A stretch of DNA of 45,008 bases from an uncultured Gammaproteobacteria bacterium. GTDB lineage: Bacteria; Pseudomonadota; Gammaproteobacteria; PS1; Pseudothioglobaceae. The notes beneath the pieces were generated by a model, which was not told the origin of the DNA, did no database searches, and saw only the letters and a list, made by a program, of their open reading frames with translations. The translations under genes were made by a program, and so were the position numbers. This document shows positions 1 to 45,008 of the stretch, piece after piece (the first letter of the stretch is position 1; each line of letters begins with the position of its first letter). The stretch covers positions 1 to 45,008 of the forward strand of contig CALCCK010000016.1 of NCBI GenBank assembly GCA_937899995.1, read 5' to 3'.

Positions 1-130
1 GATGCAGTGTGTAGGTGTGGCTGTGCAGTAGTCTGAGCGCGGGGGGGGGGGGGGGTTTTTTTTTTTGCAAGCAGAAGACGGCATACGAGATAGGCTTGTG
101 ACTGGAGTTCAGACGTGTGCCTTCCGATCT
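1..130. other. Sequencing adapter and read noise, not genomic
   Basis: Bases 68-91 are the Illumina P7 flow-cell sequence, 92-97 (AGGCTT) sit where the index belongs, and 98-130 match the TruSeq read-2 primer region with one base missing near 120. Before it are 15 G (41-55) and 11 T (56-66), typical of signal loss and low-quality tails, and 1-40 cannot be assigned to anything. The genome begins at about 131. Confidence 0.97.
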
Positions 131-405
131 CAACAGTGACCACGCACGACAAGCCAACCTATGTGGTTGATGACATTATTCATTATTGTGTGAGCAATAT
201 GCCAGGTGCAGTTGCACATACTGCAACTTTAGCACTGACGAATGCGACATTACCTTATGTGATTGAACTTGCCAATAAAGGCGCTCAGCAAGCCATATTT
301 GATAATTCAAACTTGTTGAATGGGGTGAATATTTTTCAGGGAAAAGTCACGCATCAGGCAGTGGCTGAAAGCCTAGACTATCAACACAGCTCAGTTAGTT
401 TTTAA
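131..405 (+). CDS. ald: Alanine dehydrogenase, C-terminal fragment (cut by contig end)
   Basis: About 90 residues of the C-terminus remain. They resemble NAD-dependent L-alanine dehydrogenase, which interconverts alanine and pyruvate plus ammonia. The stretch [19 protein letters not shown] followed by [11 protein letters not shown] is typical of the C-terminal part of that family (recognition from memory). The reading frame runs back into the adapter, where a GTG at 115 gives a false start, so the five residues encoded by 115-129 are artefact. The stop TAA (403-405) overlaps the convergent pyrE stop by four bases. A related transhydrogenase-like protein cannot be fully excluded from this fragment. 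Confidence 0.8.
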
Positions 406-1040
406 ACGCCGTATTGATTCCTATAAGCTTCGATACGCTCGATCAGCGCTTGATCGTCACCTTGTTTTAAGTAGTCAATTAAATGACCAAGATTAATAAT
501 ACTTAGCACGGCAATACCAAAATTTTCTTCCACTTCTTGAATGGCTGATTTATCACCTTTGCCTTTTTCTTGACGGTCAACGGCAACAATCACGCCTTTG
601 GCTTTGGCACCATTCGCATCAATAATATCCATCGCTTCACGAATCGCTGTACCGGCAGTAATCACATCATCAATAATTAAAATATCACCTTCCAATGCAT
701 GGCCAACAATATCGCCGCCTTCACCATGTGTTTTGGCTTCTTTACGATTAAAACTATATGACACATTTTTCCCAAATGAATCATATAGTGCCATCGCGCA
801 AGCGGTGGCTAGTGGAATGCCTTTATAGGCCGGGCCAAATAATACGTCAAATTCCAGTCCACTCTCAGTAATGGCTTGGGCATAAAACTTGCCTAATTTT
901 GAAAGATGCTCGCCAGTATTAAACGAGCCTGCGTTAAAGAAATAAGGACTAACGCGGCCTGATTTAAGCGTGAATTCGCCAAATTTTAGTGCGCCAATTT
1001 CTAACATAAAATCCACAAAGTCTTTTTGATACTGCTGCAT
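402..1040 (-). CDS. pyrE: Orotate phosphoribosyltransferase
   Basis: This 212-residue cytosolic enzyme joins orotate to PRPP to give OMP, the fifth step of pyrimidine synthesis. The length matches E. coli PyrE (213). The PRPP loop [13 protein letters not shown] lies at about residues 120-132 and the flexible catalytic loop [11 protein letters not shown] at 99-109, with the conserved lysines K100 and K103. A purine-rich site (AGAGGA) lies a few bases before the ATG. It is divergent from xthA with only 31 bases between the two start codons, so promoters must overlap or lie inside the neighbouring gene. It converges with the ald fragment. Confidence 0.96.
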
Positions 1041-1071
1041 ATAATCCTCTTAAATCATTAAAATATTTCCA

Positions 1072-1839
1072 ATGAAGAGAATTATAACGGCTAACGTCAA
1101 CGGAATTCGTGCAGCTGAACGAAAAGGTTTTTTCCAGTGGATGAAAACTCAAAATGCAGATGTAGTTTGCGTGCAAGAAATCAAAGCGCAAGAAGATCAG
1201 TTAGATGATAAATTCTATCCAAAAGGCATACATACCTATTACAAACCCGCTGAACGTAAGGGCTATAGTGGTACGGGTTTATACTGCAAACAAAAACCCG
1301 ATCAAGTTATTTTCAGTCCCTGGGAAGATATTGATTTCGAGGGACGTTTTATTCAGGCCGATTTTGGTAATCTCAGTGTTATTTCCATTTACATTCCTTC
1401 TGGTTCAGCCAAACAAGAACGTCAAGATTATAAAATGGATTTTATGACTGAGCGCTTTATGCCTTATCTACAACAATTACAAGAAGACGGTCGAGAGTAC
1501 ATTATCTGTGGTGACATCAATATCGTACATAAACCAATCGATATTAAAAATTTCAATGGCAATAAAAATCGTTCAGGCTGTTTGCCTGAAGAGCGCGCAT
1601 GGATGGAAGAACTGTTCACGCAAACAGGTTTTATTGACGCCTTTCGAGAGATTAACCAAGAAGCGGATCAATACACTTGGTGGTCTAATAGAGGACAAGC
1701 TTGGGCTAATAATACTGGATGGCGTATTGACTACCATATCCTCAGTGCCAACCTTAAAGGCACGCCTCAACGTGTTGAAATTTATAAAGACGAACGTTTT
1801 TCTGATCATTCGCCACTCATCATTGATTACGACTTATGA
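1072..1839 (+). CDS. xthA: Exodeoxyribonuclease III
   Basis: A 255-residue AP endonuclease and 3'-5' exonuclease of base-excision repair, in the EEP (exonuclease-endonuclease-phosphatase) superfamily. Seen motifs in order are ANVNGIR at the N-terminus, QEIK with the metal-binding glutamate near residue 36, the GDINIVH block near 147-153, and the C-terminal SDHSPL with the catalytic Asp-His pair. The length is close to the family norm of 255-270. It is the first gene of a + strand run xthA-trmB-fxsA-folC. Its TGA overlaps the trmB ATG, which suggests translational coupling. Confidence 0.95.
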   Translation: MKRIITANVNGIRAAERKGFFQWMKTQNADVVCVQEIKAQEDQLDDKFYPKGIHTYYKPAERKGYSGTGLYCKQKPDQVIFSPWEDIDFEGRFIQADFGNLSVISIYIPSGSAKQERQDYKMDFMTERFMPYLQQLQEDGREYIICGDINIVHKPIDIKNFNGNKNRSGCLPEERAWMEELFTQTGFIDAFREINQEADQYTWWSNRGQAWANNTGWRIDYHILSANLKGTPQRVEIYKDERFSDHSPLIIDYDL

Positions 1840-2519
1840 GTGAGAAAGTCGTACACAAAATTCAAAGTTTTGTCAGACGATCTGGTCGACTAACACTTGG
1901 ACAAAAAAACGGTTTGATTGATCTTTGGCCACAATTTGGTGTTGACATTCCTAGCGGAATAATTGATCTAAATAGCTTATTTAAAAAAATCCAACCTATT
2001 ACGCTAGAGATTGGATTTGGCAATGGAGATAGCCTATTAGAGATGGCGATTAATGCACCTAATCAAAATTTCTTGGGCATTGAAGTGTATGAGGCTGGCA
2101 TAGGCAGGTTGATTAATGAGGCCAATAAACACCAACTTACCAACCTAAAAATCATCAAAGAAGATGCAGTTGAAGTGCTTAAGCATCATATTGAAGATAA
2201 CAGTTTTAAGACTTTTCAACTGTTCTTCCCCGACCCATGGCATAAGAAGAAACACCACAAACGTCGTATTGTGCAAATGGACTTTCTAGATTTGATTTCA
2301 AATAAACTGCAAGATGGTGGCACAATGCACATAGCAACAGATTGGGAAAACTACGCTGAATACATGATGGTAACACTAGAAAAACACCCCCACTTTAAAA
2401 ACACCCTAGGCGCCCATAAATATTCATTAAGACCTGAGCATCGGCCGATTACTAAATTCGAACGCCGAGGTGAGCGACTAGGGCACGGTGTTTGGGATTT
2501 AATTTTTTTTAAGGAATAA
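1836..2519 (+). CDS. trmB: tRNA (guanine-N7)-methyltransferase
   Basis: A 227-residue SAM-dependent enzyme that forms m7G46 in the tRNA variable loop. It carries the TrmB N-terminal signature (SFVRRSGRLT, residues 11-20), the SAM-binding EIGFGNG (58-64), and the diagnostic FPDPWHKKKHHKRR (132-145), followed by a DWENYAEYM segment. The GERLGHGVWDL end is also typical. It overlaps xthA by ATGA and ends two bases before fxsA, so the genes are probably co-transcribed. Confidence 0.96.
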   Translation: MSEKVVHKIQSFVRRSGRLTLGQKNGLIDLWPQFGVDIPSGIIDLNSLFKKIQPITLEIGFGNGDSLLEMAINAPNQNFLGIEVYEAGIGRLINEANKHQLTNLKIIKEDAVEVLKHHIEDNSFKTFQLFFPDPWHKKKHHKRRIVQMDFLDLISNKLQDGGTMHIATDWENYAEYMMVTLEKHPHFKNTLGAHKYSLRPEHRPITKFERRGERLGHGVWDLIFFKE

Positions 2520-2521
2520 TT

Positions 2522-2980
2522 ATGTTGTTTCCTGTATTTGTTATTGTAACGCTGCTTGAAATTTATGTATTGATATCCGTAGGTGAATCGATTGGCGGAT
2601 TTTCTACTATTTTATTGGTCATTATTACCGCATTGATTGGCTCCACTTTGCTTAAACAACAAGGTTGGTCAACCATGGCCAAAGCACAAAATGCTATAGC
2701 AAACGGACAAACACCAGCATTTGAAATGATGGAAGGCGTGGTAATCTTAATCTCAGGTGTGTTGTTGTTAACCCCTGGATTTATTACTGACGCCGTTGGC
2801 TTATTAGGTCTAATGCCTTGGTCTCGAGCTTATTTTATCGATCATATCCTCAGAAAAAATGCCAAAAAGGTATTTTCTCAAAACAATATGGTATTCATTC
2901 ATAAAGGCCAATCACCCGAGAGAAAAGACAAGGGTAAAGATAAAAAAGACACCATTGAAGGCGAGTTTTGGGAAGACTAA
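2522..2980 (+). CDS. fxsA: FxsA family inner-membrane protein
   Basis: A 152-residue protein with hydrophobic segments at about 1-20, 26-44 and 74-98, then a charged cytoplasmic tail rich in Lys and Asp. The conserved LLLTPGFITDAVGLLGL block identifies the FxsA (suppressor of F exclusion of phage T7) family. The molecular role is not known; in E. coli, overproduction relieves F-plasmid exclusion of T7. A purine-rich AAGGAATAATT precedes the ATG. The 3' end overlaps the proposed folC start by 13 bases. Confidence 0.9.
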   Translation: MLFPVFVIVTLLEIYVLISVGESIGGFSTILLVIITALIGSTLLKQQGWSTMAKAQNAIANGQTPAFEMMEGVVILISGVLLLTPGFITDAVGLLGLMPWSRAYFIDHILRKNAKKVFSQNNMVFIHKGQSPERKDKGKDKKDTIEGEFWED

Positions 2981-4161
2981 AAACCTTAGACGAGTGGCTT
3001 AATTGGCAAGAGAACTTGCACACCCAAGAAATTGACCTTGGGCTCGAGCGCATACAAGAAGTCTATAAAAAATTATTTCCAGGCGGTGTTCCTTTTCAAG
3101 TTATCACCATTGCAGGCACTAATGGTAAAGGCTCTACCATTGCTTTTATCGATAGTATTTATCAACAATCAGATTTTAAAGTTGGCGCTTTTACCTCGCC
3201 ACACCTTATTAAATATAACGAGCGATTTAGCGTTAATGGTGAAATGGCGAGTGATGAAAGCATCTGCCAAGCCTTTGATGCAATTGAAACGCTTCGAGGT
3301 GAAACCTCTTTAACCTATTTTGAATTCTCAACCTTGGCTGCATTGGTGATTTTTGCTCATGAAAAAGTGGATGTTGTAGTTTTAGAAGTTGGGCTGGGCG
3401 GTCGACTCGACTCGGTAAATATAGTAAACCCTAATGTGAGTATCATTACCAATATCGCTATTGACCACACTGATTATTTAGGCGATACACGCGAAGCTAT
3501 CGGCTTTGAAAAAGCTGGCATTATGAGGAGTGATACGCTTTGTATTTGTGGCGATCAAAATCCGCCCACCTCAATTCAAAAACAAGCTGATAATATTGGT
3601 GCATTGCTTTTGTTTATTAATGAACCTTATCAAGGCAATATCACCCTCAAAGGCGAACATCAGCAACACAATGCCGCCCTTGCAATCGAAGCAGTTAATC
3701 AACTACAGTTGACGCTTCCTATAGATAAAAATCAATTATCTATAGGGCTAGAAAAAGCCAATATCTTGGCTCGTTTTCAAGTCAAAACGGTTAATAATAA
3801 AACCATCGTGCTGGACGTTGCCCATAATGAGGCAGCCATCAAGGTCTTGGCCGAAACCTTGAAAGCAGAAAAAGTACCAACCTTGGCAATTTTCTCAGCA
3901 CTTAAAGACAAAAATATTGAGCTCATGATTAGTTCAATCGAATCTTGCATTGATGAATGGTTAATCGTGCCACTTTCAGTCAATCGTGCAATCAGCACCC
4001 AAGACCTAATTGAAAAATTTAGCCTATCCAGTAAAATCACTATTTGCAAGGACATGGCGTCTGCCCTCCATCAAGCACTAAACACGCAGCAGCAGCGCGT
4101 TGTTGTTTTCGGATCATTCCACACAGTGGCTGATGCCATGAAAATTCTAGATAAATATTAA
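2968..4161 (+). CDS. folC: Folylpolyglutamate synthase / dihydrofolate synthase
   Basis: A 397-residue Mur-ligase-family enzyme that adds glutamate to dihydropteroate and to folates. Motifs seen are the P-loop GTNGKGS (residues 50-56), EVGLGGRLDSVN, the metal-site block IAIDHTDYLGDT, and DVAHN in the C-terminal domain. The TTG at 2968 is the only start I see that keeps the conserved N-terminal ENLHTQEIDLGLERI with a short leader. It lies inside fxsA (13-base overlap), so translation is probably coupled. The length is slightly below E. coli FolC (422), consistent with a short N-terminus. Confidence 0.94.
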   Translation: MGRLKTLDEWLNWQENLHTQEIDLGLERIQEVYKKLFPGGVPFQVITIAGTNGKGSTIAFIDSIYQQSDFKVGAFTSPHLIKYNERFSVNGEMASDESICQAFDAIETLRGETSLTYFEFSTLAALVIFAHEKVDVVVLEVGLGGRLDSVNIVNPNVSIITNIAIDHTDYLGDTREAIGFEKAGIMRSDTLCICGDQNPPTSIQKQADNIGALLLFINEPYQGNITLKGEHQQHNAALAIEAVNQLQLTLPIDKNQLSIGLEKANILARFQVKTVNNKTIVLDVAHNEAAIKVLAETLKAEKVPTLAIFSALKDKNIELMISSIESCIDEWLIVPLSVNRAISTQDLIEKFSLSSKITICKDMASALHQALNTQQQRVVVFGSFHTVADAMKILDKY

Positions 4162-4224
4162 ACCTTCATGGTCTACGCATAGCGAAATAATCTTGTAAAA
4201 TTAGCGATTAACTAGGGAGCACTA

Positions 4225-5073
4225 ATGAGTGATTTTTTTGCAAACATTTGGGAATCAATTGGCCTATTGGTTTGGTCCGACTGGCTAACAATTGCCGTCT
4301 TGATCGGCTTCCTTGTGCTCGGTATTAAACGCGGACTTGCTAAAGAGTTGATCAATTTAGCGTTTTTAGTATTAGCGATTTTTATTGCCTGGTTCTTTTA
4401 CCAAGAACTTACCAAAACCCCTATTATCACTTGGCTATTGCTTTCTTATCAGTCTCACTTAGCTATTGCTTTTGGCGGTATTTTTATCGGCGTGTTACTC
4501 ATTAAAAGAGCGTTGTACAAACTCACAGAAATCTCATCCACTGTTAATAATCCTTGCGTACTAAACAGACTGTTTGCATTCTTGGTGTTCTTCACTGCCG
4601 CTGTAGCGCTTAGTTGGTACTATTTAGATTTGATTGCAAGTCTTGCGCTTATGGAGATTGTCGTTACCAGTGAGTCACTCAGAATCTGGCTATCTTTCGG
4701 AATTGTCTTTATGATTATTGTAGGTACGTGCTCTTCTATATCAAACGTGCTTAACGTTTCTATTGACTCAAGCAAGCCTTGTTTATTATCACCTTTTTTT
4801 CAAAAGGTTTTAAATGGTTTGCACCGTGCAGACAGCGCACTCAATGCGCAAGATATTGACAGTACTAAAAACAAACTACTAGGTGGTTTGATTGGGCTAA
4901 TCAAAGGTTCATTAGTAATCCTGATCATGGTGTTGGTATTACAAAGTATAGAGTGGGTTTCTCAGCAATATTATTGGGTTGAAACTAAAGGTATGCTCAG
5001 AATTTTTCAAGATGTGGCTTCAGATATAAAACCTGAATTATCACAGCATTTATTATTTATCGAAAACGAATAA
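4225..5073 (+). CDS. cvpA: CvpA family membrane protein, enlarged
   Basis: A 282-residue multi-spanning protein directly upstream of purF, the usual place of cvpA (colicin V production protein). The first membrane segment and RG motif (IKRGLAKEL, about 34-42) and the C-terminal LLGGLIGLIKGSLVILIM segment resemble the two ends of E. coli CvpA. E. coli CvpA has only 162 residues; the extra roughly 120 residues lie in the middle and contain two more hydrophobic stretches plus a polar loop. GGGAG lies about five bases before the ATG. The function of CvpA is envelope-related and not well defined. Confidence 0.8.
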   Translation: MSDFFANIWESIGLLVWSDWLTIAVLIGFLVLGIKRGLAKELINLAFLVLAIFIAWFFYQELTKTPIITWLLLSYQSHLAIAFGGIFIGVLLIKRALYKLTEISSTVNNPCVLNRLFAFLVFFTAAVALSWYYLDLIASLALMEIVVTSESLRIWLSFGIVFMIIVGTCSSISNVLNVSIDSSKPCLLSPFFQKVLNGLHRADSALNAQDIDSTKNKLLGGLIGLIKGSLVILIMVLVLQSIEWVSQQYYWVETKGMLRIFQDVASDIKPELSQHLLFIENE

Positions 5074-5084
5074 GGAAGTAAGCT

Positions 5085-6602
5085 ATGTGCGGTATTGTTG
5101 GCATTTTATCCACCACTAAAAAAGATACGGCACTTTACATCTACGATGCCTTGACCATTCTTCAACACCGAGGTCAAGATGCCGCTGGTATTGTCACTTC
5201 GCACAAGGGTCGTTTTTATATGCGCAAGTCAAATGGCTTAGTTAAAAACTCATTTAGAACCAAGCACATGGCCAAACTCTTAGGTGATATGGGTATTGGC
5301 CATGTACGCTACCCAACAGCTGGTAGCTCATCTGGTGCAGAAGCTCAGCCTTTTTATGTGAATTCACCTTACGGCATCGCCTTTGCTCATAATGGCAATC
5401 TAACAAATACTAAGCAACTTGAAAAAGAGTTATTCGAACAAGACTTACGCCATATTAATACCAATTCTGATTCTGAGATTTTGCTTAATGTATTTGCCAG
5501 CGAATTAGCAAAATTAAAAAAACAACGCATTAACGAACAAGATATTTTTGATTCAGTAACTCAAGTACATAAACGTGTACGTGGTGCTTATGCCACCATT
5601 GGCATGATTCCAGGATATGGTATTTTTGGCTTCCGTGATCCAAACGGTATCCGCCCACTTATTTTAGGAAAACGCACAACCGAAGGTGGCACTAAGTATA
5701 TGCTGGCCTCTGAAAGCGTTGCATTAACTGCATTAGGCTATGATATCACGCGTGATATCAAGCCAGGTGAAGCTGTTGTTATTGATAGAAAAGGCAATGT
5801 CTTTACACAGCAATGTGCTGATAACCCTAAATATTCACCTTGTATTTTTGAGTTTGTCTACTTTGCTAGACCAGATTCAGTAATAGACAATATATCAGTT
5901 TACAAATCTCGCCTTAGAATGGGTGAACGACTCGCCGCAAAAATCCACAAAGAATGGGATGTAGATGAAATCGACGTAGTAATTCCAATCCCTGAAACTT
6001 CTCGCGTCGCTGCCTTGCAATTAGCTCAAGACTTAGAAGTCAAATACTCTGAAGGTCTAATTAAGAATCGTTACATTGCTCGTACTTTTATTATGCCTGG
6101 ACAAAAACAACGTAAAAAATCAGTACGCCAAAAACTCAGCACCATTGAATTAGAATTTAAAGGCAAAAACGTTTTGTTGGTGGATGACTCTATTGTGCGC
6201 GGCACCACCAGTCAACAAATTGTACAAATGGCACGTGATGCAGGTGCTAATAAAGTATTTTTTGCTTCAGCTTCACCACCGGTACGTCACCCGAATGTAT
6301 ACGGAATCGATATGTCTAGTGAAAAGGAGTTCATTGCACACAATAAAAATGTTGATCAAATTTGCCAATCTATTGGTGCCGACAAACTGATTTATCAAGA
6401 TTTAGACGACCTTATCTGGTGTGTCCAACAAGGCAATCCAGATATTACTGAATTCGATTGCTCTTGTTTTGACGGTAAATATGTCACTCAAGATATTGAT
6501 AAAAACTATCTTGATCAAATCGAGTCTTTACGCTCTGATTCTGCCAAACAGAAAAACAACATTAACGAAAGCTCTGAATTGATTTGTAATGATGTAGAAT
6601 AA
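5085..6602 (+). CDS. purF: Amidophosphoribosyltransferase
   Basis: This 505-residue enzyme makes phosphoribosylamine from PRPP and glutamine, the first committed step of purine synthesis. The glutaminase domain starts with MCGIVGI, so Cys2 becomes the N-terminal nucleophile, followed by the HRGQDAAG block. The PRTase domain has the PRPP loop [13 protein letters not shown] (V366, D367, D368). The length equals E. coli PurF (505), and there is no propeptide. AAGGAAG lies upstream of the ATG. It follows cvpA by 11 bases and precedes metZ, the same order as in Pseudomonas. Confidence 0.97.
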
Positions 6603-6629
6603 GCCTTATTTAACGATTATTACCCAGAC

Positions 6630-7793
6630 ATGAAGGACTTAAAATTCGATACCAAAGCCATACGCGAAGGCTATCGAACCACACAAGAACAAGAACATTC
6701 AGAGGCTATTTTTTTAACCTCAAGCTTTGTCTTTGATTCTGCTGAACAAGCAGCCAACCGATTTTCTAAAGAAGAGCCGGGCAATATTTATGCGCGCTTC
6801 ACTAACCCAACAGTTGATGCTTTTGAAAAAAAACTAGCCGCACTTGAAGGTGCCGATGCTTGCGTTGCCACATCAAGCGGCATGGCGGCAATCTTTGCTA
6901 GCATCATGGCTTTGGTCGAATCAGGTGATCATATTGTTGCTTCACGTAATATGTTTGGCACCTCTATTGTCTTATTAAATACCATTGTTAGTAAATTTAA
7001 TGTTGGCATTAGTTATGTTGATTTGAGCGATTTATCCCAATGGAAAAATGCAGTTCAAGACAATACAAAATTATTTTTATTAGAGACTCCATCCAACCCA
7101 TTGGGCGAGGTGGTAGATATCACTGCGCTTAGTAAAATCAGCCAAGCCAACAATATTTTACTAGCGGTTGATAATGCAATTTTATCTCCAGCATTACAAA
7201 ACCCAATCAAACTAGGGGCAGATGTTGTGATTCACTCAGCCACCAAATATATTGATGGCCAAGGCCGTTGTTTGGCAGGTGCAGTATTGGGTAGTGAAGC
7301 AATTATTGAGCAAATCAGTGCCTTTACTCGCGCAACAGGGCCAAGCTTGAGCGCTTTCAATGCTTGGATTGTACTCAAAGGTTTAGACACATTAAGCCTG
7401 AGAATGAAAGCACATTCAGATAATGCCCTTAAACTGGCATCTTGGTTACAGACCCAAGATCAAGTTGAAAAAGTACATTATTTAGGTTTGCAATCTCATC
7501 CAGATCACGCCTTGGCCAACATCCAACAATCTGGTTTTGGCGGTATTGTCTCATTTGAAGTTAAAGGTGGTCGTAAAGCGGCATTTAAAGTGATTAACGC
7601 TACTGAAATACTCTCTATTACAGCAAATTTAGGCGACACTAAAACTACCATTACTCACCCGGCAAGCACCACGCATGGACGACTAACTGATGATGAGAAA
7701 CAACAAGCCAATATCACCGAAGGTCTCATAAGAATCTCAGTTGGATTAGAAGATATAGGTGATGTTATAAATGACATTAGCAAAGGGCTTTGA
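6630..7793 (+). CDS. metZ: O-succinylhomoserine sulfhydrylase
   Basis: A 387-residue PLP enzyme of the Cys/Met metabolism (gamma) family, predicted to make homocysteine from O-succinylhomoserine and sulfide. The PLP lysine is K206 in HSATKYIDGQGR, the cofactor aspartate is D181, and YARFTNPTVD (54-63) is the family's tetramer/phosphate-binding motif. Position after purF and the GQGRCLAG variant favour MetZ over cystathionine gamma-synthase or beta-lyase, but substrate choice cannot be proved from sequence. Direct use of sulfide would suit a sulfur-oxidising cell. No strong ribosome binding site is visible. Confidence 0.88.
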   Translation: MKDLKFDTKAIREGYRTTQEQEHSEAIFLTSSFVFDSAEQAANRFSKEEPGNIYARFTNPTVDAFEKKLAALEGADACVATSSGMAAIFASIMALVESGDHIVASRNMFGTSIVLLNTIVSKFNVGISYVDLSDLSQWKNAVQDNTKLFLLETPSNPLGEVVDITALSKISQANNILLAVDNAILSPALQNPIKLGADVVIHSATKYIDGQGRCLAGAVLGSEAIIEQISAFTRATGPSLSAFNAWIVLKGLDTLSLRMKAHSDNALKLASWLQTQDQVEKVHYLGLQSHPDHALANIQQSGFGGIVSFEVKGGRKAAFKVINATEILSITANLGDTKTTITHPASTTHGRLTDDEKQQANITEGLIRISVGLEDIGDVINDISKGL

Positions 7794-7832
7794 AGTATAA
7801 TTTTCAGTAGATATAGACACAAGGACTGATTG

Positions 7833-8339
7833 ATGCAAAACTCTTATTCATACGAAGAATTAATCAAATGTGGTAACGGTGAGTTATTTGGTCCCGGTAA
7901 TGCACAATTACCAAAACCACCGATGTTAATGTTTGATCGCATTACACTGATTACAGACGAAGGTGGAAAATATGGCAAAGGTCAAATTGTTGCAGAGCTT
8001 GATGTTAAGCCTGATTTATGGTTTTTTGGTTGTCACTTTAATGACGATCCAGTAATGCCTGGCTGTTTAGGTTTAGATGCGATGTGGCAGTTAATTGGTT
8101 TTCACTTAGGCTGGCTCGGTGGCCCTGGTCGTGGTCGTGCACTAGGTGGTAGTATAAAATTTACAGGTCAAGTATTACCAACAGCCAAAAAAGTGGTTTA
8201 TAAAATTGATTTATCGCGCGTCATTGCGCGCAAGCTATACATGGGTATTGGCGATGCCACTATGGAAGTTGATGGCAAAATTATTTACGAAGCTACTGAC
8301 TTAAAAGTAGGTTTATTCACCGATACAAGTGGTTTCTAA
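7833..8339 (+). CDS. fabA: 3-hydroxydecanoyl-ACP dehydratase/isomerase
   Basis: A 168-residue hot-dog-fold enzyme that dehydrates 3-hydroxydecanoyl-ACP and isomerises the product to the cis-3 form, the branch point of unsaturated fatty acids. The active-site histidine is H68 in WFFGCHF and the aspartate is D82 in GLDAMWQL. The C-terminus [13 protein letters not shown] matches E. coli FabA closely. An upstream in-frame TTG at 7830 is possible, but the AAGGA at 7821-7825 sits seven bases from the ATG at 7833, so I chose the latter. The stop codon overlaps the fabB ATG by one base. Confidence 0.97.
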
Positions 8340-9556
8340 TGAACAGAGTTGTTGTTACCGGTATGGGTATTGTTTCTAGCTTAGGCGCAAACTGCGGCGA
8401 AGTATTAGAATCTTTAAAAACGGCTAAATCAGGCATTAAATTTGACGAAAAATATGCCGAATTAGGCATGCGCTCTCACGTATCTGGCCAAGTTGCTGAA
8501 ATCGACACTAGCGAAGTTATTGATCGAAAAATGAAACGTTTTATGGCAGATGCTGCGATTTATAGCGCAATGGCCTTAGATGAAGCTATCAAACAATCTG
8601 GCTTAACTGAAGATCAAATTTCTAATCCACGCACAGGTCTAATTATGGGTTCTGGTGGTGCATCTAATCAAAACGTAGTCGAAGCAGCAGACATCTTAAG
8701 GGAAAAAGGTATTAAGCGTGTTGGACCTTATCGCGTACCACGTACTATGGGCTCAACCACTTCAGCCTGCCTTTCAACTATGTTCAAAATTAAAGGCATC
8801 AATTATTCAATTAGCTCCGCCTGTTCAACCAGTGCGCATTGTATTGGCAATGCCATGGAGCAAATCCAAATGGGCAAACAAGATGTTGTTTTTGCTGGTG
8901 GTGGTGAAGAGCTAGATTGGTCATTAACTATGTTATTTGATGCCATGGGTGCCTTATCTTCTAAGTACAACGATACCCCTGAAAAAGCTTCTCGTGCTTA
9001 TGATGCAGACCGTGATGGTTTTGTTATTTCTGGTGGTGGTGGTGCTTTGGTACTTGAATCATTGGAGCATGCTGAGGCGCGCGGTGCAACGATTTTGGCT
9101 GAACTTACTGGTTATGGCGCAACTTCCGATGGTTACGACATGGTTGCTCCATCTGGCGAAGGTGCTAAGCGCTGTATGGAATTAGCTATCTCAACCGTTG
9201 ACGGCCCAATTGACTATATTAATGCGCATGGTACCTCGACTCCAATAGGAGATACAAAGGAGCTAGGTGCTATTAAAGAAGTGTTTGGTAGTAACGTACC
9301 TTATGTCGGGTCAACTAAATCCCTCTCAGGTCATGCACTGGGTGCGGCTGGCGTTAATGAATCCATCTATTCACTACTCATGCTGAAGAATGGCTTTATG
9401 GCGGAGTCTGTTAATATTGAAAAACTTGATGAAGCGGCTGAAGGTGTGCCAATTGTACAATCTACAACGATTCAATCGCTCAACCGTGTGATGTCAAATA
9501 GTTTCGGATTTGGTGGTACAAATGCTTGCCTGGTGTTTGAAAAATTTAAGAAATAA
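8339..9556 (+). CDS. fabB: 3-oxoacyl-ACP synthase I
   Basis: A 405-residue condensing enzyme (KAS I) that elongates the cis-3-decenoyl-ACP made by FabA. The nucleophile is C162 in [12 protein letters not shown]; the two catalytic histidines sit in [11 protein letters not shown] and SGHALGAAG; the C-terminal GFGGTNACL closes the thiolase fold. Length matches E. coli FabB (406). The fabA-fabB pair with a TAATG junction is the standard gammaproteobacterial unsaturated fatty acid operon. It ends in a strong terminator. Confidence 0.97.
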
Positions 9557-9573
9557 ATCGCTTTAATAAATAC

Positions 9574-9605
9574 AAAAAAAGCCGCTAATATTAGCGGCTT
9601 TTTTG
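9574..9605. terminator. Bidirectional rho-independent terminator
   Basis: A perfect 8-bp stem GCCGCTAA / TTAGCGGC (9581-9588 and 9591-9598) with a two-base nominal loop is flanked by seven A on the left and a T run on the right. It can end both fabB (+) and the sec operon (-). Confidence 0.93.
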
Positions 9606-9624
9606 TTATTCGATGGCTTAATCC

Positions 9625-10545
9625 TTATGGTCTAGCATCAATCTCTTTTTCTTCTTTCTCTGACGGCAGTAAATCTTCCTTACTAATACCCAATGCTAGA
9701 ATCATCGAGCTGGCCACGTAAATAGAAGAGTAAGTGCCAACCACCACACCAATTAGTAAGGCTAATGCAAAACTATGGATAATCTCACCGCCTAAAAAGA
9801 AGAGCGAGAACAGTACCAGCATCGTTGTTAATGACGTCATAATGGTCCTAGAAAGAGTTTGATTCAATGCGCCATTAATAATTTTAGCCGGATCTACATG
9901 GCGAGTAGAAAGGAAGTTTTCACGAATTCGGTCAAACACCACAATCGTATCGTTTAATGAATAACCAATCACCGCAAGAATCGCCGCCAATACCGTTAAA
10001 TCAAACTCTAACTGTAATAATGAAAACACACCTAAGGTAATAATTACATCGTGAATTAAGGCCGATATCGAGCCCAAAGCAAAACGGTATTCAAAACGAA
10101 CCGCTACATAAATCAAAATACCAATCAATGCATACAGCATTGCTAAGCCACCATCATTAGTAAGTTCTTCACCCACTTTAGGCCCAACAAACTCAACACG
10201 GCGAATATCAACATCATCACCTAATAAACGAATAATCTTACTACTCAATTTCGCATTGGAAATATCCTGAGGTTTGAGACGGATCAAGATCTCCTTAGTC
10301 GAACCAAAATATTGTACATTTGCACTTTTAAAGTTAGCCTCATCCAATGTATTGCGTACCACTGACAAATCCACACCTTCATGATAGCCAACCTCAATTA
10401 AAGTGCCGCCAGTAAAATCAATACCAAGCTTAAGACCTTGTGTTGATATCGAGAATATTGAAACGGCCATTAGCATCAATGACACAACAATGGCGTACGT
10501 ACGCTTACCAACAAAATCAATCGTAGGGATATTTAATGCCTTCAT
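9625..10545 (-). CDS. secF: Protein translocase subunit SecF
   Basis: A 306-residue inner-membrane protein that, with SecD, uses proton motive force to assist Sec-dependent export. It has an N-terminal membrane segment at about 15-35, the conserved GIDFTGGTL (41-49), a periplasmic domain, then a five-segment membrane block containing the VIGYSLNDTIVVFDRIREN motif. The start ATG overlaps the end of secD by four bases. The tail is short and acidic/basic, ending in DARP. Confidence 0.96.
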   Translation of the reverse strand: MKALNIPTIDFVGKRTYAIVVSLMLMAVSIFSISTQGLKLGIDFTGGTLIEVGYHEGVDLSVVRNTLDEANFKSANVQYFGSTKEILIRLKPQDISNAKLSSKIIRLLGDDVDIRRVEFVGPKVGEELTNDGGLAMLYALIGILIYVAVRFEYRFALGSISALIHDVIITLGVFSLLQLEFDLTVLAAILAVIGYSLNDTIVVFDRIRENFLSTRHVDPAKIINGALNQTLSRTIMTSLTTMLVLFSLFFLGGEIIHSFALALLIGVVVGTYSSIYVASSMILALGISKEDLLPSEKEEKEIDARP

Positions 10546-12398
10546 ATTGATAACTCCTTTAGCTTCTTACCGCCATAAATTTTATTAATAATTGCCCTCG
10601 AAACAATAATAGCTGTAAACATCGAAGTTACAATACCAATCGATAAAGTAATAGCAAAGCCTTTAATCGGCCCCGTACCAAAACTGAACAATACTAATGC
10701 GGCAATTAACGTTGTGATATTAGCATCTGCAATGGTTAATAATGCCTTGTCATAGCCACTTGAGATGGCTTTTTGGATATTACTGTGCGCACCTAATTCT
10801 TCTTTAATACGCTCAAAAATCAGCACGTTGGCGTCCACCGCCATACCGATCGTTAATACGATGCCAGCAATACCTGGTAAGGTTAATGTGGCTTGCAAGA
10901 GTGACAACACTGCCACAATCATTACTAAATTAAGCGTTAAGGCAATATTAGCCACCAGACCAAATACTCGGTAACGAATCGCCATAAATAATAAAACTAA
11001 AGCAAAGCCAACAATAACAGACAAGACGCCTTTTTCAATATTGTCTGCGCCTAGGCTCGGACCAATGGTACGTTCTTCAATAATTTCAATCGGTGCCGAA
11101 AGCGAACCCGCTCTAAGCAATAGAGCTAAGTTACGCGCTTCACGCAAACTATCAATACCTGTGATCTGAAAGCGTGTTGAAAAAGTACCTTGAATCGTGG
11201 CTGCATTAATAATGTCTTTAGTAGTGCTACGTTTTTTAACAATCTTGCCATCTTTACTACGCAATGTCTCGACTTTATTCTCAATAAACACCACAGCCAT
11301 ACGACTATACAAATATTTTTTAGTGGTGTCTAACATAGAGCGTCCACCCGCACTGTCTAGGGTAATATTAACCATTGGCGTGTTATTTTCTTGGTCTACA
11401 CCTGAAGAAGCGCCAGTGATGTTTTCACCCGTAGCAATCACTCGAGTCTTTAATAACAACGGCCGTCCATCTTTAAAATAGTAAAGTTTCGAGCCGGCCG
11501 GGATTCTACCTGATTGAATAGCCGTTTGTGGGTCATTCTTCTCATCTACTAATCTAAATTCTAATGTGGCTACCGCACCCAAGATTTCTTTAGCACGCGC
11601 CGTATCTTGCACACCTGGTAATTGCACCACAATACGCTCTAACCCTTGCTGCTGAATAATTGGCTCGGCCACACCTAGCTCATTCACTCGGTTTCTAAGG
11701 GTGGTGATGTTTTGTTTTAAAGCACTGTTTTTGGCTATTTTTTGCGCAGCATCACTAATAATCACTTGAACCAATAATTCATCTTGACTACCTGTTTCAA
11801 GCACGATTAAATCACTAAGATCTGATTTAATACGCGCCAACGCCTTGTCTTTTAACTCAAGCGTTTTAAAACGAATAGCAATGCTATCACCTTCCTTCTT
11901 AATACTCTTGTACAGACGGTCTTCACGCAATAAAGTGCGTAATTCATTATAGTATTTATCAATCGACATTGATAATACTGCCTGCATATCCACTTCTAAT
12001 AAGAAATGTACGCCACCTCGAAGATCTAGCCCTAACGACATAGCTCTACCACCCAAATTCGATAGCCACAATGGAACTGAAGGGGCTAGATTAAGCGCAA
12101 CTACATAATTACGGCCTAACTCTGTTTTGAGCAAATCCTTGGCAGACAGCTGAGATTCATTGTTTTCAAAACGCACCAAGATACGGCGGTTTGACAATCC
12201 TGCTGACTTGTAACGAATGTTCTTTGCTTTTAGAGTATCTGTAATTTTAGTTAGATCAGACTGCTCAATAGCAGCATCACCCGCACTAGATATTTGCACT
12301 GCTAAATCTGAACCAAAGACATTTGGCAAAGCGTAAAGCACTGATAATAACAAGAAAAAAGCGATTAACGCATTTCTTAAACCGGAGTAATGATTCAT
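10542..12398 (-). CDS. secD: Protein translocase subunit SecD
   Basis: A 618-residue inner-membrane RND-superfamily protein. The N-terminal segment (about 8-28) anchors a large periplasmic region; the P1 motif LGLDLRGGVHFLLEVD is at 122-137, with the conserved D125. The C-terminal membrane block contains GMAVDANVLIFERIKEE, the counterpart of SecF's DTIVVFDRIRE. Length is typical (E. coli 615). It lies 21 bases after yajC and overlaps secF. Confidence 0.96.
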   Translation of the reverse strand: MNHYSGLRNALIAFFLLLSVLYALPNVFGSDLAVQISSAGDAAIEQSDLTKITDTLKAKNIRYKSAGLSNRRILVRFENNESQLSAKDLLKTELGRNYVVALNLAPSVPLWLSNLGGRAMSLGLDLRGGVHFLLEVDMQAVLSMSIDKYYNELRTLLREDRLYKSIKKEGDSIAIRFKTLELKDKALARIKSDLSDLIVLETGSQDELLVQVIISDAAQKIAKNSALKQNITTLRNRVNELGVAEPIIQQQGLERIVVQLPGVQDTARAKEILGAVATLEFRLVDEKNDPQTAIQSGRIPAGSKLYYFKDGRPLLLKTRVIATGENITGASSGVDQENNTPMVNITLDSAGGRSMLDTTKKYLYSRMAVVFIENKVETLRSKDGKIVKKRSTTKDIINAATIQGTFSTRFQITGIDSLREARNLALLLRAGSLSAPIEIIEERTIGPSLGADNIEKGVLSVIVGFALVLLFMAIRYRVFGLVANIALTLNLVMIVAVLSLLQATLTLPGIAGIVLTIGMAVDANVLIFERIKEELGAHSNIQKAISSGYDKALLTIADANITTLIAALVLFSFGTGPIKGFAITLSIGIVTSMFTAIIVSRAIINKIYGGKKLKELSI

Positions 12399-12419
12399 GG
12401 GCTTATTTACACCTTAAAG

Positions 12420-12755
12420 TTAAATCTTAACGCTACCTTTTGGTAACTTTTGATTTATACCTTGTTTTTGCACTTTAATCACTACACCGTCAGCAATCTC
12501 TAATGTGGCAAAAGATTCATCAACTGACATCACCTTAGCGACAACACCGCCGTTAGTGACCACTTCGTCGCCTTTTTTTAGCGCTGCTAAAAGTACTTTA
12601 TGCTCTTTAGCACGTTTTTGCTGTGGTCTAATTAACAAGATATACATCACCAAAAGCAAAAGCCCCGGTAATATCAATTGGCTCAAACCTGATGGATCTG
12701 AGTTAATACCTTCGGCAGCAAATGCTGGTGATATGATTAAGTCTAATAAGTTCAT
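12420..12755 (-). CDS. yajC: Preprotein translocase subunit YajC
   Basis: A 111-residue single-span accessory subunit of the SecDF complex. The hydrophobic segment is at about 24-43, followed by the conserved RPQQKRAKEHKVLL and the cytosolic GDEVVTNGGVVAKV block. AGGAGATAAC precedes the ATG, a good ribosome binding site. The usual order yajC-secD-secF is kept, but the upstream gene is serS instead of the common tgt. Confidence 0.95.
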   Translation of the reverse strand: MNLLDLIISPAFAAEGINSDPSGLSQLILPGLLLLVMYILLIRPQQKRAKEHKVLLAALKKGDEVVTNGGVVAKVMSVDESFATLEIADGVVIKVQKQGINQKLPKGSVKI

Positions 12756-12775
12756 TGTTATCTCCTAATAAAAAA

Positions 12776-14116
<1,341 letters not shown>

Positions 14117-14147
14117 TCACTTAAAAACTTACTTGGGAAATTATACT

Positions 14148-14435
14148 ATGTTCAACTCATTTACAGGCAATGATGCATGCAAACTATTAGCTAATGGCGC
14201 ACAATTGGTCGACGTTCGATCAAGTGCAGAATTTTCTCGTGGTTCACTACCTAACGCTATCAACCTCCCCTTACAATCAATCATGGGGGCTAAGAATATT
14301 ATTGATAATGATAAAGACGTCATTGTATATTGTGTCACTGGTGCTCGATCTTCAACCGCTAAAAACTATTTGGTGAAAATGGGCTTTGATAAAGTACATG
14401 ATTTAGGTTCTTTCAAAAACTATAACTGCGAGTAA
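14148..14435 (+). CDS. Small rhodanese-domain protein
   Basis: A 95-residue single rhodanese domain, the GlpE/PspE type of stand-alone sulfurtransferase that moves sulfane sulfur through an active-site cysteine. The catalytic loop is YCVTGARSS with C62; the preceding LVDVRSSAEFSRGSLPNAINLP is the usual fold signature. I chose the ATG at 14148 over a TTG at 14133, because GGGAA lies about eight bases before it. No signal peptide is seen, so it is probably cytosolic. The physiological sulfur donor and acceptor are unknown. A second rhodanese is at 22512-22973. Confidence 0.88.
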   Translation: MFNSFTGNDACKLLANGAQLVDVRSSAEFSRGSLPNAINLPLQSIMGAKNIIDNDKDVIVYCVTGARSSTAKNYLVKMGFDKVHDLGSFKNYNCE

Positions 14436-14459
14436 ATCACTAAGTGATAAAATTAGCAT

Positions 14460-15092
14460 GTGAGAGTTAAAAGCAAGTGGCATAAAAATCAAGTTAAAAC
14501 CATTGAAGATATTGGCGGTGCGATGGCGTTTATTTGCTGGCGTATTACCAAAAATCACCTTGAAGATTTAATCAACGAAGGCTTTGTGATTGAAAAAGAG
14601 CAAGTCTTTGATGTGATTAAAGAATACCTCTGTTTTCTGATTCAATCCATTGATCGCCTAGTATTCAAAACACTCAACGTAGAACAACGAAAAGAGTTAA
14701 TAAATAAGCTAGCTAAACAGTCTGCCTTTTACTATCAAGAAAACAAAGAAGATCGTATCGGTGAAGGCAACCATTGGAAAGCATTTATCAGCACTTACAA
14801 TCAACGCTCAAAAGATTATTCAGATTATGACTTTGTCGATAATGAGCCAGATTATCATTTTTTAAGATACTTTGCTGAAAAGGTTAAATTAGCAATGACG
14901 GATGTTGATGAAAAATGGATTGTTCAGCAAATGATTGAGATTCAAGCACCAAAGGCTTTTAAAAAACTCAGCCAAAGTGTGGACGATTTAGTATCGGTCA
15001 ATAGCATCATCTCTAAAAAAGAACAAATCAAACAAAAAAAGGATAAAGTCCCTCGTTCAAAACGCCCTTCAACCAGGTCTGACTTGCAATAA
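14460..15092 (+). CDS. Hypothetical cytosolic protein
   Basis: I do not recognise this 210-residue protein. It starts at a GTG because the ATG two bases earlier runs directly into TGA. The sequence is soluble, largely helical in appearance, and ends in a strongly basic, low-complexity tail (about 185-210, rich in Lys, Arg and Ser). The N-terminus MRVKSKWHKNQVKTIEDIGG is also basic and contains a WH pair. It starts 24 bases after the rhodanese gene and lies 51 bases before trxC on the same strand, so it may share a transcript with them. No catalytic motif is evident. Confidence 0.75.
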   Translation: MRVKSKWHKNQVKTIEDIGGAMAFICWRITKNHLEDLINEGFVIEKEQVFDVIKEYLCFLIQSIDRLVFKTLNVEQRKELINKLAKQSAFYYQENKEDRIGEGNHWKAFISTYNQRSKDYSDYDFVDNEPDYHFLRYFAEKVKLAMTDVDEKWIVQQMIEIQAPKAFKKLSQSVDDLVSVNSIISKKEQIKQKKDKVPRSKRPSTRSDLQ

Positions 15093-15143
15093 ATATATCT
15101 ACCCATGAGTAATTATTAATAACAAATAAATTAGGCATTAACA

Positions 15144-15566
15144 ATGATTTCAATGTGTCCAAGCTGTGGCGGGTTAAACAAAATCCCAGAAGCAAAATTA
15201 AATAACAATCCAAAATGTGGGAAATGTAAAAAACCATTATACAAAGGTGGGCCAATTTCAATGACCGGCACGCAACTCACTCGCATCATTGAAAAAACTG
15301 ACGAGTTATTAGTGGTAGATTTTTGGGCCACTTGGTGTGGTCCGTGCCAACAGTTTGCGCCAACTTTTAAACAAGTGGCTAGTCAAGTAGAGCCTAAAGC
15401 ACGCTTTATCAAAATTGAAACTGAATCTGAACAAGCTATTTCTGCCAAATACAACATTCGCTCTATCCCGACCTTAGCAATCTTTAAAAATGGCAAAGAA
15501 ATTGATCGGGTATCAGGTGCTCTGAGCGCGCCAGACTTTAGAAACTGGGTTAATCAACATACGTAA
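15144..15566 (+). CDS. trxC: Thioredoxin 2
   Basis: A 140-residue cytosolic thioredoxin with the TrxC-specific N-terminal zinc site: CPSC at residues 5-8 and CGKC at 25-28. The active site WCGPC is at 64-68 (C65, C68), and the cis-proline lies in RSIPTLAIF. Length matches E. coli TrxC (139). In E. coli the zinc site modulates redox potential and the gene belongs to the OxyR regulon; whether that holds here cannot be seen. ATG at 15144 or 15153 are both possible; the first gives MISMCPSC. Confidence 0.95.
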   Translation: MISMCPSCGGLNKIPEAKLNNNPKCGKCKKPLYKGGPISMTGTQLTRIIEKTDELLVVDFWATWCGPCQQFAPTFKQVASQVEPKARFIKIETESEQAISAKYNIRSIPTLAIFKNGKEIDRVSGALSAPDFRNWVNQHT

Positions 15567-15577
15567 AGTAATGCACT

Positions 15578-15658
15578 AATTTTAGTTAAAAAATAACAGA
15601 CTTTCTTGTTGTAACAAGCCAGTGCAAGCCTTTCGGGTATTATGTGGTAACTAAAATT
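15578..15658 (+). repeat. Foldable intergenic element with long inverted repeat
   Basis: A perfect 11-bp inverted repeat, AATTTTAGTTA (15578-15588) and TAACTAAAATT (15648-15658), encloses a second perfect hairpin CTTGTT-GT-AACAAG (15605-15618) and a weaker CCA...TGG closing pair. As RNA on + it could form a three-way junction that ends 11 bases before the ATG of the next gene. No Shine-Dalgarno sequence is visible in between. It matches no riboswitch class I know. A protein operator or chance in AT-rich DNA are alternatives. Confidence 0.5.
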
Positions 15659-15669
15659 TCCAAATTACT

Positions 15670-16677
15670 ATGGACATCTTTACACAGGCGTTATTAGGGT
15701 CAGCAATTGCACAACTTGGTGCAAAAAAATCTGAAATCAAAATTGCAACTTTTATCGGCTGTATAGCTGGCATCCTAGCTGACGCCGATATATTTATTCA
15801 ATCTATTAACGACCCATTACTTTTCCTAGATTATCATCGACATTTTACCCACGCAATCGCATTTATCCCCATTGGCGCACTGATTGGTGCCTTAGTATGC
15901 TGGCCCTTTGTTAGAAAAAATATAAACTTTAGTCGCCTATATTTTTTTGCTTTCTTAGGCTATCTGTTAAGTGGAGTCTTGGATGCCTTCACTGGTTTTG
16001 GTACACATCTATTATTACCATTCTCAGATGTACGTATTGCTGCAAATTTAATTTCTATTATTGACCCTATATTTACACTATCCTTGTTCGTTGGCGTTAT
16101 TGGTAATATAAAATTTAGATCTAAGAAAATCACAATTTACAGTTTGATATTTTGCGTTGCATACTTAGCCACTGCCAATGTGCAACAAAGTCGGGCAACA
16201 AACATTCAATCTGAGATAGCTAAGAAGCGTGGGCATATCATCGAAAAATCCATCGTTAAGCCAACTTTAGGTAATATTGTATTATGGCGCTCCGTTTACC
16301 TATATAAAGATAAATACTATATAGATGCAATTCGCGTGGGATTAGCCAATGATAAAATCTACCAAGGTGAAACAGTCAAAAGTGCACTGCCAACAATTAA
16401 TTTTTCTACAATAGACAACGCCAGCCAATTATATCAAGACATTATGCGTTTTCAGACTTTTACCAATAACTATATCGCCTTAGATCCTCGTGATCAATCA
16501 ATTTTAGGTGATATTAGATATTCAATGCTTCCAACCAGCGCCAACCCGTTATGGGGTATTGTAATCAACCCCAACAAAACAGATGAGCACGTGTCTTACT
16601 TAACAATGAGAAAATATGACACACAATTACGTCAGCAATATATCAGCATGGTTTTAGGAAAAGATCTTAATCAATAA
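15670..16677 (+). CDS. YdjM-type membrane-bound metal-dependent hydrolase
   Basis: A 335-residue protein resembling the YdjM/DUF457 family of predicted membrane-bound, metal-dependent hydrolases (LexA-regulated in E. coli). Visible are a start MDIFTQALLGSAIAQ, the acidic pair ADAD (37-40), the histidine motif YHRHFTHA (55-62), and a second acidic site SGVLDAFTGFGTH. Hydrophobic segments occupy much of residues 25-45, 60-80, 93-112 and 128-148, then about 160 soluble residues form a C-terminal domain. The substrate is not known. It is preceded by the foldable element at 15578-15658. Confidence 0.78.
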   Translation: MDIFTQALLGSAIAQLGAKKSEIKIATFIGCIAGILADADIFIQSINDPLLFLDYHRHFTHAIAFIPIGALIGALVCWPFVRKNINFSRLYFFAFLGYLLSGVLDAFTGFGTHLLLPFSDVRIAANLISIIDPIFTLSLFVGVIGNIKFRSKKITIYSLIFCVAYLATANVQQSRATNIQSEIAKKRGHIIEKSIVKPTLGNIVLWRSVYLYKDKYYIDAIRVGLANDKIYQGETVKSALPTINFSTIDNASQLYQDIMRFQTFTNNYIALDPRDQSILGDIRYSMLPTSANPLWGIVINPNKTDEHVSYLTMRKYDTQLRQQYISMVLGKDLNQ

Positions 16678-16807
16678 AGAGATAGACTTTTTTCCAAGTT
16701 CGGTAATCAAAAATTCAATAAATATTGGTGCTATGCCTTTTTTATGAAGATCATCAATCTAATCTAGTGTCAACGCTACGGATCATTTCGATAAATCATA
16801 GACGAAA

Positions 16808-16842
16808 AAATACCCCAGCAACATACGTTAACTGGGGTATTT
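16808..16842 (-). terminator. rRNA operon terminator
   Basis: The stem TACCCCAG (16811-16818) / CTGGGGTA (16832-16839), extended by A/T pairs at its base, is followed on the - strand by a run of T. It lies about ten bases after the 3' end of 5S rRNA. The rest of 16678-16851 shows no supported gene. Confidence 0.88.
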
Positions 16843-16851
16843 TGAATTTAA

Positions 16852-16970
16852 AGCCTAGCAATGTCCTACTCTCACATGGGGAGACCCCACACTACCATCG
16901 GCGCTAAGTGGTTTCACTTCTGAGTTCGGGATGGGATCAGGTGGGTCACACTCGCTATTGTCACTAAGCA
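16852..16970 (-). rRNA. rrf: 5S ribosomal RNA
   Basis: The - strand reads as a typical bacterial 5S, with the conserved CCGAACTCAGAAGTGAAAC core and GCCGATGGTAGTGTGGGG block. The ends pair as GCTTAG with CTAGGC, fixing the limits to within a base or two. The length is about 119. Confidence 0.95.
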
Positions 16971-17161
16971 AACTGTTTGCAACACTACATAAATGCAGCG
17001 TTTGCGAATTAAAAAGTTTTTATACCTTGATTATAAAATAATCGGAGATATAACAATTAATACATGTAATAAGTTTGTCACTGTACATCAGTGTATTGCA
17101 TGACACATCAACACAAAAATTATGGATTGAATAATAAATATTCAAATAATTTGGGTGTTAT

Positions 17162-20052
<2,891 letters not shown>

Positions 20053-20384
20053 ATATAACCCCAAAGTATCTGAGTTATATGGTTCTTATTCACCAAGAAG
20101 TCACAAATTGTGATAAATCACAATCGGTGAATTCTATTTTATTTTTCAATGAGAGAAATTAATCTCTCAATGAGAATCCATATTTTTTGAAATTGTTGTG
20201 TCAATGCAATACACCAATGATAACTGTCATCACAACAGTTATCGCGTTGTTATATTGTATATTTACAAACTTTACTTCATGTATTAAATTGTTAAAGAGC
20301 TCCACACCCGAAGGCGTGGCATAAAAACTTAAACAAACAAACTCAATAAATTAGCTTGTTTAAGTTTTTAGTAAAAAGAATAAG
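20053..20384 (-). other. Spacer between tRNA-Ala and 23S, with processing hairpins
   Basis: No gene lies here. The spacer holds several perfect inverted repeats: a 15-bp pair at 20322-20336 and 20356-20370 around a 19-base loop, and an 8-bp pair GATAACTG/CAGTTATC at 20219-20226 and 20236-20243. It also has TGAGAGA/TCTCTCA near 20150-20169 and TCACAAATTGTGA near 20101-20113. It also contains a boxA at 20288-20301. These probably fold the pre-rRNA and guide its processing. Confidence 0.75.
20288..20301 (-). promoter_or_regulatory. boxA antitermination site in the rRNA spacer
   Basis: The - strand reads AGCTCTTTAACAAT, nearly identical to the E. coli rrn boxA (TGCTCTTTAACA) that loads NusB-S10 for antitermination. 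It lies upstream of 23S, where E. coli also has a copy. Confidence 0.85.
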
Positions 20385-20460
20385 TGGTGGAGCCAGGGAG
20401 GATCGAACTCCCGACCTCTTGCGTGCAAGGCAAGCGCTCTCCCAGCTGAGCTATGGCCCC
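20385..20460 (-). tRNA. tRNA-Ala (anticodon UGC)
   Basis: A 76-base gene with encoded CCA. The acceptor stem pairs GGGGCCA with TGGCTCC, the anticodon stem-loop is CTTGC-CTTGCAC-GCAAG with anticodon TGC, and the T loop reads GTTCGATCC. It is the second tRNA of the 16S-23S spacer, as usual in gammaproteobacteria. Confidence 0.97.
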
Positions 20461-20493
20461 AATGCTTATACATATAATGTACAGAGCAGAAAG

Positions 20494-20570
<77 letters not shown>

Positions 20571-20661
20571 AAATAAACTTAAAATTATTTATAAAGGTTC
20601 ACTTGATCTTTTTCTCATTAAATTTTATCAAACAACTTGTTGTGGACACTCATACATTTCT

Positions 20662-22206
<1,545 letters not shown>

Positions 22207-22440
22207 AATTCTAACTATTTAGAACATTGGCAACATTTATAAATAAATGCGCTTTGCGTTCAATTTTTTTAAAAGCTGATTTTGCTTTTGTTTTGTCGGA
22301 ACAATCACAAATAAATGCAATTGTTTCGTGTGCACTGCACAATTTTTATTGTACGAGTGCCCACACAAGTTGTTTGATATATTTTTAAAGAGCTACCGTG
22401 TCCAGAAACTTTTATTTTTCTGTCTCGGTGAAAGGGGTGA
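22207..22440 (-). other. rRNA operon leader
   Basis: No gene lies here. Read on -, it contains in order a GC-rich discriminator (TTCACCCC) right after the -10 box, boxA, the upstream arm of the 16S processing stem (22365-22379), and a second region with local hairpins such as GTGCAGTGCAC near 22330-22340. The remainder to 22511, upstream of the promoter, is A/T-rich and may act as an UP element. Confidence 0.75.
22383..22394 (-). promoter_or_regulatory. boxA antitermination site in the rRNA leader
   Basis: The - strand reads AGCTCTTTAAAA, close to the boxA consensus TGCTCTTTAACA. It is placed between the promoter and the 16S processing stem, as in E. coli rrn leaders. Confidence 0.8.
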
Positions 22441-22468
22441 ATTATACGTAGAATTTTTTGTGCGTCAA
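22441..22468 (-). promoter_or_regulatory. rRNA operon promoter
   Basis: The -35 box TTGACG (22463-22468) and a perfect -10 box TATAAT (22441-22446) are separated by 16 bases. The following TTCACCCC is a G/C-rich discriminator, the feature that makes rRNA promoters sensitive to ppGpp and initiating NTP. A/T-rich sequence upstream fits an UP element. Transcription probably starts near 22434. Confidence 0.88.
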
Positions 22469-22511
22469 GCACTATTCTTCTTTTTTTATAAATTAATTTG
22501 CAGGGCAGAAA

Positions 22512-22973
22512 TCAAGGCTTTAATTTTCCTTTAGGTACTGTTCTATTTAACCATGTATCGATTTGATCAATATCGACAATATCTCCTTGATTATTAAGCA
22601 TTTCTAGGTCGTTATCATTCCAACCTTTAATACCTAACTTTAATGATCGAACCTGTTCAAACCCTATTTGCTGCATTGTTAATGCTGCTAGTGCACTGCG
22701 ATTACCTGAACGACATACCACGACAATGTTCTGATCTCTAGCTTGTGCTAATACTGGAATGGTGTCATCATAGTTCCAAACACAAGCACCTTCTAACACG
22801 CCTCTAGGTACATGGAGTGAGTCCTTAATATGCATCATCTCAAATTCATCTGACTCTCTGATGTCTAATACAATTAATTCAGGGTTTTGCTCTATTTCTT
22901 CTTCTAAATCCCAAGGTAGCACTTCATCTACTGAGCCTAATGCTTTAACAACAAGTCTTTGATATTCATCCAT
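22512..22973 (-). CDS. Rhodanese-domain protein linked to a two-component system
   Basis: A 153-residue protein with one rhodanese domain: LIVLDIRESDEFEMMHIKDS (33-52), then the catalytic loop VVCRSGNRSA with C87. The first 30 residues and the last 30 (WNDNDLEML... to KGKLKP) are extra. A TTG at 22988 would add five residues, but the ATG at 22973 lies five bases after the response-regulator stop and has a purine-rich AAAGAGA before it. It is the last gene of the gshA-mnmE-kinase-regulator cluster, and the neighbouring regulator suggests a link between sulfane sulfur and redox sensing. Confidence 0.88.
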   Translation of the reverse strand: MDEYQRLVVKALGSVDEVLPWDLEEEIEQNPELIVLDIRESDEFEMMHIKDSLHVPRGVLEGACVWNYDDTIPVLAQARDQNIVVVCRSGNRSALAALTMQQIGFEQVRSLKLGIKGWNDNDLEMLNNQGDIVDIDQIDTWLNRTVPKGKLKP

Positions 22974-22978
22974 TCTCT

Positions 22979-23608
22979 TTATCTGCAATAACCTTTTTCA
23001 GTGATTAATACTGCCACTTCCACCCTAGAGCTGAGCGAAAGTTTTTTTAAAATTGATTTCACATGTAATTTAACGGTGCCATCAGAAATACCCAACTCGC
23101 GAGCAATTACTTTGTTACTGTGACCACTAGCCACTTGACAGGCTACTTCCTTTTCTCTATTGGTGAGCGAGTCAAAGGTCGCTTCATTGTCAGTCAACTC
23201 ATTTCTAAGCACCTTAGCCAATACACGGGTCATGTCTTGTGCCACTATAATAGAGCCTGTTACTATCTCATTTAAAGCATTAACCAATTCATCAGGATCC
23301 ATGTCTTTTAATAAGTAACCCTGAGCGCCGTATTTGAGGCAATCACGTAAATCATGTTCTTCAGTGCTGGTGGTTAACATCACAATTGGGGTCTGCTCGT
23401 CTTGTTCTTTTAATGCTTTTAATACTTCAATCCCTGACATAGCAGGCATACGTAAATCTAATAAGATAATGTCTAGTGATAAGGTAGGAATTTCTGCCAA
23501 GCCTTGCTCGGGCGAAGCGGCTGCTTTGGCGTGAATCTTTCTTGATTCTAATAAAGAGATTAATCCATTACGAAATAAAGCATGGTCATCAATAATATAA
23601 ACTCTCAT
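22979..23608 (-). CDS. NarL/FixJ-type response regulator
   Basis: A 209-residue regulator. The receiver domain has the acidic pair D7-D8, the phosphoacceptor D51 in LLDLRMP, T79/T80 and K101. A LuxR-type helix-turn-helix follows at about 145-205 (LTNREKEVACQVASGHSNKVIARELGIS, cited in part: LTNREKEV and HVKSILKKLSL). The length and domain order match NarL (216). The ATG overlaps the stop of the kinase gene by four bases, so the two form a cognate pair. Target genes are unknown. Confidence 0.92.
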   Translation of the reverse strand: MRVYIIDDHALFRNGLISLLESRKIHAKAAASPEQGLAEIPTLSLDIILLDLRMPAMSGIEVLKALKEQDEQTPIVMLTTSTEEHDLRDCLKYGAQGYLLKDMDPDELVNALNEIVTGSIIVAQDMTRVLAKVLRNELTDNEATFDSLTNREKEVACQVASGHSNKVIARELGISDGTVKLHVKSILKKLSLSSRVEVAVLITEKGYCR

Positions 23609-25089
23609 GATGATTCCTTAAACGAAACAATCACACGAGTGCCTTCGTCAACTTCAGATTCAATCTCAATACTAGCACCCATTTGACCCGCTCGCTCTTT
23701 CATAATATTCATGCCGATATTATTCCCCATTACCTCGGTATCAAACTGATCTTTTTTAAAGCCAACGCCATCATCCTCGATCAATAACTGGCAATTAGGT
23801 TCAGCTGAGAGCAAAATTCGTACATTACGCGCCTTAGCATGCTTGCGAATATTAGACAATGCCTCTTGAGTAATACGCATAATTTGCATTTCTGTTTCTG
23901 GTGGAAAATTAAGCTTACCTTCTATATGTAGATAAGTGGCCACTCCTTCTTCGATTTTAAATCGATTAACCAAATTTTCTAATGACACCTCAATACCTTT
24001 AGGATCAAGCGGCACACGGAAATTACACATTAACTCTCGCAATTCTTGGTTGGCCTGAGTAATGTTAAACTGCAAATTGGCAATCTTATCGATCGCCTCA
24101 GCTTTAGCACCTTCTTTGAGCATGTCATCTAAAACAGTCACTTGTAGTTTTAAGCTATAGATTGTTTGCGCCAAAGAGTCGTGGATCTCTTGTGATAAAA
24201 ACAGGCGTTCTTGTGAAAGCGCCATGCGTTTGGTTTCTTCATCGAGTCTAGCTTTGTCAAGTGCAATGGCGATATTGTCTGCAATTGATTCTAATAATGC
24301 ACGCTCATCAAAGGCCAATGATGGCTCAGTATCAAAGAATAAATTAAATATGCCTAGGGTTTTTCCGTGGTATCTCAGTGGAATAAAAATCGTACCGACA
24401 TTGGCTTTGGCTTCAGATTGGTTGCCCACACACTTAGCGCAAGTATGTACACTAAACTGCACGTTGATATCTTGCGCCATAGCTACTTCGCCACAGAAAC
24501 AATCGCTACTAAGCACATCAATCATTTGCCCTTGTTTATCAATCACACCGCGTTGGGCAACCAAATGCAATTCGCCTCCATCGCTCAAACTACGTACCAC
24601 ACCGGAGGCAGCGCCAGTCATATTTATGAAGATATCTAAAAAATGCTCAAATAATTCCTGAGTAGTATGCATTGAATTAAGTTTTGACGAAACGCCGTAG
24701 AGTGTTTCTAATGAGGCAGATTTCTTACTGAGACGCTGAATTTGCTTTTGCAAAATATCTTCCATGTCATCATACAAATGTTGATTTTCTTCAACTAGAT
24801 GATTGATTGCTGTCGCTACTGGCTGGAATGTGGTTTTTTGTTCATCATTAAGTCGTGCGCCTGGGTCAATATTGTAATCATTGACCCATTTTTGCAAATC
24901 GTTAAATGGTAATAAAAAATCTTTACGAATCGCAAGATATAAACTCAAATAGACCAATAAAACTAATACCACCAAGGCGACGCCCGACACATTAGGCGAT
25001 TGATAAACAAACACCACTTCACTAACCAATAGGGGTGACAAAGCAATGGTAACCAATAAGTAAAAATAAAATTTTGCTTTAATACCCAT
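23605..25089 (-). CDS. NarX-like sensor histidine kinase with GAF domain and cysteine cluster
   Basis: A 494-residue HPK7-type kinase. Two membrane segments (about 7-27 and 36-55) are joined by roughly eight residues, so there is no periplasmic nitrate-sensing domain of the NarX/NarQ kind. A linker with coiled-coil character (95-140) leads to a GAF-like domain (about 140-280) containing CFC (197-199) and CAKC (217-220). The HisKA_3 region has H303 in SQEIHDSLAQT; the ATPase domain shows QEALSNIRKHA and EDDGVGF. The four cysteines could bind an iron-sulfur cluster or act as thiol switches; that is inference. It lies 11 bases after mnmE. Confidence 0.9.
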   Translation of the reverse strand: MGIKAKFYFYLLVTIALSPLLVSEVVFVYQSPNVSGVALVVLVLLVYLSLYLAIRKDFLLPFNDLQKWVNDYNIDPGARLNDEQKTTFQPVATAINHLVEENQHLYDDMEDILQKQIQRLSKKSASLETLYGVSSKLNSMHTTQELFEHFLDIFINMTGAASGVVRSLSDGGELHLVAQRGVIDKQGQMIDVLSSDCFCGEVAMAQDINVQFSVHTCAKCVGNQSEAKANVGTIFIPLRYHGKTLGIFNLFFDTEPSLAFDERALLESIADNIAIALDKARLDEETKRMALSQERLFLSQEIHDSLAQTIYSLKLQVTVLDDMLKEGAKAEAIDKIANLQFNITQANQELRELMCNFRVPLDPKGIEVSLENLVNRFKIEEGVATYLHIEGKLNFPPETEMQIMRITQEALSNIRKHAKARNVRILLSAEPNCQLLIEDDGVGFKKDQFDTEVMGNNIGMNIMKERAGQMGASIEIESEVDEGTRVIVSFKESS

Positions 25090-25100
25090 ATATATATCAA

Positions 25101-26441
25101 TTATTTACCAATACAAAAGGATGAGAAGATTTCACCCAACAAGTCATCTGATGAAAACTCACCAGTGATACTACCTAAGTATTGGGCAGCTTGGCGCAAA
25201 TCTTCAGCAACCAACTCGCTGGCACTGTTGTTAAGCTGATCTAGTGCATGACGGGTTGAATCTAGGGCAGATTCTAGAGCGATAATATGACGCTTTCTGG
25301 CTAACAATACACCTTCACCAGTATCACTTAGACCAGCAATACTTGAGAGCTCTTGTCTCAGCAAGTCAATCCCTTGCGATTGCTTGGCTGAAAGTGATAA
25401 TTGAGTTTGTTCGTCGCTATGCATTATGCCGACTGATTCACCCGTTAAATCTACCTTATTCTTAATTAATATAATTGGTTTTCCCTCTATACCACTTGGC
25501 AAAATCGACAAATCTGGGATTTTATCTTGCGCGTCAAACACCATCAAAATCACATCAGCGCGCTCAATCTCAGAGTGTGCTCTTTTGATGCCTTCTTGCT
25601 CTACTTTATCTTCACTATTTTGTAGGCCCGCTGTATCGATAATATTAAGTGGCATGCCATTTACATGTATGGTTTCCTTTAGAACATCACGCGTAGTGCC
25701 GGCGATATCTGTCACAATCGCACTGGGGACTTGGGTTAGTGCATTGAGCAAAGATGACTTGCCAGCGTTAGGCTTGCCAGCAATGGCAATAGTTAAACCC
25801 TCTCTAAGAATGGCGCCTTGTTCAGCAGAACTTAAAATATTTTGGATGTCACTTTCAATCTGTTCTACTTTTAATTTAACGTCACCAGAGGCTAAAAAAT
25901 CAATTTCTTCATCAGAAAAATCAATGGTCGCTTCCACAAAGACACGTAAATCAATCAATGCTTTGGTCAATGCATTCACCTGTTCAGAAAATTCACCGGA
26001 TAAAGATCGTAATGCCGAACGAGCAGACTGTTCGGAACTGGCATCAATAATATCGGCCACAGCTTCAGCTTGTACCAAATCCATCTTGCCATTAAGAAAG
26101 GCACGCTTTGAGAATTCACCTGGCTCAGCAGCAACTGCGCCTAATGCCATCGCCGATTCTAACAAAGAACGCATTACCAAAATACCGCCATGGCCTTGGA
26201 GCTCAAGTATATCCTCGCCGGTAAATGAATTAGGCCCTGGAAAAAATAAAGCCACACCCTTATCAATCTCAACGCCTTCTTGATTAAAAAACGAACCATA
26301 ATGCGCATAACGTGCTTTGGGTATATAGCCTAACATTTTTTGAGCAATTTCGCCTGATTGTGGCCCTGATACACGCACCACACCAATACCGCCTTTCCCT
26401 AAAGCGCTCGCTAATGCACAAATTGTTGTTGTATTATTCAT
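25101..26441 (-). CDS. mnmE: tRNA modification GTPase MnmE
   Basis: A 446-residue GTPase that, with MnmG, makes the cmnm5 modification at U34 of tRNAs. The N-terminal formyl-THF-binding domain begins TICALASALGKGGIGVVRVSG. The G domain has GKPNAGKSS (222-230), IAGTTRD (246-252), DTAGL and NKVDL. The C-terminus FCIGK carries the conserved cysteine C443. The upstream gshA overlaps the start by eight bases. Here mnmE is embedded in a glutathione/redox cluster, not next to rpmH-yidC. Confidence 0.96.
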   Translation of the reverse strand: MNNTTTICALASALGKGGIGVVRVSGPQSGEIAQKMLGYIPKARYAHYGSFFNQEGVEIDKGVALFFPGPNSFTGEDILELQGHGGILVMRSLLESAMALGAVAAEPGEFSKRAFLNGKMDLVQAEAVADIIDASSEQSARSALRSLSGEFSEQVNALTKALIDLRVFVEATIDFSDEEIDFLASGDVKLKVEQIESDIQNILSSAEQGAILREGLTIAIAGKPNAGKSSLLNALTQVPSAIVTDIAGTTRDVLKETIHVNGMPLNIIDTAGLQNSEDKVEQEGIKRAHSEIERADVILMVFDAQDKIPDLSILPSGIEGKPIILIKNKVDLTGESVGIMHSDEQTQLSLSAKQSQGIDLLRQELSSIAGLSDTGEGVLLARKRHIIALESALDSTRHALDQLNNSASELVAEDLRQAAQYLGSITGEFSSDDLLGEIFSSFCIGK

Positions 26442-27999
26442 CCGAAAAATAATGGCTTAAATAATCATCGAAGCTTAAATTATCCGCTTGTTCTATCTCG
26501 AGTTGCCGCGCACAAGAGGCTTGGGTTTGTTGGTCTAAATAATTAAAGTGATCCGAGTCAATGGGGTTTTCTAGAAACTCTCTTCGATGTTGTTTAGACA
26601 ACGTATTAATATAGTCAAAAAATCCTTGATTACGATTTTTCATTTCATTCAGTGTCACCGCCGAAGGTGTTAAGTCTGCATTACTAATACGTCTTGATAT
26701 CTGCTTAACGGCGTCTTGATATTTTTCACCAAATAATTCGGCGCATAAATAAATTTTACTCATTATGTCTGAGCCTAACCTCTCTAACGCAATAGTCTGA
26801 CCTTTATGGATCAAGTTTAAATTGGGTTTTCGGCCTTCATGCGCGACCAAATGATCATTATTGTCAATATCAAATTGTTCACGACTCGAAATAGTAGGGG
26901 ATGTTTCTAACAAACAAAACAACATAAAGACTTCTAAAAAATGAAATTGGGTTTGGTCAATTCCAAGCGGCAAGAACGGATTAATATCAAGTGAACGTAA
27001 TTCAATATAACCAATACCTTGATCTTGCAGAGCATCCAATGGTTTGTTACCTTCTAATACTAACGGCTTAGGGCGAACTGAAGCATAATATTCATTTTCA
27101 ATTTGTAGAATATTGGTATTCAACTGTTGGTATTCACCTTGTGCTTTGAGCCCAATGGCTTCATATTCACGGCATGAGGTTTGCATACCAGCTTTCAAAC
27201 TGTGAATATAATGACCCAGAGAATTATAGTTGGCCTTCACACCGGCTTCATCTTCACGTAGATTCTGATAACCAATATCACCCATACGTAGTGATGTGGC
27301 ATATGGTTCATACAAAGTAGAATCATTAAACTCAACTAACGAGTGCTGATGATAACCTTTCAAAAATGATTTACAAACTGCAGACGATGCACCAAATAAA
27401 TATGGAATCAGCCAACCATAACGTATCACATTACGAGTAAGGCCCATATAGCTCTGATCGGTAAAATCTCGAAGTGTTGCGTTGGGTGCTTTTTTAGCTC
27501 GATAGGCTTCAAAAAAATCAGTTGAAAAAGAATAATTAAAATGAATACCGGCAATGGTTTGCATCACACTACCATAACGATTAGCCAACCCTTTTCTATA
27601 GACTGTTTTCATCATGCCGCGATTACTTGAGCCATACTGAGCAATGGGAATATAAGTTTCACCACGAATCACACAGGGCATAGAAGCTGGCCAAAAACTT
27701 TGATCTTTGGGTAGGTGGTGATACAAGTATTGCTGGGTTTTTGATAAAAATGACAGTACTGCTTCGGCACTATGTAGTGGCGGCGTGACTAACTCAATGA
27801 GTGACTCAGAAAAATCAGTGGTAATGTTTGGATGCGTCAACGCGCAACCAAATGCCTTTGGATGAGGCGCTTGGGAAATGCCACCCTTTCTCGAAACCCT
27901 TAAACCTTCTTTTTCAATACCCATCAAATTGCCTTTGAGTAAGGTGGTGTGTGGTTTTAATATTTGAATTTTATCCGCTAGGTTCAAATGCTTGCTCAA
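26434..27999 (-). CDS. gshA: Glutamate-cysteine ligase
   Basis: A 521-residue enzyme of the E. coli type (518 residues) that joins glutamate and cysteine, the first step of glutathione synthesis. The conserved GIEKEGLRVSRKG (27-39) and FSESLIELVTPP (63-74) blocks, SMPCVI and YIELRSLDINPFLPLGI are visible. It is the first gene of a five-gene - strand unit ending with the rhodanese at 22512. It is divergent from the Nudix-ThiE gene, with 37 bases between starts. Confidence 0.95.
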   Translation of the reverse strand: MSKHLNLADKIQILKPHTTLLKGNLMGIEKEGLRVSRKGGISQAPHPKAFGCALTHPNITTDFSESLIELVTPPLHSAEAVLSFLSKTQQYLYHHLPKDQSFWPASMPCVIRGETYIPIAQYGSSNRGMMKTVYRKGLANRYGSVMQTIAGIHFNYSFSTDFFEAYRAKKAPNATLRDFTDQSYMGLTRNVIRYGWLIPYLFGASSAVCKSFLKGYHQHSLVEFNDSTLYEPYATSLRMGDIGYQNLREDEAGVKANYNSLGHYIHSLKAGMQTSCREYEAIGLKAQGEYQQLNTNILQIENEYYASVRPKPLVLEGNKPLDALQDQGIGYIELRSLDINPFLPLGIDQTQFHFLEVFMLFCLLETSPTISSREQFDIDNNDHLVAHEGRKPNLNLIHKGQTIALERLGSDIMSKIYLCAELFGEKYQDAVKQISRRISNADLTPSAVTLNEMKNRNQGFFDYINTLSKQHRREFLENPIDSDHFNYLDQQTQASCARQLEIEQADNLSFDDYLSHYFSDE

Positions 28000-28036
28000 T
28001 GCTAAAATATTGGTATTTTACCATTAGGTCGTTAGA

Positions 28037-28960
28037 ATGAAAATAATCAAGGCAGTTGTTGGTGTTTTGCACAATGAATCTGGGAAATTGCTGATTTCTA
28101 AACGACAAAATCATCAGTTCATGTCTGGGTTTTGGGAGCTACCTGGTGGTAAGATGGAGGGTGATGAAACCACCGAACAAACCATCATCAGAGAGCTTAA
28201 TGAAGAACTAGGCATTAAAGTTGATACTTTAAGTCTACACCAAACAATGCAGCACACCTATGCTGATAGAGTAGTCGAATTATGCATTTACAATATCGAT
28301 CAATACCAAAACACACCTACAGGCATAGAGGGGCAACAAATCGCCTGGACATCTGTACAAGATTTACATAATTATCAACTACTACCAACTATGAAAGCCT
28401 TTATTGATTCGATAACTTTGCCAAACAAATATTGGATTACTCCATCAAGTGATCATCAAAGTGAAACGTGGATGAAAAAATTTGACGAAAAAATAACACA
28501 GGGTATTAGTCTAATCCAGCTTCGAAGTAAAACTACAATAAATAATCACTTTATCGAAGAACTTTACAACAAATGCCAGCAACATAACATCAAGTTATTG
28601 ATTAATACTCTTAATAAAAGCTTTAACGAGCTTTATTGTGATGGCTGGCATATTACCACCAACGAGATGCTTAATCTAAAATCAAGGCCCTGCGCTGATG
28701 ACAAACTCCTAGGCGCGTCAACTCACAATCTAAATGAGGCACTCAAAGCGCAAGCAATTGGTGCTGACTTTGTTGTCATCTCACCCGTGCAAGTCACACA
28801 AACTCACCCTAATACAGTGCCATTAGGTTGGAACGCCGCCCAAGAGGTGGTGAATAAACTTAATATTCCTGTGTATTTCTTGGGTGGTATGGGTCTAAAG
28901 GATTTAGACAAAACACTAAAAATTAGCGCCCAAGGTATCGCTGGAGTGAGCGCCTTTTAA
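28037..28960 (+). CDS. Nudix hydrolase fused to a ThiE-like domain
   Basis: A 307-residue fusion. Residues 1-130 are a MutT-like Nudix domain, with the full box GX5EX7REUXEEXGU in GGKMEGDE...RELNEELGI; MutT removes 8-oxo-dGTP from the nucleotide pool. Residues about 135-307 resemble thiamine-phosphate synthase/TenI: IQLRSK, LLINT, WHIT, GASTHN, GADFVVISPV and GIAGVSAF. Such fusions occur in several gammaproteobacteria (established). Whether the second half still makes thiamine phosphate or has another role is not known. The start has no strong ribosome binding site. Confidence 0.9.
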   Translation: MKIIKAVVGVLHNESGKLLISKRQNHQFMSGFWELPGGKMEGDETTEQTIIRELNEELGIKVDTLSLHQTMQHTYADRVVELCIYNIDQYQNTPTGIEGQQIAWTSVQDLHNYQLLPTMKAFIDSITLPNKYWITPSSDHQSETWMKKFDEKITQGISLIQLRSKTTINNHFIEELYNKCQQHNIKLLINTLNKSFNELYCDGWHITTNEMLNLKSRPCADDKLLGASTHNLNEALKAQAIGADFVVISPVQVTQTHPNTVPLGWNAAQEVVNKLNIPVYFLGGMGLKDLDKTLKISAQGIAGVSAF

Positions 28961-29105
28961 TCAAACGTAGATTCAGCTCTGGCTAGTGTCATCACGTCAT
29001 CGACCAGTAGAACTTTGCTAAAAGACATTGGATCAACACTAAACGCACCTTTTGATTTCTTGTCTACGCTGTTCAAGATTAAGCGCTGACAATGTATAAG
29101 TGCGA
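28961..29105 (-). pseudogene. comF: Remnant of a ComF-type phosphoribosyltransferase gene
   Basis: Reading the - strand from 29105 gives RTYTLSALNLEQRRQEIK in one frame. Then, after a shift near 29046-29056, GAFSVDP...SKVLLVDDVMT appears in another frame. Together these match the C-terminal half of ComF/GntX proteins (RxTxxQ..L...RRxN...AF...VLLVDDVxTTG). The glycine of the PRPP loop is lost (DDVMT followed by LARAE) and a stop follows at the ThiE end. There is no N-terminal zinc-finger half: yaaA ends directly upstream. This is decayed coding DNA from a competence/DNA-uptake-associated gene. Confidence 0.75.
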
Positions 29106-29858
29106 TTAATCGCGTGTAAAAACCCATGTTAAATTATCAGACATCTCTTGCCTAAATTGATAGCCTTCAACATTAAAAGCTTTAAGTGATTCTGGCTCGG
29201 TTAGTCTGTTTTTAATCATATAGTTCACCATCAAACCGCGTGCGCGTTTTGCGTAGACACCGATAATTTTATAGACATCATTTTTAAGCTCTTTAAAGGC
29301 AATATTGATAATCTTAGCGTTGAGCGACTTTTTGTCAATACCTTTAAAATATTCATTAGACGCCAGGTTGATAATCACGTCAGGCTCATCTTCATTCAGT
29401 ACTTGTGAAATTTGGTCTCCCCAAAATTCATACAGATTCTTACCTTGGCCATTTTTAAGCTTGGTTCCCATTTCTAAACGGTAAGGCTGTATTAGATCAA
29501 GTGGCCTGATGACACCATATAAGCCAGACAGCATACGTAAATGATCTTGTGCAAATTCAAAATCATCAAGTGACAAACTCGGTGCATCAATACCATTATA
29601 AACATCACCTTTAAACGCTAATAGTGCTTGTTTGGCGTTGCCTAGTGTGAAAGGCGTGCTAAAAGTTTGAAAACGATCAAAATTTAACTTGGATAATTTA
29701 TCGCTGATTGACATCAGGCTTGCAATATCATCCTGCGTTTTATCTTTAAGCAGATCAACCAAAACTTGGGATTGTTCAATTTGACGTAAATGCGTGAATG
29801 CACCGATCTGTGCTGGTTCAAAATCTTGCGTTTTAGACGGGGAAATAACAGCTAACAT
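29106..29858 (-). CDS. yaaA: Peroxide stress protein YaaA
   Basis: A 250-residue cytosolic protein of the YaaA/DUF328 family, which in E. coli limits intracellular iron and protects DNA during peroxide stress. Seen are the N-terminal ISPSKTQDF, FKGDVYNGID (about 83-92), LSGLYGVIRPLDLIQPYRLEMG, LASNEYFKG and YAKRARGLM, all typical. Length is close to E. coli YaaA (258). The comF remnant lies directly downstream on the same strand. The 156 bases before gltB are intergenic. Confidence 0.95.
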   Translation of the reverse strand: MLAVISPSKTQDFEPAQIGAFTHLRQIEQSQVLVDLLKDKTQDDIASLMSISDKLSKLNFDRFQTFSTPFTLGNAKQALLAFKGDVYNGIDAPSLSLDDFEFAQDHLRMLSGLYGVIRPLDLIQPYRLEMGTKLKNGQGKNLYEFWGDQISQVLNEDEPDVIINLASNEYFKGIDKKSLNAKIINIAFKELKNDVYKIIGVYAKRARGLMVNYMIKNRLTEPESLKAFNVEGYQFRQEMSDNLTWVFTRD

Positions 29859-29966
29859 CGATTTGAAAATAAGATTAAGAAATTAAAAAATATTCTACCC
29901 GAAAATTATTCACAAAAACACTACTAACATCACGCATTTGAGGATATTTAGTCGGGTCTTTTACGA

Positions 29967-29972
29967 TATAAT
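29967..29972 (+). promoter_or_regulatory. Candidate -10 box of gltB
   Basis: A perfect TATAAT lies 42 bases before the gltB ATG. I see no convincing -35 box at 16-18 bases, so an activator may be needed, or the match may be chance in AT-rich DNA. Confidence 0.4.
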
Positions 29973-30014
29973 TTAGAAGATTTTTTTTCGATTTTTATTT
30001 GAAGCAATATCAAC

Positions 30015-33000
30015 ATGAAAGAGCAATTATTACACTTACCTAAACCTCACGGTCTTTACCATCCAAACAACGAGAAGGAGAACTGTGGTATCGGCTTTAT
30101 TGCGCATATTAAAGGAAAATCTTCATATCAAATTACCGCCGATGCATTAGAAATGCTAACGCGTATGGATCACCGTGGTGGTTGTGGTTGTGAATCTAAC
30201 ACGGGTGATGGTGCAGGTATTCTAACTGACATTCCGCATGCATTTTTTGTCAAAGAAATTAAATCTAATTTTAATGTTGATGTTGAGCCGGGTAATTACG
30301 GTATTGGTAATATTTTTCTACCACAAGACGATAATGAAAGAACACACTGCATAAACGTACTAGAAAAATCTATCGAAGACGAAGGTCAAACATTGGTGGG
30401 TTGGCGTGATGTGCCAGTCGACGCCGATAAAGCTGATGTAGGTCATACCGCTAGAGAATCTCAGCCGGTTATTAAACAACTGATTATTGCCAGTGCAGAT
30501 GGTATTGATAACAAAGCATTTGAACGCGCCTTATTTGTTATTAGAAAGCATGCGTCAAATACTATTCGTACCGACGAGTCTTTGTCTCAAGCATTATTAT
30601 TCTATGTTTGTAGTTTGTCAACCACTGTCATTATCTATAAAGGCATGTTGATGGGATCACAAGTACTTGATTTTTATACTGATTTATCAAACCCTGAGTA
30701 CGCTACTTATTTGGCTATGGTTCATTCGCGTTTTTCGACCAATACATTCCCGTCTTGGGATCGAGCTCAGCCTTGTCGTTACATGTCACACAATGGTGAA
30801 ATCAACACTCGACAAGGCAACTACAACAAGATGCGCGCTCGAGAAGGTGTACTAGAAAGCGAATTATTTAAAGACAACTTATCTAAAACGCTACCAGTGA
30901 TTGAAACTGAAGTATCGGACTCAGGTAGTTTTGACAACGTTTTAGAGTTCTTAATGATGAACGGTCGCACCCTGCAAGAAGCAGTACTGATGATGATACC
31001 CGAAGCTTGGCAAAATGACGACAACATGAGTGATGAGAAAAAAGCATTTTATGAATATTACTCAAATGTGATGGAGCCGTGGGACGGTCCTGCCTCTATC
31101 GCCTTTACCGATGGCCACTATATTGGTGCGGTATTGGATCGTAACGGTTTACGCCCTTCACGTTTTTACCTAACACACGATGACCGAGTGATTATGGCCT
31201 CTGAAGTAGGTGTGGTTGATGTCGAAACTGATAATGTTAAAACCAAAGGCAGATTACGCCCAGGTAAGATGTTCTTGGTTGATTTTGATAAAGGTGAGCT
31301 AGTAGATGATGAAGCTATTAAAGCTGAGTTTGCTGCACAAAATCCTTACCAAGATTGGCTCAACGACCAACAGATTCACTTATCAGAATTACATTGTGAT
31401 CAAGAAGCACATGGTTTTCATCCAGAATCTTTAATTCATCGTTTAAATGCCTTTGGTTACAGCACAGAAACCTTACAGTTTATGCTCTTACCATTGGTCA
31501 GCGAATTACGTGATCCAGTAGGATCCATGGGTAATGACTCAGCTTTAGCGTGTTTGTCTGATCATTCACGTATTATTTATGACTACTTCAAACAGTTATT
31601 TGCACAAGTAACCAACCCGGCAATTGACTCAATTCGTGAAGAAGTGGTGATGTCACTGCGTTGTTCTATTGGCCCTGAAGGCAATTTACTTAGCAACAAA
31701 GCAGAAAACGCACATCGTTTGGTTATTGAACATCCAATCCTAACCAATGAAGAAACTGCAGCACTTCGTCATTGTAACCACCGTGGTTGGACCAGTAAAA
31801 CCATTGACATTACTTACGACATTAGCGAAGGCAAAAAAGTATCAGAATTATTAGATGACATCTGCCGACAAGGTTCACAAGCCATTAAAGACGGCCATTC
31901 TTTAGTCATTTTGTCAGACAGAAACGTTGGCGAAAACCGCGCCGCTATCAGTACATTATTGGCTTCTTCGGCTCTACACCGTTATTTAATCGCTAGTCAT
32001 GAACGCACTCAAGTAGGTATTATTGTAGAAACAGGTGAAGCACGTGAAGTGCATCATTTCTGCTTGTTAACAGGTTTCGGTGTAGATGCCATTAACCCTT
32101 ATCTAGCATTCGAAGCGTTATGGCAAGCACGTCGTGATGGAATGATCGATATTGAAAGTGATGACGCCATTATTAAAGCTTATCGTAAAGGCGTGGGTAA
32201 AGGCATGCTTAAAGTCATGGCGAAAATGGGTATTTCTACGCTAGAATCATACAAAGGCGCACAAATTTTTGAAGCGGTTGGTCTGGCGCCAGAAGTCATG
32301 GACAAATGTTTCTTTGAGACTGCATCACGTATTAAAGGTGTGGGCTTTGATATCTTACAGTTAGAAGTTGAAAAACGACATCACCATGCCTATCAATCCA
32401 ATGATTTAGACAACTTAGGCCATTATCATTGGCGTAGTGGCGGTGAAAAACACATGTGGGAGCCGCAGACCATTGCTAACTTACAGCTCGCTGCTCGCAA
32501 CAATGACAAAGAGGCTTATTGGGCGTTTTCTAAACGCTCTAACGAAGAAGGTACACGTAACTGTACACTACGTGGCTTAATGTCATTCAAACAAGGCAAT
32601 CCGATTTCAATTGACGAAGTTGAAGATATCAAAGAAATCGTCAAACGCTTTGCCACTGGCGCTATGAGTTTTGGTTCAATCTCTGCAGAATCACACGAAT
32701 CTCTAGCCATTGCCATGAACCGCATAGGTGGTAAATCAAATACCGGTGAAGGTGGTGAAGATTCTAAGCGCTGGACCCCAGATGCTAATGGTGATTCACG
32801 TCGAAGCGCTATCAAACAAGTGGCCTCTGGTCGTTTTGGCGTTACCATTGATTATCTTAATAATGCCGACGAAATTCAAATTAAAGTAGCGCAGGGTGCT
32901 AAGCCCGGCGAAGGTGGTGAATTACCAGGTACTAAAGTTGATGATGTCATCGCTAAGATCCGTCACTCAACCCCAGGTGTTGGTTTAATCTCGCCACCAC

Positions 33001-34514
33001 CTCATCATGATATTTATTCTATTGAAGATTTATCACAACTCATTTTTGATCTTAAACGTTCAAATCCTGCTGCTCGAATCAGTGTGAAACTCGTGGCAGA
33101 AGTGGGTGTGGGTACGATTGCCGCTGGCGTGACCAAAGCCAAATCAGATCATATCGTTATTGCAGGTCATGATGGTGGTACTGGTGCATCACCACTAACT
33201 TCTATCAAACATGCGGGCTTACCATGGGAATTGGGATTAGCAGAAACTCACCAAACTTTAGTTATGAATGATCTACGTTCACGCGTAGTGATTCAAACAG
33301 ATGGCCAGTTAAAAACTGGCCGAGATGTGGCTATTGGTGTTTTACTCGGTGCTGAAGAATTCGGTTTCTCGACCGCACCACTTGTTACCATGGGTTGTAT
33401 CATGATGCGCAAGTGTCACCTTAATACTTGTCCGGTCGGTATTGCCACGCAAGACAAAGAACTGCGTAAGAAATTTACCGGCAAGCCAGAACATGTGGTG
33501 AATTACTTCTTCATGGTGGCTGAAGAATTGCGCCTAATCATGGCAGACCTTGGTTTTAAAACGGTTAATGAAATGGTTGGTCGTGTTGACATGTTAGAAA
33601 TGAACAAAGCCATTGACCACTGGAAACAAGGTTCAATCAATTTAGATGCTTTATTAACACCGGCGAAAAAACCAAATGCAGACACAGGTACTTATCAAAG
33701 TATCCTGCAAGACCATCAATTAGAATTACAAATCGACAACAACCTAATCGAGCAATCGAGAGCTGCTATCGAAGGTGGTGAATCCGTACAATTTGATTCA
33801 ATTATTACTAATATTGATCGTGCAGTTGGCGCGATGCTATCTTCACATGTGGTTAAAACTCGTGGTAGTAACAATCTAGATGAAGGCTCGATTCATATTA
33901 ATTTCAAAGGCTCTGCTGGTCAGTCTTTAGGTGCGTTCTTAGCACAAGGTATTACCTTAGAAGTTGAAGGCGATGCAAATGACTACGTTGGCAAAGGCTT
34001 GTCTGGTGGCCGTGTGATTGTTTACCCACCAAAAAATTCTACCTTCAAAGCAGAAGAACAAATCATTGCTGGTAACGTTTGTGGCTATGGTTCAACAGGT
34101 GGCGAAATGTACCTATCAGGCCGCGTGGCAGAACGCTTTTGCGTGCGTAACTCAGGTGTGGTTGCAGTGGTTGAAGGTGTGGGTGATCACGGTTGTGAAT
34201 ATATGACCGGTGGTCGTGCGATTATTTTGGGTGAAGTGGGTCGTAACTTTGGTGCTGGTATGAGTGGCGGTATTGCGTACATCTATAACCCGAATGATAC
34301 CTTTAAAAACATGGTTAACCCAATCATGGTAGATCTTGATCCAATGGACGATGAAGCACAAAAAGAGCTTTATCAATATGTATCAAACCATGCAAAATTT
34401 ACAGGATCTACTGTAGCGCAACGTATTGTTGACAACTGGAACGATGAGCTTAAACACTTTATTAAAGTCATGCCAAAAGACTATAAGCGCGTTCTACAAC
34501 AAAACATAAAATAA
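30015..34514 (+). CDS. gltB: Glutamate synthase (NADPH) large subunit
   Basis: A 1,499-residue enzyme that makes two glutamates from glutamine and 2-oxoglutarate. After a 23-residue propeptide, C24 in NCGIGFIA becomes the N-terminal nucleophile of the glutaminase domain. The central and FMN domains follow, with GEGGEDSKRW and the 3Fe-4S cysteines C1128, C1134 and C1139 in CIMMRKCHLNTC. The C-terminal GXGXG-repeat helix (GSAGQSLGAFLA onward) is complete. No gltD lies next to it; a terminator and a convergent gene follow, so the small subunit must be encoded elsewhere. Confidence 0.97.
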   Translation: MKEQLLHLPKPHGLYHPNNEKENCGIGFIAHIKGKSSYQITADALEMLTRMDHRGGCGCESNTGDGAGILTDIPHAFFVKEIKSNFNVDVEPGNYGIGNIFLPQDDNERTHCINVLEKSIEDEGQTLVGWRDVPVDADKADVGHTARESQPVIKQLIIASADGIDNKAFERALFVIRKHASNTIRTDESLSQALLFYVCSLSTTVIIYKGMLMGSQVLDFYTDLSNPEYATYLAMVHSRFSTNTFPSWDRAQPCRYMSHNGEINTRQGNYNKMRAREGVLESELFKDNLSKTLPVIETEVSDSGSFDNVLEFLMMNGRTLQEAVLMMIPEAWQNDDNMSDEKKAFYEYYSNVMEPWDGPASIAFTDGHYIGAVLDRNGLRPSRFYLTHDDRVIMASEVGVVDVETDNVKTKGRLRPGKMFLVDFDKGELVDDEAIKAEFAAQNPYQDWLNDQQIHLSELHCDQEAHGFHPESLIHRLNAFGYSTETLQFMLLPLVSELRDPVGSMGNDSALACLSDHSRIIYDYFKQLFAQVTNPAIDSIREEVVMSLRCSIGPEGNLLSNKAENAHRLVIEHPILTNEETAALRHCNHRGWTSKTIDITYDISEGKKVSELLDDICRQGSQAIKDGHSLVILSDRNVGENRAAISTLLASSALHRYLIASHERTQVGIIVETGEAREVHHFCLLTGFGVDAINPYLAFEALWQARRDGMIDIESDDAIIKAYRKGVGKGMLKVMAKMGISTLESYKGAQIFEAVGLAPEVMDKCFFETASRIKGVGFDILQLEVEKRHHHAYQSNDLDNLGHYHWRSGGEKHMWEPQTIANLQLAARNNDKEAYWAFSKRSNEEGTRNCTLRGLMSFKQGNPISIDEVEDIKEIVKRFATGAMSFGSISAESHESLAIAMNRIGGKSNTGEGGEDSKRWTPDANGDSRRSAIKQVASGRFGVTIDYLNNADEIQIKVAQGAKPGEGGELPGTKVDDVIAKIRHSTPGVGLISPPPHHDIYSIEDLSQLIFDLKRSNPAARISVKLVAEVGVGTIAAGVTKAKSDHIVIAGHDGGTGASPLTSIKHAGLPWELGLAETHQTLVMNDLRSRVVIQTDGQLKTGRDVAIGVLLGAEEFGFSTAPLVTMGCIMMRKCHLNTCPVGIATQDKELRKKFTGKPEHVVNYFFMVAEELRLIMADLGFKTVNEMVGRVDMLEMNKAIDHWKQGSINLDALLTPAKKPNADTGTYQSILQDHQLELQIDNNLIEQSRAAIEGGESVQFDSIITNIDRAVGAMLSSHVVKTRGSNNLDEGSIHINFKGSAGQSLGAFLAQGITLEVEGDANDYVGKGLSGGRVIVYPPKNSTFKAEEQIIAGNVCGYGSTGGEMYLSGRVAERFCVRNSGVVAVVEGVGDHGCEYMTGGRAIILGEVGRNFGAGMSGGIAYIYNPNDTFKNMVNPIMVDLDPMDDEAQKELYQYVSNHAKFTGSTVAQRIVDNWNDELKHFIKVMPKDYKRVLQQNIK

Positions 34515-34520
34515 TCCAAT

Positions 34521-34550
34521 AAAAAAGGCTGTAAATACAGCCTTTTTTGA
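34521..34550. terminator. Bidirectional rho-independent terminator
   Basis: A perfect 12-bp stem (34521-34532 and 34537-34548), with core GGCTGT/ACAGCC, a four-base loop AAAT and A/T tails on both sides. It can end gltB (+) and the lipoprotein gene (-). Confidence 0.93.
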
Positions 34551-34569
34551 ATAACAATCTAAATGTATT

Positions 34570-34752
34570 TTATATGGGTATTAAATCAATAACATCGGCC
34601 GTTTGATCAATCACTGCGTCAACGCTTTCACCTACTACTGGAATAACTGAAATTACCGCGCCGGTTATACGCATGGGCACTGTCACTACTTTTGTCAACA
34701 CACAGCCTGACAATATAATCAATGTAAATAATAATGATGTAATTCTTAGCAT
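34570..34752 (-). CDS. Small predicted lipoprotein
   Basis: A 60-residue protein with a short signal peptide and lipobox LSGC (C17), so it should be lipidated and anchored to the outer or inner membrane. The mature part, about 44 residues, has VTVPMRITGAVISVIPVVG followed by DAVIDQTADVIDLIPI. I think it belongs to a family of tiny uncharacterised lipoproteins (possibly DUF6726), but this is from memory. It starts two bases after folA on the same strand, so it is probably co-transcribed with folA. Confidence 0.75.
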   Translation of the reverse strand: MLRITSLLFTLIILSGCVLTKVVTVPMRITGAVISVIPVVGESVDAVIDQTADVIDLIPI

Positions 34753-34754
34753 TT

Positions 34755-35240
34755 TTAATTTCTCTGCAAAATAATAAAGTGATAAGTATGACGATTTTTT
34801 TCATCTGGTGTGTGTGATTCTCGGCTAATTTCACTAAATTGAGATCGGTCAAATTTAGGAAAATGTGCATCACCTTCATATTCGCCTTCGATTTGCGTAA
34901 TATAAAGTCGATCAGCACTCGGAAGCATTTGTTCATAAAAAGAGGCACCACCCATCACCATCACTTCATTATCATCTTTGGTCAACTCTAATGCAGCATC
35001 AATACTACCCACCACCTCACAGCCTTCAGCTTCAAATTCAGTATTACGACTGACCACTACATTGCGACGATTTGGCAGTGGTCTACCAATCGACTCATAG
35101 GTTTTACGCCCCATCAGTACGGTTTTTCCTGTCGTGGTTTTTTTAAAATAACCTAAATCAGCAGGTAGGTGCCAAGGCAAAGCATTGTCTTTGCCAATCA
35201 ACTGATTGTCATCCATTGCTACAATAATTGATAATCGCAT
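34755..35240 (-). CDS. folA: Dihydrofolate reductase
   Basis: A 161-residue enzyme that reduces dihydrofolate to tetrahydrofolate with NADPH. Catalytic D28 lies in LPWHLPADLGYFKK; the NADPH-binding GRKTYESIGRPLPNR and VMVMGGASFYEQML blocks are intact. Length matches E. coli FolA (159). It is divergent from maf, and the small lipoprotein gene follows it. Confidence 0.96.
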   Translation of the reverse strand: MRLSIIVAMDDNQLIGKDNALPWHLPADLGYFKKTTTGKTVLMGRKTYESIGRPLPNRRNVVVSRNTEFEAEGCEVVGSIDAALELTKDDNEVMVMGGASFYEQMLPSADRLYITQIEGEYEGDAHFPKFDRSQFSEISRESHTPDEKNRHTYHFIILQRN

Positions 35241-35296
35241 AGAAGAAGTTCTAATAAAGTAAAATGAATCTTATTTTACAAATACTGGAAACACTC

Positions 35297-35893
35297 GTGT
35301 CATTAATTCTTGCTTCATCTTCACCTTTTCGAAAAGAACTACTTACTAAGCTTGGGTTAGATTTTTTAACGCATGCACCCGATATTGACGAATCAAGAAA
35401 AGACAGTGAAACACCGGAACAACTGGTATATCGCTTAGCTGAAGAAAAGGCAGCTGAAGTCGCTAAAACACATAGCGGACTTATCATAGCCTCAGACCAG
35501 GTAGCCACACTGGGTAGTGGTACGCACGTTGATGATAAGATCTTAACCAAACCGCACACCCATGAAAATGCCATAAAACAACTTCAACAAAGTTCTGGAA
35601 ATATAGTGACATTTGTCACCAGTTTGACACTTTTAAATACAAATACCAACAATATACAAACAATTGTTGAAACATTTAAAGTGGTTTTTAAAATTTTAAC
35701 CACCAAACAAATTGACAACTATTTAAAAAAAGAACAACCTTACAACTGTGCAGGTAGTTTTAAATCTGAAGCGTTGGGCATTAGTCTTTTTGAGCGCTTA
35801 GAGGGGGATGATCCTAACACACTGATCGGCTTACCATTGATTCAGCTCATCAAAATGCTAGAGAACGAAGGCGTGGATATCCTAACAAATTAG
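35297..35893 (+). CDS. maf: Maf family nucleotide pyrophosphatase (YceF-like)
   Basis: A 198-residue house-cleaning pyrophosphatase that hydrolyses non-canonical or modified nucleoside triphosphates; the YceF branch prefers m7GTP (established for E. coli). The N-terminus LILASSSPFRKELL and the catalytic D67 in IASDQVA are present, then SFKSEALG and GLPL near the end. An ATG at 35264 would add 11 residues absent from relatives. The GTG at 35297 has GGAA seven bases upstream and gives the family start, so I chose it. It ends two bases before mfd. Confidence 0.88.
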   Translation: MSLILASSSPFRKELLTKLGLDFLTHAPDIDESRKDSETPEQLVYRLAEEKAAEVAKTHSGLIIASDQVATLGSGTHVDDKILTKPHTHENAIKQLQQSSGNIVTFVTSLTLLNTNTNNIQTIVETFKVVFKILTTKQIDNYLKKEQPYNCAGSFKSEALGISLFERLEGDDPNTLIGLPLIQLIKMLENEGVDILTN

Positions 35894-35895
35894 TA

Positions 35896-38800
35896 ATGCC
35901 ACAACTCTATCTGCAGGATTCTGCACCATTTAAATCTGGACAAAAATTTTATTGGGGCTCGCTCTACGGTAGTGCGCAAGCGCTCGCACTGATTGAATTT
36001 GCCAAAGCGCAAGACCGAGTGGTTTTGGTTATTGCCAATGATATTGTGCATTTTAACCATCTAATTAAATCGCTTAATTTTTACAATGATGACCTTAATA
36101 TTTTACGGTTTGATAACTGGGAGGTCTTAGCCTTTGATCATTTTTCCCCGCATCCAGATATCACCTCAAGTCGACTTAGCACACTAGCTAAATTACCAAG
36201 CCTAACCAAGGGTATTGTTATTACCACGTTAGAGTCTTTATCTCAACAGTTATGTCCATTAGAATTCAGCCAAAAATACAGCTTTAGTTTGCAAATAGGT
36301 GATGTGATCGACATTCATAGCTTTACTGAAAAATTACTAAAAATTGGCTATAACCGAGTTACCACAGTTATGGAGCATGGTGAGTTTAGCGTTAAAGGCT
36401 CGCTAATTGATCTTTATCCAATGGGAGCGAAGTCTCCTTACCGGATTGATTTATTCGACCAAGAAATTGACTCTATTCGCACATTTGACACCTCAACACA
36501 ACGATCAGTCGATGTGACGACTAACGCCCTCTCTCTATTGCCAGCCAGAGAGTTCTCAACAGATGAAGAAAGCCTTGAGCTTTTTAAACAGAACTATCTA
36601 AGCGCTTTTAATCATACGGATGACTTTATCTATACTGAAGTTAGTGAATCACGCCTGCCTGGTGGTATTGAGTTTTATTCGTCATTATTTTTTACGCATA
36701 CCAATACCTTGTTTGACTACTTAGCAGACAATACTATTATTGCATATTATCAAGGTTTTAGTGATTTAGCCGATATAACCTTTGCTGAAATTCACGATAG
36801 GCACCAGCAAGCCAGTCATAATTTAGATAGGCCACCATTGCCGCTTGAACAAGTATTTTTAAGCAAAGAACAACTGTTTATTCAAATTAAGCAACGACAA
36901 CAGCTGGTCATTGGCGCTTCAAAATTAGAAGAAAAACCTGGCAAACTGAACTTTACTAGCAAGTTATTACCGCCTTTAAATATTGATGCCCAAGCCAAGC
37001 ATCCACTGGCCAAATTTTTAAATTTCTCTAAAAAGTTTAAAGGCAAAATACTCATTGTCTGTGAATCAGAAGGTCGACAAAGCGTACTAACTGATCTACT
37101 TAATAATCACGATTTAGCGCCAGTCAATATTGATCATTGGCATGCATTCATACAGGGTGAACAAGAACTCTATATTACCAATGCTGATCTTAGTGATGGC
37201 TTGCTCACAGAAGACATTGCTGTTATCACTGAGGTAAATCTATTTGGCGCTGATGTGGTTAAACAACAAAGGCGTCGTCGTGCAAAGCACAAAGACTTTG
37301 ATGAGGCGATTAAATCCCTAGTAGAGCTCCAAATCGGCGACCCAATTGTGCACGAAAGTTATGGTGTGGGCCGTTATCTAGGTTTAAAAACTCAAAGTTT
37401 TGATGGTCTAGCGCAAGACTTCTTAATGCTAGAATATGCCAATGGTTCTAAGCTTATGGTGCCTATGACTTCGCTCAATTTAATTTCTCGTTATTCAGGC
37501 GCATCCCCAGACAGTGCACCTTTGCATAAACTTGGCACCAACCAATGGACCAAGGCCAAGCAAAAAGCCCATGAGGCGTTGCATGATATTGCTGCTGAAT
37601 TATTAGAGATTTACGCCAAGCGCCAATCACAAACTGGCTTTGCTTTCCCAGAACCGAGTGATGCTTATACCTCCTTTGTCTCGAGCTTCCCGTTTGAAGA
37701 AACCCCAGATCAGCTTAAAACCATGTGTGAGGTTTTGGCTGATATGCAATCTAGACGTCCAATGGACCGGCTGGTGTGTGGTGATGTAGGCTTTGGAAAA
37801 ACTGAAATCGCCATGCGCGCGGCATTCTTGGCAGTTGATTCTGGCAAACAAGTGGTGATATTGGTACCCACTACGCTCTTAGCTAACCAACACCTGCAGT
37901 CATTCAAAGATCGTTTTATCAATTATCCAATTGAAATTGCTGCACTTTCAAGGTTTCAAACACCTAAAGAACAAACACAAATTAAAGCAAAATTACAAAG
38001 TGGCAGAATCGATATTGTTATCGGTACGCACAAGCTCATTCAAGGCAGCATTAAATACCAAGATTTGGGCTTAGTGATTATTGATGAAGAGCACCGATTT
38101 GGCGTTAAACAAAAAGAAACCCTAAAGAAACTGCGTGGCCAAAGTGATATCCTCACCATGACAGCTACACCAATTCCACGCACACTAAATATGGCGCTTG
38201 GATCACTTAGGGAGCTGTCGATCATTGCTACACCACCACAAGGGCGTAGCGCCATACAAACCTTTGTTGATGAGTGGGATGATGACACCATTAAAGAAGC
38301 TTGTTCCCGAGAACTACATCGTGGCGGTCAGATATTTGTTCTGCATAATGAAATTGATTCTATTGATAATATGGCAGAAAACTTAAAAACTTTAATGCCA
38401 AATATTCAAGTGCGTATCGCCCATGGGCAAATGCCTACTCGTGAGTTAGAACGCATCATGAGTGATTTTTACCATGGTCGTTTTCAAATATTAGTTTGTA
38501 CCACCATTATTGAAACAGGTATTGATATTCCTAATGCTAATACCATTATTATCAATAATGCACAAAACTTTGGCTTGGCACAGCTACACCAATTGCGAGG
38601 CCGCGTGGGCCGATCGCACCACAGAGCCTATGCTTATTTAGTAATTAAATCACACCAATCACTCAGTGCCAATGCCAAAAAACGCCTAGATGCAATTGAA
38701 TCCTTAGAAGAACTAGGCGCAGGGTTTATGCTTGCCAATCATGATTTAGAAATCCGTGGTGCGGGAGATTTACTCGGTGATAATCAGTCAGGAAAAATTA

Positions 38801-39330
38801 GTGAGATTGGTTTTAATTTATATCATGATTTACTCAAGCGTACTATTGATGCCATGCGCGCTGGCAAGAAAATTAATTTGGATGACCCGATTAATCATGA
38901 AATCGAAATTGATACTGGGCTTGGGTGCATCATTCCTGAGACTTATCTCGGCGACGTGCACGAACGCTTAGTCTTATACAAACGCATTGCCAACGCTAAA
39001 GATAATGATGAATTGAAAGACTTACAAATCGAGATGATTGATCGTTTTGGCCTATTGCCAGATCCGACTAAAAATCTATTTGCCGCCACGAGGTTAAAAC
39101 TTTTTTCGGAAAAAATCGGAATTGACAAAATTAGTCTATATGATGACAAGGCGCATCTAACTTTTTCAGATAAAACCACGGTTGAGCCAATCAAAATTAT
39201 TAATCTAATCCAGCAGAAGCCTCAAGTTTATCAACTTAAAGGACAGAATCAACTAATTTATAAAGAGAACATGCCTGATGATATCAGACGCATTGAGCAG
39301 GTGAGTGATTTACTCAATAAACTAGTTTAG
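35896..39330 (+). CDS. mfd: Transcription-repair coupling factor
   Basis: A 1,144-residue ATP-dependent translocase that removes stalled RNA polymerase and recruits UvrA. It has the N-terminal UvrB-like domains, a RNA-polymerase-interaction/CarD-like domain (about 475-545, starting QIGDPIVHESYGVGRYLGL), and the helicase core. The core has Walker A GDVGFGKTE (629-637), DEEHR (730-734), TATPIPRT and GRVGRS. A C-terminal TRCF domain follows. Length equals E. coli Mfd (1,148) within a few residues. Its end overlaps the convergent membrane-protein gene by nine bases. Confidence 0.97.
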   Translation: MPQLYLQDSAPFKSGQKFYWGSLYGSAQALALIEFAKAQDRVVLVIANDIVHFNHLIKSLNFYNDDLNILRFDNWEVLAFDHFSPHPDITSSRLSTLAKLPSLTKGIVITTLESLSQQLCPLEFSQKYSFSLQIGDVIDIHSFTEKLLKIGYNRVTTVMEHGEFSVKGSLIDLYPMGAKSPYRIDLFDQEIDSIRTFDTSTQRSVDVTTNALSLLPAREFSTDEESLELFKQNYLSAFNHTDDFIYTEVSESRLPGGIEFYSSLFFTHTNTLFDYLADNTIIAYYQGFSDLADITFAEIHDRHQQASHNLDRPPLPLEQVFLSKEQLFIQIKQRQQLVIGASKLEEKPGKLNFTSKLLPPLNIDAQAKHPLAKFLNFSKKFKGKILIVCESEGRQSVLTDLLNNHDLAPVNIDHWHAFIQGEQELYITNADLSDGLLTEDIAVITEVNLFGADVVKQQRRRRAKHKDFDEAIKSLVELQIGDPIVHESYGVGRYLGLKTQSFDGLAQDFLMLEYANGSKLMVPMTSLNLISRYSGASPDSAPLHKLGTNQWTKAKQKAHEALHDIAAELLEIYAKRQSQTGFAFPEPSDAYTSFVSSFPFEETPDQLKTMCEVLADMQSRRPMDRLVCGDVGFGKTEIAMRAAFLAVDSGKQVVILVPTTLLANQHLQSFKDRFINYPIEIAALSRFQTPKEQTQIKAKLQSGRIDIVIGTHKLIQGSIKYQDLGLVIIDEEHRFGVKQKETLKKLRGQSDILTMTATPIPRTLNMALGSLRELSIIATPPQGRSAIQTFVDEWDDDTIKEACSRELHRGGQIFVLHNEIDSIDNMAENLKTLMPNIQVRIAHGQMPTRELERIMSDFYHGRFQILVCTTIIETGIDIPNANTIIINNAQNFGLAQLHQLRGRVGRSHHRAYAYLVIKSHQSLSANAKKRLDAIESLEELGAGFMLANHDLEIRGAGDLLGDNQSGKISEIGFNLYHDLLKRTIDAMRAGKKINLDDPINHEIEIDTGLGCIIPETYLGDVHERLVLYKRIANAKDNDELKDLQIEMIDRFGLLPDPTKNLFAATRLKLFSEKIGIDKISLYDDKAHLTFSDKTTVEPIKIINLIQQKPQVYQLKGQNQLIYKENMPDDIRRIEQVSDLLNKLV

Positions 39331-39891
39331 TTTATTCCTAATGATTACTGGTAAGAAAATCTTAACAATCAAGAATACAAACACCAGACCACCCAAGATA
39401 TCGCCTGTTAGATAACTCAGTATAAACTGTAATGCATCCACCTCTTTGCCATCAACACCCTTAACTTTGTCAACAAATAAGAAAAATTTAGCTAACGTAT
39501 TAATCAATGACGACAATATCACCAAAAAAATAATATGTCCATAGACAAGCTTGTCATCTTTAAAGAAATTGGATAAATGGAAGATCCTCATGATACTAAT
39601 AGCCGCCATAGGCGCCAAGACACCTGCCATAGTACCGATTGGCCCATAGAAAGTATTACCATTCCAACTGTCATATAGCAATACACCACTCATTAACGAA
39701 CCCAGTAGTACACCCGGAAACGCCCAAAAGCCAAATATTAAAAACGCCAAAATTTTCGCACCCATTGGCAACCATAGATAATTTCCAATAGTAATATCGC
39801 CAGCGTCAAAATGTGACATTAGGTCAGAGGTTAAAAAAACGACTACGGCAGTAATAATAGTTGTTTTAATGAATGTTGATGTATCTATCAT
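39322..39891 (-). CDS. Small MASE1-like membrane protein (third of a tandem set)
   Basis: A 189-residue protein with about six hydrophobic segments and no soluble domain. The segment NYLWLPMGAKILAFLIFG...FPGVLLGS (37-62) and the end SYLTGDILGGLVFVF are shared, position for position, with the gene at 40502-41056. Both resemble parts of the MASE1 sensory membrane domain (a P-G-A motif, then G-PG, then a GD.LG near the end), but there is no kinase, GGDEF or EAL output. The start ATG lies nine bases after the preceding gene. Function is unknown. Confidence 0.75.
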   Translation of the reverse strand: MIDTSTFIKTTIITAVVVFLTSDLMSHFDAGDITIGNYLWLPMGAKILAFLIFGFWAFPGVLLGSLMSGVLLYDSWNGNTFYGPIGTMAGVLAPMAAISIMRIFHLSNFFKDDKLVYGHIIFLVILSSLINTLAKFFLFVDKVKGVDGKEVDALQFILSYLTGDILGGLVFVFLIVKIFLPVIIRNKLN

Positions 39892-39899
39892 ATTAAATC

Positions 39900-40463
39900 T
39901 TAGACTAAGAATGAATTAGCTCTTTTAAAATAAGTAATAATTTTAATCACGCAATAAACTATGACTAAAGTTCCTATTAAGTCTAATGTAAATAATGTAT
40001 AAAAATAGTCAGCTATGTCAGGTACTGCAACTTTCTCAATTAAAACTACGCCTGTAAAGAGTTTAAATATCGAACAAAATAACGCTTGAATGGCGGTCAA
40101 GAATAATATCTGTTTGAAGGTTAAGGACGTAATAGTGGAAATATGGATTTTTTTAAAAGAAGACATTATAAACAAGGATAATGAAGGTGCAAATGTACAT
40201 GTAAAAATGGACATTGCCGACTCTACAACAAGGATATTGGTCTGCTGTTTAAATATTAGAATACTAACAGTAATTGCAATAAGCACACCAGGAATCATGC
40301 GAAGACCAAATAGAACATAGCATAAGAGAGCAGCACCGCCAATTAGATTTATATTAACAACTGCCCACTGCTTTTCGAATAATACTGACGCATAAGCAAA
40401 CACTAAAATTATTAAAAATGTAATACCGTTGCCTAATAAGGGTTCTTGAGAAGTGTGTTTCAT
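39900..40463 (-). CDS. Small membrane protein, diverged member of the tandem set
   Basis: A 187-residue protein with about six hydrophobic segments. It keeps the layout of its two neighbours but little sequence: GGAALLCYVLFGLRMIPGV (42-60) stands where they have LPxGAKIL.FLIFG....PGV. HIS-TSLTFKQILFL matches their HI.FL segment, and FTLDLIGTLVIVY stands for their GD.LGG end. Its size, order and spacing (8 and 38 bases to the neighbours) support one operon. Function is unknown. Confidence 0.7.
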   Translation of the reverse strand: MKHTSQEPLLGNGITFLIILVFAYASVLFEKQWAVVNINLIGGAALLCYVLFGLRMIPGVLIAITVSILIFKQQTNILVVESAMSIFTCTFAPSLSLFIMSSFKKIHISTITSLTFKQILFLTAIQALFCSIFKLFTGVVLIEKVAVPDIADYFYTLFTLDLIGTLVIVYCVIKIITYFKRANSFLV

Positions 40464-40501
40464 TGAGCAACTACATTACCTTATGGACTATATATAATTT
40501 T

Positions 40502-41056
40502 CTATGCTCTTACTGTCGACACAACAAAAGGTAATATTTTCAATACTATCCATATCACCACAATACCACCTAGCATATCACCTACTAAATAATGCGTTAG
40601 AAAGTCAACTGGATTTATACTAAATACTGAACTCTTGGCGTAGATGATAAATCGACTTATTGCATGAAGTATTGAAGTGAAGAAAATCAGAAATAAAATA
40701 TGTCTGAAATTAATTTTCTCTAATTGAGAATAATTGGCCACTTTGAAGTACTCCAATATCCATATCGAAGCAATGGGGGTGATTGCTCCCAATATGGCAC
40801 CGGCGGCACCCCAAACAAAATTACCACCCCACGAAGAAAACAAAACAACGCCACAGAAGACACAACTAAACATAACACCAGGCAAAACGTGTTTACCAAA
40901 AATTAAAAACACCAAGATCTTAGCGCCAATCGGTAAATATAAATACGAACCCACTTGCACATCAAAACCTGATAAATTTATCATGAGTATAGAAGATAAA
41001 AAAACAGCTATAAACGCAATTAAGTTATCAACAATAATACTTTTGGTGTTTTCCAT
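40502..41056 (-). CDS. Small MASE1-like membrane protein (first of a tandem set)
   Basis: A 184-residue protein with six predicted membrane segments at about 9-27, 38-53, 56-75, 79-101, 118-138 and 155-178. Shared with the gene at 39322-39891 are YLPIGAKILVFLIFG, PGV, SWxGN, a glycine-rich fourth segment, HI.FL and YLVGDMLGGIV. The charged residues inside membranes (the K of GAK and the D of GDMLGG) are conserved in both, which suggests a binding or transport role and not mere anchoring. GGAAAAC lies before the ATG. It follows the winged-helix gene by 114 bases. Confidence 0.75.
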   Translation of the reverse strand: MENTKSIIVDNLIAFIAVFLSSILMINLSGFDVQVGSYLYLPIGAKILVFLIFGKHVLPGVMFSCVFCGVVLFSSWGGNFVWGAAGAILGAITPIASIWILEYFKVANYSQLEKINFRHILFLIFFTSILHAISRFIIYAKSSVFSINPVDFLTHYLVGDMLGGIVVIWIVLKILPFVVSTVRA

Positions 41057-41170
41057 TTATAGTTTTCCATAAATTAAATATATTTATTTTTTTCTAAAAA
41101 TGTCGATTAAACTTTACCGTACTTTTACTTAACAACCCATAAAGACCTTCTTTTGGTGTTATTAATAATT

Positions 41171-41452
41171 TTAATTATTATAGGTAAGAATCATCGAACG
41201 TCTATCATGCTTCGATTGATTAGCACTAATAACGTCATCAGCCAACAAAACACCCACGGCCCTTTTGATGGTAGACAGCGAAAATTTAGAAAAATATTGG
41301 TTTTTAGTAACAGTTGTAATAGTTACATCTTTTTGATGTATGACAAACTCTAAAACTGCTTTTTCTACTTCTGAAAACTGATCAAAGCCCAATTCACGCT
41401 CATAATTATCCAACGACTCTCTTAGTTCAAATAATTTCATTAACGAACCCAT
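41171..41452 (-). CDS. Small winged-helix (MarR-like) regulator
   Basis: A 93-residue protein that looks like a compact winged-helix DNA-binding domain: FSEVEKAVLEFVI (helix), VTKNQYFSKFSLSTIKRAVGVLLADDVIS (helix-turn-helix), and a basic wing QSKHDRRSMILTYN. I chose the ATG at 41452 because GGGGAG sits five bases before it. Earlier in-frame ATGs at 41485 and 41470 lie inside a pentanucleotide repeat and lack a ribosome site. It lies upstream of, and parallel to, the three membrane-protein genes and may regulate them. Confidence 0.65.
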   Translation of the reverse strand: MGSLMKLFELRESLDNYERELGFDQFSEVEKAVLEFVIHQKDVTITTVTKNQYFSKFSLSTIKRAVGVLLADDVISANQSKHDRRSMILTYNN

Positions 41453-41462
41453 AAAAACTCCC

Positions 41463-41487
41463 CATAACATAACATAACATGACATGA
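41463..41487 (-). repeat. Pentanucleotide tandem repeat in a leader region
   Basis: Five 5-base units on + (CATAA three times, CATGA twice); on - each unit ends in ATG. The array lies between a candidate extended -10 (TGGTATATT, near 41490-41498 on -) and the ribosome site of the winged-helix gene. Unit gain or loss would change the leader length and the frame of two upstream ATG codons. Confidence 0.8.
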
Positions 41488-41530
41488 CAAATATACCATA
41501 ATTCTTATTATTTACAGCTCAATTTTATTG

Positions 41531-41572
41531 CTAATTTTAAGGAAGGCCATACTTATTTTTTATTAAAATTAG
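41531..41572. repeat. 10-bp inverted repeat between divergent genes
   Basis: CTAATTTTAA (41531-41540) and TTAAAATTAG (41563-41572) are perfect inverted copies around 22 bases. They lie between the winged-helix gene (-) and the HU-like gene (+). A smaller palindrome AGAATG-AAC-CATTCT is at 41673-41687. Either could be an operator; the rest of 41488-41736 shows no gene. Confidence 0.5.
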
Positions 41573-41736
41573 TTTTAGGAGCACAGATTAGCCCATTACT
41601 CGTATAGCACCTCTCTTAATTTGAAAAATATTTAATAGTTCATAAAGACACAATAATAGATTAAAAAATGATAGAATGAACCATTCTTTATGTTGAAGTG
41701 CATTAATTTTCCTTTACCATTATAATTAGGGGTTTT

Positions 41737-42009
41737 ATGATTACTGATAAATTAATCAATGAAATAGCTTTAGAAGCAGGAATATCTAGAGCAGATGCTA
41801 AACATATACTGCAAATAATAACTGATACTATTATAGAGTCAATTGCTCATGGTGAGAAAGTTGAGCTAGATGGTTTTGGCAGTTTCTTTTCTAAGCCTTT
41901 GTCTGCATATGCGCAAGAAGATAAAAATACCACAAACGTCAACATGAATGTGCTTGCTTTTAAACAAAGTAACGCTTTAAGTGCATCTATTAACCAGACT
42001 TATAAATAA
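41737..42009 (+). CDS. HU/IHF-like protein with atypical arm
   Basis: A 90-residue member of the bacterial histone-like HU/IHF family. The N-terminal helices (ITDKLINEIALEAGISRADA), the GEKVELDGFGSF turn (39-50) and the C-terminal LAFKQSNALSASIN fit the fold. The beta-arm between them (51-72) is about four residues shorter than in HU and lacks the RxGRNPxTG motif, including the intercalating proline, and is rich in Asn and Thr. It may not bend DNA, or may bind something else. AGGGG precedes the ATG, and a TATAAT lies at 41721-41726, very close to the gene. Confidence 0.8.
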   Translation: MITDKLINEIALEAGISRADAKHILQIITDTIIESIAHGEKVELDGFGSFFSKPLSAYAQEDKNTTNVNMNVLAFKQSNALSASINQTYK

Positions 42010-42055
42010 AAACATATTCAAAAATGCAAGATATTATGAAAACAAGAGGAAGCAT

Positions 42056-42160
42056 ATGCTCACGCTCATCAAGTATGTGTCTATACCTACTCGCCATAAT
42101 TTTGTTGCCTTATGTTATTTGGCAATTGTATTTCTTTATATAGAGGAAGTGTCAGTCTAG
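42056..42160 (+). CDS. Possible 34-residue membrane peptide
   Basis: An open frame from ATG at 42056 to TAG at 42158-42160, preceded by AGAGGA at a suitable distance (about 42046-42051). The product MLTLIKYVSIPTRHNFVALC and the following LAIVFLYIEEVSV have one hydrophobic stretch of about 14 residues. It follows the HU-like gene on the same strand. A second frame here (from 42024) would give a 39-residue hydrophobic peptide but has no ribosome site. Chance is a real alternative, because part of it coincides with the 18-base direct repeat. Confidence 0.25.
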   Translation: MLTLIKYVSIPTRHNFVALCYLAIVFLYIEEVSV

Positions 42161-42199
42161 TTAACTATGCTAAAGCAAAAGCTCGCCATAATTTTGTTG
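42090..42199. repeat. 18-bp direct repeat at the end of the PfkB gene
   Basis: CTCGCCATAATTTTGTTG occurs at 42090-42107 and again at 42182-42199, where it encodes the last residues (QQNYGE) of the PfkB-family enzyme. The outer copy lies in non-coding DNA 92 bases away. It may mark an old duplication, deletion or insertion boundary next to the accessory stretch. Confidence 0.8.
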
Positions 42200-43111
42200 A
42201 TATAGACGTTCAATTTCGGCCAAATCAAACTGATGGTTTTGCGTACCTAAATGTGCAATTTTAATCGCACCCAACAATCCTGCCAACTGACCAGTAGTCT
42301 TCCAATCTAGATCATTCATTAGTCCATACAATAACCCGGCACGATAAGCATCCCCACAGCCTGTCGGATCTTGTGTTGCGTTAGCCTTAGCAGGGGCAAT
42401 GTTAATGACTTCGCCTCCGGTATGGATCTCACTACCATCGCCGCCTTTGGTAATAATCAGCGCATCTACCATTGAGGCGATGGTTTGCACATCAAGCCCA
42501 GTTTTGTCTTGCAACATTTGTGATTCATAATCATTCATAGCCACATAAGTTGCCTGCTCAACAAATGTGGTAAGCTCTTCACCTGAAAACATGGGCATGC
42601 CCTGACCTGGATCAAACATAAAAGGTATGCCAGCATCAGCAAACTGTTTCGCATGCTCGATCATACCATCGCGCCCATCTGGGGAAACAATGCCAATATC
42701 AACATTGCTAGCATCGCTGACTTTATTTTGATGAGAATTACTCATTGCCCCCGGATGAAAAGCCGTGATTTGATTGTCGTCCATGTCAGTAGTAATAAAG
42801 GCTTGACCTGTATAAGTGTCTTTAATCACTTTAATATGTGTAGTATTCATATGGTGAGTTTCCATCCAGCCCATGTATGGTGCAAAATCCTCGCCTACGG
42901 TTGCCATAGGCACAGAATTGGCACCTAGCATATGCAAATTGTAAGCGATATTGCCACCACAACCACCAAACTCTTTGCGCAACGTTGGCACTAAAAAAGA
43001 AATATTTAACATGTGTACCTTATCTGGCAAGATGTGATTTTTAAACTGGTCTTGAAAAACCATAATCGAATCAAAGGCATAAGAGCCACAAATCAGTGCT
43101 TTTTTTGTCAT
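42170..43111 (-). CDS. PfkB-family sugar/nucleoside kinase, adenosine-kinase-like
   Basis: A 313-residue ribokinase-family enzyme. The N-terminal ALICGSYAFDSIMVF, the FGGCGGNIAYNLHMLG substrate block (48-63), and the C-terminal DPTGCGDAYRAGLLYGL with catalytic D254 are seen. The GCGDA form, with cysteine instead of the usual alanine, and YAFDSIM recall bacterial adenosine kinases, so salvage of adenosine to AMP is the likely reaction, but sugars cannot be excluded. I chose the ATG at 43111 (AAGGAG about ten bases upstream) over one at 43138. Confidence 0.85.
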   Translation of the reverse strand: MTKKALICGSYAFDSIMVFQDQFKNHILPDKVHMLNISFLVPTLRKEFGGCGGNIAYNLHMLGANSVPMATVGEDFAPYMGWMETHHMNTTHIKVIKDTYTGQAFITTDMDDNQITAFHPGAMSNSHQNKVSDASNVDIGIVSPDGRDGMIEHAKQFADAGIPFMFDPGQGMPMFSGEELTTFVEQATYVAMNDYESQMLQDKTGLDVQTIASMVDALIITKGGDGSEIHTGGEVINIAPAKANATQDPTGCGDAYRAGLLYGLMNDLDWKTTGQLAGLLGAIKIAHLGTQNHQFDLAEIERLYQQNYGELLL

Positions 43112-43160
43112 GTTATTTTTTCTCCTTATTTTATGCAATTCGGCATAAGTCCTGCCTATG

Positions 43161-44084
43161 TCATCTTAATTCTTCGGGCACAGGAAAATGAATGTTTTCC
43201 TGTGTACCACTTACTTCGATTACCTCAGTCGCACCGTAATCATATAAATAGTTAATCACTTCTTGCACCAAAACTTCTGGTGCTGAAGCCCCAGCAGTTA
43301 CGCCAACGGTATTTGCTCCCTCTAACCAACTTGATTCTATCTCGTCAGCGCCATCAATTAAATAAGCGCTTTTATGCAATTTCTCAGCAATTTCTCGCAA
43401 ACGATTTGAATTACTAGAATTTTTAGAGCCAAGCACCAACAATACATCAGAGTCTTGCATTAGCGTTTTAACAGCGTCTTGTCGATTTTGTGTAGCGTAA
43501 CAAATGTCGTCTTTTTTTGGTGATTTTATTTCAGGAAATTTGTTTTTAAGCGCATCAACAATCTGCTGTGTATCATCCACTGACAAAGTGGTTTGTGTTG
43601 TATAAGACAAATGTTCATTGGTCAAATCTAGCTTATCGACATCAGCCACAGTTTCAATCAACTCGACACTAGTGCCTTCACTTGACTGGCCTAGGGTGCC
43701 CTCTACCTCAGGGTGACCTTTGTGGCCAATGAGAATAACCTTATGATTTTGTTTTTGTTTGCGTGCCACCTCTTTATGCACTTTGGTTACCAATGGGCAA
43801 GTGGCATCATAAATAATGGCGCCAATATCTGTTGCTTGTTGTCGCACCGCCTGAGAGACACCATGTGCACTAAAAATAACCACCTCGCCTGCAGGAACTT
43901 CCACGATCTCTTTTACAAAAATAGCACCTTTCGACTTAAGATTATCCACCACGAATTTATTATGTACTACTTCATTGCGCACATAGATAGGCACGCCGTG
44001 TCGCTCAATAGCACGCTCTACAATTTCAATAGCACGATCAACGCCTGCACAAAACCCTCTTGGATTGGCTAATAAAACTTTCAT
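43161..44084 (-). CDS. ispH: 4-hydroxy-3-methylbut-2-enyl diphosphate reductase
   Basis: A 307-residue iron-sulfur enzyme, the last step of the MEP isoprenoid pathway, giving IPP and DMAPP. The three cluster cysteines are C12 (GFCAGV), C96 (DATCPLV) and C195 ([11 protein letters not shown]). The active-site histidines lie in NEVVHN and SAHGVS. Length matches E. coli IspH (316). It overlaps slpA by ATGA and follows accD-slpA, a common gammaproteobacterial slpA-ispH arrangement. Confidence 0.96.
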
Positions 44085-44491
44085 TTGTTTTTCTCAAGTA
44101 TCTCTACTTGGAATGACACATCGCAGCCTGCTAACGGGTGGTTGAAATTAACTGTGATTTTGTCACCATTAATTTCGTCGATACAACCAACATAGGAATC
44201 ACCAATAGGAGTTTCAAATTCAACGGCAGCATCCACTTCAACAACCATGTCTTCTGGAAATTCTGAACGATTCATCACCTGTATAGCTTCATCATAAATG
44301 GGGCCAAATGCTTCATCAGAGCTTAAGAGAAAGGTTTGTAATTTGCCAACTTTTGCTTCTTCTATGCAAGACTCTAAACAAGGGTCAAGCTGTCCGTCGC
44401 CAATCTCAAATTCGAAAGGGGTATCAAGCGTTTCATCGGCTAGCGCACCATTAGCGTGCGTAAGTTTGTACAGTAGTTTGTATTTAGCCAT
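44081..44491 (-). CDS. slpA: FKBP-type peptidyl-prolyl isomerase SlpA
   Basis: A 136-residue protein of the SlpA/FkpB family, a small FKBP isomerase with an inserted chaperone-like flap domain. Conserved blocks seen are the [13 protein letters not shown] near residues 31-43, the insert with [14 protein letters not shown], and the C-terminal [17 protein letters not shown]. The start used is ATG at 44491; an ATG upstream would add 18 residues without relatives. The start overlaps the end of accD by eight bases, and the stop overlaps ispH. Confidence 0.93.
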
Positions 44492-44873
44492 GTAGTGCTT
44501 GCAACAACTGGTGTACTTTATCACGTAAGTCTCGGCGATGTACAATTAGATCAATGGCTCCTTTTTCTAATAAGAACTCACTACGTTGAAAGCCCTCAGG
44601 TAGGGTTTCACGTACAGTTTGTTCAACCACACGTGGCCCAGCAAATCCAATCAGGGCATTCGGCTCAGCAATGTGGATATCACCCAACATAGCAAAACTG
44701 GCGGATACACCGCCCATGGTTGGGTCAGTCAGGATAGAGAAGAATGGAATTTTCTTATCACTAAGGAATTTTAAAATCAAAGCAGTTTTGCTCATTTGCA
44801 TCAAAGAAAATAAGCCTTCTTGCATACGTGCACCACCCGAAGCTGAAAAACAAATAAGTGGTGAATTGGTACG
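44484..44873 (-). CDS. accD: Acetyl-CoA carboxylase carboxyltransferase beta subunit, C-terminal fragment
   Basis: About 130 residues of the carboxyltransferase beta subunit, which with AccA makes malonyl-CoA. Visible are [55 protein letters not shown] and [15 protein letters not shown], near identical in layout to E. coli AccD. The N-terminal zinc domain is missing because the contig ends in adapter; the residues MLFRS that precede the insert in frame are adapter-derived. The C-terminus stops soon after [13 protein letters not shown], without the tail of E. coli AccD. Confidence 0.95.
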
Positions 44874-45008
44874 AGATCGGAAGAGCACACGTCTGAACTC
44901 CAGTCACAAGCCTATATCGTATGCCGGCGTCTGCTTGAAAAAAAAAAAGTTAAACACGGACTCACAGTAGATAGACTATCAAGCCATCCGAACTGACTGC
45001 GAACCAAC
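44874..45008. other. Sequencing adapter and read noise, not genomic
   Basis: Bases 44874-44907 match the TruSeq read-2 adapter (AGATCGGAAGAGCACACGTC onward), 44908-44913 are the index AAGCCT, and 44914-44937 match the P7 end with three mismatches. Eleven A and 60 unassignable bases follow. The index is the reverse complement of the one at the other contig end. Confidence 0.97.

What the first reader, a model, noticed from the sequence alone, without database searches (positions are those of the whole stretch)
39322..41452. Operon of three stand-alone MASE1-like membrane proteins under a small winged-helix regulator
Two genes are clear paralogues, sharing YL.LP.GAKIL.FLIFG, PGV, SW.GN and YL.GD.LGG, and the middle one is a diverged third. 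MASE1 is normally the N-terminal sensor of kinases and cyclic-di-GMP enzymes; here the membrane part appears alone, tripled and next to a regulator. Charged residues inside the membrane segments are kept in both paralogues. A hetero-oligomeric receptor, transporter or envelope system is possible. The set lies between core genes, so it is probably a lineage-specific insertion.
Basis: partly seen in the sequence, partly recalled or inferred. Interest (0 to 1): 0.7.

Follow-up and report, generated by a model that had tools for sequence, protein, structure and literature searches.

The report
Winged-helix regulator with mini-MASE1 receptor array
A small DNA-binding protein is encoded next to one to five copies of a short membrane protein that looks like the sensing half of known bacterial receptors; the pairing recurs across distant bacteria and we found no description of it, which suggests a simple and unstudied way of passing a signal from the membrane to the DNA.

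Summary
Window 39322-41452 (minus strand) carries a 93-aa winged-helix protein followed by three ~185-aa, six-helix membrane proteins (A, B, C). A and C are close paralogues; B is a diverged third. All three are stand-alone 'mini-MASE1' proteins covering only the first ~180 of ~300 MASE1 residues. AlphaFold models of A and B resemble ECF-transporter S-components (TM up to 0.64). No EcfT was found in the genome, so ECF uptake is unlikely.

The array (1-5 copies) sits at the same mfd-pfkB site in six genera of the family, while sampled genomes without it have mfd and pfkB almost touching; its content turns over faster than its flanks. The winged-helix plus mini-MASE1 pair is also not lineage-specific: the two co-occur in the family (41 both, 39 neither, 3 discordant), and 9 of 11 independent mini-MASE1 sites elsewhere in the phylum have a small winged-helix gene beside them.

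Best reading (inferred): a two-gene sensor working like SdpRI, in which an S-fold membrane receptor binds a ligand and controls a cognate winged-helix autoregulator, with the receptors diversified as an array. Ligand and mechanism are untested. I found no published description.

The parts
41171..41452 (-). 93-aa winged-helix DNA-binding protein (MarR/SarA-like), first gene of the set; the ATG at 41452 is the start shared by homologues
   Evidence: Pfam SarA/Rot sub-threshold, E 3.3e-4; profile hits MarR structures weakly; family alignment of 15 homologues; co-occurs with mini-MASE1
40502..41056 (-). gene A: 184-aa mini-MASE1, six helices, S-component-like fold; orthologues hold the regulator-proximal slot in the genus
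   Evidence: MASE1 28.6 bits vs cut-off 29.8; AlphaFold pLDDT 89.8, top PDB matches RibU/ThiT; tree
39900..40463 (-). gene B: 187-aa diverged mini-MASE1, same predicted fold, has lost K46 but keeps R/K135, D160 and G163
   Evidence: E 1.2e-7 from A by single sequence, 2.6e-40 by profile; AlphaFold pLDDT 88.9, ThiT TM 0.63; one near relative, in L043, 56% identity
39322..39891 (-). gene C: 189-aa mini-MASE1, 37% identical to A, its end overlapping the convergent mfd by 9 bp
   Evidence: MASE1 18.3 bits; tree
35896..39330 (+). mfd, one conserved flank of the array site (not part of the module)
42170..43138 (-). pfkB-family kinase, the other conserved flank (not part of the module); ends next to mfd in genomes without the array
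   Evidence: Pfam PfkB E 8e-34

Best explanation
A two-part membrane-to-DNA sensor with a diversified receptor array. Each mini-MASE1 protein is an inner-membrane receptor with the six-helix S-component fold (N and C termini inside, conserved loops and helix ends forming an outward pocket). The co-encoded winged-helix protein is its cytoplasmic partner and most likely the autoregulator of the operon; ligand binding outside changes whether the membrane protein holds or releases the regulator, as SdpI does with SdpR. Duplicated and exchanged receptor genes give each species its own set of ligands feeding one regulator. Shown: gene order, homology, predicted fold, absence of EcfT, linkage of the two gene families across the phylum, array turnover. 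Inferred: ligand binding, physical contact between regulator and receptor, autoregulation.
For: Linkage: in 83 genomes of the family 41 have both, 39 neither, 1 only the regulator, and 2 only mini-MASE1 (both incomplete assemblies; in one the array is cut at a contig end) (Fisher p 4e-20 ignoring phylogeny). Outside the family, small winged-helix genes sit next to mini-MASE1 in 9 of 11 independent sites: L115, L116, L117, the L137/138/140 orthologues, L139, L141, L142, L183, L185, in operon or head-to-head order. Fold: top PDB matches of both models are ECF S-components (A TM 0.52-0.59; B up to 0.64), followed by a drop to about 0.2. The S-component fold is shared by transporters and sensor kinases (PMC11109136), and MASE1 domains are signalling domains that bind cytoplasmic protein partners, e.g. 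RdcA with DgcE (PMC6510439). No EcfT/CbiQ hit in the genome. In three other-locus cases (L044, L046, L050) a mini-MASE1 gene follows a periplasmic-binding histidine kinase and a LuxR-type response regulator on the same strand, again a signalling context. Positive-inside charges fit N-in/C-in with L1, L3 and L5 outside. [quoted passage not shown]
Against: No ligand, no shown contact, no conserved operator palindrome upstream of the regulator. Foldseek E-values are weak (0.05-1) although probabilities are 0.8-1.0 for the top S-component matches. A regulator next to a transporter gene is also the ordinary layout of a transport operon. Two of the 11 outside sites (L143, L184) lack a recognisable winged helix. 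The regulator's target promoters are unknown.
Confidence: 0.45

Rival explanations
1. A small-solute uptake operon: mini-MASE1 proteins are solitary S-component-like carriers (as some BioY and BtuM work without an ECF module) under an ordinary local repressor.
For: S-component-like models; solitary S-components can transport (PMC11109136); a repressor beside a carrier gene is common; single-gene loci occur.
Against: No EcfT in the genome; sequence kinship is to MASE1 sensor domains and not to any transporter family; no constant metabolic neighbour accompanies the module across sites; a mini-MASE1 gene also sits behind a two-component system.
Confidence: 0.25
2. A self-protection or interference locus: variable membrane proteins give immunity to envelope-active peptides or phage, and the regulator switches them on, as in SdpRI immunity.
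For: Array content changes between genomes whose mfd is 91-93% identical; copies decay in some genomes (stops inside); pairs such as L033-L049 share array genes at 89-90% while mfd is 75%, consistent with exchange between genera.
Against: No PADLOC or PHROG match of weight for the membrane proteins; no toxin or bacteriocin gene recognised beside the arrays; no viral relatives found; dN/dS about 0.06-0.3 for most pairs shows purifying selection.
Confidence: 0.15
3. The proteins act in trans as detached MASE1 sensory subunits for histidine kinases or cyclic-di-GMP enzymes, or as MreD-like envelope organisers; the winged helix only sets their level.
For: MASE1 is normally the input part of such enzymes; one sub-family follows a kinase/response-regulator pair; MreD shares the S-component fold (PMC11109136).
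Against: At the main site and at the sites outside the family the constant neighbour is the winged helix and not a kinase or GGDEF/EAL enzyme; no MreD match in Pfam scans.
Confidence: 0.1

Closest known systems
MASE1 (PF05231) membrane sensor domain of DgcE, YfgF and histidine kinases
   Same: Detectable sequence homology over the first ~180-200 residues, with the shared motifs LP.G(A/K) in helix 2, FG/PG after it and GD..G in helix 6
   Different: About 185 aa instead of ~300 (the C-terminal helices are absent), no fused output domain, encoded beside a winged-helix protein, often in tandem
S-component fold proteins: ECF S-components (RibU, ThiT, BioY), 5TMR sensor kinases (BtsS, YpdA), MreD
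   Same: Predicted six-helix fold; RibU, ThiT and BioY are the top solved-structure matches; N-in/C-in charge pattern
   Different: No sequence-level match to the 5TMR family or to any PDB chain; no EcfT in the genome; MASE1 is not named in the paper that defined the shared fold
SdpRI of Bacillus subtilis (autorepressor plus membrane receptor/immunity protein)
   Same: Two-gene layout of a small repressor-like DNA-binding protein and a polytopic membrane protein; proposed logic
   Different: Different phylum; no homology was tested; receptor duplicated into arrays here; no toxin gene found nearby
MarR/SarA-type winged-helix regulators
   Same: Winged-helix fold, weak Pfam and PDB-sequence matches
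   Different: Only ~93 aa and below the MarR and SarA cut-offs; a family of its own defined by LF.LR..L..yE..(L/M)G and S.STIKR.V

Membership tests
MASE1 (PF05231) | Score above the Pfam gathering cut-off (29.8 bits) | tested here: not met
   A 28.6, C 18.3, B no hit
MASE1 (PF05231) | Homology to MASE1 by profile comparison | tested here: met
   hhalign family vs full-length MASE1 proteins 99.0%, E 1.8e-17; 96.2%, E 2.6e-9 against a set drawn only by Pfam; 5TMR and EamA controls 0.1%
MASE1 (PF05231) | Full ~300-residue domain with 8-10 membrane helices | tested here: not met
   ~185 aa, six helices, matching profile positions ~4-175 of 299
MASE1 (PF05231) | Fused to a kinase, GGDEF or EAL output domain | tested here: not met
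   Stand-alone ORFs in the window and in relatives in the family
ECF S-component | Six-helix S-component fold | tested here: met
   Predicted models only: TM 0.5-0.64 to RibU/ThiT/BioY; Foldseek E-values weak
ECF S-component | EcfT (CbiQ family) partner in the genome | tested here: not met
   No PF02361 hit in a 99%-complete genome; control genomes positive
ECF S-component | Binds and transports a vitamin-like solute | not testable with these tools
   Needs binding or uptake assays
SdpRI-like receptor/autorepressor pair (works-like) | Small winged-helix gene adjacent to a polytopic membrane gene, conserved as a pair | tested here: met
   41 of 83 genomes have both, 3 discordant, in the family; 9 of 11 outside sites
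SdpRI-like receptor/autorepressor pair (works-like) | Regulator binds its own promoter and is sequestered by the membrane protein | not testable with these tools
   Needs bench work; no conserved operator palindrome seen upstream
MarR/SarA regulators | Above a curated Pfam cut-off | tested here: not met
   SarA/Rot 21.1 bits vs 27

The most novel reading that the evidence does not exclude
A widespread but undescribed class of two-gene membrane-to-DNA sensors in Pseudomonadota: a stand-alone S-fold (half-MASE1) receptor signals directly to a cognate ~93-aa winged-helix protein, without kinase or second messenger, and in one lineage the receptors form an exchangeable array feeding a single regulator.
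Probability: 0.4. Interest if true: 0.75.

Novelty: new variant of a known kind. Interest (0 to 1): 0.55.

Why it matters
MASE1 domains have long been known as enigmatic inputs of kinases and c-di-GMP enzymes. A naturally detached half-MASE1 that co-occurs with one small DNA-binding protein would give a very simple system in which to ask what MASE1 senses and how it passes the signal on. It would also extend the transporter/receptor 'S-component fold' to the MASE1 family, which the paper defining that fold does not mention. The variable arrays in small-genome bacteria offer natural receptor swaps on one regulator.

Tried and rejected
ECF transporter membership: rejected, no EcfT. Defence system: no PADLOC hit for the membrane proteins; CARF hits of the winged helix are weak and fit a shared winged-helix part. 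Viral or mobile origin: no relatives in viral contigs. 5TMR sensor kinase homology: no sequence signal, so only the fold links them. Sequence match to a solved structure: none for the membrane proteins; prion hits of the winged-helix profile are chance at E 0.04-1. Shared operator upstream of the regulator: none found, only a common -10-like TATAAT in many relatives. Promoter/terminator scan: promoter-like sites exceed shuffles (31 vs 15.5) but are not specific to the operon; the only terminator-like site, 39289-39273 inside mfd, is no more than chance (1 found, 1.7 expected). The wide genome-contig search with the profile could not run, and with one protein it found a single relative. The winged helices of L117, L138, L139 and L140 were not linked directly to the family type (hhalign 1%); the L183 and L185 proteins match the former well and the latter weakly, so they may be one diverged family, not proven. 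Recent transfer between L033 and L049: the array genes are 89-90% identical against 75% for mfd, but dS is 0.8-0.9, so any exchange is not recent.
Full report
WHAT IS THERE. On the minus strand between the convergent flanks mfd (35896-39330) and a pfkB-family kinase gene (42170-43138) lie four same-strand genes: a winged-helix gene (41171-41452), A (40502-41056), B (39900-40463) and C (39322-39891), with gaps of 114, 38 and 8 bp; C overlaps the end of mfd by 9 bp. An HU-like gene (41737-42009) lies on the other strand between the winged helix and pfkB. A single-sequence search of the whole genome with A finds only C (E 2e-36) and B (E 1e-7), so the three are paralogues and B is a real, if diverged, member. 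Profile search raises B to E 2.6e-40.

FAMILY AND FOLD. Pfam MASE1 is just missed (A 28.6 vs 29.8 bits; C 18.3; B none), but 42 of 64 homologues hit it, best E 4e-10. Profile-profile comparison with full-length MASE1 proteins gives 99.0% (E 1.8e-17), and 96.2% (E 2.6e-9) when the MASE1 set was drawn only by Pfam; 5TMR and EamA controls gave 0.1%. The match covers only the first part of MASE1. AlphaFold models of A (pLDDT 89.8) and, run separately, B (88.9) have six main helices. Their best solved-structure matches are ECF S-components: A to RibU and ThiT, TM 0.52-0.59, probability up to 0.99; B to ThiT, RibU and BioY, TM up to 0.64, probability up to 1.00; other folds follow mostly at about 0.2-0.3. 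Foldseek E-values are weak (0.05-1), so the fold assignment rests on two diverged members agreeing, the near-exclusive top ranking and the charge pattern: N-terminus, L2 and C-terminus positive, L1, L3 and L5 acidic. The alignments behind the two models share most of their rows, so they are not fully independent. Among the most conserved positions are G44, G54, P94, H119, R/K135, D160 and G163. Partipilo and Slotboom 2024 (PMC11109136) define this 'S-component fold' for ECF S-components, 5TMR kinases and MreD; MASE1 is not mentioned in it.

THE SITE AND ITS HISTORY. The main site is the 3' end of mfd, with the winged-helix gene between array and pfkB. Copy number runs from 1 to 5. In sampled genomes without the array, mfd and pfkB lie almost end to end: -8 to +15 bp in G053, G034, G001 and G006. 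On an mfd tree with 8 such genomes, presence/absence needs five changes; one row counted as absent (L071) still holds a decayed copy, and the direction (gain or loss) cannot be told. The gene tree splits the members into sub-families that recur in different combinations: the window has A+B+C, L047 has A+II+C, L053 has A+II, where II is a sub-family the window lacks, while their mfd proteins are 91-93% identical. L033 and L049, from different genera, share their two mfd-proximal array genes at 89-90% identity against 75% for mfd, which suggests exchange, though dS of 0.8-0.9 says not recently. Most pairs are under purifying selection (dN/dS about 0.06-0.3; regulator and mfd about 0.04-0.05); B against its one relative is near 0.76, i.e. 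relaxed, diversifying or saturated. Several genomes hold decayed copies with internal stops.

THE PAIRING. In the family 41 genomes have regulator and mini-MASE1, 39 neither, 1 only the regulator, 2 only mini-MASE1 (both incomplete assemblies; in one the array is cut at a contig end); Fisher p 4e-20 ignoring shared ancestry. The genomes are related, so the independent test is outside the family. There, among 11 independent mini-MASE1 sites, nine have a small winged-helix gene as neighbour: L115 (two mini-MASE1 genes) and L116, found separately by both family profiles; L117, the orthologous L137/L138/L140, L139, L141 and L142; L183 and L185, the latter in another class of the phylum, found with the mini-MASE1 profile A5 alone. 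L143 and L184 lack one. The arrangement is operonic in some and head-to-head in others. Outside-family mini-MASE1 proteins and the window's family are homologous (hhalign 99.2%, E 1.5e-19; A5 finds window gene C at E 4e-9). A second type of context occurs inside the family: in L044, L046 and L050 a mini-MASE1 gene follows, on the same strand, a kinase with a periplasmic phosphonate-binding-type domain and a LuxR-type response regulator.

HOW IT MOST LIKELY WORKS. MASE1 is a signalling domain; in DgcE it is the docking site of a cytoplasmic activator (PMC6510439). The S-component fold binds small ligands in transporters and sensor kinases (PMC11109136). A membrane protein of this kind whose constant partner is a ~93-aa DNA-binding protein is most simply read as a receptor/regulator pair. 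The closest characterised logic is SdpI/SdpR, where the membrane protein responds to an external ligand by sequestering the autorepressor encoded with it (PMC1626106). Several receptors feeding one regulator would let a small genome respond to several ligands. None of ligand binding, contact or autoregulation is shown. No conserved operator was found. The uptake reading remains the main rival because solitary S-components exist, but EcfT is absent and no constant metabolic neighbour accompanies the module.

NOVELTY. Literature searches for MASE1 with winged helix, stand-alone MASE1, Thioglobus or Polynucleobacter returned nothing, within an open-access library only. I rate it a new variant of a known kind: a known domain family, cut down and detached, in a new and conserved two-gene arrangement.

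Noticed in passing
window 44872-45008: The contig end reads through an Illumina TruSeq adapter (agatcggaagagcacacgtctgaactccagtcac ... tatgccg ... ctgcttg) followed by poly-A and unrelated bases, so the last ~135 bases are probably not genomic and ORFs there are artefacts.
   Followed up: partly
window 41463-41501: A five-base tandem repeat (CATAA, 8 copies) lies just upstream of the winged-helix start codon; length changes could alter its expression.
   Followed up: no
window 41737-42009: A diverged HU-like gene between the winged helix and pfkB, also present in only a few relatives (L055, L057, L058), in some as a canonical HU copy.
   Followed up: partly
L044, L046, L050: A periplasmic phosphonate-binding-type domain fused to a histidine kinase plus a LuxR-type response regulator (TtrS/TtrR-like layout), followed by a mini-MASE1 gene, with a GGCT-like gene and, in L046 and L050, a putative c-type cytochrome (CxxCH motif, no Pfam hit) nearby.
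   Followed up: partly
L033 8772-9080, L056 5868-6155, L057 1028-1315, L058 5016-5330: A second, diverged winged-helix paralogue lies just upstream of the first in several genomes, so the regulator is duplicated too.
   Followed up: no
L037, L038, L052, L060-L063, L066, L067 (genus g5) versus the others: The pfkB-family gene flanking the site is of a different type in genus g5 (about 332 aa, MKKYDIYGIGAAIVDTEV) from that in the window's genus, as if replaced at the same locus.
   Followed up: no
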